Below, in pieces: positions 1 to 64,000 of a stretch of 64,000 nt of DNA (the stretch's first letter is position 1; each line of letters opens with the position of its first letter). Location: positions 422,618 to 486,617 of the forward strand of contig NZ_LMHM01000013.1 of assembly GCF_001427785.1 (NCBI RefSeq). Direction: 5' to 3'. Under the pieces are notes generated by a model, which saw only the letters and a list, made by a program, of their open reading frames with translations, was not told where the DNA came from and did no database searches. The translations under genes were made by a program, and so were the position numbers. This DNA comes from Lysobacter sp. Root690. GTDB lineage: Bacteria > Pseudomonadota > Gammaproteobacteria > Xanthomonadales > Xanthomonadaceae.

Positions 1-73
1 TTGCTAACGCGAGCTACAAGCCTCGCAGCGCTGGAAGGTAGGCGCGACCTCAAGCAAAAGCCGCATGGCCTCC

Positions 74-172
74 CTGTAGGAGCGGCGTAAGCCGCGACCG
101 CGCCAATCCGACCACGGCGATGCATGCGATGTTTTCGCATTGCCGCGGTCGCGGCTCACGCCGCTCCTACAG
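74..172. repeat. Inverted pair of a dispersed GC-rich repeat
   Basis: Two 29-nt arms (74-102 and 144-172), near-perfect reverse complements, face each other across about 40 nt. Each arm has the core GTAGGAGCGGCG followed by GCCGCGACCGC. The same arms recur at 25567-25652. This is a REP/BIME-like intergenic element. The rest of positions 1-236 shows no gene. Confidence 0.75.
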
Positions 173-236
173 CGGCTGCGATGCAGATGCAGGCACCCGG
201 CCAAACCAACGCACGCCGCGCATGCAGCGCAACGTC

Positions 237-788
237 TCAACCAAACAACGTCACCCCAGGCACCAACCACAACGAAACCCCCGCCAGACTCGACCCGATC
301 ACCGTAGCCGCCACCACATCGCTGGGGTAATGCAAACCCAACACCACCCGCGACGCCGCCACGCTGGCGGTGAACGGAATCAACAGCCAGGCGAGCACCG
401 GGTAATGCGCCATCGCCACCAGACTGAAGGCCACCGCGTGCAAGGTGTGGCCGGAGGGGAAGCTGAATTCGTCCAGCGGCGCGACCCAGGCGTGGATGCG
501 TTGATCGGAGGCAAACGGACGCGGGCGGCGGGTCCAGCGCTTGAGCAGTTTGTACAGCGCCAAAGCGATGACCCCGGTCGCGGCCAGGTGCACCGAGGCG
601 CGCAGGCCGTCGTAGCCGTCGACCACGATCAACGCGGCCATCAGCGCGTACCAGAATACCCCGTCGCCCAGGCGGCTGACCGCGGCGAAGTAGGCGCGCG
701 AACTGTTGCGTTCGCCGAGGCGATTGGCGCGCAGGCACCAACCCGATTCGCCGGCGATCAGACGCTTGCGCAAGGGCAACCGGTTCAT
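237..788 (-). CDS. PAP2-family membrane phosphatase
   Basis: A 183-residue membrane protein with the PAP2 (type 2 phosphatidic acid phosphatase) signature in order: KLLKRWTRRPRP in the middle, PSGHT further on, and SRVVLGLHYPSD near the C-terminus. These supply the conserved Lys, Arg, Ser, His and Asp of the phosphatase pocket. Hydrophobic segments lie between the motifs. The ATG overlaps the stop of the upstream glycosyltransferase by 4 nt (ATGA), so the two are co-translated. The family dephosphorylates lipid phosphates or polyprenyl pyrophosphates; pairing with a glycosyltransferase suggests glycolipid work. The substrate cannot be read from sequence. Confidence 0.85.
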   Translation of the reverse strand: MNRLPLRKRLIAGESGWCLRANRLGERNSSRAYFAAVSRLGDGVFWYALMAALIVVDGYDGLRASVHLAATGVIALALYKLLKRWTRRPRPFASDQRIHAWVAPLDEFSFPSGHTLHAVAFSLVAMAHYPVLAWLLIPFTASVAASRVVLGLHYPSDVVAATVIGSSLAGVSLWLVPGVTLFG

Positions 789-1972
789 ACGACCTCCTGC
801 TTGGGTTTGGGTTTGTCGCGTTGCGATGCCGGGGTGTTGCGATTGCGCGGATTGCGCTGCGCCAGCGCGTGCAGCAGCGCATCGAAATCGGCCGCGACCT
901 GGGCCGGGCGCAGGCCGCTGATCGCATCGCGGCCTGCGCGGGACATTCCCGCGCGTAGTGCGTCCTGACTGCCGATGCGGACCGCGGCCTGGACGAAACC
1001 GGCATCGTCGCCGTCGGCGATTGCCGCGCCGTGCAGGCCGTCGCGCAGATGTTCGCGCGCGGCGCCGTAGTCGAACGCCACGGTCGGCACGCCGCTGGCC
1101 ATCGCTTCCAGGGTGACGTTGCCGAAGGTTTCGCTGTGGCTCGGAAACAGGAACAGATCGCCGCTGGCGAAATGCTCGGCGAGCACCTCGCCGCGCTGCA
1201 CGCCGCAGAAGATGAAGTCGGGGTGGTCGCGTTGCAGTTTTTCCCGCGCCGGGCCGTCGCCGACCCAGACGAAACGCGCTTGCGGCCGTTGTTGCTGCAA
1301 GGTGCGGAATGCGCGCACGGCGAGGTCGAGATTCTTTTCCGCGGCGATGCGGCCGACATAGATCGCGGCGAAGCCGTCGTCGTCCAGACCCCACTGCCGG
1401 CGCAATTGCGCGCTGCGCCGTTGCGGGTCGAACAACTGTGTGTCGACCGCGCGCGGCAGTCGCACCACGTCTTCAAACCCGCGCGAACGCAGGAACTCGG
1501 CGAGCTCGCGGGTCGGCACCAAGGTCGCGTCGGCGCCGTTGTGGAAACGGCGCATCCACGCCAGCGCGGTGCCGGCGAGGAACGGCGCGCCGTAATCGCG
1601 CATGTATTCGTCGAAACGGGTGTGGAAACCGGTCGCCGCCGGAATGCCCAGGCGCTTGGCCGCGCGCAGCGCCGACCAGCCCAGCGGACCTTCGGTGGCG
1701 ACATAGATCGCGTCGGGGCGATTGTGCGTCCACGCCGCGCGCAGGCGGCGGGCGCAGGGCAGGCCGAAGCGCAATCCCGGATAGCGCGGCAGCGGCAGGC
1801 TGTTGACCAGCAGTTCGTGTGGCTGCGATTGGGCGCCATCGCCGAGCTGGCGCGGGCGGATCAGGCCGACCTCGTGGCCACGCGCGCGTAGACCCTGCTC
1901 CAGACCTTGCACGGTCAGGGCCACGCCGTTGATTTCCGGCGGATAGGTCTCGGTGACGATCGCGTAGCGCAT
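785..1972 (-). CDS. GT4-family glycosyltransferase
   Basis: A 395-residue GT-B fold glycosyltransferase of the GT4 family (group 1). The N-terminus [18 protein letters not shown] is the usual acceptor-side start. The nucleotide-sugar half has the loop [14 protein letters not shown] near residue 215 and [22 protein letters not shown] near 290, containing the ExxGxxxxE-type motif of retaining enzymes. The closest resemblance is to the diacylglycerol or lipid mannosyl/glucosyl transferases beside PAP2 genes in proteobacteria. It is probably cytoplasmic and membrane-associated, first gene of a two-gene operon with the PAP2 gene, and diverges from opgD. Donor and acceptor are unknown. Confidence 0.88.
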
Positions 1973-2196
1973 GCCGCGGCTCCCGGTTTGGGCAATCCTG
2001 GGCGTGGGCCGTGTCGCGCTTGTGGCGTTGGCATGACCGGCCGATGACGTCGCCGGGTAATCGTTTTCTTGTGATCGGTTCGGCGATTCGCCTGCGCGCG
2101 GCGGGTTCGCGCGCGATCCGTCAAGCCGGTCGCGCGCTCGGCGTATTCCAGGTTGTTAACAAGCGCATCCCTACAATCGCCGGGTTTATACGATCC

Positions 2197-2200
2197 GAGG
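2197..2200 (+). promoter_or_regulatory. Ribosome binding site selecting a TTG start for opgD
   Basis: GAGG lies 6 nt before a TTG at 2207. A TACAAT -10-like hexamer at 2172-2177 would start the transcript after the longer in-frame TTG at 2153, which also lacks a good Shine-Dalgarno sequence. Both points favour 2207. Confidence 0.5.
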
Positions 2201-2206
2201 TGGTTC

Positions 2207-3727
2207 TTGCAGCGACGCGAATTGCTCCAGGCGGGCCTGAGCCTGCCGTTGGCCGCGCTGGCCGGCGGCGGCTGGTTGCCGGCCCTGGCCGCCGCGGGTC
2301 CCGCCCAGCGCTTCGACGCCGGCACGGTGCCGGCGCTGGCGCGCGCATTGGCCGCCAAGGCCTACCGACCCGCCGACGCGGACCTGCCCGAGGCGCTGGC
2401 GCGGATCAAGTACGACACCTACCGCGATATCCGCTTCGATCCGGCGCAGGCGCTGTGGAAGAAAGATGGCCTGCCGTTTCAGGTGCAGTTCTTCCATCGC
2501 GCGTTTTTGTTCAAGCATCGCGTCGACATGCATCTGGTGCACGGCGGCCAGGCCACGCCAGTGGTGTACCGGCCGCAGATGTTCGACTTCGGCAAGGCGC
2601 CCAAGCCGGCGCAGGACGATCTGGGCTTCGCCGGCTTCCGCCTGCATGCGCCGATCAATCGCAAGGATTACTTCGACGAAGTCTGCGCGTTCCTCGGCGC
2701 GAGTTATTTCCGCGCGGTGGCGAAAGACCTGTTGTACGGATTGTCGGCGCGCGGATTGGCGCTGAACACCGGCGCTGGCGGCGACGAGGAGTTTCCGGTG
2801 TTCACAGGCTTCTGGATCGAGCAGCCGGCGGTCGGCGCGAAACAGATCGTCGTGCATGCGCTGATGGACAGCCCCAGCGTGGCCGGCGCCATGCGCTTCG
2901 CGATCACGCCCGGCACCCAGACCGTGTTCGACACGCAGCTGCGCCTGTACCCGCGGGTGGCGCTCGATCGCGTCGGCATCGCGCCGCTGACCAGCATGTA
3001 TCACTTCGACGCCACCGATCGGGTCGGCATCGACGACTTCCGTCCCGCGGTCCACGACTCCGACGGTCTGGCTTTGCACAACGGCGCCGGCGAACAGATC
3101 TGGCGGCCGCTGCACAACCCCGGGTCGCTGCAGGAAAGCGCGTTCCAGGACCGCAGCCCGCGCGCGTTCGGACTGATGCAGCGCAAGCGCGCGTTCGCCG
3201 ATTACGCCGACAGCGAGGCGCATTACGAGCGCCGTCCGAGCCTGTGGGTGGAACCGGTCGGCGATTGGGGCGAGGGCGCGGTGCATCTGATCGAGATCCC
3301 GACCAAGGACGAATACCACGACAACATGGTCGCGTTCTGGCGCCCGCGCGCGCCGCTCGCGGCCGGACGCGAGCACCGCTTCGACTACCGCCTGCACTGG
3401 TGCACCGAGCACGCCTGGGCGCCGACACTGGCGACGGTGCGCCGTACCCGCATCGGCGCCGGCAACGGCGGCGCGCGCTTGGTGGTGATCGATCTCGACG
3501 GCGGACGCCTGCGCGCCCTGGCCGCCGATGCGAAGCCGCGCGCGGTGGTGTGGGCCTCCTCAGGCCAGGTCGTCAACGCGCTCGCGCATGCCAACCCCGG
3601 CACCGGCGGCTGGCGGATGTCGTTCGAACTGCAACCCGGGGACGCACGCGTGGTCGAACTGCGCGCCGTGCTGGAAGACGCGCGCGGTCCCCTTTCCGAA
3701 ACTTGGCTGTATCGTTGGACTGCATGA
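2207..3727 (+). CDS. opgD: Glucan biosynthesis protein D (periplasmic)
   Basis: A 506-residue OpgD/OpgG-family protein that shapes the backbone or branching of osmoregulated periplasmic glucans. From the chosen TTG the N-terminus reads [13 protein letters not shown] followed by an Ala/Leu-rich stretch ending ALAAAG. This is a twin-arginine (Tat) signal like that of E. coli OpgD. The mature part carries family blocks such as [21 protein letters not shown] and [13 protein letters not shown]. The stop overlaps the opgH start by 4 nt (ATGA), so translation is coupled. A longer TTG start at 2153 is possible but would bury the Tat motif. Confidence 0.9.
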
Positions 3728-5643
3728 ACGCAACTGTCGCTCCCCCGAAAACAACGCCCGCCGTGGCCTACGAAGCGCTGCCGGCCGAAGCGCCGATGGC
3801 GATGCCGGTGCAATCGCTGCGCGTGGGCGAACGCCCCGACCGGCCGCTGCCGAGCGCGCCCAACGCGATGGGATGGCGCCGGCTGTACGTGATCGGCGGC
3901 GCCGCGCTGCTGACCCTGACCGCCGGTTATCACATCCTGCGGGTGCTGTACGTCGGCGGGCTGAGCCTGCTCGAAGGCATGCTGCTGGTGCTGTTCGTGC
4001 CGCTGTTCGCCTGGATCGCGCTGGCGTTCACCAGTTCGCTGGCCGGGTTCTGCCTGATCCTGTCGCGGCGGCGCTGGCGCTTCGGCCTCAAGCAGGGCGG
4101 CGAGTTGCCGATGCTGGGGCTGCGCACGGCCTTATTGATGCCGACCTACAACGAAGACCCCGAGCGGCTGATGGCGGGTCTGCAGGCGATCTACGAATCG
4201 GTGGTCGCCACCGGGCAGGTCGATCGCTTCGACTTCTTCATCCTCAGCGACACCACCAAGGAGCCAATCCGCGAGGCCGAAATCCGCGCGTTCCTAGCGC
4301 TGCGCGAACGCACCGGCGGGCACGAGCGGATCTTCTACCGCCGGCGCAAGAACAACGACGAACGCAAGGCCGGCAACATCGCCGAATGGGTGCGGCGCTT
4401 CGGCGCGGCCTATCCGCAGATGCTGATCCTCGACGCCGACAGCCTGATGACCGGCGAGGTGATCGTGAAGCTGTCCGGCGCGATGGAACGCAACGCCGAT
4501 GTCGGTTTGATTCAGACCCTGCCGATGATCGTCAACGGCCAGACCCTGTTCGCGCGCATGCAGCAGTTCGCCGGGCGCGTGTACGGGCCGGTGATCGCCT
4601 ACGGCATCGCCTGGTGGCACGGCGCCGAGAGCAACTACTGGGGCCACAACGCAATCATCCGCACCCAGGCCTTCGCCGATCACGCCGGCTTGCCGGAATT
4701 GCGTGGTTACAAGCCGTTCGGCGGCACCGTGCTGAGCCACGATTTCGTCGAAGCCGCGTTCATGCGTCGCGGCGGCTGGGCGTTGCACATGGTGCCGGGG
4801 CTGGTCGGCAGTTACGAGGAAGGCCCGCCGTCGCTGACCGACATGCTGGTGCGCGATCGCCGCTGGTGCCAGGGCAATCTGCAGCACGGCGCGGTGGTGT
4901 CGGCGAAGGGGCTGCACTGGATCAGCCGCATGCATATGGCGATGGGCATCGGACATTACTTCACCGCGCCGATGTGGGCGATGCTGATGCTGATCGGCCT
5001 GGCGATTCCGCTCGACAAGGAAGGCTTCTTCAACTGGGTCAGCATCCGTCTGCCGGGGTTTTCGCCGAGTGCGTACTGGCGCGATCAGGACCCCGACCGG
5101 GTGCTGTGGGTGTTCGTCGCGACCATGGCGGTGTTGCTGGCGCCGAAGTTCATGGGCTTCCTGGCGATGCTGACCGATCGCGAGACCCGCCGCGGTTGCG
5201 GCGGCGCGATCCGCGCCTTCCTCAGCATGATCTTCGAAACCCTGCTGGCCGCGTTGATGGCGCCGGTGACCATGTACGTGCAGTCGCGCGGCGTGGCCGA
5301 GGTGTTGGCCGGCAAGGACTCGGGTTGGGAATCGCAACGCCGCGACGACGGCAGCCTGCCGCTGTCGGGCCTGATCCGCAGCTATGGCGGCCTGAGCCTG
5401 CTCGGCGTGCTGATCGGCGGCATGGCCTACGTGGTGTCGCCGCCGCTGGCGGCGTGGATGTCGCCGGTGATCATCGGCCTGCTGCTGTCGATCCCGGTGG
5501 TCGCTTTCACCTCCGCGCGCAGCACAGGACTGTGGCTGCGCAAGATCGGGATCTTCCGCATTCCCGAAGAAATCACTCCGCCGCCGGTGCTGGTGCGGGC
5601 GAAGCAATTGCGCGCCGAGGCGGCGCAGCGCGGGGCGTCGTGA
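3724..5643 (+). CDS. opgH: Glucans biosynthesis glucosyltransferase H
   Basis: A 639-residue inner-membrane GT2 glucosyltransferase that polymerises glucose from UDP-glucose for periplasmic glucans. Transmembrane helices lie near residues 50-110. A cytoplasmic GT2 domain follows with [20 protein letters not shown] (DxD metal site) and the acceptor/QxxRW-type [11 protein letters not shown]. More helices close the C-terminus. Its start overlaps opgD, and a strong terminator follows the stop. The order opgD-opgH, in place of opgG-opgH, is the arrangement seen in several Xanthomonadaceae. Confidence 0.95.
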
Positions 5644-5696
5644 TCGGTTTGGGTTGAGTCGCGGCGTGATCGCAACGACGCCGCGAGGTCAAAACA

Positions 5697-5722
5697 AAAG
5701 CCCGCCTTTCGGCGGGCTTTTT
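5697..5722. terminator. Bidirectional intrinsic terminator
   Basis: AAAGCCCGCC, a TTTC loop and GGCGGGCTTT form a 10-bp stem with A and T runs on both sides. It lies between opgH and the convergent gene ending at 5742, so it can serve both strands. Confidence 0.9.
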
Positions 5723-5741
5723 CGTACTCAGGATCGGCGCA

Positions 5742-6356
5742 TCACTTGCTGCGAGGCAACGCGCTCAACTGCGCCGGAGTCGGGATGCCGTCCCAGGCCA
5801 TCACCGCCTTTTCGGTCGCCTCGCCGTTCGCAGTCAGCCATGCGCCGAAATCGTTGGCGGCGTTCTCGCCGTAGACGCGATGAGCATAGATGGCGATGGT
5901 GCCGGTGTCGTCGATCAGCTTGATCCGCGCGAACACGGTCTCGACGAACCCCTTGCCCGGCAGCACCGCCACGATCAGGTGCTCGGCGGGGCTCTGCGGT
6001 GTGCGCGGCTTGGAGTCGGTCCTGATGATCTTGCCGGCCTGCTTGTAGCGGGCGAGCACGGCTTCGGCCAGTCCAGCCAGTTGTTCGCCATCGCGCGCGC
6101 TGGCGTTGGTCACCACGGTGATCATGTCCTGCCACTTGCTCAGGTCTTCCTGGCCGGCGGGGGTGAACTCGGCCTGGGTGCTGTCGGACCAGCGATGCAG
6201 GTAGCGCGCGCCGTTGAAGTTCAGGCTCGCGGCCGATTGGGTTTGCGTGGCGGCGGGCGCGCTGGTCGCGGGCTGCTTGGCCTGCGTCGGCATCGACAGG
6301 GCGATCGGGACGATCAGGCACAGCGCGAGGCGCGAAAGAGAGGGGATCATCGACAT
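5742..6356 (-). CDS. Secreted hypothetical protein
   Basis: A 204-residue protein of unknown function. The chosen ATG has AGGA 7 nt upstream. A Sec signal peptide follows ([19 protein letters not shown]), then an Ala/Thr/Gln-rich linker and a globular domain with [11 protein letters not shown] and [14 protein letters not shown]. No catalytic motif is recognised. It ends at the terminator shared with opgH. The frame stays open upstream to 6461, but that part has no ribosome site and would move the signal peptide inside the protein. Confidence 0.75.
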
Positions 6357-6699
6357 GCGGGGTTCCTGCCTTGGAATGAGTACGGATGGCATGCGGCGAT
6401 CCATTGCGGCGGTTTCGAACGCGGCCGCCGAGGCCGTCATGCCCGTGCAATCAAAGAGCAATTATGCGCGGAAAGCAATTGCGCGCCGCGCTCGAACGCG
6501 GGCCGCGTTGGGTCCCGCGCCATCGCGGGATCGACGTTTTCGCGTATCCGCACGCGGCCATCGCAGCGTCGTGGCCGATGCGGGCGATGTCGCCGCGGAT
6601 CCAAGCGTTGCGCCGGTTGTGGAAGGCAATCACGGATTGAGGTGGCGGCCGCCGAGGTCATGGCCAAACGCAGGCGCGGCCTGCGGATATGCTTGGGCC

Positions 6700-8412
6700 A
6701 TGAACGCCGCCCACGCCGCCCCGGACCCCGCACTGAGCCACGTCGTCGGCGCCACCGCGCCGCCGCTGTTGCAAGAAACCATCGGCGCGATGCTGTCGCG
6801 CATCGCCGCGACCTGGCCCGAGCGCGAGGCCTTGGTGGTGCCGCCGCAAGGCGTGCGCCTGAACTGGCGGGACTTCGATGCGGCGGTCGATCGTCTCGCC
6901 GCGGGTCTGCTCAAACTCGGCCTCGCCCCCGGTGACCGCATCGGCGTGTGGTCGCTCAACCGCGCCGAATGGGTGCTGCTGCAATTCGCGAGCGCGCGCG
7001 TCGGCCTGATCCTGGTCAACATCAATCCGGCGTATCGCACCCACGAGCTGGAATACGCTTTGAATCTGGTCGCCTGCCGGGCGCTGGCGATCGTGCCTTC
7101 GTTCAAGACCTCGCACTATCTGGAAATGCTGCGCGAACTGGCGCCGGAACTGGACCAGCATCCGCCCGGGTTGTTGCGCGCGCGGCGTTTACCCGATCTG
7201 CGCCACGTGCTGGCGATGGGGCTGGGCAAGCCACCCGCGGGCACGCATGCGTTCGATGCGATCGCCGCCTGCGACGACAACAACGCGCATGCGCAGCTGA
7301 AAGAAATCGCCGCGCAGTTGTCGCCGGACGATGCGGTCAATATCCAGTTCACCTCCGGCACCACCGGCGCGCCGAAGGGCGCGACCCTGACCCATCGCAA
7401 CATCGTCAACAACGGGTTCTTCGTCGGCGAGGCGATGCGCCTGAGCGAGCGCGACCGGCTGTGCATCCCGGTGCCGTTCTATCACTGCTTCGGCATGGTC
7501 CTGGGCAATATGGCCTGCGTCACCCACGGCGCGTGCATGGTGATTCCGGGCGAGGGCTTCGATCCGCTGGTCACGCTGCGGACCGTCGCCGATGAGCGTT
7601 GCACCGGCCTGCATGGCGTGCCGACGATGTTCATCGGCGAACTGGAGCATCCGCGTTTCGGCGAGTTCGATCTGTCGAGTCTGCGCACCGGGATCATGGC
7701 CGGTTCGAATTGCCCGATCGAGGTGATGAAGCAGGTGGTCGATCGCATGCACATGCAGCAGGTCACCATCGCCTATGGCATGACCGAGACCAGCCCGGTC
7801 AGTTTCCAGACCGTGCCCGAGGACCCGCTGGCGCGGCGCGTGGACTCGGTCGGGCGCGTGCATCCGCACGTGGAAGTGCGCATCGTCGACGAAGACGGCA
7901 ACACCGTGCCGCGCGGCGAGATCGGCGAACTGCTGACGCGCGGGTATTCGGTGATGCAGGGCTATTGGGGCGATCCGCAGCGCACCGCCGAGGCGATCGA
8001 CAGCGAAGGTTGGATGCATACCGGCGATCAGGCCGTCATCGACGCGGACGGCTATGCCCACATCGTCGGGCGCTTGAAGGACATGCTGATCCGCGGCGGC
8101 GAGAACGTTTATCCGCGCGAGATCGAAGAATTCCTGTACGCACATCCGGCGATCGCCGACGTGCAGGTGTTCGGCGTGCCCGACGCGAAATTCGGCGAGG
8201 AAGTCTGCGCGTGGATCCGCATCGCCGAGGGCGCGACCTTGGACGCCGACGCGGTGCGCGCGTTCTGCCAGGGCCGCATCGCCCAGTACAAGATCCCGCG
8301 CTACATCGAATTCGTCGACAGCCTGCCGATGACGATTAGCGGCAAGCCGCAGAAATTCGTGATGCGCGAGCAGATGATCGAGCGGCTTGCGGCGGCTCAA
8401 GACAGCGGTTGA
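6700..8412 (+). CDS. Acyl-CoA synthetase (AMP-forming)
   Basis: A 570-residue ANL-superfamily enzyme that activates a carboxylic acid with ATP and CoA. The P-loop-like motif [16 protein letters not shown] (about residues 218-233) is followed by [24 protein letters not shown] and the hinge [16 protein letters not shown]. The C-terminal catalytic Lys lies in ISGKPQKF. Overall it resembles medium- or short-chain acyl-CoA synthetases of the FadD3/AcsA-like group, so it probably acts in fatty acid degradation. The chain length is not predictable. A start at 6700 gives the normal family length; the open frame further upstream has no family sequence. It stands alone on the plus strand. Confidence 0.9.
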
Positions 8413-8551
8413 GCGTCACGCATGCGCGACGCTCACAGATTCGAAATCTCGATTTCAGTCCACTTCAGTGGTCAGTCCCGCGGACGCGGGCTCCGCTTTG
8501 CTTCGGCGCAGCCGAATATCCGCCCATTTTCGTAAGGGTGAGGCAAAGTCC

Positions 8552-8578
8552 CTGGATTCCCGCGTTCGCGGGAATGAC
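8552..8578. repeat. Palindromic REP-like element (type 2)
   Basis: A perfect palindrome, ATTCCCGCG/TTCGCGGGAAT, sits inside a 27-nt unit. The same unit occurs at 35677-35703 and, inverted, at 35779-35805. It lies in the convergent gap between the acyl-CoA synthetase and ppx. A short hairpin (8410-8417 with 8428-8435) over the synthetase stop lacks a T run. Confidence 0.8.
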
Positions 8579-8644
8579 GTTCTGGTTGAGGCGTTGACAG
8601 CGGACACCCCGGATACAGGGTGAGGGTAGGGTTTCGCTTGAAAC

Positions 8645-10174
8645 TCAGGCCGCAAGCAACTTCAATGCAATCCCCAGCCCCGCCATATCCTGCGGCTCGC
8701 CTTCCAGATCGGCGCGGATCAACGGCCGCGATTCCAGCCAGCGCTTGGACACGGTCAAGGTCAGCGTATTGCCGTCGGCGTGCGCGTCGAGCTGTGGGAT
8801 CGGGTCGGACTCGTGGGCGCGATGCAGCAGCACCGCCAGACGCAGCAGGGCCGAACTGCGCCGCACCGCGGCGAGCAGGCGGTCGGGCAGGGCGTCGAAG
8901 GCGTTCTTGGGAATGCCGCGGCGATGGGTGCGGACCAACGCGGCGAGGAACTGCTGCTGCTGGCGCGAGAAGCCGGAAATGTCGGAGTTCTCAAGCACGT
9001 ACGAGCTGTGCACGTGGTACTGGCTGTGCGCGATCACCAGGCCCAGTTCGTGCAGGCGGGTCGCGCGTTGCAGCATCAGGCGGTCGTCGGCGTCGAGGTG
9101 CCAGCTCTTGGCGACCTGATCGAACAACCGCAGCATGGTCGCCTCGACCCGCGCGGACTGCTGTTCGTCGATGCCGTAACGCTTGACCAGCGCGACCACC
9201 GCGGCATCGCGCGGGTCGTCCGCGCCGCCGCGGCCGAGCATGTCGTACAGCACGCCCTCGCGCATCGCCGCTTTGCTGATCGCCATGCGCTGCAGGCCGA
9301 GCACGTTGAACGCGGCTTCGAGAATGAGGATGCCGCCGGCGATCACCGGACGGCGGTCGGCGGACAGGCCGGGCAGGTCGATGGCTTCGATCCGGTCGGC
9401 CTGTAACAGGCGGTCGCGCAACTGCGGCAGGGCTTCGGCGGTGACCGCGCCCTTGGTCAGCTTCATCGCCGCGCAGATTTCGCCGATGGCCTTGTTGGTG
9501 CCCGACGAGCCCAACGCTTCCTGCCAGCCGAGCGCGCGGTAAGTGCCGGCGAATTGCTGGAACTCGGCCGAGACTTCAGTCAGCGCGTCGCGCCATTTCT
9601 TTTTCGACAGCTTGCCGTTCTCGAAGAACCGGCGGGTGGTGGCGATGCAGCCGACCTGCAGGCTCTCGCGCTCGATCGCCTCGAAGCCGCTGCCGACGAT
9701 GCATTCGGTCGAACCGCCGCCGATGTCGATCACCAGCCGGCGTTCGCCCGGCTTGGACGGTTGGGCGTGGGCGATGCCCAGGTAGATCAGTCGCGCTTCC
9801 TCGCGGCCGGATACGACTTCGATGGCATGGCCCAGCGCCGATTCGGCCGGCATCAGGAACGCCTGCGGCGCGGCCAGCCGGCGCACGGTGTTGGTCGCGA
9901 TCGCGCGCACCCGCTGCGGCGGCACGTCGCGGATGCGCTGGCCGAAGCGCGACAGGCAGTCGAGCGCGCGCTGGCGCACTTCTGGCGCCAGTCCGCCTTT
10001 GCGATCCAGGCCCTCGGCCAGGCGCACGGTCTCGCGCAGACGGTCGACCGTGCGCAGCTGCCCGAGCACATACCGCGCGACCACCATATGGAAACTGTTC
10101 GATCCCAGGTCGATCGCGGCGAGCAGGTCGCCGTCCTGGAGCGGCAGGCGGGTGGTCGGGAAAAGGTTGTTCAT
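8645..10174 (-). CDS. ppx: Exopolyphosphatase
   Basis: A 509-residue Ppx/GppA-family enzyme that removes terminal phosphates from polyphosphate. The actin-like ATPase fold is marked by LLAAIDLGSNSFHM near the start, and by RLVIDIGGGSTECIVG and GGILILEAAF further on. A C-terminal HD-like helical domain includes HELGLVIAHSQYH and HSSYVLENSDISGF. It is the last gene of the phoB-phoR-ppk-ppx cluster, 10 nt after ppk1. A GppA (pppGpp phosphatase) role is the alternative; length and the ppk1 neighbour favour Ppx. Confidence 0.93.
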   Translation of the reverse strand: MNNLFPTTRLPLQDGDLLAAIDLGSNSFHMVVARYVLGQLRTVDRLRETVRLAEGLDRKGGLAPEVRQRALDCLSRFGQRIRDVPPQRVRAIATNTVRRLAAPQAFLMPAESALGHAIEVVSGREEARLIYLGIAHAQPSKPGERRLVIDIGGGSTECIVGSGFEAIERESLQVGCIATTRRFFENGKLSKKKWRDALTEVSAEFQQFAGTYRALGWQEALGSSGTNKAIGEICAAMKLTKGAVTAEALPQLRDRLLQADRIEAIDLPGLSADRRPVIAGGILILEAAFNVLGLQRMAISKAAMREGVLYDMLGRGGADDPRDAAVVALVKRYGIDEQQSARVEATMLRLFDQVAKSWHLDADDRLMLQRATRLHELGLVIAHSQYHVHSSYVLENSDISGFSRQQQQFLAALVRTHRRGIPKNAFDALPDRLLAAVRRSSALLRLAVLLHRAHESDPIPQLDAHADGNTLTLTVSKRWLESRPLIRADLEGEPQDMAGLGIALKLLAA

Positions 10175-10184
10175 GCGCGGAATT

Positions 10185-12269
10185 TTATCCGCAGATCTTG
10201 GCTAGCAGGGTCGATTGGGCCGAATGCGGCATTTCGCCGTCGCGCGGCAGCACCCGCGAGTAGTGGCCGTCAGCCTGCAATTCCCAGGCGTTGAGGTTGT
10301 CGGCGAGGTAATTGGCCAGGGCTTCATCGTAGACGCGGGCGCGCAAATCGGTGTCGAGAATCGGAAAACCGGTCTCGACCCGGCGCAGCAGGTTGCGTTC
10401 CAGCCAGTCGGCGCTGGAGCAGAACAGGTCCGGCGCGCCGTCGTTGGCGAACCAATAGACGCGGTGATGCTCGAGGAAGCGGCCGACGATCGAACGCACC
10501 CGGATGTTGTCGGAAATGCCTTCCACGCCCGGACGCAGGGTGCAGGCGCCGCGCACGATCAGGTCGATCTGCACGCCGGCCTGCGAGGCCTGGTACAGCG
10601 CGCGGATCACCTGCGGCTCGTTCAAGGCGTTCATCTTGGCGACGATGCGCGCGGGCTTGCCGGCGCGTGCGTGCTTGGTTTCGCGATCGATGCGCTTGAG
10701 CACCCCGGCATGCAGGGTGAACGGCGATTGCAGCAGGCACTTGAGCTTGAGCGACGGCGCCAGCCCGGACAGCTGCTGGAAGATCATGTGCACGTCGTTG
10801 CCGATGTCCGGATCGGCGGTGATCAGGCCGAAGTCGGTGTAGGCGCGCGCGGTGCCGCTGTGGTAATTGCCGGTGCCCAGGTGGACGTAACGCTTGAGCT
10901 TGCGGCCTTCGCGGCGGACGATCAGCAGCATCTTGGCGTGGGTCTTGTAGCCGACCACGCCGTACACGACCTGCACGCCGGCTTCCTGCAATCGATCGGC
11001 GAGGCCCAGATTGGCTTCCTCGTCGAAGCGCGCGCGCAGCTCGACCACCACGGTCACGTCCTTGCCGTTGCGCGCGGCCTGGACCAGTTGTTCGACGATC
11101 GGCGAATCCTTGCCGGCGCGATACAGGGTCTGCTTGATCGCGAGCACGTTCGGGTCTTCGGCGGACTGACGGATCAGCTCCAGCACCGGCGCGAACGAGT
11201 CGAAGGGGTGGTGCAGCAGCACGTCGCCGTCGGCGACGGTGTCGAACAGGGTGTCGACGCCGGGCAGCACGCGCTGCTGGTACGGCGGGAATTTCAGTTC
11301 CGGGCGTTGCACCAGATCGTAGACCTGGATCACGCGGTTGAGATTGACCGGCCCGTTGATGCGATAGACCGCGTTCTCGGGCAGATCGAAATTCTCCAGC
11401 AAGGTGCGCACGATCGGCTTGGGGCATTGCTCGGCGATTTCCAGCCGCACCGCGCGCAGATAGCCGCGGCCGATCAACTCGTCGCGCAAGGCCAGGGCGA
11501 TGTTGTCGACCTCTTCCTCGTCGACCAGCAATTCCGAATTGCGGGTGACGCGGAACTGATACGCGCCCTTGACCTCCATGCCCGGAAACAATTCATCGAC
11601 GAACGCCGACAGCACCGAGGACAGGAATACGAAATCGTGTTTGCCGCCGGAGACGTTCTCCGGCATCTGGATGATCCGCGGCAACGAACGTGGCGCGCGC
11701 ACGATGGCGAGGTTGCCGGCGCGGCCGAACGCGTCCTTGCCCTTGAGCACGACGACGATGTTGAGCGATTTGTTGAGGATCTTCGGGAACGGATGCGCGG
11801 GATCCAGACCGAGCGGCGACAGCACCGGCATGATTTCGTCGCGAAAATACGCGCGCAGCCAGCGGGTCTGGCGCGCGTTCCAGGAGTTGCGGCCGAGCAC
11901 GCGCACGCCCGATTCCTGCAGCGCCGGACGCAGCACATCGTTCCAGCATTCGTACTGGGCCTTGACCAGTTCGGCGGCGCGGTCGTGGATGCGCGACAGC
12001 ACGGTCTGCGGCGCGAGTCCGTCCGGGCCCGGCGCGAGGCCGAGGTCCTGGGCGTGGCGCAGGGTGCCGGCGCGGATCTCGAAGAATTCGTCGAGGTTGG
12101 TGCAGGAGATGCACAGGTACTTCAGGCGCTCCAGTAACGGCACCTGCGCATCCTGGGCCTGGGCCAGCACGCGGAAGTTGAAGTCCAGTTGCGACAGCTC
12201 GCGATTGAAGTACAGGGCGCTGTCGCGCAGCGGATCGGTGTCGAGCGAGGTGTCCGTCATCGCGTTCAT
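10185..12269 (-). CDS. ppk1: Polyphosphate kinase 1
   Basis: A 694-residue kinase that makes polyphosphate reversibly from ATP. The N-terminus shows FNRELSQLDFNFRVL and the core shows the phospholipase-D-like pair. The likely phospho-accepting His is in GYKTHAKMLL and a second active-site His in YVHLGTGNYH, 19 residues apart as in E. coli H435/H454. Length is typical. The gene lies 26 nt after phoR and 10 nt before ppx. A second ATG 9 nt downstream is an equally possible start, as neither has a strong ribosome site. Confidence 0.95.
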   Translation of the reverse strand: MNAMTDTSLDTDPLRDSALYFNRELSQLDFNFRVLAQAQDAQVPLLERLKYLCISCTNLDEFFEIRAGTLRHAQDLGLAPGPDGLAPQTVLSRIHDRAAELVKAQYECWNDVLRPALQESGVRVLGRNSWNARQTRWLRAYFRDEIMPVLSPLGLDPAHPFPKILNKSLNIVVVLKGKDAFGRAGNLAIVRAPRSLPRIIQMPENVSGGKHDFVFLSSVLSAFVDELFPGMEVKGAYQFRVTRNSELLVDEEEVDNIALALRDELIGRGYLRAVRLEIAEQCPKPIVRTLLENFDLPENAVYRINGPVNLNRVIQVYDLVQRPELKFPPYQQRVLPGVDTLFDTVADGDVLLHHPFDSFAPVLELIRQSAEDPNVLAIKQTLYRAGKDSPIVEQLVQAARNGKDVTVVVELRARFDEEANLGLADRLQEAGVQVVYGVVGYKTHAKMLLIVRREGRKLKRYVHLGTGNYHSGTARAYTDFGLITADPDIGNDVHMIFQQLSGLAPSLKLKCLLQSPFTLHAGVLKRIDRETKHARAGKPARIVAKMNALNEPQVIRALYQASQAGVQIDLIVRGACTLRPGVEGISDNIRVRSIVGRFLEHHRVYWFANDGAPDLFCSSADWLERNLLRRVETGFPILDTDLRARVYDEALANYLADNLNAWELQADGHYSRVLPRDGEMPHSAQSTLLAKICG

Positions 12270-12295
12270 GGCGCTGGCACTGGTTCCCTGAGGCT

Positions 12296-13678
12296 TTAAA
12301 TATCGGAAGGGTGGGCGGGATAGGCAAGGTGGTCGGCGGGCGTGTCGGCATACGCCTCGCCGTAGGCGTCGCGGCGGCGGATGCGGTCGACCCCGAAATG
12401 GCAGGCGAAGGTGCTGCCGCGGCCAACTTCGCTGGCGATTTCCAGGCGCGCCTGATGCAGATGCAGCACGTGCTTGACGATCGACAGGCCCAGGCCGGTG
12501 CCGCCGCTTTCGCGCGAACGGCTGGTCGAGACACGATAGAAGCGTTCGGTGATGCGCGGCAGGTGCGCGGCCGGAATGCCGTAGCCGCTGTCGACCACCT
12601 CCAGCACCACGCCGCGCGCGATGCCGGCGCTCTCGGGGCGGAAGCGGATGCGGATGCTGCCGCCGGCCGGGGTGTAGCGGATCGCGTTGCCGACGAGGTT
12701 GGAGAACGCGCTGTGCAGTTCCTTGTTCGATCCGAACAAGTCGACGCCGGCCAGATCGTCCATGGCGATTTCGTGGCGGCCCTGGCTCAGCGCATTGGCT
12801 TCGCGCTTGAGCGTGGACAGCATCGAGGCCATCGACACGGTGTCCTCGGCCGGCAGGTTGTCCTGCGATTCCAGCCGAGACAGAGTCAGCAGGTCTTCGA
12901 CCAACTGGGTCATGCGCTGCGACTGGCGCTGCATTTCGGCCAGCATCGGTGCCCAATCGGGATGTTCCTCCGGATCGAGCATGTCGAGATAGCCGTGCAC
13001 CACGGTCAGCGGCGTGCGCAGTTCGTGCGAGACGTTGGCGACGAAGTCGCGGCGCATCTGTTCGAGTTGCAGCAGGCGGCTGACGTCGCGCGCGACCAGC
13101 AGCCACAGGTTTTCCGAATACGGGATCAGGCGCAGGCTCAGGGTGATCGCCGGGTTCCACGGCGAGGCGGCTTCCAGCGGTTCGGCGTTACGGCCCGAGG
13201 CCAGCCAATGCGACAACTGCAAGGGTTGCAGGCGATTGACCACCGGCGCGCCGATGTCGCGCGGGTAGCGCAGGCCCATCAGCCCGGTCGCGGCTTCGTT
13301 GAACCACTGGATGCGCTGGCTGTTGCGTTCGACCACCACGATCGCGTCGGGCATCGCCGCGGCTGCGGCGCGGTAGGCGCGCAGCATTTCGATCAGGCGG
13401 CGCTTGCGGCCGCGCATTTCCGCCTGGCTGCGGTGCAGCAGGCGGTCGAGTTCGTTCCAGATGCCTTCGCCGAGCGGCGGGGTCAGGCGCTGGCGCGCGG
13501 TCAGGCGGATCAGCACCCGCCGCAGCCGCCAGTAATGCCACGCGACCACGCCGAGCGCGGCGGCGGTGACGATGGGCCAGGGGTAACCGACCAGGATCCC
13601 GAGCACGGCCGCGCCGACCAGGATCAGCGCCAGCTGACCGAGGGTGCGGAACCAGGCGGAGCGTGCGCGCGGCGGCAT
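12296..13678 (-). CDS. phoR: Phosphate regulon sensor kinase PhoR
   Basis: A 460-residue membrane histidine kinase. Two hydrophobic segments lie in the first 60 residues, followed by a PAS-like region (YRAAAAAMPDAIVVVERN). The DHp box FVANVSHELRTPLTVVHGYLDML contains the phospho-His, and the N, G1 and G2 ATP boxes follow (LVGNAIRYTP, VVDSGYGIP, GGTGLGLSIVKH). It phosphorylates PhoB when phosphate is low. The gene follows phoB after 9 nt, the standard order. Confidence 0.95.
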   Translation of the reverse strand: MPPRARSAWFRTLGQLALILVGAAVLGILVGYPWPIVTAAALGVVAWHYWRLRRVLIRLTARQRLTPPLGEGIWNELDRLLHRSQAEMRGRKRRLIEMLRAYRAAAAAMPDAIVVVERNSQRIQWFNEAATGLMGLRYPRDIGAPVVNRLQPLQLSHWLASGRNAEPLEAASPWNPAITLSLRLIPYSENLWLLVARDVSRLLQLEQMRRDFVANVSHELRTPLTVVHGYLDMLDPEEHPDWAPMLAEMQRQSQRMTQLVEDLLTLSRLESQDNLPAEDTVSMASMLSTLKREANALSQGRHEIAMDDLAGVDLFGSNKELHSAFSNLVGNAIRYTPAGGSIRIRFRPESAGIARGVVLEVVDSGYGIPAAHLPRITERFYRVSTSRSRESGGTGLGLSIVKHVLHLHQARLEIASEVGRGSTFACHFGVDRIRRRDAYGEAYADTPADHLAYPAHPSDI

Positions 13679-13687
13679 ACCTCCAGC

Positions 13688-14398
13688 TTACGCGGCGAGC
13701 GATGCGGAGAAGCGGTAACCCGCGCCGCGCACGGTCTGGACCATGCCGTCGAGACGGTGCGGTTCCAGGGTCTTGCGCAGGCGGCGGATGTGCACGTCGA
13801 CCGTGCGCTCCTCGACGTAGACGCTGCCGCCCCAGACGTGGTCGAGCAACTGGGTGCGCGAGTAGACGCGTTCGGGGTGGGTCATGAAGAAGTGCAGCAG
13901 GCGGTATTCGGTCGGGCCGATCTGGACCGGCTGCTGTTCGCCGCCTTCGGCCTGGGCGAACACCCGGTGGGCGGCGCCGTCGATGCGCAGCGGGCCAACG
14001 CCGACGCTGCCGTCTTCGTCGTCCTCGCGCGAGCGGCGCAGCACGGCGCGGATGCGCGCCAGCAGTTCGCGCGCCGAGAAGGGCTTGACCACGTAATCGT
14101 CGACCCCGGCTTCAAGGCCGCCGACGCGGTCGTTCTCTTCGCCGCGCGCGGTCAGCATGATGATCGGGATCTCGCGGGTCAGCGATTCCTTGCGCCAGCG
14201 CCGGGCCAGTTCCAGGCCGCTGGTGCCCGGGAGCATCCAGTCGAGCAGGATCAGGTCGGGCACGCGGTCGGCGATGGCGGCCTGGGCCTCGCGGGCGTCG
14301 CCGGCGTGGACCGGGTCGTATTCGCCCTTGCGCAGGGCAAAGGACACCATGTCGCGGATGGCGGGCTCGTCTTCAACTATCAGGATGCGCTTCTGCAC
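13688..14398 (-). CDS. phoB: Phosphate regulon response regulator PhoB
   Basis: A 236-residue OmpR/PhoB-type regulator. The receiver domain has the acidic pair in VEDEPAIRD, the phospho-Asp in [10 protein letters not shown] and the switch Lys in [13 protein letters not shown]. The C-terminal winged helix has the usual block ending in [23 protein letters not shown] and RGAGYRFS. It activates phosphate-starvation genes by binding Pho boxes. It heads the phoB-phoR-ppk1-ppx cluster and has a Pho-box-like site about 65 nt upstream of its ATG. Confidence 0.95.
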
Positions 14399-14462
14399 AC
14401 GGTCACCGAGGGGGAGGCGGAAAGGGTTCGTCCTTGAAACCGCGCCAGTACACTACCGTTTT

Positions 14463-14480
14463 GTGACGACTCCATGACAC
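14463..14480 (-). promoter_or_regulatory. Candidate Pho box upstream of phoB
   Basis: On the minus strand this reads GTGTCATGGAGTCGTCAC: two TGTCA-like 7-mers separated by 4 nt, the 7-4-7 layout of the CTGTCAT-type PhoB site. A TAGTGT hexamer 7 nt downstream could be the -10 box. PhoB regulating its own operon is established in other proteobacteria; here it is inferred. Confidence 0.55.
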
Positions 14481-14712
14481 GGGACGGGCGGCATTGTCGG
14501 CTTTGTGATGTCGTGCCGCTGTGCACGGGCCATCCATATGCGTCCAGGCGTGGCGCGGTTCGGCCGGGGTTGGGCGCGCTTTCGCCGTCGTTGCCGTCGT
14601 TATCGCGGGAACTGGAGTTTGGCGCGCAGGTTACATCGCGATGGCAGAACGTCGGCCGGGGCGGTGTGTGAAGCGACGTGTTCGGATAACGATTCCACGA
14701 AATAGTTGCCCA

Positions 14713-14849
14713 CTTTGAAAAAGGGGCGGCGCCTTGCGACAGATTGGTTTCGGTCGGGTGTGGCGGCGCGGGGGATTTGCTTTGGCTTTCGCAGTGGCTG
14801 GCGAGAGCAAAAGCAAAAGCAAATCCCCCCTGGCCCCCCTTTTTCAAAG
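14713..14849. repeat. Nested inverted repeat, long-hairpin element
   Basis: The outer arms CTTTGAAAAAGGGG (14713-14726) and CCCCTTTTTCAAAG (14836-14849) enclose inner arms GGGGGATTTGCTTT (14770-14783) and AAAGCAAATCCCCC (14816-14829). A related element lies at 54751-54899. It is an intergenic, MITE- or BIME-like structure. The 14481-14712 part of this gap shows no gene. Confidence 0.75.
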
Positions 14850-14895
14850 GGGGGAACGCTTCGGGTGGGGTGCGTGGGAGTTCGAGCGCGCGGGC

Positions 14896-16548
14896 TTATT
14901 GCCGGCGCAGGTCTTCGTCGCGCACGCCCTGGCGCTTGAGTTCCAGCACGGTCGGGGTGATCGCGGCGATCCGCGCCTCGATCCGGGCGCGGGCGTAATA
15001 GTCCAGGTCGGGCTTGCGCTTGAGCGTGTTCAGCTGGACCAGCGCCTGCTCGGGACGGCCGCGCAGGTAGGCGGCTTCGGCGTAGGCCTCGCCGGCACGG
15101 ATCGAGTCGCCGGCGATCTCGCAGGCGCGGGCGAAGGTCTGCTGCAGCAGCGGGTCGTCGCTGTGGTTGCCGAACAGCGGCCGCAGCACGGCCTGGGCGC
15201 GCTGGCCGGCGGCGGCGGTGGCGCGGTCGGTCAGCACCTTGGCGTAGCTCAGGGCGATCGCGCGGTTGTTCGGGGTCTGCCGCAGCAGCGCCTCGAAACG
15301 CGCATCGGCCGCGGCGTTCTTGCCCGACTGGGCCTCGGCTTCGCCCAGCGCCAGGCTCAGCCAAAGCTGGCCGGGGTGCTTGGCCAGCAGTTCGGTCAGC
15401 GCCGGGATCGCCGCGCCGGACTGGTTGTTGCGCATCCGCGCCAGGGCCAGGCCGTAGCGCTGGGCTTCGGTGTTGGCGCCGAGTTTTTCGTATTCGCGCA
15501 CCGCCTCGCGCGGCGAATTGGCGCTGAACACCCGGATCCGCTCGCGGGCGTAGTCGAACAGCCCGGTGCCGCCGGCGGTCAGCGCCTGGTCGGAGATCTT
15601 CAGGCCGCTGGGCAGCAGGGGGTTGTCGGTGCCGGTGGCGGTGTCGGGCAGGCTGAAGGGCACCTTCGGAATGCGCTCGACCCGGGTCTCGGTGGGCGTT
15701 GCGGTGACCGCGGTGACGCTGTTGCGGTTGGCGATCTGCTCGGCGCGTTCCTTGGCCTCGCTGATGCGGGTGGTGGTGACCGGGTGGGTCATCAGGTAGT
15801 CGGGCGTTTCGCCGTACCAGTTGGCCGCGTTGCTGCGCGAGACCACCTGCATGCGGCCGAAGAACCCGGCCATCGCGCTGGTGTCGTAATTGCTGCGGTA
15901 CAGGGTCTGGATGCCGATCCGGTCGGCTTCGGACTCGTTGGAGCGGGTGTAGTTGATCTGGCGCTGCTGCATCAGGCCCAGGCCGGAGGTGATCGCGGCC
16001 ATGGTCGCGTCGTCGGTGGAATTGCTGCCGGCGCCCTGCGCGGCGACGATCGCGCCGAGCATCGCCAGCAGGATCGGCAACTGATCGCGCTGGGCGCGCT
16101 CGACCCCGCGCAGCACGTGCTGCTGGGTGACGTGGGCGATTTCGTGCGAGATCACCGCGGCGACTTCGTCTTCCTTCTCGGCGGTCAACACCAGGCCCGA
16201 GTTGACCCCGATGTAGCCGCCCAGGGTGGCGAAGGCGTTGATCTGGCGCTCGCGCAGCATGAAGAAGGTGAAGGGCTGGCGCGGCTTGTCGCTGTTGGCG
16301 GCCAGGCGCGTGCCGAGGGTGTCGAGCCAGCTGTCGATCAGCGGGTCTTCGAGCAGATAGTCGTAGTGGCGCAGCTGCGCCAGCATCATCGAGCCGTACT
16401 CGCGCTGCTTGGCCGGGGTCAGCAGTTCCGCGGCCGAGGAGCCGATATCGGGCAGCTTGTTTTCCTGCGCGCTCGCGCAGACGCTGCCGAGGGCGAGGGT
16501 TACAGCGGCGGTGAGCAGGGCGATGCGGCGCAAGCGATGAATCCTCAA
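14896..16548 (-). CDS. bepA: M48 metalloprotease with TPR tail, BepA-like
   Basis: A 550-residue periplasmic zinc protease. A Sec signal peptide (LLTAAVTLALGSVCASAQ) precedes the M48 domain. The active site is AAVISHEIAHVTQQH (HExxH) and the third zinc ligand is the Glu of SNESEADRIG. The C-terminal half is Ala/Leu-rich and helical, as expected of TPR repeats. In E. coli BepA checks outer-membrane protein assembly (LptD and the BAM complex). It is transcribed away from grxC. Confidence 0.9.
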   Translation of the reverse strand: MRIHRLRRIALLTAAVTLALGSVCASAQENKLPDIGSSAAELLTPAKQREYGSMMLAQLRHYDYLLEDPLIDSWLDTLGTRLAANSDKPRQPFTFFMLRERQINAFATLGGYIGVNSGLVLTAEKEDEVAAVISHEIAHVTQQHVLRGVERAQRDQLPILLAMLGAIVAAQGAGSNSTDDATMAAITSGLGLMQQRQINYTRSNESEADRIGIQTLYRSNYDTSAMAGFFGRMQVVSRSNAANWYGETPDYLMTHPVTTTRISEAKERAEQIANRNSVTAVTATPTETRVERIPKVPFSLPDTATGTDNPLLPSGLKISDQALTAGGTGLFDYARERIRVFSANSPREAVREYEKLGANTEAQRYGLALARMRNNQSGAAIPALTELLAKHPGQLWLSLALGEAEAQSGKNAAADARFEALLRQTPNNRAIALSYAKVLTDRATAAAGQRAQAVLRPLFGNHSDDPLLQQTFARACEIAGDSIRAGEAYAEAAYLRGRPEQALVQLNTLKRKPDLDYYARARIEARIAAITPTVLELKRQGVRDEDLRRQ

Positions 16549-16835
16549 GGCGGTGGTGCGGAAGACGACGGGCGGTGCGGGTACAAGGTCGTGGCGGTCA
16601 TCGCGCTGCGAGTCGATGGCAGGATGCAGCCCGCCGCGATCGATGGCGTGAATGCGCCGTTAATTTCAATCGCAGCCCGCCGCGAGAACGAACCCGAAGC
16701 GGAAAAATCGATCCACCCCACGCCAGCGTACTGAGTCCGGCCGGACTGCGTTCCATCGGCGCGCTTTAAACTGCCAGGCCGCACGCCCATATTTCGACCG
16801 CAACCCCTTTCAAGAGTTCAGGCAGGAGAACCGTT

Positions 16836-17108
16836 TTGAGCGACACCGCCCCCAAGCCGCAGATCGTCATCTATAGCACCGCGATCTGCCCGTATTGCGT
16901 CGCCGCTAAGAATTTCCTCAAGAGCAAGGGCCAGACCTGGAGCGAAGTGCGCATCGATCTGGACCCGGCCGAGCGCGAAAAGATGGTCGCGCTGACCAAG
17001 CGCACCAGCGTGCCGCAGATTTTCATCGGCGACACCCATGTCGGCGGCTACGACGACATGATGGCGCTGCACCGCGCCGGCGGGCTGGAACCGCTGTTCG
17101 CGGCCTGA
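16836..17108 (+). CDS. grxC: Glutaredoxin 3
   Basis: A 90-residue cytoplasmic glutaredoxin. The redox motif CPYC lies at residues 20-23 in YSTAICPYCVAAK, followed by the TSVPQIFIGDTHVGGYDD glutathione-binding block. TTG is the start, with CAGGAGAA upstream. The 16549-16835 gap shared with the divergent bepA holds no other gene. Confidence 0.95.
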   Translation: MSDTAPKPQIVIYSTAICPYCVAAKNFLKSKGQTWSEVRIDLDPAEREKMVALTKRTSVPQIFIGDTHVGGYDDMMALHRAGGLEPLFAA

Positions 17109-17276
17109 GCGATGCCGTCGGGCGGCGTTCGTCGCCGCCCGTTTGCGTGCGCTGATACCTGTTGATCCACGTCCGCCGCCCGGGCGCGATGGTTTGCCGA
17201 TGACCGCGTCGGACGGTTCGCGCTGACCGCCGCGGTCGCGCCTGACGGGCGTATTTCCCTTATTCGAGGAGCTTGT

Positions 17277-17693
17277 GTGAGCAACGACCGTACCGACGAC
17301 AACGCGGCCCAGAGCGAAAGCGACCGCGTCGCCGAATTCACCGCCTTCCGCAAGCGCATGAACGAACGCATCCTGGCCGAGCCGAATCAGGTCGTGCGGC
17401 GCTTCTTCGCCCTCGACACCCAGACCTACCAGGCCGGCGCGCTCGACGTGAAGACCAAGGAGCTGCTGGGCCTGGTCGCCTCGATGGTGCTGCGCTGCGA
17501 CGACTGCATCAGCTACCACGTCGCCCAGTGCAAGGAGGCCGGGGTCAATCGCGAGGAAATGTTCGAAGCGTTCTCGGTCGGCCTGGTGGTCGGCGGCTCG
17601 ATCGTGATCCCGCATATGCGCCGCGCGGTCGATTTCCTCGACAAGCTGGAGCAGGGCGAGGCCGCCGCGCCGGCCGGCCACGACCACGGCTGA
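17277..17693 (+). CDS. Carboxymuconolactone decarboxylase / AhpD-like protein
   Basis: A 138-residue protein of the carboxymuconolactone decarboxylase superfamily. The CxxC is in LRCDDCISYHVAQC, with a His three residues on, as in AhpD-type peroxidase partners. The start is GTG after CGAGGAGC. It follows grxC by 168 nt on the same strand, which fits a thiol-redox role but does not prove it. The C-terminus is short and His/Ala-rich. The exact reaction is unknown. Confidence 0.85.
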   Translation: MSNDRTDDNAAQSESDRVAEFTAFRKRMNERILAEPNQVVRRFFALDTQTYQAGALDVKTKELLGLVASMVLRCDDCISYHVAQCKEAGVNREEMFEAFSVGLVVGGSIVIPHMRRAVDFLDKLEQGEAAAPAGHDHG

Positions 17694-17719
17694 ATCGGAT
17701 AGCGGGCTTTCACCGCCCC

Positions 17720-17755
17720 GGGGGCCATGCCGAATCGGGCCGCTTCATGGCCCCC
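17720..17755. other. Inverted repeat before icd
   Basis: GGGGGCCATG and CATGGCCCCC form a 10-bp stem around a 16-nt loop. No T run follows, so it is either a weak terminator for the AhpD-like gene or a leader structure for icd. A CATAAT hexamer at 17803-17808 could be the icd -10 box. Confidence 0.4.
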
Positions 17756-17873
17756 GACCATCGTCCAGTACTGCCCCGAATGCAGGGGCAGGCCGCTTCC
17801 GGCATAATTACGGGGCTAAGACCTCGTGCGCCGCGCCGCCTGCGCCGCGCCCTTCAGCTGGAAGAACTCCCTC

Positions 17874-18887
17874 ATGACGCAAACCATTACGGTCATCCGT
17901 GGCGACGGCATCGGCCCCGAGATCATGGACGCGACCCTGCACGTGCTCGACGCGATGAACCTGGGCCTGTCTTACGAATTCGCCGACGCCGGCCTGGTCG
18001 CGCTGGAAAAGCACGGCGAGCTGCTGCCGGCCGCGACCATGGATTCGATCCGCAAGACCCGCATCGCGCTCAAGAGCCCGTTGACCACGCCGGTCGGCGA
18101 AGGCTTCAGCTCGATCAACGTCGAACTGCGCAAGCGCTTCGACCTGTACGCCAACGTGCGTCCGGCCAAGTCGTTCCCGAACACCAAGTCGCGCTTCCCG
18201 AGCGGCGTGGACCTGATCACCGTGCGCGAGAACACCGAAGGCGCCTACATCGGTGAAGGCCAGTCGTTGTCGGAAGACGGCGAGACCGCGCTGCTGACCC
18301 AGAAGATCACCCGCCGCGGCTCCGAGCGCATCGTGCGCTACGCCTTCGACCTGGCGCGCAAGACCGGGCGCAAGAAGGTCACGGTGGTGCACAAGGCCAA
18401 CATCTTGAAGTCGACCTCGGGCCTGTTCCTGAAGACCGCGCGCGAAGTGGCGCAGCAGTACCCCGACATCCAGTGCAACGAGATGATCGTGGACAACACC
18501 TGCATGCAGCTGGTGATGCGTCCGGAGCAGTTCGACATCATCGTCACCACCAACCTGTTCGGCGACATCATTTCCGACCTGTGCGCCGGTCTGGTGGGTG
18601 GTCTGGGTCTGGCCCCGGGCGCGAACATCGGCACGGATGCTGCGATCTTCGAGGCCGTGCATGGCTCGGCGCCGGACATCGCCGGCAAGGGCATCGCCAA
18701 TCCCTGCGCGCTGCTGCTGGGCGCGGCGCAGATGCTCGACCACATCGGCCAGCCGGAGAAGGCGACCAAGCTGCGCGAGGCGATCATCGCCACGCTCGAA
18801 GCCAAGGATTCGCTGACCCCGGACCTGGGCGGCGAGGGCAATACGCTGTCGTTCGCCAAGGCGATCGCGAGCCGCGCTACGGCGTAA
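17874..18887 (+). CDS. icd: NAD-dependent isocitrate dehydrogenase
   Basis: A 337-residue decarboxylating dehydrogenase of the TCA cycle. IRGDGIGPEI opens the protein. The substrate Arg/Tyr block is VRENTEGAYIGEG, and the family signature is NLFGDIISDLCAGLVGGLGLAPGANIG. The short length and sequence match the mitochondrial-type, NAD-using group rather than the 420-residue NADP enzyme of E. coli. The start at 17874 gives the expected N-terminus; the frame is open 48 nt further upstream. Confidence 0.9.
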   Translation: MTQTITVIRGDGIGPEIMDATLHVLDAMNLGLSYEFADAGLVALEKHGELLPAATMDSIRKTRIALKSPLTTPVGEGFSSINVELRKRFDLYANVRPAKSFPNTKSRFPSGVDLITVRENTEGAYIGEGQSLSEDGETALLTQKITRRGSERIVRYAFDLARKTGRKKVTVVHKANILKSTSGLFLKTAREVAQQYPDIQCNEMIVDNTCMQLVMRPEQFDIIVTTNLFGDIISDLCAGLVGGLGLAPGANIGTDAAIFEAVHGSAPDIAGKGIANPCALLLGAAQMLDHIGQPEKATKLREAIIATLEAKDSLTPDLGGEGNTLSFAKAIASRATA

Positions 18888-18911
18888 GCGAGCGGGTCAT
18901 TGCTGATACGA

Positions 18912-18933
18912 CGAGGCGCCTTCGGGCGCCTCG
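18912..18933 (+). terminator. Intrinsic terminator after icd
   Basis: A 9-bp GC stem, CGAGGCGCC, a TTCG loop and GGCGCCTCG, is followed by TTGCGTTT. It lies 25 nt past the icd stop. Confidence 0.75.
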
Positions 18934-18961
18934 TTGCGTTTGGGTGCTCTGCGGCCCGATC

Positions 18962-19088
18962 TGCCCTCACCCCCACCCCTCTCAGCTCTGCACTTCCTTC
19001 GGTCGCCGCAAGCGGGAGAGGGGCTACAGAGCCCCAGCCCTTGATCCCTTCTCCCGCTTGCGGGAGAAGGTGCCCGCAGGGCGGATGA
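18962..19088. repeat. Dispersed CCCTCTCCCGC repeat cluster
   Basis: Several oppositely oriented copies of a CCCTCACCC...CTCTCCCGC-type unit with internal GCGGGAGA hairpins. Relatives lie at 20532-20575 and 20643-20709. The cluster fills most of the icd-nhaC gap. Confidence 0.7.
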
Positions 19089-19213
19089 GGGCAGGTGGGC
19101 ACGGCCCCCGACCGCCCCCATGAACTCCCCCAAAGCGTTCCATCCCCGGCACTCGACACGCGCCATGCTGAACTGCAAAATCGCGCTGTCTTAAAATCCA
19201 TTCGGATGAAGCG

Positions 19214-20578
19214 ATGAATGAGCCGCTCCGCCCCGGAACCCCGATCACCCCCAGTGCCCTGGCGCTGACGCCGCTGCTGCTGTTCCTGGCGCTGTTTTTC
19301 GGCGCCGGGCTGTATTTCACCGCCAACGGCGACGCGATGGGCTTCTACCAGCTGCACGCGCCGGTGGCGATCCTGCCGGCGCTGGCGCTGGCCGCGTTCA
19401 TCGCTTGGCGCCGCGGAATCAAGCCGCTGGAAACCCTGCTGGGCGGCATGGGCGACCACAACGTCGTGCTGATGTGCCTGATCTTCCTGCTGGCCGGCGG
19501 CTTCGTCGAAGTGTCCAAGGCGATCGGCGCGGTCGACGCGATCGTGTCGCTCGGTGTCGGCAACGTGCATCCGGCGCTGTTGTTGCCGGCCTTGTTCGTG
19601 GTCGCCGGGTTTATTTCGATGTCGCTGGGCACCTCGATGGGCACGATCGCCGCGGTCGCGCCGATCGCGCTGGGCGTATCGGACGCGTCGGGCCTGGATC
19701 GCGCGCTGGTGCTCGGCGCGGTGATCGGCGGCGCGACCTTCGGCGACAACCTGTCGGTGATTTCCGACACCGCGATCGTCGCCAGCCGCACCCAGGGCTG
19801 CACGATGCGGGAGAAATTCCGCGAGAACCTCAAGCTGGCGCTGCCGGCGGCGATCGCCACCCTGGTGTTACTGGGCTTCCTCGGCGAAACCGCGCCGGTG
19901 CAGACGCCCGATCCGGTGTCGCCGTGGCTGATCCTGCCGTACCTCGTCGTGCTCGGGCTGGCGATCGCCGGCGTCGACGTGATCATCGTGTTGAGTATTG
20001 GCCTGGTCATCGCGGGCCTGTTCGGGGTGTTCTTCGCCGAGGATTTCGGCTTCGCCGCCTACACCACGCACATCTGGGACGGCTTCGAGAGCATGGTCGA
20101 GATCACCTTGCTGTCGCTGCTGGTCGGCGGCCTGGGCGCATTGATGAAAGCCGCCGGCGGCCTGGCCTGGGTGGCGCAGACCATCGGCAAGTTCGCGCGA
20201 GGTCATCGCAGCCGCCGCGCGGGCGAGATCAGCATCGCCGCGTTGTCGGCGACCACCGATGTGTTCACCGCCAACAACACCGTCGCGATCCTGATCAGCG
20301 GCGGCCTTGCGCGCGATGTCGCGCAACAGCACGGAGTGCCGCCGGCGCGCGCGGCGAGCGTGCTCGACATCTTCGCCTGCGTGACTCAGGGCGTGCTGCC
20401 GTATGGCGCGCAGATATTGCTGGCGGCGTCGTTGAGCAAGGTTTCGCCGCTGCAGTTGATCGGCAACGTGCATTACAGCTGGCTGCTGGGGGCGGTGACG
20501 ATCGGGGCGATGTTGTGGCCTTCGCGCAAGCGGGCCCTCACCCCAACCCCTCTCCCGCAGGCGGGAGAGGGGCTTTAA
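19214..20578 (+). CDS. NhaC-family Na+/H+ antiporter
   Basis: A 454-residue polytopic inner-membrane protein with about 11 hydrophobic segments. It contains the NhaC-type motifs GTSMGTIAAVAPIALG and GATFGDNLSVISDTAIVASRTQGC, and later SATTDVFTANNTVAI. It probably exchanges cytoplasmic Na+ for H+. The ATG is followed by a short Pro-rich tail before the first helix. The last 14 residues (ALTPTPLPQAGEGL) and the stop are encoded by a dispersed repeat, so the native C-terminus may have been changed by insertion. Substrate could differ; other ArsB/NhaC-like carriers share this fold. Confidence 0.85.
   Translation: MNEPLRPGTPITPSALALTPLLLFLALFFGAGLYFTANGDAMGFYQLHAPVAILPALALAAFIAWRRGIKPLETLLGGMGDHNVVLMCLIFLLAGGFVEVSKAIGAVDAIVSLGVGNVHPALLLPALFVVAGFISMSLGTSMGTIAAVAPIALGVSDASGLDRALVLGAVIGGATFGDNLSVISDTAIVASRTQGCTMREKFRENLKLALPAAIATLVLLGFLGETAPVQTPDPVSPWLILPYLVVLGLAIAGVDVIIVLSIGLVIAGLFGVFFAEDFGFAAYTTHIWDGFESMVEITLLSLLVGGLGALMKAAGGLAWVAQTIGKFARGHRSRRAGEISIAALSATTDVFTANNTVAILISGGLARDVAQQHGVPPARAASVLDIFACVTQGVLPYGAQILLAASLSKVSPLQLIGNVHYSWLLGAVTIGAMLWPSRKRALTPTPLPQAGEGL
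20532..20575. repeat. Dispersed repeat overlapping the nhaC 3' end
   Basis: The unit CCCTCACCCCAACCCCTCTCCCGC with an inverted GCGGGAGAGGGG arm lies inside the antiporter frame and supplies its last codons. It is related to the elements at 18962-19088 and 20643-20709. Confidence 0.7.
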
Positions 20579-20642
20579 TACGGCTAGGCGGCGATCATCT
20601 CTGCTTGTAGGAGAGATGATTCAGTCCGGCGGGGTGTGATCA

Positions 20643-20709
20643 CTCCCTCTCCCTCTCCCGCTTGCGGCGACCGAAGGAAGTGCAGAGCTGAGAGGGCTGG
20701 GGTGAGGGC
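20643..20709. repeat. Dispersed repeat between nhaC and mltD
   Basis: A copy in the other orientation of the same family. It carries CGACCGAAGGAAGTGCAGAG, which is also found inverted within 18962-19088. It occupies most of the 166-nt gap between convergent genes. Confidence 0.7.
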
Positions 20710-20744
20710 TGACGCCGGCGTCGCAGAGCACCGGCTGCGCGAGA

Positions 20745-22148
20745 CTATTTACCCGCCGACTTGCCCGCATCAATCAACAGCGCCTGCCCCGGCTTGAGCA
20801 CCGCATTGGCCGCCAGGCCGTTGCGCTCAAGCAGATCCGCGACACGAATGCGATAACGCTTGGCGATGGTCCAGGCGTTGTCGCCGCGGCCGACAGTGTG
20901 GCGACGCGCCTGCGCTTTCGCCGAGCTGTTATCGGCGGCGGATTTTTCGCCTGCGCGCTTGTCGCCGTCCTCGCTGCGAGCAACCCGGTCGCGACCCTTG
21001 GCCGGTGGTGTCGCAGGTTCAACCCGATCGCCCGATCCCGAACGCTCCGACGCCTCGACCGACCCACGCGTACTGGCGATCGCAGTCGACGCGCTGCTTG
21101 AGCCGCTGGCGACGGGCATGGTCGGCTTGTCGATGCCTGTCAGCTCGACACCCGCCAAATCAATATCGGCCGCGCTCACCCCAGGGGCACCGATCGCACT
21201 CGCCGCCACCGCCAACAACGGCGCGCGCTTGCCCGCGCTGCGAGCGATGCGACCGTCGCCGAACACCGGATTGAGGCGCTTGATCTGGGAAAGATCCTGA
21301 TCGGTGCGCGCGGCCCATTCGCCGATGCTGTCGATCTCGGCCGGCACCGTCACCGCCGCCAGTCGCGGTACCGGGCGATCGAGCGCGCTCAGCCATTCTT
21401 CGCGGTCGTCGGCCTGTTCCATCAGGCACGACAGCGCATGCAGCTTGCGCACATAGGCCGTGGTGATGTCGGACAGGCCGGTCAGTTGATCGTGGCGCAC
21501 GTCGGCGATGCTCAGGCCGCTGCGCTTGACCGCGTTGAGCACGCGGTACTCGCCGGCGTTGTAGGCCATCACGGTCAGCCGCCAGTCGCCGCCGAACATG
21601 CCGTGCAGGGTTTTCAGATAACGCACCGCGGCCTGGGTCGATTCGACCGGCGACAGCCGGCCGTCGTAGCCCTCGCGCATCGGCACGCGGTGGTTGCGTG
21701 CGGTCATCGCGATCATCTGCCACAGGCCGGCCGGGCCGGACGGGCTGCGCGCGCCGGGCTTGTAGCCGCTTTCGACGAACGGAATCAGCGCGTACTCGGT
21801 CGGCAGGTGCGCTTCGCGCAGCGCGTCGACGACGTAGCCGAACAGCGGCAGCAGGTCGTCCTCGCTCGAGGCCAGGCGCTTGGGCGCGGTCGAGAAATGC
21901 TGACGCCAGCGGCTGCTGACCCCGGGTTCGCAGGTCTTGTCGGCCAGGCCGTCGCGGAAGCGCTGGTAGATCTCGCGGCCGTTGCGGCTCGGGCCGGTGC
22001 CCGGGTCGGGCGCGGCGACCGCCAGTTGCGCCGCGTCGGCGGCGATCGCCGGCGCCGACAGCGCCGCGCTCAGGCCCAGACAGGCCGCCAGCGCCAGGCG
22101 CCAAGACCGGCGCGCCGGGATGCGGGCGCGGGCGTCGCCGCGTCTCAC
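20745..22148 (-). CDS. mltD: Lytic transglycosylase with LysM domain, MltD-like
   Basis: A 467-residue cell-wall enzyme. A signal peptide (LALAACLGLSAALSAPAIA) leads to an SLT domain with the catalytic Glu in PFVESGYKPGARSPSGPAGLWQ and the AYNAGEYRVLNA block. A long Ser/Ala/Lys linker precedes one LysM domain at the C-terminus (HTVGRGDNAWTIAKRYRI). It cleaves peptidoglycan to 1,6-anhydro-muropeptides. E. coli MltD is a lipoprotein with two LysM repeats; here no lipobox is seen and there is one LysM. The GTG start overlaps the gloB stop by 4 nt. Confidence 0.88.
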   Translation of the reverse strand: MRRGDARARIPARRSWRLALAACLGLSAALSAPAIAADAAQLAVAAPDPGTGPSRNGREIYQRFRDGLADKTCEPGVSSRWRQHFSTAPKRLASSEDDLLPLFGYVVDALREAHLPTEYALIPFVESGYKPGARSPSGPAGLWQMIAMTARNHRVPMREGYDGRLSPVESTQAAVRYLKTLHGMFGGDWRLTVMAYNAGEYRVLNAVKRSGLSIADVRHDQLTGLSDITTAYVRKLHALSCLMEQADDREEWLSALDRPVPRLAAVTVPAEIDSIGEWAARTDQDLSQIKRLNPVFGDGRIARSAGKRAPLLAVAASAIGAPGVSAADIDLAGVELTGIDKPTMPVASGSSSASTAIASTRGSVEASERSGSGDRVEPATPPAKGRDRVARSEDGDKRAGEKSAADNSSAKAQARRHTVGRGDNAWTIAKRYRIRVADLLERNGLAANAVLKPGQALLIDAGKSAGK

Positions 22149-22930
22149 GCGCGGAACCCGTCCTTCCAGCGCCGCAGTTCGGCGAAGGTTTCGGTCTCGT
22201 CGGCCGGCGCGCGGCCCAGCCGGGCGGCGATCGCGGCGATCACCGCCGGTTCGCGGGTGCGCAGGAACGGGTTGGTCGCGCGTTCGTCGCCGATCGAGCT
22301 GGGAAGGGAGGGACGTCCGGCGTTGCGCATGGCCTGGGCCTGTTCGATTCGGCGCCGCAGCGCGGGATTGGCGGGTTCGACCACGCTGGCGAAGGCCGCG
22401 TTGGACAAGGTGTATTCGTGGCCGCAGCAGACCCGGGTGTCGTCCGGTAGCGCGGCCAGCCGGGTCAGCGAGACCAGCATCTGGGCGGGCGTACCTTCGA
22501 ACAGGCGGCCACAGCCCAGGCTGAACAAGGTGTCGCCGCTGAACACGATCCGGTCGGTGGCGCGGCCGCCTTGCTCAAGGTAATAGGCGACGTGGCTGAG
22601 CGTGTGGCCCGGCACCGCCAGCGCGGTCAGGCTCCAGCCGTCCACGTGCAGACGGGTGCCGTCGCCGACCCGCGCGGTGGCGCTGGCGATGCGTTCGTCG
22701 TCCGGGGCGAACACCGGGATGTCGGGCCAACGTTCGCGCAGCGCCGGGGTGCCGCCGATGTGGTCGTCGTGGTGGTGGGTCAGCAGGATCCCGACCGGGC
22801 GCAGCCCGTGCGCGGCCGCGGCCAGCACCGGCGCGGCGTCGCCGGGGTCGACGATCAGGGCCGATTCGTCGTCGCCCGACAGGGCCCAGATGTAGTTGTC
22901 GCTGAGGGCGGGCAGGGCGAGCAACCGCAT
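22145..22930 (-). CDS. gloB: Hydroxyacylglutathione hydrolase (glyoxalase II)
   Basis: A 261-residue metallo-beta-lactamase-fold hydrolase that releases D-lactate from S-lactoylglutathione. The metal motif THHHDDHIGG lies near residue 55, followed by VPGHTLSHVAYYL, FSGDTLFSLGCGRLFEG and CGHEYTLSN. The C-terminal glutathione-binding domain is present. It overlaps mltD and is divergent from the methyltransferase gene, an order common in Xanthomonadaceae. Confidence 0.95.
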   Translation of the reverse strand: MRLLALPALSDNYIWALSGDDESALIVDPGDAAPVLAAAAHGLRPVGILLTHHHDDHIGGTPALRERWPDIPVFAPDDERIASATARVGDGTRLHVDGWSLTALAVPGHTLSHVAYYLEQGGRATDRIVFSGDTLFSLGCGRLFEGTPAQMLVSLTRLAALPDDTRVCCGHEYTLSNAAFASVVEPANPALRRRIEQAQAMRNAGRPSLPSSIGDERATNPFLRTREPAVIAAIAARLGRAPADETETFAELRRWKDGFRA

Positions 22931-23130
22931 CGTCGGACTCCTGGCGGCGCGCGGCCGGAGCCGTCGCGGTGGGCGGGGTGCTCGGCTTGCCTGACCGGCG
23001 CTCGGGGCGCACAGTCGGGGCGTCGCAGACCCATGCCATCCTGGGCCGTACCGAGCTTCCTTGGTAAACGTTCGGGGCCGTGGCATCGGAACCGACCTCG
23101 GGACCGCGGGCGCCACGCTGGCCGCGCCTG

Positions 23131-23156
23131 ATCCCGAATCCCCAATCCCGAATCCC
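23131..23156. repeat. ATCCCGAAT tandem motif
   Basis: A run of ATCCCGAATCCCCA-like units in the gap upstream of the methyltransferase. Similar runs occur at 36992-37019 and on both strands at 54068-54209. The remainder of 22931-23176 shows no gene. Confidence 0.6.
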
Positions 23157-23176
23157 GGCCCCACCGAGACGCGACC

Positions 23177-24034
23177 ATGCCCGCCCTGTCCCACGGCCGT
23201 CAACCCGATCACGAATCCGACCCGGCCCTGGCCTGGTTCGGCGAGGTGCCCGGTCACGGTCTGCTGGACGTCGAGTCGGCGTCGATGGCGCGAGTGCTCG
23301 CGGCCAGTCCTAGCCTGCCCTGGGCCTGGTTCGGGGTCGCCGCGGCCTCGCCGCCGCTGGGTCGCGGGGTCGCGCTGCGGCGCAGCGCCGACGGCTTCGA
23401 CGGCGCGGTGCGCTGCCGTTTGCCGCTGCCGCTCGCCAGCGAGGCCTTCGGCGCGGTGCTGCTGCAGCACGTGTTCGACGACGGCGTCGATTGCGCGCCG
23501 CTGCTCAGCGAATGCGCGCGCATCCTCGCCCCGGGCGGGCGGCTGTGGCTGGCCACCCTCAACCCGTGGAGCCCGTACCGCCTGCGCTGGGCCGGCAGCG
23601 GCCTGCATGCGCGCGACGCCGGCCACTGGCAGACCATGCTGCGCGCCTCGGGCTTCGCCGCCGACCCGGTCAGCCTGCAGTGGCTCGGGCCGCGCTGGCG
23701 GGTCGCGCACGGCGAGGCCGGGGTCGGCGCGGCCGACGTGCTGCGCGCCGGGGTCGCCCTGACCCTGACCAAGCGCGTCCACGCCGCGATTCCGCCGGGC
23801 CGACTGCAACAGCTGCGCTGGCAGACCGGGCTGGGCCAGGCCGGGCTGGCGAATGCCGGTCTGCCGCAGGCCGCCCAGAGCGGCCGGGTCGACAGCGGCC
23901 GCGGCGACGCCCGTCGGGACGCATCCGCCGACTCCAGGACCGATCGCAAAGACCCCGCCCCGATCGCGGCCCGGATCGCGCAGATCGCTCCCGACCGATC
24001 CGATGCGACCCGCGGCGGCGCGCAACAGCGATAA
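23177..24034 (+). CDS. Class I SAM-dependent methyltransferase (putative)
   Basis: A 285-residue protein resembling the methyltransferase next to gloB and rnhA in gammaproteobacteria. The Rossmann-like part is degenerate: no clear ExGxGxG is seen, but the motif IV-VI region [21 protein letters not shown] is typical of Methyltransf_11. Residues after about 225 are low-complexity Ala/Arg/Asp-rich and unlike the family. The weak SAM loop makes activity uncertain. It ends 31 nt before rnhA. Confidence 0.75.
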
Positions 24035-24065
24035 TGCTCGGCCGTCGAAAGCGAGTAGCTGTTGC

Positions 24066-24536
24066 GTGAGCCAAACCACCTCCGAGCTCGATAAAACCGT
24101 AAGCATCCACACCGACGGCGCCTGCCTCGGCAATCCCGGCCCCGGCGGCTGGGCCGCGCTGCTGCGCTACAAGGGCCACGAGCGCGAGTTGTCCGGCGGC
24201 GAGCCCGACACCACCAACAACCGCATGGAGCTGATGGGCGCGATCATGGGCCTGGAAGCGCTCAGCGAGCCGTGCAAGATCGTGCTGACCACCGACTCGC
24301 AGTACGTGCGCAAGGGCATCACCGAGTGGATGAGCAACTGGGTCCGGCGCGGCTGGAAAACCGCCGGCGGCGACCCGGTCAAGAACCGCGACCTGTGGGA
24401 ACGCCTGCACGCCGCGAGCCTGCGTCATTCGATCGACTGGAAGTGGGTCAAGGGCCACTCCGGCCAGCCCGAGAACGAACGCGTCGATGTTCTCGCGCGC
24501 GTCCAGGCGGAGCGGCTCAGGGCCTATCGGCCTTGA
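24066..24536 (+). CDS. rnhA: Ribonuclease HI
   Basis: A 156-residue enzyme that degrades the RNA strand of RNA-DNA hybrids. All four carboxylates are visible: Asp in [16 protein letters not shown], Glu in NNRMELMGA, Asp in LTTDSQYV and Asp in NERVDVLA. The start is GTG. The 3' end (AERLRAYRP then TGA) is repeated downstream as part of a 129-bp tandem duplication. Confidence 0.96.
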
Positions 24537-24762
24537 GCCTGGGAACGAGTTGAGAGGAGTGAGGAGTGAGTGTTGGCGCTCGCGGCTCTACTCGTTTCTC
24601 ACTCCTGCGAACTCGTTCCTCGCTTCGACATGCTGGCGGAGCGGCTCAGGGCCTGTCGGGCTTGAGCCAGAAACGAGTGGAGAGGAGCAAGGACTGAGTG
24701 CTCGTCCCGCAGCTTTACTCGTTTCTCACTCCTCTGAACTCGTTCCTCGCTTTTTGAGATAA
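24506..24762 (+). repeat. 129-bp tandem duplication including the rnhA 3' end
   Basis: Copy 1 (24506-24634) begins within the last codons of rnhA; copy 2 (24635-24762) repeats them with changes, encoding AERLRACRA and a stop. Both carry GAGAGGAG...GAGTG and its complement CTCACTCCT, giving internal hairpins. It fills the rnhA-dnaQ gap. Confidence 0.8.
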
Positions 24763-24769
24763 TCGGCAA

Positions 24770-25504
24770 ATGCGTCAAATCATCCTGGATACCGAAACCA
24801 CCGGCCTGAGCTGGGAACGCGGCAATCGCGTGGTCGAAATCGGCTGCGTCGAATTCGTCGAGCGCCGCCCGAGCGGCCGCACCTATCATCAGTACATCAA
24901 GCCCGATTGCGATTTCGAAGCCGGCGCGCAGGAAGTCACCGGCCTGTCGCTGGAGCGTCTGGCCAACGAGCCGACGATGGAGCAGGTGGTCGATGAATTC
25001 CTCGAATTCATCAAGGGCGCCGAGCTGATCATCCACAACGCGGCCTTCGACGTGGGCTTCCTCAACAACGAGCTGTCGATCTGCGGCGCGCAGTACGGCA
25101 AGTTGGCCGACCACGTCCCCAACATCGAAGACTCGCTGCTGCTCGCGCGCCAGCGCTACCCCGGCCAGCGCAATTCGCTCGACGCGTTGTGCAAACGCCT
25201 GGGCGTGGACAACTCGCATCGCCAGTTGCACGGCGCGCTGCTCGACGCCCAGTTGCTCGGCGAGGTCTACATCGGCCTGACCTCGGGCCAGGAAGAGATC
25301 GGCTTCGGCGATCCGGCCGCGATCGCCGCGCAGCAGAGCCCGGCGAGTTTCCAGATCGACCCCGGCGCGGTGCGGCCGAGGGTGATCGTGCTCGCCGACG
25401 AATTCGCCGCGCATCAGGCGCGGTTGGAGAAGCTGCGCAAGAAGGCCGGCGGCAAGTGCGTGTGGGATGTGTTCGATCCGCCGGCGGCGCTGGCTGAGGC
25501 GTAA
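24770..25504 (+). CDS. dnaQ: DNA polymerase III epsilon subunit (proofreading exonuclease)
   Basis: A 244-residue DEDDh 3'-5' exonuclease. Exo I is ILDTETTGL, Exo II is IHNAAFDVGFLN and Exo III is HGALLDAQLL with the catalytic His. The C-terminal 60 residues should bind the alpha subunit. The gene sits directly after the rnhA duplication. GATAAT at 24758 is a possible -10 box, but it lies only about 7 nt before the ATG. Confidence 0.95.
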   Translation: MRQIILDTETTGLSWERGNRVVEIGCVEFVERRPSGRTYHQYIKPDCDFEAGAQEVTGLSLERLANEPTMEQVVDEFLEFIKGAELIIHNAAFDVGFLNNELSICGAQYGKLADHVPNIEDSLLLARQRYPGQRNSLDALCKRLGVDNSHRQLHGALLDAQLLGEVYIGLTSGQEEIGFGDPAAIAAQQSPASFQIDPGAVRPRVIVLADEFAAHQARLEKLRKKAGGKCVWDVFDPPAALAEA

Positions 25505-25566
25505 GCGTCGCGATCGCGGCGGGCGATCGGCGATTCGATGGTCAGGTTGCGCCGGCCGTCGCGATA

Positions 25567-25652
25567 GCGCGGTCGCGGCTTGCGCCGCTCCTGCAGGGGG
25601 CGGTCGAAGCTTCGTTGGCTTACCTGTAGGAGCGGCGCGAGCCGCGACCGCG
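25567..25652. repeat. Inverted pair of the dispersed GC-rich repeat
   Basis: Arms 25567-25596 and 25623-25652 match the pair at 74-172 in reverse order, with a spacer of about 26 nt. Confidence 0.75.
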
Positions 25653-25734
25653 AATCCGCAACTGCCGCGTAACCAACGCCGCGTGCCGGCGAGGGCCAAA
25701 GGCTCGGACATCCGCTGGAATATTTTCGCTGGAA

Positions 25735-25766
25735 AAATTTAGACGAAACTAAATCCGTCTAAATTT
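25735..25766 (-). terminator. AT-rich inverted repeat after the PP2C gene
   Basis: AAATTTAGACG and CGTCTAAATTT are a perfect 11-bp inverted repeat around AAACTAAATC. Read on the minus strand it is followed by TTTTCC, 19 nt past the phosphatase stop, as an intrinsic terminator would be. The stem is unusually AT-rich for this genome, so a protein-binding operator is the alternative. Confidence 0.5.
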
Positions 25767-25784
25767 CTATCGCGCCACCCAGCC

Positions 25785-26489
25785 TCAATGGCTGCGCACC
25801 AACACCACCGTGACATTGTCCGACCCGCCGCCGTCCAGCGCCGCGGCGACCAGCGAATCCACGCATTCCTGCGCGCTGCAGTCGTTATGCGCCAGCACCC
25901 GGGCGATGCTGCGGTCGTCGACTTCCTCGGTCAGGCCGTCGCTGCACAACAGCAGCTGCATGCCCGGACGCAGTTCGCCGGTCATGGTCTCGACGTTGAG
26001 GTTGCGCGGATCGGTCACGCCGAGCGCCTGGGTGACCACGTTGCGATGCGGGTGGCTACGCGCCTGTTCGTGGGTGATCGCACCGTTGGCGATCAGCTCC
26101 TGCACATAGCTGTGGTCCTGCGACAACTGGGCCAGATGGCCGTCGCGCCACAGGTACACGCGGCTGTCGCCGACCCAGGCCACCTCGAAGCGGTTGCCGT
26201 TGATGCGCGCGGCGACCACGGTGGTGCCCATCGGCAGGGCGTCGTTGCGCCGGCGCGAGGTGCGGATGATCTCTTCGTCGGCGATCCGGATGGCCTGGGC
26301 CAGGCCGGTGCCGTTGCGGACCTCGCGCACGATCGACTCGCGCGCCAAGGCGCTGGCGACCTCGCCGTATTCGTGTCCGCCCATGCCGTCGGCGACCAGC
26401 CATAGGCCGAGTTCGCTGTCACCGTAATAGGTGTCTTCGTTGAGTTCGCGGCGCAAGCCGACATGCGTGAGGTGTCCGAATTCGATCAT
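25785..26489 (-). CDS. PP2C-type serine/threonine protein phosphatase
   Basis: A 234-residue metal-dependent phosphatase, the usual length of stand-alone bacterial Stp1-like enzymes. Motifs in order: RELNEDTYY, LVADGMGGHEYGEVAS (metal Asp and Gly), VAWVGDSRVYLW, LLCSDGLTE and GGGSDNVTVVLV. It would reverse Ser/Thr phosphorylation. No partner kinase lies in this window. It ends next to the AT-rich inverted repeat. Confidence 0.92.
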   Translation of the reverse strand: MIEFGHLTHVGLRRELNEDTYYGDSELGLWLVADGMGGHEYGEVASALARESIVREVRNGTGLAQAIRIADEEIIRTSRRRNDALPMGTTVVAARINGNRFEVAWVGDSRVYLWRDGHLAQLSQDHSYVQELIANGAITHEQARSHPHRNVVTQALGVTDPRNLNVETMTGELRPGMQLLLCSDGLTEEVDDRSIARVLAHNDCSAQECVDSLVAAALDGGGSDNVTVVLVRSH

Positions 26490-27011
26490 CTGCCGGTCAG
26501 TGCCATTCGCTTCGTCGGGGTTGCCATTGCAGTAACGGAATCATCGCGGCACAGCGGCCTAGTGACAAGAAAACGTGATCCCTGCACGGCTTCATGCCCG
26601 AGATTCGATGAAGACCGCGTGTGTACCGGATCGGTGGAACCCCGCCTGGCAATGCGTCGGCGCGAGGCCGGCCGCGGCATTTGCCCTGCATCGTGGCGCG
26701 AGTAGGATCTCGAGCCTGGCTCAGTGCGACCAAACCAGGCGTGAAGCGTGAGCGAAAGCGATGGCGGGCGAACGTGGATCTGCGCGAAGCCCGCCGGAAA
26801 GTGCAGCCGATATGCGCAACGAATGCAGCCGATGTGAGTATCCGAACCCAGGCGCGCGATCCCGGTCCGAGCCGCGGCCCGCGTCCGCGGCAGACCCAAG
26901 CGCCACGGCGCGCAAAGTGCCTGTCGTCGTCGCCGAAACGCCGCCGTCGCCCAGGCCCGATGCGTTGACGCTCGACCCGAGCCGCAAGCGCGAAAACCCT
27001 GAAAACAACAA
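26490..27011. other. Gene-free interval
   Basis: About 520 nt between the phosphatase and the tRNA terminator. Several frames are open, but their translations are Arg/Pro-rich and resemble no protein, and no RNA gene was recognised. Confidence 0.5.
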
Positions 27012-27027
27012 GGGCCCCGAAGGGCCC
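27012..27027 (-). terminator. Terminator of tRNA-Ser(CGA)
   Basis: GGGCCC, a 4-nt loop and GGGCCC. On the minus strand it is followed by a T-rich tract (TTGTTGTTTTC), 15 nt past the tRNA 3' end. Confidence 0.75.
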
Positions 27028-27041
27028 ATGTCGTGCGTATC

Positions 27042-27132
<91 letters not shown>

Positions 27133-27314
27133 GGGTGCAGTGAGCCGCGAATGATACGGATACTCGCGACCGCCGACAAGGTTTCTCGCGCATCGGATCG
27201 ATCCGGCCACCCGCGGCACGCATCCGGCCGCCGCGAACCCGGCCCGGGGCGTCGGCTCGGGCGCCCGGCGGGGCTACACTAATCGGCCCCCTGATTAGCA
27301 AACGGCGGCGTCCC

Positions 27315-27719
27315 ATGTCTGAAATCCTGGTCCCGGTGTCCTTCGGCGAACTGCTGGACAAGATCTCGATCCTGCAGATTAAGTCCGAGCGCATGAGCGA
27401 CGAGGCCAAGCTGGCCAATGTCCGCGCGGAACTGAGCGCGCTGGAACAGACCTGGATGGCCCATCCGGCCGCCGGCGGCGACATCGGCCGCCTGCGCGCC
27501 GAGCTCAAGGCGGTCAACGAGCGCTTGTGGGTGATCGAGGACGACATCCGGATCAAGGAAAAGGCCCAGGCCTTCGACGCCGAATTCATCGCCCTGGCGC
27601 GTTCGGTCTACGTCGAGAACGACGTGCGCGCGCGGGTCAAGAAAGAGATCAACCTGGCGCTGGGCTCGACCTACGTGGAAGAGAAGTCCTACCAGGACTA
27701 CGGCACCGGCGCGTTCTGA
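27315..27719 (+). CDS. DUF6165-like small protein
   Basis: A 134-residue, mostly helical, charged protein starting SEILVPVSFGELLDKISILQIKSERM. It resembles the uncharacterised DUF6165 family, whose members often lie near lipopolysaccharide or polysaccharide genes. A GT9 transferase and kdkA are 3 kb downstream. No signal peptide or catalytic motif is seen. Function unknown. Confidence 0.75.
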   Translation: MSEILVPVSFGELLDKISILQIKSERMSDEAKLANVRAELSALEQTWMAHPAAGGDIGRLRAELKAVNERLWVIEDDIRIKEKAQAFDAEFIALARSVYVENDVRARVKKEINLALGSTYVEEKSYQDYGTGAF

Positions 27720-27787
27720 TCGCCGCGGTCGCGGCATGGCCGGGCCGCTGAACGTTCGTTTGAACCCACCGCGCGGGACGACCACGC

Positions 27788-28444
27788 ATGGCCGATGCCA
27801 AACCGCGCGCCGCCGGCGCCTGGCTGTACGACGATCTGCTCGCCTGGCTGTGCCCGGGCGGGCTGTTGCTGACCGCGCTGGCATTGCGCTATCCGGCCGG
27901 ACTGCAACTGCTGCGCGCGCAGGCGCCCGAGCTGACCCTGCCGACCTGGTTCGCCGGCGCTTACGCGCTGGGGCTGGCGCTCAGCCCGATCGGGCGATTG
28001 GTCTACGGTGTCGCCCAGGGCATCGTTTGGCCGCGCCTGCGCGGCGCGTGGACGCCGGCGATCGAATTCCTGTCGTTGCGTCTGCAACGCAGCGAAGGGC
28101 TGATCCTGCCCGAGGCCGCGCGCATGCCGACCTCGGTCTTCCACGACGTCGACCGGCGCATGCGCGAGTACCTGGAAGCGGCCGACCCGTCGTCGCGCAA
28201 CACGCTCAATCGGATGAAGGTTCTGTGCAGCTTGTCGTGTAATGCCGCGGCGGCCTGCCTGGTGTTCGTCGCGATCGAGGCGCTGACCGGCGGATGGCGG
28301 CAATGGAGCGGCGCACAGGTCGCGGTGGCGATGTTCGTGATCGCGCTGGCGCTGATCGCGGCGGTGTACCGCGAGCGCCGTCGCCAGCGCACCCAGTTGT
28401 CGATCTGGCGGCGTCTGCAGATCCAGGCCGAACGCGATCGGTGA
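27788..28444 (+). CDS. Hypothetical membrane protein
   Basis: A 218-residue protein not recognised as a known family. Two hydrophobic segments lie in the first 80 residues and two near residues 150-195; a charged Arg-rich C-terminus should be cytoplasmic. It follows the DUF6165-like gene by 68 nt on the same strand and may share its transcript. It is convergent with the immunity-type genes. Confidence 0.7.
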   Translation: MADAKPRAAGAWLYDDLLAWLCPGGLLLTALALRYPAGLQLLRAQAPELTLPTWFAGAYALGLALSPIGRLVYGVAQGIVWPRLRGAWTPAIEFLSLRLQRSEGLILPEAARMPTSVFHDVDRRMREYLEAADPSSRNTLNRMKVLCSLSCNAAAACLVFVAIEALTGGWRQWSGAQVAVAMFVIALALIAAVYRERRRQRTQLSIWRRLQIQAERDR

Positions 28445-28460
28445 TGCGGCCCCGCGCCGC

Positions 28461-28898
28461 TCAGCGCCGCGCAGCCAGGCGTTCGAAGAACTCGCGCCGG
28501 TCCGGATCGGCGAAGGCGCCGATGAAGCGCCGGTCGTTGTAAGGCCTGTCGTTTTGCAGCGGGCCCGGTGGGTCTTCGCTGAAGCTGCAATCGTGGTGGT
28601 ACAGCGAATTGGCCTGGGTGATGCCCAGTTCGCGGCAGCGTTCGCCGATCCGCGCCTGGGTCCGCGGCGAGCAATCGCCTTCCTCGCAGATGCGCTTGAT
28701 CGGCAGCAGCGCGTGGCCGGCGCTGCGGTAGGCGACGAAGCAATCCGAATCGATGAACCCGCAGCCGAAATCGCGCTGGATCGGGCTGCCGCTATGCAGC
28801 GACTGCATGTCGCGGGTGTAGGCGTTGAAGTCGTCGTCGCTCTTGTGGCTGATGCCGATCCACACCGAGACCACGTCCTCGACGCTGTCGTCGATCAC
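28461..28898 (-). CDS. Imm22/DUF4284-like immunity protein
   Basis: A 145-residue protein whose start is GTG overlapping the upstream stop by 4 nt (GTGA). The N-terminal VVSVWIGISHKSDDDFNAYT resembles the Imm22 (DUF4284) family, which is found beside polymorphic toxins. It is Asp/Glu-rich and contains several Cys. No toxin gene is adjacent. The assignment is by pattern only. Confidence 0.6.
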   Translation of the reverse strand: MIDDSVEDVVSVWIGISHKSDDDFNAYTRDMQSLHSGSPIQRDFGCGFIDSDCFVAYRSAGHALLPIKRICEEGDCSPRTQARIGERCRELGITQANSLYHHDCSFSEDPPGPLQNDRPYNDRRFIGAFADPDRREFFERLAARR

Positions 28899-29476
28899 CG
28901 CGGCGACTCGAAGCCGGGCAGGGCGCGTTCGTAGCCGGCTTCGTGGCATTGCGCCGGATCGCTGGCGGCATCCGGATCGGCCAGGTCGTGCCAGCTGCGC
29001 ACCGCGACAGGGAAGTCGAGCGCTTGGAAGGTTTGCGCATGCTCGGCGAAGGCTTCGTCGTCGTCGAACACGCGGTCGCCGATCAGCGCTTCGATCAGGC
29101 CGCGGCCCTGCAGCAACGAGAACTGGCCTTCGCTGTCGAACTTGACGATCGGCGCGGCGGTCAGCGCGGTGCGTTCGGGGCCGTGCCAGTAGCCGAACAG
29201 ATTGCTCTGGTCGTCTTCGGCGAAGAAGCTGATCTGCGCGCAGACCTCGTCGATCGCGACGATGTTGGCGGCGATCGACGGATCGGCGCGTTCGGCCGGG
29301 CTGAGGTAGCTGTCGGGATGAAGCAGGGTCGGCGCGTCGTCGGCGGCCAGCAGGCGATAGCCCAGGTCCGACAGCGCATCGTTCAAGTTCTCGTCGCCGC
29401 TGTCGCGCAGGCGCAGCAGCTGGCTCAATTCGGGTGAAGGCGGGCCGTAGTGGTCGTCGATCGATCCCAGGGGCAT
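28895..29476 (-). CDS. SUKH/SMI1-KNR4-like protein (putative immunity)
   Basis: A 193-residue acidic cytoplasmic protein. The middle resembles SUKH (SMI1/KNR4) immunity domains: an aromatic strand block FFAEDDQSNLFGYWHG, then PIVKFDSEGQFSLL and a terminal helix. No signal peptide is present. It is translationally coupled to the Imm22-like gene. It may protect against a toxin delivered by a neighbouring cell. Family membership is tentative. Confidence 0.55.
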   Translation of the reverse strand: MPLGSIDDHYGPPSPELSQLLRLRDSGDENLNDALSDLGYRLLAADDAPTLLHPDSYLSPAERADPSIAANIVAIDEVCAQISFFAEDDQSNLFGYWHGPERTALTAAPIVKFDSEGQFSLLQGRGLIEALIGDRVFDDDEAFAEHAQTFQALDFPVAVRSWHDLADPDAASDPAQCHEAGYERALPGFESPR

Positions 29477-29517
29477 GGCGGTCTCGCTGGCTTGGCGGTG
29501 AAGGGTGGATGAGCTTG

Positions 29518-30075
29518 TCAGGCCGAGGTTGCACGCAGGCGATCGCGCACGTCCATCAAGGCGAAACCCAGCAGGTTGAGCCCTTGCCAGGCCTCGGGGC
29601 GGGTCGCGTCGGGATGATCGGCGGCCAGGCCGATGCCCCAGATCGGATCGACCGGGCTGGCCTCGACCAGCACCTGTTCGCCGGTGCTCAGCAGGAAGCC
29701 GCGCAGCCGCGGGTTCTGTTCGAACTTGGCCTGATTGCCGGCGACCACCAGCTCGTAGCGATGCGCGACCCAGCGCGCTTCGTCGTAGCCGGCGATCTTG
29801 CGGCCGAGCGCCTTGACCTTGGCCGGGTCGTCGCTGGCGACGATCTGCGCGTGGATCGCTTCATCGCCGAACAGCCGCGCCTTGCCGGCCATCATCCAGT
29901 GTTCGGCGGTGGCGTAGCGCTGGCCGTCGCGCTCGAACGGCGCCGGATACCACTGGCTGAAGCAGCTCTTGCCGACCTGGCCGGGCGTGACCCGGTGGCC
30001 CCAGAAGCATAGATAGTCGAACTGCGCGCCGGCGCTCAGCGCGGCCTGCAGGTCGGCGAGGGAACGTGAGGTCAT
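29518..30075 (-). CDS. NADAR-family protein (YbiA-like)
   Basis: A 185-residue protein with the NADAR pattern: YLCFWGHR near the start, CFSQWYPAPFERDG, ATAEHWMMAGKARLFGD with the conserved Glu, and DPIWGIGLA near the C-terminus. Family members act as N-glycosidases on riboflavin intermediates or on ADP-ribosylated molecules. Length is normal. It lies 28 nt from the glycosyltransferase gene on the same strand. Confidence 0.88.
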   Translation of the reverse strand: MTSRSLADLQAALSAGAQFDYLCFWGHRVTPGQVGKSCFSQWYPAPFERDGQRYATAEHWMMAGKARLFGDEAIHAQIVASDDPAKVKALGRKIAGYDEARWVAHRYELVVAGNQAKFEQNPRLRGFLLSTGEQVLVEASPVDPIWGIGLAADHPDATRPEAWQGLNLLGFALMDVRDRLRATSA

Positions 30076-30103
30076 GTGTAACGGATCCTTGTCGGTAAAA
30101 GAT

Positions 30104-31180
30104 TTACGTGCCCGGATGATCGGCGCGGTAGCGTTCGAACGCGACGATCCCGTCGTCGACGCCGATCAGGTCCATGACCCCGTCGTGTTCGATCTTGGTG
30201 CCCCAGGCGATCTCGCTCGCGGGTTTGCCCAGGTATTTGCGCGCGGCGTCGTCGTAGCGGTCGGTGCAGTAGCGCAGGTCGCTGTACGGGCCGCTGCGCG
30301 CCGGGTTGCTGGCCGCGTGCAGGCCCAGCACCTTGGTGCCCATGGCGTTGGCGATGTGCATCGGGCCGGAGTCCGGAGTCATCAGCAACTGGCCGCGTTC
30401 GAGCAGCGCCGGCAACTGCTTGAGCGTGTCCTTGCCGACCAGGTCGAGCGCCGGATGGCGCATCGCCGCCATGATCGCGTCGGTGGTATCGCGTTCGAGC
30501 TGGCTGCGGCCGCCGCACATCACCACCCGCCAGCCGCGCTGCGCGGCGTGATCGGCGACCGCGGCGTAGCGCTCGGCGCGCCAGTTGCGCACGGTGTGGC
30601 TGGAGCACGGCGAAATCAGCAAGGTCGGCACATCGTCCCGCGGCCATTGCGCGCGCGCCCATTCGCGCGCGTCGTCGGGTACCGGCAGGTCCCAGATCAC
30701 TTCGGTCTGGCGCAGGCCCAGCGGCTCGCAGAAGCTGCCGATCGCGTCGAGCACGTGGATGCCGGGCCGGTCGGGAATGCGTTCGTTGACGAACAGGCCG
30801 TGCAAATCCTTGGAACGCGCGCGGTCGTAGCCGATCCGGCGCCGCGCCGGGATGAACGCCGACAGCAGATTGGCGCGCGCGGCGACCTGCATCTGCAGCA
30901 ACGCTTCGAAACGGCCGTCGGCCAGGCCCAGCGCGCGCAACTCGCGGCCGAGCGCGCGCATGCCGGCCAGCCCGCTCTTCTTGTCGTATTCGACGAATTG
31001 CACGCCCTCGAGGCCTTCGAGCAGGCGCCGCTCGCCCTTGCCGATCACCCAGGTGATCGCCGCCTGCGGCCGCGCCTCGCGCAAGGTCCGCACCAACGGC
31101 ACGACGTGGGTGACATCGCCGAGCGCCGACAGGCGCAGCAGGCAGATGGTGGGAGCGGAACTGAGAGACGAATGGGTCAC
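30104..31180 (-). CDS. GT9 glycosyltransferase (heptosyltransferase-like)
   Basis: A 358-residue GT-B enzyme of family GT9. The N-terminus is ICLLRLSALGDVTHVVPL, the typical heptosyltransferase start. LLISPCSSHTVRNW and MTPDSGPMHIANAMGTKVLGL form the ADP-heptose or nucleotide-sugar site. It probably extends the lipopolysaccharide inner core. The divergent kdkA gene, 22 nt away, supports an LPS role; the exact linkage is unknown. Confidence 0.88.
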   Translation of the reverse strand: MTHSSLSSAPTICLLRLSALGDVTHVVPLVRTLREARPQAAITWVIGKGERRLLEGLEGVQFVEYDKKSGLAGMRALGRELRALGLADGRFEALLQMQVAARANLLSAFIPARRRIGYDRARSKDLHGLFVNERIPDRPGIHVLDAIGSFCEPLGLRQTEVIWDLPVPDDAREWARAQWPRDDVPTLLISPCSSHTVRNWRAERYAAVADHAAQRGWRVVMCGGRSQLERDTTDAIMAAMRHPALDLVGKDTLKQLPALLERGQLLMTPDSGPMHIANAMGTKVLGLHAASNPARSGPYSDLRYCTDRYDDAARKYLGKPASEIAWGTKIEHDGVMDLIGVDDGIVAFERYRADHPGT

Positions 31181-31202
31181 GTGACTTGTTAGACTCGGGC
31201 GG

Positions 31203-31952
31203 ATGACGGGTTATGACGCCGCAGAAGGACTGACGCCGTACCGCGACGATAGCGGGTACGGTGCGATTCTGTTCGACCGCGCGCGGGTGCAGCAAGCCGC
31301 GCCGGACTGGTTCTCGCCCGCGCACTGGGGCGAAAAGGCGCGGCCGGTCGACAGCGGCGGCCGCGGCGGCGCTTGGTTCGTGGATGCGCCGTTCGGCCAG
31401 GTGGTGCTGCGGCGTTACCTGCGCGGCGGCCTGGTCGCGCGCTTCAACCGCGATCGCTACTGGTGGCAGGGCGCCAACAAGACCCGCAGCTTCGCCGAGT
31501 TCCGCCTGACCCGCGAACTCGCGCGCAAGGGCTTGCCGGTGCCGGTGCCGGTCGCGGCCTGGTATCGCCGCGACGGCCTGCATTACTACGCCGCGATCAT
31601 GATCGAGCGCCTCGACGGTGTGCGTTCGCTGGCCGACCGCGCCGCGGTCGCCGGCGACGGCGCGCCGTGGGAGGAGGCCGGCCGGCTGATCGCGCGCTGT
31701 CACCGCGCCGGCCTCGACCACGCCGACCTCAACGCCACCAACCTGCTGTTCGACACCGCCGGCCAGGGCTGGGTGATCGATCTGGACCGCGGCGCGATCC
31801 GCATCCCGGCCACCGCCTGGCGCGAGCGCAACCTCGCCCGGCTCAAGCGTTCGTTGCTGAAACTGCGCGGTTCGCGCAGTCCCGAGCAGGTCGAAACCGA
31901 CTTCGGCCGGTTGCGCGCGGCCTATGAACGCGCCTGGGAACGTGGTTACTAA
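31203..31952 (+). CDS. kdkA: 3-deoxy-D-manno-octulosonic acid kinase
   Basis: A 249-residue kinase-fold enzyme that phosphorylates position 4 of the single Kdo in the lipopolysaccharide core, using ATP. The catalytic loop [11 protein letters not shown] and metal Asp in WVIDLDRG are clear, and a Lys/Arg-rich glycine loop is replaced by [15 protein letters not shown], as in KdkA. It is divergent from the GT9 gene and upstream of an MBL hydrolase. Confidence 0.92.
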
Positions 31953-31979
31953 GTACTTGGGCGAATTAAGAGGGTTGGA

Positions 31980-32738
31980 ATGACTTGGCGGCTGCGTCTG
32001 CACGGTGTCGGCAATGCGTCGGCGGTGGAACTGGGTTCGGCGATGGCGACGCTGGAGCGCGACGGCGAGCCGTGGCTGACCGTCGACTGCGGCGGCGAGG
32101 GGCTGACCGCCTTTCTCGCCCATTACGGCCGCATGCCCGAGGCCTTGTTCGTCACCCATAACCACCTGGACCACATCGGCGGCTTCGAGCGCCTGTTCGT
32201 GGCCCATTACTTCGACGAAACCCGGCGCGGCAAGGTCCGCCTGTACGTACCGGCGCCGATCGTGCCGCTGCTGCACCAGCGCGTGGCCGACTACCCCAAC
32301 GTGCTGGCCGAGGGCGGGGTGAACTTCTGGGACGCGTTCCAGCTGATCCCGGTCAGCGGCCATTTCTGGCACCGCGGCCTGCGCATGGAGGTGTTCGCGA
32401 CCCGCCACCACTGGCCCGACAGCAGCTTCGGCCTGCGCCTGCGCGGCAGCGCGATCTGGACCGGCGACACCCGGCCGATCCCGGAAATGCTGGCCAAGTA
32501 CGCCGACGCGGGCGAGCTGATCGCCCACGACTGCGCGCTGGAGGGCAATCCCTCGCACAGCGGCATCGAGGACCTGGAGCGCGAATACCCGCGCGCCCTG
32601 CTCGAACGCTGCCTGCTGTACCACTACGGCAGCCGCGAAGAGGGCGACGTGCTGGCCGCGCGGGGGTATCGTGTGGGCAGGCCCGGCGAGGTCGTCGACC
32701 TTGCCGATCCCACCGCCGCGCGGGCGCCGTTCGATTGA
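31980..32738 (+). CDS. Metallo-beta-lactamase-fold hydrolase
   Basis: A 252-residue MBL-superfamily protein. The metal motif is FVTHNHLDHIGG near residue 60; further ligands lie in RHHWPDSS, WTGDTRP and IAHDCAL, with YHYGSRE near the C-terminus. The layout resembles the ribonuclease Z / phosphodiesterase branch. Substrate unknown. It starts 27 nt after kdkA and probably shares its transcript. Confidence 0.85.
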   Translation: MTWRLRLHGVGNASAVELGSAMATLERDGEPWLTVDCGGEGLTAFLAHYGRMPEALFVTHNHLDHIGGFERLFVAHYFDETRRGKVRLYVPAPIVPLLHQRVADYPNVLAEGGVNFWDAFQLIPVSGHFWHRGLRMEVFATRHHWPDSSFGLRLRGSAIWTGDTRPIPEMLAKYADAGELIAHDCALEGNPSHSGIEDLEREYPRALLERCLLYHYGSREEGDVLAARGYRVGRPGEVVDLADPTAARAPFD

Positions 32739-32759
32739 GGCGCCTGGCTTGAAAGCCAT

Positions 32760-32816
32760 CGATTGAGCGCCATTCGATTGAGAGCTACCGATTGAGAGCC
32801 GCCGCTTGAGAGCCTT
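32760..32816 (+). repeat. Imperfect 14-15-nt tandem repeats before moaA
   Basis: CGATTGAG, or once CGCTTGAG, recurs at 32760, 32775, 32789 and 32803; another copy at 32732 spans the stop of the MBL gene. The array ends 3 nt before the moaA GTG. It has too few, too short units to be a CRISPR. Confidence 0.7.
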
Positions 32817-32819
32817 CGT

Positions 32820-33851
32820 GTGAACGCCGTCCCAGGTCTGTCGCTGCCGTCGGTCCCGCTGGATCGCCAGGGCCGGCCGCTGCGCGATCTGCGGCTGTCG
32901 GTGATCGAGGCCTGCAATTTCCGCTGCCCCTACTGCATGCCGGCCGAGCGCGTGCCCGACGATTACGGCCTGGATGCGGCCTCGCGCCTGAGCTTCGACC
33001 AGATCGAGACCCTGGTGCGCGGCTTCGTGCGTATCGGCGTCAGCAAGCTGCGTCTGACCGGCGGCGAACCCTTGCTGCGCAAGCGTCTGCCCGAGCTGAT
33101 CGCGCGGCTGGCGCGGATCGACGGCCTGGACGACCTGGCCCTGACCACCAACGGCTCGCTGCTCGCGCGCCACGCCCGCGCCCTGCGCGAAGCCGGCCTG
33201 CGCCGCCTGACCGTCAGCCTGGACGCGCTCGACCCCGAACTATTTCGGCGCCTGTCCGGCGGCCGCGGCGAAATCGCCGAGGTGCTGGCCGGGATCGAGG
33301 CCGCGCGCGAGGCCGGATTCGCTTCGCTGAAGATCAACTGCGTGATCCAGAGCGGGGTCAACGAAGACCAAGTGCTGCCCTTGGTCGAACATTTCCGCGG
33401 CAGCGGCCACGTGCTGCGTTTCATCGAATACATGGACGTGGGCAACTGCAACGGTTGGAGCGAGCAGGGCGTGGTGAGCTCACAGGAACTGCGCGACCGC
33501 ATCCACGCGCGCTGGCCGCTGCGCCCGCTCGACGCCAATTACCGCGGCGAAGTCGCCTCGCGTTACGGCTTCGCCGATGGCGGCGGCGAGATCGGTTTCG
33601 TGTCCTCGATCAGCGCGCCGTTCTGCGGCGACTGTCACCGCTCGCGCGTGTCCGCTGACGGCCGCCTGTACACCTGTCTGTTCGCCGCCGAGGGCAGCGA
33701 CCTGCGCCCGGCGCTGGCTCAGGGCGAACTCGCGTTCTCGCAGCATCTGGCCACGCTGTGGACGCGCCGCAACGACCGCTACAGCGAACTGCGCGCGATG
33801 GACGCGCCGCGTTCGAAGCGGCATGTGGAAATGTTCCTGATTGGTGGCTGA
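32820..33851 (+). CDS. moaA: GTP 3',8-cyclase
   Basis: A 343-residue radical SAM enzyme that starts molybdopterin synthesis from GTP. The SAM cluster is CNFRCPYC near residue 32; the second cluster is the C-terminal CGDCHRSRVSADG plus a later Cys in YTCLF. LRLTGGEPLLR is the glycine-rich SAM motif. The protein normally ends in GG, and here it ends FLIGG. The GTG start lies directly after the tandem repeats. Confidence 0.95.
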   Translation: MNAVPGLSLPSVPLDRQGRPLRDLRLSVIEACNFRCPYCMPAERVPDDYGLDAASRLSFDQIETLVRGFVRIGVSKLRLTGGEPLLRKRLPELIARLARIDGLDDLALTTNGSLLARHARALREAGLRRLTVSLDALDPELFRRLSGGRGEIAEVLAGIEAAREAGFASLKINCVIQSGVNEDQVLPLVEHFRGSGHVLRFIEYMDVGNCNGWSEQGVVSSQELRDRIHARWPLRPLDANYRGEVASRYGFADGGGEIGFVSSISAPFCGDCHRSRVSADGRLYTCLFAAEGSDLRPALAQGELAFSQHLATLWTRRNDRYSELRAMDAPRSKRHVEMFLIGG

Positions 33852-34260
33852 GGGTGGAGCCGACCGCATCGCGTATCACCGTCTGCGCAAGCGCATGACC
33901 GACAGCCCGCTCGCGTCCCGAGGCTTCCAGCAAATCGTTAATGCGATCGACGCGCCGATCCTGGCGCCGATCGCGGCGCAACCCGAAGTCGCCGACAACC
34001 GCGACTCCGATGCCGGCACCCGCGAACTGCTGCAACATCCCTGGTGCCGCGATCTGGTCGCTCGCCTGTGCGAGAGTCTGCGCGCCGCGCACGGCGAGGT
34101 CGAATGCACCGCGCGGCCCGGCGATCTGCTTATCATGCGACCGTTGCTGCTGCATGCCTCATCCAAGGCCGTCCAACCCAGCGGACGGCGGCGGATTCTG
34201 CATTTCCTGTTCGGCCCGCGCGATCCCGGGTTCGGACTGCGTTGGAGTCTGGCGATTTGA
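33841..34260 (+). pseudogene. Phytanoyl-CoA dioxygenase-like gene with internal deletion
   Basis: A 139-codon frame overlapping the moaA end. Its last 50 residues ([20 protein letters not shown], then [11 protein letters not shown]) match the C-terminal strands of 2-oxoglutarate/iron oxygenases of the phytanoyl-CoA hydroxylase type, including the distal His and the Arg. The earlier [16 protein letters not shown] resembles their N-terminal part. The core between them, with the HxD iron motif, is absent. The frame is open, so a short product could still be made. Confidence concerns the family, not function. Confidence 0.55.
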
Positions 34261-34946
34261 AACCCAAAGCTTCCCTGACCCATGTCGACCGCGCCGGCCG
34301 CCCGGCCATGGTCGACGTGTCGGACAAAGCGATCAGCGCGCGCGAGGCCATCGCGCATTGCCGCGTGCGTTTTCCCGCCGCGGTCGCCGCGCAACTGCGC
34401 GCCGACGGGCTGCGCAGCAAGAAGGGCGCGGTGATCGATACCGCGATCATCGCCGGCACCATGGCGGTCAAGCGCACCCACGAATTGATTCCGTTCTGTC
34501 ATCCGTTGCCGATCGACGGCTGCCGTTTCGCCATCGACTGGGATGGCGCCAACAGCCTGTCGATCGAATGCGCGGTCAAGACCACCCATCGCACCGGCGT
34601 GGAAATGGAAGCATTGACCGGCGCCACCGTCGCCGCGCTGACCGTGTACGACATGTGCAAGGCGCTGTCGCACGCGATCGTGATCGGCCCGGCGCAATTG
34701 CTCGGCAAGCGCGGCGGCAAGCGCGATTTCGGTCGTAGTGATGCGGCGACTGCGGTCGCACAATCGGGTGAGGCCGAATCGAAACGCGGCGCGGTTAAGC
34801 GAGGCAAACCGTCGGCTGAAGCGTCTGTTGCCGCGACTCACACGCGCGCGGTCAAGAAATCCGAATCCGCCAAGCACGCACCCGCCAAGCCCGCTTCGCG
34901 CAAACGCGCGGGCACGACGCGCGGCGCGCGAGGACCCGGCGCATGA
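34257..34946 (+). CDS. moaC: Cyclic pyranopterin monophosphate synthase with basic tail
   Basis: A 229-residue MoaC, which makes cPMP from the MoaA product. Family blocks: [25 protein letters not shown], and [23 protein letters not shown] with the active-site Lys. The usual family length is about 160; here about 65 Lys/Ala/Arg/Ser-rich residues follow GKRGGKRDF. The TTG start has GGAG 8-10 nt upstream and overlaps the preceding frame's stop. The start of moaD overlaps its end by 4 nt. Confidence 0.93.
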
Positions 34947-35182
34947 GCCTGACCGTCCTGTATTTCGCCAGCCTGCGCGACGCCGCCGGTGTCGCCAGCG
35001 AATCGGTCGATGCCGACAATGCCGACCTGCGCGGCCTGTATGAGACCTTGCGCGAGCGCCACGGTTTCGCCCTGCCGGCCGAGCGCCTGCGGGTCGCGGT
35101 CGACGGCGCGTTCGCGCGCTGGGACGACGCGCCGCGCGCCGGCAGCGAAGTCGCCTTCATTCCGCCGGTGTCGGGAGGCTGA
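34943..35182 (+). CDS. moaD: Molybdopterin synthase small subunit
   Basis: A 79-residue ubiquitin-fold sulfur carrier. The C-terminal diglycine in FIPPVSGG is the site of thiocarboxylation. It starts inside the moaC stop (ATGA) and ends 3 nt before moaE. Confidence 0.94.
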
Positions 35183-35185
35183 GCG

Positions 35186-35617
35186 ATGAAACGATTCGCC
35201 CTGTCGCCGCAGCCGTTCGAGATCGCGCCGCTGCGCGAACAACTGCTCAGCGCCCACGCCGGCGCCTACGCCAGTTTCGAAGGCTGGGTGCGCGATCACC
35301 ACGGCGGCCGCGCGGTCGCCGGCCTGCGCTACGAAAGCTATGCCGCGCTGGCCGACAGCGAGGGCGAGCGCATCCTGGGCGAAGCGATCGAACGTTTCGC
35401 CATCGTCGACGCGCGCTGCGTGCATCGTGTCGGCGATCTGGCGATCGGCGAACTCGCGGTCTGGGTCGGCGTCAGCGCCGCGCATCGCGATGCGGCGTTC
35501 GCCGCCTGCCGTTTCATCATCGATGAGACCAAGGGGCGGGTGCCGATCTGGAAGCATGAGCGCTATGCGGATGGGGATGCGGATTGGCTGCATCCCGAGC
35601 CGCCGGAGGTGAGTTGA
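35186..35617 (+). CDS. moaE: Molybdopterin synthase catalytic subunit
   Basis: A 143-residue subunit that, with MoaD, adds two sulfurs to cPMP. The conserved blocks AYASFEGWVRDHHGGRAVAGLRYESY, the HRVGDLAIGE strand and DETKGRVPIWKHE with the catalytic Lys are all present. It is the last gene of the moa cluster. Confidence 0.94.
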   Translation: MKRFALSPQPFEIAPLREQLLSAHAGAYASFEGWVRDHHGGRAVAGLRYESYAALADSEGERILGEAIERFAIVDARCVHRVGDLAIGELAVWVGVSAAHRDAAFAACRFIIDETKGRVPIWKHERYADGDADWLHPEPPEVS

Positions 35618-35671
35618 CGAGCGCGAGCGTTTCAAGGTGCGAAGGTCGCGGTTGCCGTGGTTAAAGCTTGA

Positions 35672-35810
35672 AGTCGCTGGATTCCCGCGTTCGCGGGAAT
35701 GACGGCCGGAAAGAACGAATCGGCTCCGGACGAGTGCCGAAGCCGACAATCGAAAAGATCGCCGACATTCCACCTAACGTCATTCCCGCGAACGCGGGAA
35801 TCCAGCGACT
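35672..35810. repeat. Two palindromic REP-like units in inverted orientation
   Basis: Units at 35677-35703 and 35779-35805 are the element seen at 8552-8578; extended arms AGTCGCTGGATTCCCGC (from 35672) and its complement (to 35810) flank about 70 nt. It lies between moaE and the beta-propeller gene. Confidence 0.8.
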
Positions 35811-35893
35811 TTCGTTGCCGAGACCGCGGCACATGAAGCGGCAACCGCTTTGTTGTAGCGTCGGCCTTCCATATCGTCAGACCGGTCGCCCGC

Positions 35894-36901
35894 ATGTTCC
35901 GTTCACTGTGCCTGTGCTTCTTGCTCTGCGCTTCGGTGCCCGCGGTTTCGGGCGAGCTTTTAGTCGGCAACAAGGCCGCCGACACCGTCTGGCGCCTGTC
36001 GCTGGACGACGGCCGCAAGCTCGGCGAGTTCGCCACCGGGCAGGCGCCGCACGAGATCGCGGTCAGTCACGACGCCGCGATCGCCCTGGTCGCCAACTAC
36101 GGCGGCAAGGAGGCCGGTCATACGCTCAGCGTGCTCGACCTGCGCGGCGCCACGCCGCCGCGATCGATCGACCTGGGCGAGCACGGCCGGCCGCACGGGC
36201 TGCGCTTCCTGCCCGGCGATCGCGAGGCGCTGGTCACCACCGAGGCTTCGCGGCATCTGCTCCGCGTCGATATCGCCAGCGGCAAGATCGTCGCGGCGAT
36301 CGCATTGGGCGAGGGCAAGGGCCACATGGTCGCGGTCGCCGCCGACGGCAAGGCCGCGTACGTGAGCAAGGTCGATCGCGGCACCCTTAGCCGCATCGAC
36401 CTCACCGACAACAGCAAGACCGACGAAGTGCCGGCCGGCGCGGGCGCCGAAGGCATCGCGGTGCGGCCCGGCAGCGACGAGGTCTGGGTCAGCAATCGCG
36501 ACGCCGGCAGCGTGACCGTGCACGACGCGAAAACATTGGCGATCCGCGCCACCTTGCCGAGCCCCGGCTTCCCGATCCGGGTGGTGTTCACCGCCGACGG
36601 CCGCCACGCGCTGGTCAGCAATGCGCGCGCGGGAACACTGTCGGTGTTCGATGCCAAGCGCAAGAAGCCAGTGGCGACGATCGCACTGCAGCGCGACGGC
36701 GCGCAGTACCGCGACACCATGCTCGGTCGCGCGGCATTGCCGATCGGGGTGATCGCCGATCCGAAGCGGCCGCGGGTGTATGTGGCGATCAGCGGCGGCG
36801 ACGAGGTCGCGGTGATCGATCGCAAGCGCTGGAAGGTGATCGGCCAATGGAAGACCGGGCGCGAGCCCGATGCGCTGGCGTTGTCTTTCGCAACGGATTG
36901 A
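35894..36901 (+). CDS. Secreted YncE-like beta-propeller protein
   Basis: A 335-residue periplasmic or secreted protein. A signal peptide (FRSLCLCFLLCASVPAVSG) is followed by about seven YVTN/YncE-type blades, seen as repeated ALVANYGG, ALVTTEAS, AYVSKVDRG, VWVSNRDAG, ALVSNARAG and VYVAISGGD. Such proteins bind ligands or metals; none is predictable here. It is preceded by the REP pair. Confidence 0.85.
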   Translation: MFRSLCLCFLLCASVPAVSGELLVGNKAADTVWRLSLDDGRKLGEFATGQAPHEIAVSHDAAIALVANYGGKEAGHTLSVLDLRGATPPRSIDLGEHGRPHGLRFLPGDREALVTTEASRHLLRVDIASGKIVAAIALGEGKGHMVAVAADGKAAYVSKVDRGTLSRIDLTDNSKTDEVPAGAGAEGIAVRPGSDEVWVSNRDAGSVTVHDAKTLAIRATLPSPGFPIRVVFTADGRHALVSNARAGTLSVFDAKRKKPVATIALQRDGAQYRDTMLGRAALPIGVIADPKRPRVYVAISGGDEVAVIDRKRWKVIGQWKTGREPDALALSFATD

Positions 36902-36991
36902 TCGCGGCGGCGAGCGGCGCGATCCAGAGCGGCGTTGAAGTCGGCGAGCGGCAGGCGGGAGCGGCGTCCAGCCCCGTTTCGCCCGGACTCG

Positions 36992-37019
36992 AATCCCGAA
37001 TCCCCAATCCCGAATCCCC
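36992..37019. repeat. ATCCCGAAT tandem motif
   Basis: A copy of the run at 23131-23156, directly next to the 3' end of the SRP RNA gene. The rest of 36902-36991 shows nothing. Confidence 0.6.
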
Positions 37020-37024
37020 AAAAA

Positions 37025-37137
37025 GGTGGCGGCCCCGCAAGCGTGACTCCGGCGCCCGAATCGGTCGATACCGTTGCTGCCTTCCGGCCCTGGCGGGATT
37101 TTCAACTTATCGTCGCGGAGGCGCCAACGGGGCCACC
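37025..37137 (-). ncRNA. ffs: Signal recognition particle RNA (4.5S type)
   Basis: About 113 nt. On the minus strand it starts GGTGGCCCCGTTGGCGCC, ends GGGGCCGCCACC and pairs end to end as a hairpin. The conserved Ffh-binding tip GCCAGGGCCGGAAGGCAGCA includes the GGAA tetraloop and the asymmetric AGCA loop. A TTTTT run follows the stem. It guides co-translational membrane targeting. The 37138-37425 gap beyond it shows no other gene. Confidence 0.92.
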
Positions 37138-37425
37138 ATAGAGATCGCATACGCGCCGGGGCGCCATGCGGTGTCCGGATCGGAGGCGGTGGCGCCGGGG
37201 GCGTCGCCGTTTCCTTCCAGAGGGGCGGCATTCTGCCTGAAACCATCGCCGCGACGCAATGCGCCGGCGCCCGGCATGGCCATCGGCCCGTACCGCAAGG
37301 CATTGCGGCCGCGCGAGCGCGGCTGTCCACGCGGCGGTGCGATGCCTGTGCGGGCCCGCTCAACCCCGCGTCCCGTCGTTCGATCATCGCGGCGACCGCC
37401 TCGTCGCAAAGGATAGAATCCCGCC

Positions 37426-38163
37426 ATGCGCATCGCCGTCGTGTCCGACATCCATGGCAACCTCGCCGCCCTCGACGCGGTGCTGCTCGACATCGAACGC
37501 CGCGGCGTCGACCGCGTGGCCGACCTCGGCGATCTGCTGTCGGGCCCGCTGCAACCGCGCGAAACCGCCGACCGCCTGATCGCGCTGGGCTGGCCGACCA
37601 TCGCCGGCAATCACGAACGCCAGGTGCTGACCGATCCGCCCGAGCGCATGGGCGAATCCGACCGCCACGCCGCCGCGCAGATCCGCCACGATCAGCGCGA
37701 GTGGATGCGAGGCCTGCCGACGACCCTGCGTTTGAACGACGAGGTGCTGCTGGTCCACGGCACCGCGCGCAGCGACCTGGAATGCTTCATCGAAACCGTC
37801 GACGTCGACGGCATGCGCGCGGCCACCCCGGACGAAGCGGCCGAACGCGCCGGCGACAGCGACGCGCGCGTGATCCTGTGCGGCCACACCCATGTGCCGC
37901 GCAGCCTGCGTCTGGCCGACGGCCGCCTGATCGTCAATCCCGGCAGCGTGGGATTGCAGGCCTACACCGGCGAACATCCGTATCCGCACCGGGTCGAAGT
38001 CGGCACGCCGCAGGCGCGCTATGCGATCGTCGAACGCGTCGACGACGGCGAATGGAACGCGCGGCTGATCGCGGTCGACTACGACTGGAACGCCGCGGCC
38101 GAACTCGCATCGCGCAACGGCCGCCCGGATTGGGCGAGGGCGTTGGCGACCGGACGGGTTTGA
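37426..38163 (+). CDS. Metallophosphoesterase, YfcE/MJ0936-like
   Basis: A 245-residue calcineurin-like phosphoesterase. Metal motifs in order: VVSDIHGN, DLGDLLSGP, IAGNHER, VHGTAR and LCGHTHVPR, giving a two-metal site. It probably hydrolyses phosphodiesters or nucleotides in the cytoplasm. Length is slightly above the YfcE group. Substrate unknown. Confidence 0.9.
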   Translation: MRIAVVSDIHGNLAALDAVLLDIERRGVDRVADLGDLLSGPLQPRETADRLIALGWPTIAGNHERQVLTDPPERMGESDRHAAAQIRHDQREWMRGLPTTLRLNDEVLLVHGTARSDLECFIETVDVDGMRAATPDEAAERAGDSDARVILCGHTHVPRSLRLADGRLIVNPGSVGLQAYTGEHPYPHRVEVGTPQARYAIVERVDDGEWNARLIAVDYDWNAAAELASRNGRPDWARALATGRV

Positions 38164-38259
38164 GCCGCGAGGCCATGCCGGGAAGTGAGCTGTCAAAACG
38201 AACGCCCGCCGCTTTCGCCGAACGCCGCAATCAAGCAACGAATCAAGGGAATGAATGAC

Positions 38260-38925
38260 ATGAAGCACGCATGCCGAATGGTCCTGCTCGGGTCGCTGTT
38301 GCTCCCGGCAAGTCAGGTCGCGGCTCAGAGCACCGACGGGCGCCTGGATCAGGCGTCCAGGTTGCGGCAGCCCGTGGGTTATCCGAAAGAGGCGATCGAC
38401 AAGTGCGTCAGCGGAACGACGGTGATCATCGTCGACGTGGACGCCGAGGGGCGATTCGTCAACGCGGTCGTGGAGAAATCCAGCCGCGACCGGCACCTGG
38501 ATAACGCGGCGCTGGAGGCCGCGCGCCACTGGGTCTACTTCCCGCCGCGCAACGAGAAGGGCGAGACCGAAGCGGACAGAATCCGGATCCCGCTGGATTT
38601 CGAAGAGCACGAAAGCTGCTGGACGAAAATCGTCCCCGATACCCCGGCCTATCCCGAGGCATCCTCGGTGGAACGCTATCCGCCGCAATGGCCCGGCACG
38701 ATCGAGGCGAACCGGCTCAGCGGCGAAGTGGTGGTGACGCTGCTGCTCGAAAACGACGGTCGCGAGCACTCGGTCCGGATCGCGAAGTCCAGCGGCGACA
38801 TGGCCATCGACCAGGCGGCCCGATGGGCGGCGAGTCAATGGACCTACGTGCCGGCCGTGGTCGACGGCAAGCCGGTGCGTTCGGTGCTGCGCTTGCCCAT
38901 CGCTTACGGCAACAAGCCGAACTGA
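38260..38925 (+). CDS. Secreted protein with two TonB C-terminal-like domains
   Basis: A 221-residue protein. The ATG with AAGGGA 9 nt upstream starts a signal peptide (MVLLGSLLLPASQVAAQ). Two similar halves follow: GTTVIIVDVDAEGRFVNAVV with HLDNAALEAARHWVYFPP, and GEVVVTLLLENDGREHSVRI with AIDQAARWAASQWTYVPA. Both are TonB_C folds. There is no N-terminal anchor or Pro-rich spacer, so it is unlikely to be a working energy transducer by itself. A longer start at 38185 is possible. Confidence 0.78.
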   Translation: MKHACRMVLLGSLLLPASQVAAQSTDGRLDQASRLRQPVGYPKEAIDKCVSGTTVIIVDVDAEGRFVNAVVEKSSRDRHLDNAALEAARHWVYFPPRNEKGETEADRIRIPLDFEEHESCWTKIVPDTPAYPEASSVERYPPQWPGTIEANRLSGEVVVTLLLENDGREHSVRIAKSSGDMAIDQAARWAASQWTYVPAVVDGKPVRSVLRLPIAYGNKPN

Positions 38926-39112
38926 CGATGTCGCGGCCGATGCATCGCGCTCGGCCCCGCCGAAGCGGATTGTTTTCGAAGGGCAGGGCAGGCGGCGCGG
39001 CGACCTGCGCCACGCCGCTTCAGATCAGCATTGAATCAAGCAGCTTCGTCCGCGAATAGCCGAGCGCATTGCACTGTCCAAGCAATTCAATGCGCCCGGC
39101 GCAGGCCATGCG

Positions 39113-40855
39113 TTATGAAGTCACCAACAACTGAGAAGCTTCCTTGGAAATTTCCTGGCGAATGCCCGCGTACTGATCGCCCGAAAGCTCGCGCAGCAGC
39201 TGATCCTCGATAAACACGTTGGCGTTCTCGGTGAACGCCTTGAGGTATTTGTCCTCGTTGCCGGACTTCGACAACGCGTCGACCACCTTGCCCTTGAGCA
39301 GGTCCGTGGCCGCGCCATCGGCGGCCTCGCCGGCGCCGGTTTCCAGAACCTTGTCCAGCGCGCGCACCGCGCCGCTGTCCTCGCCGAACACCGACTTGAA
39401 CGAAGAACGCAGGCCGGTGCCGAGGCTGTCGCCGCCCGGCAACAGGCCGACGAACAGATTCATCATCGACTCCAGATCCGCCTTGCGCGCCGCGTCGTCC
39501 TCGGCCTTGTCGCTGAAACCGTCCAGCACCGCCTGCTCGGTCGAGGCCATGAGATGGGTCAGCTTCTGCGTCGCCTGCAGCTTTTCGTTTTCGTTGTCCG
39601 ACTTCAGCGCGTTGATGTAGTCCTTCGACCACATGTCGGCGTTGCCGGCCAGCTTGTTGAGCACCTCGGTGCCTTGCTCGTTGGTCGGCGACAGGCCGGT
39701 CAGGCGTTCCAGATTGGCCATGATCCGCACGTTGCGGGTGGAATTGGTCTCGCCGTCCTCGCCGATGCCCGATTCGCCCAGGCGCTTGGTGTCGAAGATC
39801 TCCGCGCCTTTCTTCAGCATCAACTCGTTCAAGGCTTCCTGTCGGCCTTCCTTGGGCATGTTCTTGTCGGTATAGAAACCGTTGTCGCCGTAAGGATTGT
39901 TGGCCGACTGGGTGTAGACGTATTCGGCCAGATCGCCGGCATAGCTGCGCTTGTCGTCGGAATAGCGGCTTTCCTTGTCGTTGGCGACCGCCTTGATGAT
40001 CAGGTTCATCGGATCGCGGTTGTAGGCGTCCGACAGCTTGCTGTCGTCGCGGTCGAGCCACGCGTTCTCGGTGGTCACCTTGCTGAAACCCTTGCTGATG
40101 TCGTCGATCACCTGCTCGCGCTTTTCCTTGTCCACGCCGTGCAGGATGTTGTTGATCACCGACTGATCCGGCCCGGCGCGATCGGCCGCGTTGATCAGCA
40201 GGCCGAGGTAATCGCCGCGCGAATTGGCGTCCTTGTCGTTGCCGGGCGCGCCGTCGTTGATCTGATCGATGGAGAACTTCTCGACGAACTTCGAGAACTC
40301 CTGATTCACGCCGCCCTTGCCGTCGTCCAGCCCAGCGAGCAAGCGGTCGAACACCTCGCCCGTGTTGTTCTCGTTCTCGTAACGAGCGCCGGCGCGACTG
40401 CCGGCCGGATTCTTGTCGACGATCTCGCCGTCGACGCCGCCCATCTTCAGGAAATCCCAGGTCACGTCCTTGTCGACCTGCCCGTTGTTGTAGCCCGAAG
40501 CCAGGCTGCTCAACACCGTCCTGCGATCGTCGGCGCTGATGCGGCCGTCGGCGACGAGCTTGTCGAGCCGATCGCCCTGCAACCACGACCCCGTCGCGCC
40601 TTTGTCGCCATCGAAGATCGCGCCCATGAAGCGGCCGCGGTCCTCATCGCTGAGCTTGGGCAGAAAGTCGCTGGCCAGCGCATCCAGACGTTTGTCGTAA
40701 TCGTCCTTCTTGTGCTTGATATCGCCGACCGAATGCAATTCCTTCGCCAGATCCTCCAGTTCGGAGCGGCTGGGCGAATGATAGTTGTCGGCTTGTTTCT
40801 CGACGCCGAGCTTGACCGCGTCGACTACGCCTCGGATGGCATCCAGTGCTTCCAT
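39113..40855 (-). CDS. Large acidic protein of unknown function
   Basis: A 580-residue protein not recognised as any family. It is rich in Asp, Lys and Asn, mostly helical by appearance, and has no signal peptide. A short hydrophobic stretch, MNLFVGLLPGGDSLGTGL, lies about 120 residues from the C-terminus. Repeated LSDEDRGRF/ISADDRRTV-like segments hint at internal repeats. ATG 40855 has AGAGGTGA upstream; the GTG at 40864 is the alternative. It lies next to a XVIPCD effector remnant, so a secreted effector is conceivable, but it has no XVIPCD itself. Confidence 0.75.
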   Translation of the reverse strand: MEALDAIRGVVDAVKLGVEKQADNYHSPSRSELEDLAKELHSVGDIKHKKDDYDKRLDALASDFLPKLSDEDRGRFMGAIFDGDKGATGSWLQGDRLDKLVADGRISADDRRTVLSSLASGYNNGQVDKDVTWDFLKMGGVDGEIVDKNPAGSRAGARYENENNTGEVFDRLLAGLDDGKGGVNQEFSKFVEKFSIDQINDGAPGNDKDANSRGDYLGLLINAADRAGPDQSVINNILHGVDKEKREQVIDDISKGFSKVTTENAWLDRDDSKLSDAYNRDPMNLIIKAVANDKESRYSDDKRSYAGDLAEYVYTQSANNPYGDNGFYTDKNMPKEGRQEALNELMLKKGAEIFDTKRLGESGIGEDGETNSTRNVRIMANLERLTGLSPTNEQGTEVLNKLAGNADMWSKDYINALKSDNENEKLQATQKLTHLMASTEQAVLDGFSDKAEDDAARKADLESMMNLFVGLLPGGDSLGTGLRSSFKSVFGEDSGAVRALDKVLETGAGEAADGAATDLLKGKVVDALSKSGNEDKYLKAFTENANVFIEDQLLRELSGDQYAGIRQEISKEASQLLVTS

Positions 40856-41118
40856 GATCGTCACCTCTGTTCACGGGAAGGAAGACGACATTCGCGCGAC
40901 GGGCGCCACGCTCAGTCATGCATGACTGGAGCGTTGAATTTAGTTCGATCTAATTCAACTAGGGGATTCCCTAGAAAAATGGCTAAAACGGGGTGTTCCG
41001 GTGATGGGAAGTGGGGTTGGGTCACATCTGGGAATATTCATGCTCGAGCTGAGCATTTGAGCGAGCAGCTCCGTGATCGCGGAACCCTTGGGAAGCGCGT
41101 CTAAGAACTCAAATCTCA

Positions 41119-41445
41119 TTATTGGTGTAGTTCATACTGCGGACCAGACTGTCGTTGCGCTTCTTGGTTCTCGACCTGTTGTTCTTGAGTCCTGTGTTGT
41201 TGGGTGATCTGCTCGATGCGTTCGAGGCTTCGTTCTGTGGGTGTCTGTGCCGCTGTGGCGGCATCGACACCGACGTGATGGTGCGGTCCTTGCGCGCCGT
41301 GGGATGAGGAGAACCCGAAGACCTGCACCGCGCCCTGCAAGTTTGGCCTTCCAATAACCACACCATCGAGTTGCTGGAGCAGGGTGGCCGCCTTGGTCGC
41401 TGCCAACAAGCTCGCCGCGATATTGCGACTGTATTCGCCTGTCCA
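41119..41445 (-). pseudogene. Remnant of a XVIPCD-type T4SS effector C-terminus
   Basis: About 108 codons on the minus strand. The sequence runs EYSRNIAASLLAATKAATLLQQLDGVVIG, then VDAATAAQTPTERSLERI and a Gln-rich tail ending QSGPQYELHQ. This is the pattern of the XVIPCD, the C-terminal secretion domain of effectors sent by the X-type IV secretion system of Xanthomonas and Lysobacter (…TP.E.S..., Gln tail). A TGA at 41446-41448 ends the frame upstream, and no effector domain is found, so the gene is decayed or truncated. Confidence 0.55.
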
Positions 41446-41576
41446 TCACCCGATTTCCGGAGCCTCGGTTCTGGGGCATATATCCGCCCAGCGAGAGCCT
41501 CTGGGCTAGCCTGGGCGTCACCACACGTGTAAGCGCGTTTACACTCGCCTAAGCCAAGGGAAGGGAAGGACAAAAC

Positions 41577-43100
41577 ATGCATCAGTACAAGAGTCAGATT
41601 AGGGACAGCATGATTAACGAGCTGCGCGACAAGGTTACGCGTAAAAGCTATGGCCGCTATCTCGTCAAGATGAAAATAGTTCATGTGCGAAGTTTGAAGA
41701 ATCAAACGATCAACTTCGACTTTCCTGTAACCGCGCTTATTGGGCCGAATGGGGGTGGCAAAACCACAATCTTGGGCGCCGCGGCGACTGCCTACTCTTC
41801 GATCAAGCCCCGGCAATTCTTTTCAAAAAGCGGTGTGTTTGACGAAAGTATGGCTGATTGGCGAATCGAGTACGACCTCATTGATCGGGAGGTTAACAAA
41901 ACGGATGTGATTCGGCGCACCGCAGCTTTTCACAGTAGTAAGTGGTCTCGCAACGCCGTTGACCGCACCACGGTCGTATTGGGCGTATCTCGGACAGTTC
42001 CAGCGAGCGAGCGCAAAGAGCTACAAAAGTGTGCGTCTGGAACCTTTTCAGTCGATGAGGCAGCCATTGGAAAAATCACGGATGCAGTTACGGCGGCGGT
42101 CGAGAAAATTTTGGGAAAGAACATCGCGGCCTACTCCCATATCAGAGTAGATAATACGGGGCGAGTTTCACTTCTCACAGGGGCGACCGATGACGGTACT
42201 AAATATTCCGAATTCCACTTCGGAGCAGGCGAGTCAAGTATCATCCGTATGGTGATGCAAGTTGAAGTGGCTCCGAAAAACAGCCTGATACTAGTGGAGG
42301 AAATAGAGAATGGCTTGCATCCTATTGCGACTGTCCGAGTCGTTGAATACTTAATAGACGCGGCGCACAGAAATAGTCTACAGGCTATATTTACGACGCA
42401 CTCTAATGACGCACTGTTGCCATTGCCACCTGAAGCAATTTGGGCCTCCATAGGTGGAAAGGTCTTTCAAGGTAAGTTAGATATCGCGTCGCTCCGCGCT
42501 ATCACAGGTCGCATTGAGGCTTCACTGGCAATATTTTGTGAAGACGAGTTTGCTGCCGCTTGGATAAGAGCTGTTCTCAGGGCGCAAAATCAACTTGTAA
42601 TCGCGGGTGTAGAAGTCCACCCGATGGCTGGCGATGGAACAGCTGTTTCAATTAACCGTCATCATAATCATGATCCCGCTGTGCGGTTTCCTTCGCTCTG
42701 TATGATAGATGGGGACTCTCGGCAGGCTGAGAATGGCGGTGAGAAGGTGTACCGCCTGCCAGGTCAAGTGCCGGAAGCTCACGTCTTTGACAAGGTTCTC
42801 GAAGCGGATGGCGAGCACGGCCGGCTGATTATGCGTCTACATCAACCCTTCGGAGAGCAGGTTCAGAAAATAGCTGCATTGCGTGCGGTGCGCGCAGCGA
42901 ATCGAGATCCTCATCTTATTTTTCAACAAGTGGCAGAGGCGTTTGGATATATGTCGCTTGATGTCGTTCGCGAGGCTTTTTTTACTACATGGGTTGAGGC
43001 CTATCCCGCAGAGGCACAGGCCATTGTCGCGCCAATTCTTCACGAATTGGCGGGTCGGCTGCCGGCACCTGAAGCGGACCCCGGCGTTGCGGTGGTGTAG
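41577..43100 (+). CDS. OLD-family-like ATPase/TOPRIM nuclease
   Basis: A 507-residue protein with an ABC-type ATPase: Walker A GPNGGGKT at 56-63, signature FGAGESS at 215-221, Walker B LILVEEIENGL at 236-246 and H-loop TTHS at 273-276. A TOPRIM-like half follows: CEDEFAAAW (Glu at 322), AGDGT near 351 and MIDGDSR at 377-382. This layout matches OLD-family nucleases such as phage P2 Old and GajA of Gabija. No UvrD-like gajB follows. GC is visibly lower than the core genome. The ATG has GGAAGGA 7 nt upstream. A phage-defence role is inferred. Confidence 0.75.
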   Translation: MHQYKSQIRDSMINELRDKVTRKSYGRYLVKMKIVHVRSLKNQTINFDFPVTALIGPNGGGKTTILGAAATAYSSIKPRQFFSKSGVFDESMADWRIEYDLIDREVNKTDVIRRTAAFHSSKWSRNAVDRTTVVLGVSRTVPASERKELQKCASGTFSVDEAAIGKITDAVTAAVEKILGKNIAAYSHIRVDNTGRVSLLTGATDDGTKYSEFHFGAGESSIIRMVMQVEVAPKNSLILVEEIENGLHPIATVRVVEYLIDAAHRNSLQAIFTTHSNDALLPLPPEAIWASIGGKVFQGKLDIASLRAITGRIEASLAIFCEDEFAAAWIRAVLRAQNQLVIAGVEVHPMAGDGTAVSINRHHNHDPAVRFPSLCMIDGDSRQAENGGEKVYRLPGQVPEAHVFDKVLEADGEHGRLIMRLHQPFGEQVQKIAALRAVRAANRDPHLIFQQVAEAFGYMSLDVVREAFFTTWVEAYPAEAQAIVAPILHELAGRLPAPEADPGVAVV

Positions 43101-43289
43101 GCGTCTGTAGCTCTCCTGTTAGCCGTTCCGTGAGCGTCCATACCTTCCACACATCAGCCTAAATGTGCTGAACGTGCGTCGATTCGCGTCACGCCGGGAG
43201 CATCGCATGCTTGAAGCATTATCCTTATCGGTGCGGGCTCACCAGCGCTTTCGTGATTTGAGTCGAAAGGCGCACGTCTAGTGACGGAA
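43101..43289. other. Short gene-free gap
   Basis: Lower-GC sequence between the OLD-like gene and the left island repeat. No gene, RNA or clear hairpin was seen. Confidence 0.5.
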
Positions 43290-43690
43290 CAGGGAGGCAG
43301 AGTAGATTTTTTCTAAACAACGAGTGATCCTCGAACACTTGCTTTGTATGGAGGCGTTGATTGGAATATTTTTGCTCTCGATCATCAATATTTCAGGGTC
43401 GAAACCTGAAGTCCTGATAGCAACAACTATCTTCGGACAATTCGAGCGCGCCAGTCGGAATTACGATTGGATCAATGCCCCGCGAACATCATGCTTAGGG
43501 ATGTGTTGGCGGTGACCAGCCGTTGTCGACATCTTGAGTGACGTCGATCTAGTTGGCGCGGTCGATTGATGCTCGCAGTCGAGAAAGCACTCGACATTGT
43601 CCTTCGCGCCGCCCGATCAAACACCCAAAACAAAACAAGCCCCTGAGGTCATCAGGGGCTTGTTTCGTAATCTGGCGGAGAGAGGGGGAT
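43290..43690. repeat. Left direct repeat of the tRNA-Ser(GGA) island
   Basis: About 400 nt homologous to 49570-49962. Positions 43610-43690 (81 nt) are identical to 49882-49962; the rest is diverged but clearly alignable. The last 18 nt (43673-43690) copy the 3' end of the tRNA-Ser gene. Confidence 0.9.
43634..43664 (-). terminator. Duplicate of the tRNA-Ser(GGA) terminator
   Basis: AACAAGCCCCTGA and TCAGGGGCTTGTT form a 13-bp stem. On the minus strand it is followed by TTTGTTTTG. It is identical to 49906-49936 and lies in the left att copy. Confidence 0.8.
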
Positions 43691-44430
43691 CCAGTACCTC
43701 GCCCCCCGGACCCCACGTTTCTCGGCAGCACGCAAACCAGGCTGTGTCCTGTTTTGTGTCCTGGTATTTTAGGGGGCAGGCACCCCAAGTACCAGAGCGT
43801 AAGAAACTAGTCGTCACTTGGCGAGCTAGTCATCTATGCACTGGCGGAAGTCTCGACACGCTAGTGGTCTGTCCTAGGTCTGCCCGCCAACTATCTGGGA
43901 GATGGCCGCTTCTTCAGTGACCTGCTCGCGGTGGGGAAGTTGGGCAAGTACCGTTGAAGGAGTGGGGCGCTGTCCTGCGAGCCTGCTGACCTTAGGGGTG
44001 TTTCCGGCGAAACCATGACCAAGATGAACCTTGAGGTATCGAGGCAGGCACCAAACGTGTCGTAGCTTTGCTGCGGTCTCTTTATACGATCCTTACGAGC
44101 TTCTTGCGTTCCCATCGATTGTATGGCCGAGTTGGCTCGCAACAAGTCGTGCGTGCGCTGCTTTCGCCGGCCGGCGATGCCGTCTAGGTGGTCGCGGTGT
44201 GGCTCATTCTGCCCCTATCGCAGTCGTCCGGCCCCATCCGGAAATAGATCGCCGTGGATGGGGAAAAGCTACTCAAGTGCGTGCGCGAAGGCGGCTCAAG
44301 GAGGTCTTTGAGCGATGGAAAAACCCACTCCTCGAACGACTCCTCAAGGTATCGTTTAAGGCACGCCTTGCTAGCAATGCAAGCACAATAGCCATGCTGG
44401 ACAATAGCATGGAAGAATAGGAAGCTAGGT

Positions 44431-47400
44431 TTACCTAGCGGGCTTCTTTGCCGCAGACATCTTCTTCGCAGTCGCATTTTTTTCCTCTATTGCGCGTCTG
44501 GCTGCAGATTGCTTGACTGCCATCTTCTTCGCTGTTGTCTTCTTAGTGCTCGTTGGGAACTCCTTTTTAATACTCCGTTTCGCAACCGGAGCAACCGTGG
44601 GCGATCCTTTATTAACTTCGGAACTATTCGCAGCCCTCGAAGCGGTGGGCTGCGTTACAAGCGCCCTCTTTTTCGCTGCGGATTTCTTCGGATGAGTTGA
44701 TGACGTTGTCTTCGCACTTGGTTTCGCCAGGGAAGTTGACTCGGTAGTCGCATTCTTGGGTGCAGCCTTCTTGGCCGCAACGCGCTTCGTCTGAGGTTGC
44801 CTAAAATTCGGCCCTTGCCCAGTGGTTGCTGGCGATCGACCAGCAGTCTTGGAAGCTTTCTTAACGAGCTTAGAGGCGCTGCTTTTTTCGTCGAATACTA
44901 CAGGGCCTAGATATAGCCCTCGTACAGTCACGAACGCGTCCGAACCAAGGGTAGCTATCAGCTCTTGCGCGTCGGCATTGAGTCGTTTCATCACGTCCTG
45001 GAAAGCTATCGGTGCTCCGTTTTCGGGGGCTTTCCAAATTTTTTTTCCGCGCCATGAGATCACCAGAGCGCCTACGCGACGATTCTCAGGCGCCATGTAT
45101 TTGGCGACCAATTGATCATGTAGCGCCTTTCTAAGGGCGGTGAAAGACCATTTTTCTCCGATCTTCAACTCGATTGTGGCTTCGAGGCTCCCAGCAGTCG
45201 AGCTTAGGCGGAGGTCAGTCTCTTTCTCTTCCCCGGTCACCGGCTCTTGGGAGACAATGTAAGACTCCCTCGCCCAGTTCTTTAGTCGGGCAGCAATCTC
45301 CCTCCTCAGCAAGAATTCCTTCTTTATCGTGAACCAAAGGTCGCGAGGAGTATCGTCATGGCGCAGGAGATCATCAAGGTCCTCGAGTCTTGCGAGAAGG
45401 AGTTGGGCCATTTGCCGCCGCGACCTCGGAGCGACTTCAAAGTGTTGCTCCAATTGAAGGACTTCGCGCTCAGTCAATATTTCGAAGTCAATTTCCTCCG
45501 CAAGCTTCTCCCGGCCTATCGCAATGATACGGTCGCGATAACCGGCGACATCCGGGTCGCTGGCGAGACTGAGCTTCATTTTCCAAGCCTCCACGCCCCG
45601 CGCGTCAAGCATGGCGTTAGTTAGCATACTGCGAGCGTACTCCGCCTCGTCTCGAAGACCTCGCTCGCGTTCGTCCGTGTATGGCTCATCATCCTGACTT
45701 CGCACATGTCGAATTGCCAGCCTAACAAGGCGGAACAATAACTCCGGTCGCGCACGAATGGCATCAAGGTCCATCGTCGCGTGGTGCCCGAAGAGTATTC
45801 CGATCCAACGCACAAAGTCTGAGTTTTTGAATGGGAGAATGTGCTCAGCAAGTCGTTCAAGCGTATCCACGATTGCTTCCGCGTCGATCCGTCCAAGGAT
45901 GGGCAGCCAAAGTTCCAGGCTTTCTCGGTTCGATGAAGTAGTTGCAGCCGAGATTGCGGCTACGCGCAACATTTCGGCATCATCTGTCGATCCGTGAGCT
46001 AGCAGATACTCGGCTGCAGGGTCCATTATCTTCCGATCTCTCGTCGATAGCGGTGCAGCCAACACGGACTTCACCCACTTTCGGACGCGGGGTAGAAGTA
46101 GCAGCGCGACCGGGTCTCCGCTCCGGCGGACATATTGAAGGAGCATTGAATGGCTTTCAGTGCCAGAGCAAAGCTCGTCTTCCAACTCGCGGCCAATGAT
46201 ACTGTCAACGGCCCGCGGATGGCGGTTTGTGAGTTGCTCGAGCCAGGCCGGGAGTTGATTGAGATCGAGCAACGCGTAGCGACATGCAAGACTGGCCTCA
46301 TCCTCATTAAGTTTGGACGTCCAGTTCGGATCCTCGGCCTCTGCGTAAATTCCGAGAAGGCCCATCTGCCAACGAGTAATATAGGTGTTCTTCTCCGCGT
46401 CAGGTCGTTCAGATCTGATCGAGGGCCTGTCGTCGCGCCAAGTAGCCGCGAAGGCCACTTTGAAGCGGTCGGCCAGTTCCTTATTTAGCATGCGCTCGAC
46501 GAAGCCGCGGTTCCAACCAGCCTGGGAGCGATCTTCAATGTCGTTCTCCATTACGCGCCAGAAGTTCCAGCGTGTGTTGGCTAGCCGTGATGGCGAGAAC
46601 GCATCATCGGTATTGGTAAGTAGCTCACGATGAAACTGTATCCAGCTGGCACGACCTTTCGCCTCCTTGCGGTGAGCTTCTTCTCTCCGTTTGGCGTCGC
46701 GTCTCTCCCACGAGTTCGGCTCGGGAGGCGCTAAGTAGATCTCCTGGAACTTAGATGTGCGGTCGATAAGCTCTAACGTGCCCGAGGTTTGCGAGAGCAG
46801 GTGATCGATCCAAACCTCTGGCTCGGCTTTCTGGTGCGTCCACAAAATTGCGACCTCCAAGGCAAGTTGACGCTCTTCGAGATGCCTTGACTCATCCGAG
46901 ATGGCCGCAAGGATCCATCTCTCATCGCGCTCATGGTTAAGGTGAATTCCGCCGACGCTTCGCAAATCAGACACCCGCCAGCGCGCATCGCGATCGCCTT
47001 TCGGGTTATTAGCGCGCAGGATTGCGTCCTGAGTCCAGAACACCTTCGAACGAACATCCTCTGAGGCGACTTCAAGTTCGGCTCGAAGAAGATGAGCGTC
47101 ATGGTCCGAATGGTGGTCGCCTCTGGCGAGCAGTAGAGCTAGTGCGATAGCGCCAACAGCGTCCTGGTCCACATCTTTGCCGCTTAGACGTTGAAAGCCT
47201 GCGGTTAAGAGTACTGGAACGAGATCCTGACGCGCTGACCGCATGTGGTAGTGGGCTTCATTCCAAGACGCTGTCGCGGCTACGAGCGCGTGTATGCCTC
47301 GTTGTAGATTCGCTAGCTGTCCGGCAGTGAGTAAACTATGCGATATGACATTGGAGATATGAGTGGCCGGGCCGAGATTCGAGCGTTTCTTTGGGACGTG

Positions 47401-49170
47401 ATTTGCCAGCGCGCCGATCAGCTGATCGATCGACATATGGCTTGGAAATAGTTCAATAATTGCTCGCTGACGAAGTCCTGATGGCCACGAAGATCCAGCA
47501 GATGACATGTCATCGAGGAGTGCCAAAAGCCGTCTGTCTTCGATCTGTGAGAGCGCGACAAGCGCAGCGATTCGGCTGCCTACATCTAGGTCGACATCTA
47601 TCGCAACGCTATAGGCGAGGTCAGAGTTCTCGACCATTTTCCCTGCGCTGATGAGACCGAGCAGCGTTTCGCGGACTTCCGGATTCTCGACCCCTTTATC
47701 CCAGTGGCGCGCGATATCGAGTGCTAAGCCCTGATCGGCAAATCGTTGGACTTGGAGGGCTGGTACAGCCTGGCCCCGCCAACCGCCCTTTCCGAACGCC
47801 GCCACGTACCCGGCCAGAGCTGCCCGGCGTAGAGGCAAGTCGAGCGACTCAGGGTCTCCATAATGGAGAAGTAACGCAGGCTCGTGCTTTAGTACTTCTT
47901 GGCGAACGAAATCATTGTTGGCGGCGAGCCAAGCTGCGACCGGGCGCATCGCCGGCCGCACAATGCGGCGGCCCTCGGGCGATGGGGCAAACAGGAGTTC
48001 GATGAGCTTGCGTGTGGGGAGTCCCTTGTCGATCAGATAACTTAATCGCTCCGCAGCGAGGTATTCGATGCACGATCTGTGGTAGAAGCGCACGCGACCG
48101 TAGTTAGCGAATCCGAAGAGTGCGCGTTCGAGCAAGGTATCTAGTTCGTCCGGCGTTCGATTGGTTAGGATTCTTGTAGGATCTAGGGCGCCATCGCCGG
48201 AGGCACGATCAGCATCGTCCCCATGCCAGATATTGAACTTCCGTCCAAGCAAGGCCGCCAGCGCGAGACGCGCGGCGCTCTCGCGGGCAGTGGTGGGATC
48301 GAGTGGTACGAGTTCATTACGTTTCTTGTTGGGCCGCAGTCTGATCTCGATCGCGGTATGAATCTGATCTCGATGGCGACGAATGGCTCCAGTCTCATTC
48401 CAGTCGCCGCAGAGAGCTAAGAAGTCAAGCGGGCGCCTTGCGAAGTCGTGTGCGTTGCGCGCTCCAATTTCGTCAAACAATTTCTCGACGTCATTAACCC
48501 CAGCCTCAGCGGCCATGATGCGCATCTGATCCTCACGGAGCTGCGTCAGCGCGACTAATCTCCACGAGGCCTGTGCGGGAACCTCCTTTGTCTTCCGAAC
48601 ACGCATCGCGATATCTGCGAACGCTACTTCCTGTTCCTCCTCTACCACTGGCTTGGGAGGAACTGGTAGATAGCGACCGATTATCTCGCGATCGAATGGG
48701 ATAGGCCGGGTCGTGATGACGATCGTGCAGCGACCCAGGTGCCCTGAGAGAGAATTGGCAACCGACTTTATCGCCTGCTCAAACGATGCCCTTGTGATCC
48801 TGAACTCATCGATAGAGTCCAGAAAGAAGACTGCACGCTCTGTCTGAGCTGCCTGCCAGCCCGCAAATCGCTTCTTCTCTTCGTTGTCGAATCGATCTTC
48901 GATGGAGTCGGTCACGAGAGTAGAGAGTTCGATGTAAAACGCAGCTTGGCCTTCTTCCCAAAGCCGCCTCCGCGCCCTTTGGCACTCAAAGGTCTTGCCC
49001 ATGCCAGCCTCGGAGATGATGAGCACTCGGTCGGATTCCAGCAGGGCGGACCATTCCAGCACCCTGCCGCTGGGGAACCCTGCCAGGAACTCGGCGCTCT
49101 CCATATCGCTGGCGGCGTCCTTGGGTAGGTCGAAGAAGGTTCGGACAACCTTTGTCTTGGCGTGATCCAT
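44431..49170 (-). CDS. Giant STAND/NACHT ATPase with nuclease-like domain and H1-like tail
   Basis: A 1,579-residue protein from ATG 49170. A short N-terminus leads to a NACHT-type ATPase: Walker A SEAGMGKT (53-60), Walker B VFFLDSIDEF (114-123), sensor VITTRP near 151-156 and the post-NACHT RPLDFLALCGDW and YHRSCIEYLAAERL blocks. About 900 residues of Leu-rich helical sequence follow, plausibly a HEAT/TPR-like sensor. Near 1333-1352, IELKIGEKWS and DQLVAKYM look like the ExK and Gln parts of a PD-(D/E)xK nuclease. Residues after about 1428 are a Lys/Ala/Ser/Thr tail with AAKK repeats like histone H1. A TTG at 49431 could add 87 residues. A defence role is inferred. Confidence 0.8.
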   Translation of the reverse strand: MDHAKTKVVRTFFDLPKDAASDMESAEFLAGFPSGRVLEWSALLESDRVLIISEAGMGKTFECQRARRRLWEEGQAAFYIELSTLVTDSIEDRFDNEEKKRFAGWQAAQTERAVFFLDSIDEFRITRASFEQAIKSVANSLSGHLGRCTIVITTRPIPFDREIIGRYLPVPPKPVVEEEQEVAFADIAMRVRKTKEVPAQASWRLVALTQLREDQMRIMAAEAGVNDVEKLFDEIGARNAHDFARRPLDFLALCGDWNETGAIRRHRDQIHTAIEIRLRPNKKRNELVPLDPTTARESAARLALAALLGRKFNIWHGDDADRASGDGALDPTRILTNRTPDELDTLLERALFGFANYGRVRFYHRSCIEYLAAERLSYLIDKGLPTRKLIELLFAPSPEGRRIVRPAMRPVAAWLAANNDFVRQEVLKHEPALLLHYGDPESLDLPLRRAALAGYVAAFGKGGWRGQAVPALQVQRFADQGLALDIARHWDKGVENPEVRETLLGLISAGKMVENSDLAYSVAIDVDLDVGSRIAALVALSQIEDRRLLALLDDMSSAGSSWPSGLRQRAIIELFPSHMSIDQLIGALANHVPKKRSNLGPATHISNVISHSLLTAGQLANLQRGIHALVAATASWNEAHYHMRSARQDLVPVLLTAGFQRLSGKDVDQDAVGAIALALLLARGDHHSDHDAHLLRAELEVASEDVRSKVFWTQDAILRANNPKGDRDARWRVSDLRSVGGIHLNHERDERWILAAISDESRHLEERQLALEVAILWTHQKAEPEVWIDHLLSQTSGTLELIDRTSKFQEIYLAPPEPNSWERRDAKRREEAHRKEAKGRASWIQFHRELLTNTDDAFSPSRLANTRWNFWRVMENDIEDRSQAGWNRGFVERMLNKELADRFKVAFAATWRDDRPSIRSERPDAEKNTYITRWQMGLLGIYAEAEDPNWTSKLNEDEASLACRYALLDLNQLPAWLEQLTNRHPRAVDSIIGRELEDELCSGTESHSMLLQYVRRSGDPVALLLLPRVRKWVKSVLAAPLSTRDRKIMDPAAEYLLAHGSTDDAEMLRVAAISAATTSSNRESLELWLPILGRIDAEAIVDTLERLAEHILPFKNSDFVRWIGILFGHHATMDLDAIRARPELLFRLVRLAIRHVRSQDDEPYTDERERGLRDEAEYARSMLTNAMLDARGVEAWKMKLSLASDPDVAGYRDRIIAIGREKLAEEIDFEILTEREVLQLEQHFEVAPRSRRQMAQLLLARLEDLDDLLRHDDTPRDLWFTIKKEFLLRREIAARLKNWARESYIVSQEPVTGEEKETDLRLSSTAGSLEATIELKIGEKWSFTALRKALHDQLVAKYMAPENRRVGALVISWRGKKIWKAPENGAPIAFQDVMKRLNADAQELIATLGSDAFVTVRGLYLGPVVFDEKSSASKLVKKASKTAGRSPATTGQGPNFRQPQTKRVAAKKAAPKNATTESTSLAKPSAKTTSSTHPKKSAAKKRALVTQPTASRAANSSEVNKGSPTVAPVAKRSIKKEFPTSTKKTTAKKMAVKQSAARRAIEEKNATAKKMSAAKKPAR

Positions 49171-49569
49171 CGCTGCGTCTCTTCCTTGAAGGTCTATTAT
49201 CATTGGGCAGTGGTTGGTAGCCCAAGCATACGAGGGGCGAAGAGTGTGAGGCCGGCTCCGCAGTTCAGAAGAGGTTTGCCACGCATCGGCTCGTGCCGTC
49301 AGTTTGCTCAACTGCGCCGGATTCTGTACGCCAGAGGGCTCAAATGAGGTCATAGCGCTGAGCGGACCAGGGTTATCTAGCCATGATTCGCCATCATTTA
49401 CGAGGAGATGCTGAACTGATTGCTTTGCCAAGCACGGAAGGTATCGTTACATTGCTGCCCGCGCTGCAGAGTCGATTGGTGTACGCCTTTCGGATCAATG
49501 AGATAGTCGAAGGGTGTCGATTCCCACCATCCGCTCCACCTACCTGAATCAGCTCCATTTGTCCGAAAA

Positions 49570-49962
49570 CAGGGTCAGAGTAAGGTTTTCTAGAAACGAG
49601 TGATGCGCCAACGCTTGTTTGTATGGAAGCATTAGCCGGAAAGATCTTCGCTACCGACTGTCAATGTTTTAGGGTCGCAACCTGGAGGCCTGATAGCGAC
49701 TGCCATCTTTGGACAATTCAAGGGCGCAAGCCGGACTACGGTGGGTCCATGCCGCGAATACTATGCTTAGTGATGCAGTTCGCGATGACCTGCCGTGTCG
49801 ACATCTTGAGTGGCGTCGATCTATTGGGCGCGGTCGATTGAAGGCCGCAGCCGAGAATGCACTCGGCACTGACCTTCGTATCGCCCGATCAAACACCCAA
49901 AACAAAACAAGCCCCTGAGGTCATCAGGGGCTTGTTTCGTAATCTGGCGGAGAGAGGGGGAT
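49570..49962. repeat. Right direct repeat of the tRNA-Ser(GGA) island
   Basis: The partner of 43290-43690. It contains the tRNA terminator and runs into the functional tRNA 3' end. The 49171-49569 stretch before it holds the NACHT gene leader and no other gene. Confidence 0.9.
49906..49936 (-). terminator. Terminator of tRNA-Ser(GGA)
   Basis: A perfect 13-bp stem with a 5-nt loop, 9 nt past the tRNA 3' end, followed on the minus strand by TTTGTTTTG. Confidence 0.88.
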
Positions 49963-50037
49963 TCGAACCCCCGAAGCGCGGTTTAGACGCTTACACACTT
50001 TCCAGGCGTGCTCCTTCAACCACTCGGACACCTCTCC
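49945..50037 (-). tRNA. tRNA-Ser(GGA)
   Basis: A 93-nt class II tRNA including CCA. On the minus strand it begins GGAGAGGTGTCCGAG, has the anticodon loop CTGGAAA (anticodon GGA, reads UCC/UCU), a long variable arm and GGTTCGAATCC. It is the attachment site of the adjacent island. The 50038-50344 gap to dnaX shows no gene. Confidence 0.96.
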
Positions 50038-50344
50038 GGACCTGTCCGGCCGCATGCGCGGGCCGTGCAGAGCCGGGGATTCTAGCGGCGACCGGTCGCA
50101 GTAACAAGCCGCGCCGTGGGTCGGGCGCTGGGAGCGGGGCGGCGCTCGGGCGTGAGGGTGGGGCGTGGCACAATGCCGGGGTGCGTTTGGGTCCGCCGGC
50201 GGTGTCCGCCCGGGGACCCGTGTCGCGGCGGCCGCGACGGTCGCCGGCGCGGGCATCCGGCCGGTCCGGACGCCCGCCGCCGGTCCGTCGCACGCCCCAG
50301 CCGTCGCTCTTCCGCCCCGCCTGCTCAACGTTTTCAAGGATCCG

Positions 50345-52663
50345 ATGTCCTATCTCGTCCTCGCCCGCAAATGGCGCCCCAAGCGTTTCGCCGAACTGGT
50401 CGGGCAGGAGCACGTGGTACGCGCGCTGACCAATGCGCTCGGCACCGGCCGCGTGCACCACGCCTTCCTGTTCACCGGTACCCGCGGCGTCGGCAAGACC
50501 ACGATCGCGCGCATCTTCGCCAAGTCGCTGAACTGCGAGCACGGCACCTCGGCCGATCCGTGCGGGCAGTGCAGCGCCTGCCTGGACATCGACGCCGGCC
50601 GCTACATCGACCTGCTCGAGATCGACGCCGCCAGCAACACCGGTGTCGACGACGTGCGCGAGGTGATCGACAACGCCCAGTACATGCCCAGCCGCGGACG
50701 GGTCAAGGTCTATCTGATCGACGAAGTCCACATGCTGTCGAAGTCGGCGTTCAACGCGCTGCTCAAGACGCTGGAGGAGCCGCCGGGGCACGTCAAATTC
50801 CTGCTCGCCACCACCGACCCGCAGAAGCTGCCGGTGACGGTGCTGTCGCGCTGCCTGCAGTTCAACCTCAAGCGCCTGGACGAGCAGCAGATCAGCGGAC
50901 AGATGACCCGCATCCTCGCCGCCGAGGGCATCGGCGTGGACGAATCGGCGATCCGCCAGCTGGCCAAGGCCGCCGACGGCAGTCTGCGCGACGGGTTGTC
51001 GCTGCTCGATCAGGCGATCGCGTACGCCGGCGCGGGCGGCGATGCGCCGCTCGAGGGCGCCGCGGTCGCGGCGATGCTGGGTTCGGTCGACCGCACCCGG
51101 GTCGGCGCGGTGCTGTCGGCGCTGGCCGACGGCGAGGGCCAGCGTCTGCTCGACGAGGTCGCGACCCTGGCCGAATTCTCGCCGGACTGGGGCAGCGTGC
51201 TCGAAGCGCTCGGCGACGCCTTGCACCGGATCCAGGTGCGGCAGCTGGTGCCCGAGGCCTTGGTCGAGGCCGATGGGGTCGATGTCGATCATCTGGCCGC
51301 GCAGCTGCGGCCGGAACTGGTGCAACTGTGGTACCAGATGAGCGTCAACGGCCGCCGCGATCTGCCGCTGGCGCCGAGCCCGCGCGCGGGCTTCGAAATG
51401 AGCGTGTTGCGCATGCTCGCGTTCCGGCCGAGCGCGGCGGGCGAACCGTCCTCGCCCGGCCCCGGCCCGTCCTCGGGCGGTCGCAGCGAACCGGTGCGTT
51501 CGGCCAACGCCGCCGCGCAGGCCGCGGCCGCTATTCGCGAGATGGGGACGCCGGGCCGCGGTGCCGCGCCGACTCAGAATGCGCCGCTCGACAGCGCGCC
51601 GAAATCGGCCGCGCCGCCGCAGAATCCGCTGCGCGAGGCCGCACCGCCGTCGCGCGAGGCGATGCCGTCGCGTGAGTCGGCGCCGCGCGCCGCCGCGCAG
51701 GAACAGACCGACGATCGGCCGCCGTGGGCGCTGCCCGAGCCGGCGCCTGCGCGCGTCGCGCCGCCGGTGTCGGTCGAACCTGCGATGCCGACGCCGTCGC
51801 GCAGTGAGCCTGACGCGCCGCGCACTGCGCCGGTGTCCACGGCCAGCGAGCCGGCGCCGTCAATGCGGGTGAGCGAGTCCAGGCCCGCCGACGCATTCCT
51901 CGCGGTCCGCGACGAACCGCTGTGGCCGGAAGACGAACCCCTGCACGACAAGCCACCGGCGCGGGTCGCCGCGGCAGCGGTCGAGGCCAGGCCTGAGCCC
52001 ACGGTCGAAAAGAACGTCGCGCCGGCCCCGATCGAAACCCGCGCCGAGCCGACGCGCGAACCGGCTCATGACGCGGCGCCTACGCAAACGGCACCGTCGG
52101 CGATGCACGGCGAACCGCAGCGCAGCAACGCGGCGCCGGAAGCCATCCGCAGCGAACCGCCGCGCGACGACATATTCGCCGCGCCGTCCGCGCCCCCGGC
52201 CGCGGCGGCACCCATCTCCGAGCCGATCACCATGCCCGCGCGCACCGCCGCGACGGGTTCGTCGGCAGCGGGCATCGCCGACGACGACGCGTGGCACGCC
52301 ATCGTCGACGCCAGCGGCCTGCGCGGCCCGGCCCGGATCCTGGCCGAGCACGCCGGTTTCATCGGTTACGCCGACGGCGTGCTGAATCTGTCGCTGAGCC
52401 CCGACGACGACCATCTGCGCGCGCCGGCCCTGATCCAGCGGGTCGCCGATGCGCTGGCCACGCGCCTGGGCTCGGCGCCGCAGATCCGCTTCGAGACCGT
52501 CAAGTCGGGCGAGTCGCTGCACGCGCGCAACCAGCGCGCGCGCGATCAGCGCCAGGCGGCGGCCGAGGACATGTTCATGAACGATCCGGACGTGCGCCGG
52601 CTGATCGAGGATCACGGCGCCAAGGTCGTGGCCGACTCGATCCGGCCGTTCGACGACGCCTGA
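50345..52663 (+). CDS. dnaX: DNA polymerase III tau/gamma subunit
   Basis: A 772-residue clamp-loader ATPase. Walker A is TGTRGVGKTT, the zinc module is CEH...CGQCSAC, and Walker B is YLIDEVHMLS, followed by LLKTLEEPP and the SRC sensor. Domain III follows, then about 300 residues of Pro/Ala/Glu linker and a C-terminal tau domain. No A run longer than four was seen, so no E. coli-type AAAAAAG slippery site for gamma. ATG 50345 has AAGGA just upstream. It heads dnaX-ybaB-recR. Confidence 0.94.
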   Translation: MSYLVLARKWRPKRFAELVGQEHVVRALTNALGTGRVHHAFLFTGTRGVGKTTIARIFAKSLNCEHGTSADPCGQCSACLDIDAGRYIDLLEIDAASNTGVDDVREVIDNAQYMPSRGRVKVYLIDEVHMLSKSAFNALLKTLEEPPGHVKFLLATTDPQKLPVTVLSRCLQFNLKRLDEQQISGQMTRILAAEGIGVDESAIRQLAKAADGSLRDGLSLLDQAIAYAGAGGDAPLEGAAVAAMLGSVDRTRVGAVLSALADGEGQRLLDEVATLAEFSPDWGSVLEALGDALHRIQVRQLVPEALVEADGVDVDHLAAQLRPELVQLWYQMSVNGRRDLPLAPSPRAGFEMSVLRMLAFRPSAAGEPSSPGPGPSSGGRSEPVRSANAAAQAAAAIREMGTPGRGAAPTQNAPLDSAPKSAAPPQNPLREAAPPSREAMPSRESAPRAAAQEQTDDRPPWALPEPAPARVAPPVSVEPAMPTPSRSEPDAPRTAPVSTASEPAPSMRVSESRPADAFLAVRDEPLWPEDEPLHDKPPARVAAAAVEARPEPTVEKNVAPAPIETRAEPTREPAHDAAPTQTAPSAMHGEPQRSNAAPEAIRSEPPRDDIFAAPSAPPAAAAPISEPITMPARTAATGSSAAGIADDDAWHAIVDASGLRGPARILAEHAGFIGYADGVLNLSLSPDDDHLRAPALIQRVADALATRLGSAPQIRFETVKSGESLHARNQRARDQRQAAAEDMFMNDPDVRRLIEDHGAKVVADSIRPFDDA

Positions 52664-52819
52664 GGCCCGCCGTATGCGCGGCGGCCCTTGCGTCGGGCCG
52701 CTTGCGGCCCAAAAACAGGATCGGTATTCATACCGATGACGTGTGGCCGCGCGATCCTCGCGGCGCTCGCACAGATCATTGCACCACCCGACCAGACAAC
52801 TCACGACAGGCAGGACACC

Positions 52820-53140
52820 ATGCGCGGCAACATCGCCCAACTCATGCAACAAGCGCAGAAGATGCAGGAAAACGTGCAGCGCGCCCAGGAAGAACTGGCC
52901 AAGATCGAAGTCACCGGCAGCGCCGGCGCCGGCATGGTCACCGTGACCCTGACCGGACGCATGGAATGCCGCAAGGTGCGGATCGATCCGTCGGTGATCA
53001 GCGACGCGGAAATGGCCGAGGACCTGGTCGCCGCTGCGTTCAACGATGCGGTCAACAAGATCAATGCCGAGTCGCAGACCCGCATGTCGGCCGCCACCGC
53101 CGGCATGCCGATGCCGCCGGGCATGAAGCTGCCGTTCTGA
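52820..53140 (+). CDS. ybaB: YbaB/EbfC nucleoid-associated protein
   Basis: A 106-residue DNA-binding protein. [20 protein letters not shown] opens it, [17 protein letters not shown] is the family core, and the tail is Met/Pro-rich ([11 protein letters not shown]). It is conserved between dnaX and recR. Confidence 0.94.
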
Positions 53141-53165
53141 TAACGAAACCACGGAACGCACGCAC

Positions 53166-53399
53166 ATGGGTTTTCATATCGGCCTCACCGCCGCGCTGAT
53201 CGCGGCGATCCTGCTGGGCCTGGACGTCTACACGACCTGGGCGATCTGGCGCGAGCCGGATCTGACCGGCGCGCAGAGAGCGGTGCAATCGGCCTTCGTC
53301 TGGCTGCTGCCGCTGCTCGGCGCGATCGTCTGCCTCAACGTGGTGCGCGCGATGAATCGCGAACCGGTCGCGCGCAGCAACTTCACTCCGTCGGAGTGA
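53166..53399 (+). CDS. Small hypothetical membrane protein
   Basis: A 77-residue protein with two hydrophobic helices ([16 protein letters not shown] and [17 protein letters not shown]) joined by a short polar loop. It resembles no named family. It lies between ybaB and recR on the same strand with short gaps, so it is probably part of that operon. Confidence 0.7.
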
Positions 53400-53466
53400 G
53401 CGCCATCGTGCCGATCATCGCGCGTTCTTGCTCGCTCATGCGCCTGCTCCTGAGCCGGGCCGGCGC

Positions 53467-54063
53467 ATGAGCAGCGCGCTGCTCGAACAACTGATCGACG
53501 CGTTCCGGGTGTTGCCCGGGGTCGGTCAGAAATCGGCCCAGCGCATGGCCTACCACGTGCTCGAACGCGAGCGCGCGGGCGGCCAGCGCCTGTCGAATGC
53601 GCTGGCCGAGGCGATCGAGAAGATCGGCCATTGCGTGCGCTGCCGCGACTTCAGCGAAACCGAGGTCTGCGCGACCTGCGCCAGCGGCTCGCGCGACGCG
53701 CATCTGCTGTGCGCGGTGGAATCGCCGGCCGATCGCCTGGCGATCGAGCAGGCCACCGGTTATCGCGGGCTGTACTTCATTCTGCAAGGCCGCTTGAGCC
53801 CGCTCGACGGCATCGGCCCGCGCGAACTGGGCCTCGATCGTCTGGCCGCGCGTCTGGCCGAGGGCGAGGTGCAGGAGTTGATCGTCGCGACCAATCCCAC
53901 CGTCGAAGGCGAGGCCACCGCGCATTACCTGGCCCAGCTCGCGCGCCAGCATCAGGTGCGTCCAAGCCGGCTTGCGCATGGCGTGCCGCTGGGCGGCGAA
54001 CTCGAATATGTCGACCGCGGCACCTTGTCGCATGCGTTCGGCAGTCGTAGTGAGATGGGTTGA
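53467..54063 (+). CDS. recR: Recombination mediator RecR
   Basis: A 198-residue protein that, with RecF and RecO, loads RecA at gaps. The helix-hairpin-helix [15 protein letters not shown] is at the start, the zinc finger is [16 protein letters not shown], and a Toprim domain carries VVE-like AVESPADRL and [17 protein letters not shown]. The end [19 protein letters not shown] is typical. Confidence 0.96.
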
Positions 54064-54067
54064 GAGC

Positions 54068-54209
54068 GGGGATTTGGGATTGGGGATTCGGGATTGGCAA
54101 GAGCGGGTGGATCGGCGAGGTCGGTGCAGGTTCGGCACGCGGACCGGCGTCGGCGAAATCGTCGCTTATCCGGTGTAACGTAATCCCTGATATCCAATCC
54201 CGAATCCCA
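54068..54209. repeat. Inverted ATCCCGAAT motifs
   Basis: GGGATTTGGGATTGGGGATT (from 54068) and CCAATCCCGAATCCCA (54194-54209) are inverted copies of the run at 23131, flanking about 97 nt between recR and the HIT gene. Confidence 0.6.
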
Positions 54210-54217
54210 GCCCTCTC

Positions 54218-54571
54218 ATGACCGACTCCACCATCTTCGGCAAGATCATCCGTCGCGAACTGCCCGCCGACATCGTGTACGAGGACGACGATCTGATCGC
54301 GTTCCGCGACATCGCGCCGCAGGCGCCGGTGCATGTGCTGTTCGTGCCCAAGACGCCGATCGCGACGCTCAATGATTTGCAGGCCGATCAGGCGGTCATC
54401 GTCGGCAAGCTCGCGCATGCGGCCGCTGCGTACGCGCAGCGCGAAGGCTTCGCGCAGGACGGCTATCGGCTCGTGATGAACTGCAATGAGCATGGCGGGC
54501 AGACGGTGTTCCAACTGCATCTGCATCTGCTGGCGGGCGCGCACCTGGGGCGGTTCGGTACGCCGCATTGA
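54218..54571 (+). CDS. HIT-family protein with altered histidine triad
   Basis: A 117-residue HinT-like nucleotide hydrolase by fold: TIFGKIIRRELPADIVYEDDDL, AFRDIAPQAPVHVLFVPK and the C-terminal GGQTVFQLHLHLLAG. The triad is normally HxHxH; here it is QxHxH, as the first His is Gln (codon CAA). The middle His, the nucleophile in Hint enzymes, is kept. Length is normal. Activity may be changed. Confidence 0.92.
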   Translation: MTDSTIFGKIIRRELPADIVYEDDDLIAFRDIAPQAPVHVLFVPKTPIATLNDLQADQAVIVGKLAHAAAAYAQREGFAQDGYRLVMNCNEHGGQTVFQLHLHLLAGAHLGRFGTPH

Positions 54572-54750
54572 TCGGTTTGCGGGCTCGGCGATCCGACTTC
54601 GGTCGGCTCCTTTCCGTGCACTGACTAGGGCGATCCCGCTCAAGTAGTCCCGCGCTTTCACGCCGGCGATTTTCCGTTCGCGTTGAATGCCCGCCGCTTG
54701 CGATATTTTTACGCCGACGTCGACGCTGTCGTCGCTTTTGCCGTTGCTGT

Positions 54751-54899
54751 TCCCCCCTTTGGAAAAGGGGGGCAGGGGGGATTCGCTTTTAGCCCCGACA
54801 GCCGAATCGCCGGCAGCAAAAAGCAAATCCCCCGGCGCATTGAAACATTGCGAGGACTTCATGCAGCGCAGGCGCCAGCCCCCTTTTTCAAAGGGGGCG
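54751..54899. repeat. Long-hairpin element, second copy
   Basis: It has the nested architecture of 14713-14849: CCCCCCTTTGG...AAGGGGGG at one end, CCCCCTTTTTCAAAGGGGG at the other, and internal GGGGGGATT/AAATCCCCC arms. The remaining gap (54572-54750, 54900-55069) shows no gene. Confidence 0.75.
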
Positions 54900-55069
54900 A
54901 TGTTCAGTGGCTTCAACCGAAGCAATGTTCAGCGGCGCTAATCTGCGACCGCGATCTGTAACGATGGCCGGTGGCAACAATCGGCGATGGCAATCCGCCG
55001 GCGCAGCTTGACGCGTTGCGCGCCATACCGTTACCGCACTCCACATGGGTCATCGCACCCCCAAAACGA

Positions 55070-55093
55070 CCGAAGGCGCTTTCGCGCCTTCGG
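55070..55093 (-). terminator. Intrinsic terminator of the moxR-slp operon
   Basis: CCGAAGGCGC, a TTTC loop and GCGCCTTCGG give a 10-bp stem. On the minus strand TCGTTTTGG follows. It lies 42 nt past the slp stop. Confidence 0.75.
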
Positions 55094-55134
55094 TTCGCAT
55101 CGCCATTCGCGATCGATCGATCATCGCGACGGGT

Positions 55135-55620
55135 TCACCACCAGCCCCACCACGGCCACGGCGCCGGGCGTTCGATCACGTCGACCTGCTGCCGCACCGG
55201 CCACAGATAGACCACGTCGGCGTCGAGCTGCGGGAAGCGGTAGTCGTACTGACCGATGCGCCGCGTTTCGTAGCCCGAGACGCGACCGGTGAAGGTCACT
55301 TCGCGGTTGGTCTCGAACAATGCCGGATCGTAGAAACCGGTGCGGCAGGCGAGGAAGCGGCCGCCGGTGTCGTCGGTCGCCCAGTACGGACGGCCGGTGT
55401 CGGTCAGGCGGGTCGAGATCATTTCGAAGCAGGTGCGGTTGGCCTGCGGTTCGACCGAGACGATGCGGCCGCCCCAGCGCACTACCGCGCCGGTGCTGTC
55501 GTTGGCGGCGGCGTCGGCTGGGGTCAGGGCGGTGAACGCCCCCTGCAGCGGTTTGGGCGCGCTCACGCAGGCGCTGAGCAGCGCGACGCTGGCGGCTAAT
55601 AAGGCAAGACGGAGCTTCAT
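55135..55620 (-). CDS. slp: Slp-family outer-membrane lipoprotein
   Basis: A 161-residue lipoprotein. The lipobox is LLSACVS near residues 15-21, and the body has VRWGGRIVSVEP and FLACRTGFYDPALF as in Slp proteins. The C-terminus is Trp/Pro-rich (PAPWPWWGWW). Slp in E. coli is linked to starvation and acid stress. Its ATG overlaps the tgpA stop by 4 nt, so the two are coupled. Confidence 0.85.
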   Translation of the reverse strand: MKLRLALLAASVALLSACVSAPKPLQGAFTALTPADAAANDSTGAVVRWGGRIVSVEPQANRTCFEMISTRLTDTGRPYWATDDTGGRFLACRTGFYDPALFETNREVTFTGRVSGYETRRIGQYDYRFPQLDADVVYLWPVRQQVDVIERPAPWPWWGWW

Positions 55621-57620
55621 CGAGGTTCTCCAGTGCGGCCCGGACGGTGTACGCGTAGCGCCCGGACCAGTTCGTTGCGCAGTTCTCGGGCCTCGCGCCG
55701 CCCGGCTTGGCCACCAGCGTACCGCCAATCGCTGAAGTGTTGGCTAAGTTGGAGCAGCCCGATCGCCAAATCGGGACGCGCCTTTCCGACACGTTCAGCC
55801 CAGGCCAGGGCCGGCTCGTGCGGTTCGCGCTCCAGGCCCAGCCGGCGGTAGCGCCGGCCCAGGGCGTGCCAGGCGCGCAGCACCGGGTCGCGTTCGCGCT
55901 CGCCGCGGCTGCTGAGCCAGATCATCCACAGCCCGGCGATGCTCGCGAACAGCACGAACAGCACAATCAGCTTGCTGCTGTCGAGGCGATCCACACCGAA
56001 CGGCTGCAGCAGCCGTTGCTGGCGGTTGGCGTCGAAGCCGAGCACGAAGTCGTTCCAGCCGCGGCGCATCCAGTCGCTGAGGTTGAACAGCGGCGTGACC
56101 GCGCCGATCGAGCCGAACAGGCCGCTGGCGCCGGGCGCGCGATCGGCCAGAGTGTCGTAGATGCGTTCGGGCGCGACCGCCGCGGTCGGATCGACCCGCA
56201 CCCAGCCGCGGCCCGGCAACCAGACCTCGGCCCAGGCGTGCGCGTCGGAGCGGCGCACCAGCCAGTAGTCGCCGATGCGGTTGTAGTAACCGCCGGCATA
56301 ACCGGTGACCACGCGAGCGGGGATGCCGGCCGAACGCATCAGCACCACGAACGAGGAACTGAAGTGTTCACAGAACCCGGCCTTCTGGTCGAACAGGAAT
56401 TCGTCGACCGAATGGCGGCCGAGCAGCGGCGTGGTCAGGGTGTAGGCGAACTCGCGGTGGATCATCGTCATCGCGCGTTCGACGATGGCCGCGTCGTTGC
56501 CGCCGAGTTCGCGGCGCCAGCGCTGCGCCAGCGCCAGGGTGCGTGGGTTGTAGCCCTCGGGCAGGGCGAGCGCGGCGCGGCGCATGGTTTCGCGCAGTTC
56601 GGGTTCGTAGTTGGCCGGCGGCGAGGACTGCAGGTGCCAGCGGCTGAGCGAGCTCAAGGTCTGCTCGGCGTAGATGCCGTGATCGAGCGACAGTCGCGAG
56701 TTCGGCGGCGCGGCCAGCGGCAGATCGAGGGCGACGAACTGACGGTCGTCGGTGGCCTCGACTTCCAGGTCGTAATCCCACAGCACCCGGCTCGAGCGCA
56801 CCGGCGCCGGCGGCAGGCCGCGGAACCAGCGCGGCTGGGTCCATTGGCGGCCGTCGAAATTCCACAGCACCGGACCGCGCCAGTACATCTGCGATGTCGG
56901 CGGCGCGGCGCCGCGGAAACGCGCGCGCAGGGTGACGGTCTCGTCGTTCATCAGATCGACCATCTCGCCCGGCGTCATCTTGTCCGACAAGCCCGGGCGC
57001 GCGAGCGCGCGTTCGGGCACGCCCCACAGCGGCGAACCCAGGCGCGGGAACAGCCAGAACACCGCCAGCGCCAGCGGCAGGCCGATCCCGACCAGGCGGC
57101 CGATCGCGCCCAGGCGTTGCCACGGCGACAACGCCGGTTCGACCGCGCGGCCCGGTTCCGGACGCGCTTCGACTTCGGCCAGACGTTGCAAAGTCGCCAG
57201 TGCGAACAAGGCCGCGGCCAGGCCCAGGATCAGCGACAACGGCCCCTGATCGAGCAGGAAAGTCGCGAACGGACCGAACAGGGCGAAGCCGATCAGGCTG
57301 CGCGCGTCGCGCAGGGTGTAGGTCTCCGACGGCTTGAGCGCGAACATCGCCGCGAGCAGCGCGCAGCCGGTGTCGCGGCCGATGGCGAAGCGGGTCAGCA
57401 CCAGCACGGTGCCGACCAGCGCCAGCACCATGATCAGACGCAACAGCGCCGGCAACGGCTTGCGCCACGACAACACGCCCACGCCGATGCCGGCACCGGC
57501 GATGGTCAGGGCGATCTGCAGCGGCAATTGCAACAGCAGCGGCAACAGGCAGCTCGCGCCGGCCAGCAGCGCCCAGCGGCGCGAGGTCGGTTCCAGTGGC
57601 GGTGGGTTGGATCGGGCCAA
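55617..57620 (-). CDS. TgpA-like transglutaminase membrane protein
   Basis: A 667-residue inner-membrane protein. Five or six helices in the first 200 residues (DUF3488) precede a periplasmic transglutaminase-like domain with Cys in KAGFCEHFSSSF, His in RRSDAHAWAEVW and Asp in VRVDPTAAV. A single helix and a cytoplasmic tail (DUF4129-like) follow. TgpA of Pseudomonas is essential there. The TTG start has AGGA 8 nt upstream; no ATG fits the start of the hydrophobic region. Confidence 0.88.
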   Translation of the reverse strand: MARSNPPPLEPTSRRWALLAGASCLLPLLLQLPLQIALTIAGAGIGVGVLSWRKPLPALLRLIMVLALVGTVLVLTRFAIGRDTGCALLAAMFALKPSETYTLRDARSLIGFALFGPFATFLLDQGPLSLILGLAAALFALATLQRLAEVEARPEPGRAVEPALSPWQRLGAIGRLVGIGLPLALAVFWLFPRLGSPLWGVPERALARPGLSDKMTPGEMVDLMNDETVTLRARFRGAAPPTSQMYWRGPVLWNFDGRQWTQPRWFRGLPPAPVRSSRVLWDYDLEVEATDDRQFVALDLPLAAPPNSRLSLDHGIYAEQTLSSLSRWHLQSSPPANYEPELRETMRRAALALPEGYNPRTLALAQRWRRELGGNDAAIVERAMTMIHREFAYTLTTPLLGRHSVDEFLFDQKAGFCEHFSSSFVVLMRSAGIPARVVTGYAGGYYNRIGDYWLVRRSDAHAWAEVWLPGRGWVRVDPTAAVAPERIYDTLADRAPGASGLFGSIGAVTPLFNLSDWMRRGWNDFVLGFDANRQQRLLQPFGVDRLDSSKLIVLFVLFASIAGLWMIWLSSRGERERDPVLRAWHALGRRYRRLGLEREPHEPALAWAERVGKARPDLAIGLLQLSQHFSDWRYAGGQAGRREARELRNELVRALRVHRPGRTGEPR

Positions 57621-57655
57621 GGTTCGAGTCCTGAGTAGATCGAAGCGTCGCGCGC

Positions 57656-58657
57656 CTAAGCGCGCGGCATCAACGCCAGCGCCTTGAGGCAGGCATGCCG
57701 ATGCGCCGCGCCGGCCCCGGGCCCGAGCGCGGGCTGGTTCGGCAGGTTCAATCGATAGCGGCAGCCGTCGCGTTCGGCTTCGTCGACCCAGCGCGCCAGC
57801 CGCGAGATCCGCGCTTCCTGATTCAGGCCGACCAGTCGGTGCCACTCCAGCTCGACGTCGGCGCCGACGGGTTGTTCGTACTCGCGCACCAGCAGCATGT
57901 CGCGACGTGCCGAGTGCTTCCAGGCGATCGCGCGACGCGCATCGCCGGGGCGGTAGGCGCGCAGATGGTGGACGTCGTCGCCGGCCGGATGCAGCCGGCT
58001 TACCGCTTGATCGCCACCGCCGACCGGCAACGGCGGGCCGTGCGCTTCGGGTGTCGGGTAGACCAACAGCGGCGCTTGCGGCCACACATGCGACCAGGCG
58101 CGCGCCAGGCCGAGCGGGCGGGTGGTGGACACGCGCAGTTTCGGCAGATCGAGCCAGCCGCGATGTTCGGTGATCACCCGCAGCTCGGCTTCGCCCGCGC
58201 CTTGATCGAGATCCAGGCGCGCGCCGCTCAATTCGGCCGCGCCGGGCGCGTCCACGTGCAGGCCGCGCCGCACCCGGTCGGGCGCGGCGCGCGCATGCAC
58301 GCGCACCAGCAGATCGGTGCCGGCCGGGACCGGTTCGGCGTCGATCGCGACGATGCTCAGACCGGCCAGTTGCAACTGCGCCGCGATCAGGCTGGCCAGG
58401 CCGGCGCCGGCCAGCAGCAGCGCGAGCAGGAACGCCGGGTTGTTGTTGTAGTTGAGCGCGCCCAGCAGCATCGCCGCGAGCAAGGCGGCATAGAACGCGC
58501 CGAAACCGGTCGGCAGCACGTAGATGCGGCGGCGGTCGAAACGCACCGGCAGCGCTTCGGGCCGGCGCGGCCGGGTTAGCGACATCATCCGGGCACGCAG
58601 CGCCTGGACGTAGCGCGCTCGGATCGATGGCGCACGCTGCGGCGAAGTGGCGGCCAT
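57656..58657 (-). CDS. DUF58 domain protein
   Basis: A 333-residue protein. Two hydrophobic helices (FGAFYAALLAAMLLGALNYN and the next) anchor it, and the C-terminal DUF58 / von Willebrand-like half includes DDVHHLRAYRPGDARRAIAWKHSAR. DUF58 proteins act with MoxR ATPases and transglutaminases. It lies 8 nt after moxR and 35 nt before tgpA. Confidence 0.88.
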   Translation of the reverse strand: MAATSPQRAPSIRARYVQALRARMMSLTRPRRPEALPVRFDRRRIYVLPTGFGAFYAALLAAMLLGALNYNNNPAFLLALLLAGAGLASLIAAQLQLAGLSIVAIDAEPVPAGTDLLVRVHARAAPDRVRRGLHVDAPGAAELSGARLDLDQGAGEAELRVITEHRGWLDLPKLRVSTTRPLGLARAWSHVWPQAPLLVYPTPEAHGPPLPVGGGDQAVSRLHPAGDDVHHLRAYRPGDARRAIAWKHSARRDMLLVREYEQPVGADVELEWHRLVGLNQEARISRLARWVDEAERDGCRYRLNLPNQPALGPGAGAAHRHACLKALALMPRA

Positions 58658-58665
58658 GGCCGGGT

Positions 58666-59694
<1,029 letters not shown>

Positions 59695-59960
59695 CGTTGC
59701 GTAAGTCCTGAGTCTGTAGGGTCGAGCGTAGCGCGTGCCACGGTGATCGGTGCGGTGGCGCGGGCGGGCGGCATGATCGCCCGCGGGTTGCGTCGGCTGC
59801 ATTGGACGACAGGTTTTCTGGGACGAGCGTCAATAAACGCGCCTGCCACGGCGCTCCCCCGGATCGCGCCGCGTCGTCCGACATCCACCCCATCCACCTT
59901 GGGCAATGCCGGTCGCGCCGGCACGTACATCCATCCGAAGTGTAGCGAGGTCGAGTATCG

Positions 59961-61844
59961 ATGCGGGACAAGGACGAAACCGGCGCGTTGCGCGATCTGC
60001 CGTTTGAGCGTGTGTTCTGGAGCCTGTGGTCGCTGGTGCTGCTGCTCAAGCTCGCCGTCGCCGCGAAACTGCCGCTGTTCGTCGACGAAGCCTTCTACTG
60101 GCAGGAAGGCCGGCATCCGGCCGCGGCGTATTCGGACTTGCCCGGATTGACCGCGTGGCTGGCGCGGCTGGGCGTGGAACTCGGCGGCAACCACACCCTG
60201 GCGCTGCGCGCGCCGTTCCTGTTGATCGCGGCGCTGGTGCCGTGGTTGCTCGCGCGGATCACCGCGCGCGAATTCGGCGAGCGCCAGGGTTGGATCGCCG
60301 GCTGCTTCGCGATCCTGCTGCCGTTGTCGGGCACATTGGGCGTGCTCGCCTTGCCCGACGCGATGATGGCCTTGGCGACCTTGTTGTGCATGGATGCGGG
60401 CGCGCGCTTGTTGCGCGAGGTCGATGCGCGCACCGCGGTCGAACTGGCGGCCGGGTTGGCGCTGGGCGCGCTGAGCCATTACCGCTTCATCGCGGTGATC
60501 GGGGTCGGCTTCGTGGTCTTGCTGTTGTTGCCCGAAGGTCGGCGCGCGCTGCGCGACGTGCGCCTGATCATCGCGGTCGCGATCGGCGCCTCGGCGTGGG
60601 CGCCGCTGGTGGCCTGGAACATGGACAACGCCGACGCGGGCCTGCGTTTCCAACTGGTCGACCGGCATCCGTGGTCGTTCCATCTCGAAGGCCTGTGGTT
60701 CATCGCGATCCAGGCGTTGTTGGTGACCCCTGCGCTGTTGCTCGCGCTCGCCCTGGCCGGCGCGCGCGGCGCGCGCGCGGCGTCGCCGGTGACGCGTTAC
60801 TTCGGCTTGCTCGGCAGTCTGGTCGTGTTGGGATTTTTCGTGCTGGGGTTTTTCGCCGACACCGAGCGGGTCAGTTTTCACTGGCCGCTGCCGGGCTTCC
60901 TGGCTCTGTTGCCGCTGCTGCCCGGCGTGCTCGCGGCGTGGCCAGGTTGGGCGCGGGTGCTGACGGTCGCCTGGGCCGGCGCGACCTTGCTGGCGATGCT
61001 GGGCTATTACGTCGCCGTGTCGATCCCCGGCTTGCGCGCGCACAGCGCCGGCGAGAAATGGTATCCGTCCAATTTCGCCGGCTGGGACGAACTGGCGCGC
61101 GCGGTGCGTGCGCGCCAAGCCGCGATGCCGCCGGGGACGCAGATCGTCGCCGACAACTTCAAGGTCGGTGCCGAACTGGGGTTCGCGCTGGACGATCCGC
61201 GCATCGCGGTGCTCGATCATCCGATCAACCACAAGCACGGCCGCGCGCCGCAACTGCAGTTGTGGGGGCTGCAGAGTGCGGGCCGCGCCGACTGGGGCGC
61301 TACGCCGGTGCTGTTGGTGGTCGGCGTGACCGAAGTCGAATACAAGAACCTGTTGCAGCGCTATCACGCCTTGTGCGCGATGGCCGGGCCGTTGCCGCCG
61401 CCGCAGATCCTCAACGTCGATCACGGCCGCCAGCGTTTCGCCTTGTTCGCCTTCGACGGCACGCCGCGCGCGGGCGAATGCACCACGCCGGCGATGGCCT
61501 GGGTCGATGCGCCCGTCGCTGGCGCGAAGGTCGGCCGCGAGTTCGAGGTCAACGGCTGGGCATTCAAGGATGGCATCGGGTTGGCGCGGGTCGAGATCAT
61601 GCTCGACGGACGCGTCGTCGCGCAGGCGGACTACGGCGGCGAGCGGCCGGGCGTGCGCGAATACTGGGCCTTGCCGGAAGGCAAGTATTCGAGCGATCCG
61701 CAGCATCCGAAGATCGGTTTCAGCGCGAAGATCGCGCTTGATGCCGAACCGCCGGGCCGGCATTGGCTGGGGCTGCGCCTGCACGGGCGCGATGGCAGCG
61801 TCGAGGATTGGGCGGAGCAGCCGATCGAGGTCAAGCGGCGGTGA
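59961..61844 (+). CDS. GT39 (ArnT-like) glycosyltransferase with C-terminal beta domain
   Basis: A 627-residue polytopic transferase. The first loop has LPLFVDEAFYWQEGRH, the acidic motif of GT-C enzymes using polyprenyl-phosphate sugars. About ten helices follow up to residue 370. The periplasmic part ends in a domain of roughly 110 residues (FEVNGWAFKDGIGLARVEIMLDGR) that looks Ig-like. Related ArnT proteins modify lipid A; the acceptor here is unknown. Confidence 0.82.
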   Translation: MRDKDETGALRDLPFERVFWSLWSLVLLLKLAVAAKLPLFVDEAFYWQEGRHPAAAYSDLPGLTAWLARLGVELGGNHTLALRAPFLLIAALVPWLLARITAREFGERQGWIAGCFAILLPLSGTLGVLALPDAMMALATLLCMDAGARLLREVDARTAVELAAGLALGALSHYRFIAVIGVGFVVLLLLPEGRRALRDVRLIIAVAIGASAWAPLVAWNMDNADAGLRFQLVDRHPWSFHLEGLWFIAIQALLVTPALLLALALAGARGARAASPVTRYFGLLGSLVVLGFFVLGFFADTERVSFHWPLPGFLALLPLLPGVLAAWPGWARVLTVAWAGATLLAMLGYYVAVSIPGLRAHSAGEKWYPSNFAGWDELARAVRARQAAMPPGTQIVADNFKVGAELGFALDDPRIAVLDHPINHKHGRAPQLQLWGLQSAGRADWGATPVLLVVGVTEVEYKNLLQRYHALCAMAGPLPPPQILNVDHGRQRFALFAFDGTPRAGECTTPAMAWVDAPVAGAKVGREFEVNGWAFKDGIGLARVEIMLDGRVVAQADYGGERPGVREYWALPEGKYSSDPQHPKIGFSAKIALDAEPPGRHWLGLRLHGRDGSVEDWAEQPIEVKRR

Positions 61845-62076
61845 GGGAGCGGCGGCGCTTCGATAAATTTGCGAGCGACTCTGCGCAAATTTTTATTGGA
61901 GCGGCTTCAGCCTCGATGCGTTTCGTTTCGATCGCATCGATGCCGAATCGGGTTGTGATCGAAAAACGTTGAGGTTGAAGTCCCGTACTTGCAAAAGATT
62001 GGGCACGATCAATCGCGTGGCGAAATTGCGCGCAACGATCGCAACCTCGGTCGATGCCGCATCAGTCAGTACCGCA

Positions 62077-62649
62077 TCACGGCAACCGATACCCCGCCTC
62101 GCGCAACAGCCGCGCCGTCGCGATCAGCGGCAGGCCGATCAGCGCGGTCGGGTCACGCGATTCGATCGCTTCGAACAAGCTGATCCCCAGGCCTTCGGAC
62201 TTGAAACTGCCGGCGCAGTCGTAGGGCTGCTCGGCGTCGACATAGCGCGCGATCTCCTCGCCGCTGAGTTCGCGAAAACGCACGACCGTGGTGTCCAGCG
62301 CGGTCAGCGGCGCCTGATCGTGGCGCAGCACGCACAGGCCGGTCAGGAAGCGCACCTCGCGTCCCGACATCGCAGTCAGCTGCGCCAGCGCGCCGGCGCG
62401 GTCGCCGGGTTTGCCGATCGGTCGGCCGTCGAATTCGGCGACCTGATCCGAACCGATCACCCAGGCCTGCGGATGCAGCGCGGCGATCGCCGCGGCCTTG
62501 GCCACGGCCAGGCGCGCGGCCAGCGCGGCCGGCGCTTCGCCGGCGTGCGGGGTTTCGTCGGTCTCAGGCCGGGCGGTGTCGAACGGCAGGCCCAGGCGGC
62601 CTAGCAGTTCGCGGCGGTAGGGCGAGGTGGAGGCCAGGAGCAGGGGCAT
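62077..62649 (-). CDS. maf: Maf-family nucleotide pyrophosphatase
   Basis: A 190-residue enzyme. LLLASTSPYRRELL starts it; the catalytic segment is VIGSDQVAEFDGRPIGKPGD and the end is SFKSEGLGISLF. The SPYRR and SDQVAE pattern places it with the YceF branch, which hydrolyses 7-methyl-GTP and related modified nucleotides. It lies next to yceD, as in E. coli. The gap 61845-62076 shows no gene. Confidence 0.93.
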   Translation of the reverse strand: MPLLLASTSPYRRELLGRLGLPFDTARPETDETPHAGEAPAALAARLAVAKAAAIAALHPQAWVIGSDQVAEFDGRPIGKPGDRAGALAQLTAMSGREVRFLTGLCVLRHDQAPLTALDTTVVRFRELSGEEIARYVDAEQPYDCAGSFKSEGLGISLFEAIESRDPTALIGLPLIATARLLREAGYRLP

Positions 62650-62729
62650 GGGGCTGGGCTGGGGCTAGAAGAGAGTTGAGAGGAGTGAGTAGGGCGTTTC
62701 GTCTCGCGGTTTATCGAGACGTTGTGGTT

Positions 62730-63158
62730 TCACCCCAGCGGCGCGGTCCTGACCCGCTCGATCTCGTTCAGCAACTGCTCGATCTTGACCCGGGCCGCGT
62801 CGATCGAGGCGCGGACCTCGATCAGCTGGGCCGGGCTGGCGCGGCGGCCGTGGTCGCGCAGCCACAGGCGCTGGCGCAGCATTTCGCGCATCGCGTCGCC
62901 GACCGGGTCGCGGCCCTCGTCGCCGGCGACCGCCTCGATTTCGGCGCGCGCGGTGCGCAGCCTGGCTTCCAGCGCATCGGCCGCGTCGAGCACCTCGCGC
63001 ATCGCGCGCTGGCGCCGCGCCGGGCCGAACAGCCAGATCAAGGCCGACGCCAGGGCCGCCAGCACGGCCACGATCAGGAGCAGGACGAGGTTCAAGGGCG
63101 GGCTCGGCGCGGCTGCGGTGGGCCGGGCAGTCTGCACGGAGCGCCGGGGCGGCGGCAA
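62730..63158 (-). CDS. Hypothetical single-helix membrane protein
   Basis: A 142-residue protein with one N-terminal transmembrane helix (LLLIVAVLAALASALIWLFG) and a long Arg/Glu/Ala helix behind it, probably a coiled coil. Not recognised. It is divergent from yceD and upstream of maf. The TTG at 63158 lacks a ribosome site; TTG 63095 would start directly at the helix. Confidence 0.6.
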   Translation of the reverse strand: MPPPRRSVQTARPTAAAPSPPLNLVLLLIVAVLAALASALIWLFGPARRQRAMREVLDAADALEARLRTARAEIEAVAGDEGRDPVGDAMREMLRQRLWLRDHGRRASPAQLIEVRASIDAARVKIEQLLNEIERVRTAPLG

Positions 63159-63224
63159 ATCCTTGCGTGGCCCGGGGCTTACGGTTTGACACAGCCGCGG
63201 ACGGTCTCTAACATTCCGCGGCTT

Positions 63225-63746
63225 ATGTCAGCCGATGTGCCATCCGGGCGGGTGCCCGATCTTCTCGATGCCTGGCGCCTGGTGGCGTCCCGGCGCGGTG
63301 TGGAAGGGCGTCTGCCGTTGTCAGCCCTGACCCGGTTGCAGGCCAGTCTGCTCGATACCGAAGGCTTCGTTGAATACTCGCTGGATTTCGACACCGACGA
63401 GCTCAAGGTGCCGTACGTCGAGCTGAAGATCGACACCGAGTTGCCGTTGCTGTGCCAGCGCACGCTGGAGCGGTTCCTGCTCCCGGTGCGGATGGTCCAG
63501 CGTCTTGGTCTGATCCGCGAGGAAGCCGACGAAGCCGCGTTGCCGGAAGGCTACGAGCCACTGCTGATGCCCGAAGACGGCATGCTGCGGGCCTCCGAGC
63601 TGGTCGAGGACGAACTGATCCTCGCCGTGCCGGTGGTGCCGATGGCGCCGGGCACCGAGGCGATCGAGCGCGACTGGCCGGCGCCGCAGGAAGAACGCGA
63701 CGCGGCCAACCCGTTCGCGCAGCTGTCCTCGCTGAAGAAGAATTGA
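63225..63746 (+). CDS. yceD: YceD/DUF177 family protein
   Basis: A 173-residue protein of the DUF177 family, linked to ribosome or 23S rRNA accumulation. Family features: VEYSLDFDTDELKVPYVELKI, LPLLCQRTLERF and LVEDELILAVPVVPMAPG. Here RTLERF replaces the second Cys region found in many members. The gene precedes rpmF by 135 nt, the standard order. Confidence 0.92.
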   Translation: MSADVPSGRVPDLLDAWRLVASRRGVEGRLPLSALTRLQASLLDTEGFVEYSLDFDTDELKVPYVELKIDTELPLLCQRTLERFLLPVRMVQRLGLIREEADEAALPEGYEPLLMPEDGMLRASELVEDELILAVPVVPMAPGTEAIERDWPAPQEERDAANPFAQLSSLKKN

Positions 63747-63881
63747 CGCAACACGCACTAACCCGTAATAACCGTTCCACCCCAAGTTTCCTTCCGACCT
63801 GCAGGCGAATCAGCAAGCCGTTCCTGCTAATCGGGCTACGCTATCCACCTCAGGTTTCGACCGCTTTTCCGGAGCAAGACC

Positions 63882-64000
63882 ATGGCTGTCCAGAAGTCCC
63901 GCGTTTCCCCGTCCCGCCGTGGCATGCGCCGCGCCCATGACGCGCTGACCAGCAAGCAGCTGGCCACCGACCCGACCAGCGGAGAGACCCACATCCGCCA
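63882..64000 (+). CDS. rpmF: 50S ribosomal protein L32 (5' part)
   Basis: The first 39 residues are visible and run off the window. [20 protein letters not shown] is the usual N-terminus of L32. GGAGCAAGACC precedes the ATG. Co-transcription with yceD is likely. Confidence 0.96.

Follow-up and report, generated by a model that had tools for sequence, protein, structure and literature searches.

Results

The window, a 64,000-nt stretch of DNA from Lysobacter sp. Root690, contains an intact tRNA-Ser(GGA) gene on the minus strand (49945-50037, ARAGORN) and, to its right, the conserved flank formed by dnaX (50345-52663, plus strand; identified from sequence), which is kept in all relatives. The tRNA is the only structured RNA above threshold in the region. 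A sequence of 81 nt that takes in the tRNA 3' end is present in two identical copies, at 43610-43690 and 49882-49962, with a start-to-start offset of 6,272 nt. Within the left copy, TGGCGGAGAGAGGGGGAT at 43673-43690 (minus strand) exactly matches the last 18 nt of tRNA-Ser(GGA) at 49945-49962, for which the chance expectation is 0 matches, and the copy diverges from the tRNA after these 18 nt, at 43690/43691. The two tRNA ends are the proximal (49945-49962) and distal (43673-43690, 17-18 nt) att cores of an inner element. Outside the 81-nt repeat, homology reaches to about 43288 and 49568 at 78% identity. The tRNA-side, or proximal, arm of the inner element with the tRNA terminator occupies 49568-49944, and its counterpart at 43288-43672, 82% identical when the terminator is included, comprises the proximal arm and displaced terminator of an outer, earlier insert. 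A sequence-only reading of this DNA had drawn attention to the exact repeat, its spacing and the weaker outward homology of about 320 nt, all of which are confirmed by sequence comparison.

The sole convincing gene between the 81-nt copies lies at 44431-49170 on the minus strand and encodes 1,579 amino acids from an ATG start preceded by a Shine-Dalgarno sequence, AAGGAAGAG. The product is a NACHT-type STAND ATPase that matches the NCBIfam equivalog model NF058534 (HyoA, NACHT antiphage protein), scoring 1324 bits where the cut-off is 1200; the match spans positions 3-1427 of 1430. No match to the protein was obtained in Pfam or PADLOC, and single-protein patterns returned no HyoA gene from GTDB contigs. 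Plasmid-borne HyoA relatives show 23-40% identity over their length. Across eight aligned sequences the Walker A residues G58, K59 and T60 (GKT) are invariant, as are L117, D118, D121 and E122 in the Walker B region (LDS.DE) and the catalytic-type C-terminal set E1309, D1319, E1334, K1336 and Q1353. An E...D...ExK...Q arrangement of this kind is typical of PD-(D/E)xK nucleases. From these residues and a low-confidence structural model we infer that the C-terminal region of HyoA may be a PD-(D/E)xK-type nuclease. The model (pLDDT 55) has the helix-strand order expected for an alpha-beta-beta-beta-alpha-beta fold and yielded no significant structural match; it is too poor for the fold to serve as evidence. 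No solved structures related to HyoA were found.

The GC content falls to about 0.55 at 41-50 kb, from 0.66-0.70 on either side. The low-GC stretch begins near 41,000 and takes in a second insert with HEC-04, and the foreign stretch is therefore larger than the 6.3-kb segment. Neither the ORF list nor a Pfam scan revealed an integrase or relaxase gene between the repeats, so that the segment is not classed as an IME, and a six-frame Pfam scan and tblastn of the segment and its arms picked up neither an integrase nor a remnant of one beyond the tRNA overlap. At the position of the integrase gene in relatives, the proximal arm has none. The earlier description of the segment as a single NACHT gene in lower-GC sequence with no integrase is thus borne out.

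Reading leftwards from the displaced tRNA fragment, the order is a terminator and arm like those at the real tRNA, a gene for the candidate defence ATPase HEC-04, which is the cargo of the outer insert (AAA_21, OLD-like; 41577-43100, plus strand; PADLOC HEC-04, E 3.6e-210), and a C-terminal fragment of an XVIPCD T4SS antibacterial effector (41109-41480, minus strand; Pfam PF20410, E 1.5e-5). This fragment forms the left border of the variable region and lacks the effector's N-terminal part. The arms of the two inserts differ by 22% while their terminal 81 nt agree, which argues that the arms came from two related but distinct sources and not from a recent local duplication. The tRNA-side ends show homology together with marked divergence, which makes it likely that two related elements inserted in succession, as had been proposed from the sequence. 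The outer element's own far att site did not come to light: no tRNA fragment or arm was found for it in 36.5-43.6 kb, and the outer insert is not assigned to the island family described below.

Integrase-bearing islands at the same tRNA were found in other genera. A DUF6538/Phage_integrase gene adjoins tRNA-Ser(GGA) in genomes G035 and G320, and the two integrases are 51% identical. At E <= 1e-20 the integrase family is present in 50 of 297 genomes of the host's taxonomic family, one of which is the window genome, and in no other same-genus genome searched. The nearest such integrase in the window genome is only 33% identical (E 4.5e-21) and is next to a tRNA-Gly on a different contig. In each of the 30 fetched loci the integrase adjoins a tRNA-Ser (17 GGA, 11 TGA and 2 GCT). 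Since related DUF6538 integrases lie beside tRNA-Ser(TGA) (loci L134, L139-L145, L147, L148 and L150), the family has subgroups that differ in the tRNA-Ser they target.

Of 12 integrase islands, 10 contain the tRNA 3' end (TGGCGGAGAGAGGGGGA, 17 nt; one mismatch in G128) a second time within 40 kb, and in nine of these ten the tRNA fragment is followed by a conserved arm of about 85 nt, ACGCAAACCAGG..TGTGTCCTG. In the tenth, G128, the tRNA-end copy bounds a 188-bp remnant, and the arm match of that genome is located about 20 kb from the tRNA. This remnant (19568-19756 of locus L160) is a gene-free unit between two tRNA-Ser fragments and represents a minimal island remnant. A far-end profile built from nine integrase-bearing islands, with the window left out, matched the window at 43673-43775 with E 8.3e-15 and 54.6 bits, covering model positions 1-104, and pairwise comparison of the window arm with the island arms gave z values of 12-25 for seven of ten islands. 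The matched region covers the distal att core and a conserved distal att arm, CACGCAAACCAGG..TGTGTCCTGTTTTGTGTCC (43691-43775, plus strand), probably the integrase arm-binding region. The left copy thus shares both its tRNA end base and its arm with the far ends of integrase-bearing islands in other genera, in agreement with the earlier suggestions that its 18 nt of tRNA mark an attachment core and that the repeats are an att pair. No other single result argues as strongly as this profile match for equating the segment's left end with the far att end of the DUF6538 island family.

The far end was found in 35 of 294 genomes of the host's family. At tRNA-Ser(GGA) these far-end islands include some in which the integrase is truncated or missing: a 4.1-kb island with the integrase cut to its first ~120 amino acids (G172), a 2.1-kb island with a short N-terminal integrase remnant (G179), a 2.9-kb island with no integrase (G270) and a 6.3-kb island with integrase fragments (G307). 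The segment in the window can be grouped with these islands, although it retains not even a remnant of the integrase.

The island of G320 carries the same cargo. Next to tRNA-Ser(GGA) come, in turn, the integrase, an NYN-domain gene, a MobA/MobL relaxase gene and HyoA, which is oriented as in the window. These are followed by genes recognised from sequence as resembling Wadjet components, and the match to the far att end is 47 kb away from the tRNA. The window and G320 HyoA proteins are 54% identical and are sisters in the tree with support of 100/100, so that the nearest kin found for the segment's cargo resides in an island with integrase and relaxase at the same tRNA.

Within the genus, between zero and a few hundred bases separate the conserved left flank from the tRNA in G003, G008, G010-G013 and G015. 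The sister genome G001 tracks the window to about 41,080 and resumes at the tRNA, with an Rhs gene between. Rhs cargo is also found at the tRNA in G004 and G017 and prophage-like genes in G018 (all three read from sequence), and BREX genes in G016. The G016 set (locus L036, 4412-19991) comprises BrxC, PglX, BrxHI and PglZ, together with one DUF3987 gene and one gene of GmrSD type. In three same-genus genomes with Rhs-repeat genes on the tRNA-Ser(GGA) flank (L035, L037 and L038), orphan small genes lie behind them. A genome search with NF058534 found no HyoA at tRNA-Ser(GGA) in the same-genus genomes searched; family members occur at other places in three of them (G002, G007 and G018). Relatives that always carry the NACHT gene here with no repeat, named by the sequence-only reading as the pattern that would point to a local duplication, were therefore not encountered. 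As for the empty sites that it named as support for insertion, relatives have the tRNA either empty or with other cargo, but a strain with the flank and lacking exactly this segment did not turn up. The suspected hotspot for defence cargo is supported at tRNA-Ser(GGA)/dnaX by the neighbouring insert with HEC-04 and by BREX, HerA and Wadjet-like genes elsewhere, in addition to HyoA.

Only three places share the ~320-nt proximal arm, all of them lacking an integrase: the inner and outer inserts of the window and the tRNA-Ser(GGA) locus of the sister species G001. Among 395 genomes of the host's family, convincing copies were confined to the window genome and G001; none was found in plasmids or viral contigs, and no integrase-bearing island was found with a tRNA-side arm that resembles it. 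A lone pattern hit in a Mesorhizobium record is probably due to chance. The arm was rejected as coding sequence, as no frame is conserved across the three copies.

Discussion

Our results make it highly probable that 43673-49962 is a site-specific island at the 3' end of tRNA-Ser(GGA) that belongs to the DUF6538-integrase family and has kept both ends, lost its integrase and any relaxase and retained a single cargo gene, HyoA: a CIME-like accreted remnant. The far-end profile match at the left end places the segment as such a member of the island family, minus its integrase. As no integrase remnant persists in the segment, the loss of the gene is inferred rather than seen. An integrase-bearing HyoA island like that of G320 may have lost int and mob by deletion, and the shortened element would then have entered the tRNA beside the older HEC-04 insert, or the shortening may have come after insertion. 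Such a course has been described for integrative elements as CIME formation and accretion, in which an element integrates, decays while its att sites survive and is joined by another on the tRNA side (PMC5704250); similar tandem islands occur at ssrA (PMC3146451). On this route the incoming side rebuilds the tRNA, and the older tRNA end and terminator move outward, as the left copy shows.

The absence of an integrase could alternatively mean that the segment has not recently borne one, and that it belongs to a set of small integrase-less cassettes which share their tRNA-side arm and are mobilised in trans by the integrases of other tRNA-Ser islands. The three homologous arms adjoin different neighbours (HEC-04, HyoA and Rhs) with no integrase at any, and at 68-78% identity they are more diverged than the backbone at 89-91%, so that they are not a recent local copy. 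Taken further, the arm lineage of outer insert, inner insert and G001 might consist of integrase-less single-gene defence cassettes that borrow the integrases of other tRNA-Ser islands, and if so would represent a MITE-like route for spreading immune genes; we give this lineage a slim chance. For the segment itself a cassette origin is unlikely, because a recognised far end exists at only one of the three, no close DUF6538 integrase occurs in the window genome or genus, and integrase loss by deletion is directly seen in relatives.

Local duplication or homologous recombination would have copied the tRNA end and flank, with the gene gained between the copies independently of any site-specific recombinase. 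The repeat reaches past the tRNA, and homology for recombination is therefore present. However, the left copy stops at the recombinase crossover base and runs directly into the conserved far-end arm, and a 22% difference over the outer 320 nt beside an identical last 81 nt is unlike a recent duplication, which leaves this explanation very improbable. The repeats at both ends are also possible joining points at which an assembly could have fused two unrelated stretches at the tRNA. Such an artefact is scarcely credible given a repeat of just 81 nt, the position of the segment inside a contig of 999,554 bases from a genome rated 100% complete, and the recurrence of the same architecture in other genomes.

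The segment shares with the DUF6538-integrase tRNA-Ser islands of G320 and G035 the target tRNA, the crossover base, the far-end arm and defence cargo (HyoA in G320), and differs in having no integrase or relaxase and in an unrelated tRNA-side arm. Like CIMEs (cis-mobilizable elements) and accreted islands (PMC5704250) it has both att ends, no integration or transfer genes and a tandem arrangement at a tRNA 3' end, whereas it carries a single cargo gene, its neighbouring insert has one recognised end, and it is a putative mobilisable element. The ssrA islands of Dehalococcoides (PMC3146451) are likewise tandem, with repeats of the RNA-gene 3' end and some members without integration genes, but theirs are serine recombinases and their cargo serves vinyl chloride respiration. 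The tRNA defence hotspots of E. coli (PMC10121019) also hold variable defence cargo at tRNA integration sites; they belong to another host family, and those of their islands whose mobility is unclear usually retain an integrase or recombinase.

The gene, the island type and the architecture are each of a known kind, and the segment is a clear and mostly ordinary case of defence genes piling up at tRNA hotspots. What is new is that the DUF6538 integrase family, its att ends and defence cargo are tied together at tRNA-Ser(GGA), and that the segment can be placed in this picture. A previously unexplained repeat becomes a defined att pair for which the responsible integrase family can be named, and tRNA-Ser(GGA)/dnaX emerges as a hotspot at which defence cargo has been integrated repeatedly in Xanthomonadaceae. 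The segment also suggests that an anti-phage gene can persist as a one-gene island once the mobility genes are gone. With the att ends and a relative's integrase in hand, mobilisation in trans is directly testable.

The cargo is predicted to act in phage defence in its Lysobacter host. HyoA would most likely function as an NLR-like sensor, in which the NACHT ATPase oligomerises after sensing phage and the C-terminal PD-(D/E)xK-type nuclease then cuts nucleic acid. The window copy resembles the HyoA antiphage protein of NF058534 in its whole-length match above the cut-off, its Walker A and B motifs and its C-terminal ExK region, and differs in an extra C-terminal tail. This Lys/Ala-rich, histone-H1-like tail of ~145 amino acids (44431-44870, minus strand) is missing from the aligned relatives, and G320 HyoA has a short basic end in its place. 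A further NACHT-core relative, on an IMG/VR viral contig (L085, 6004-9930), has no nuclease-like end and instead terminates in a probable membrane helix, which points to an effector swap.
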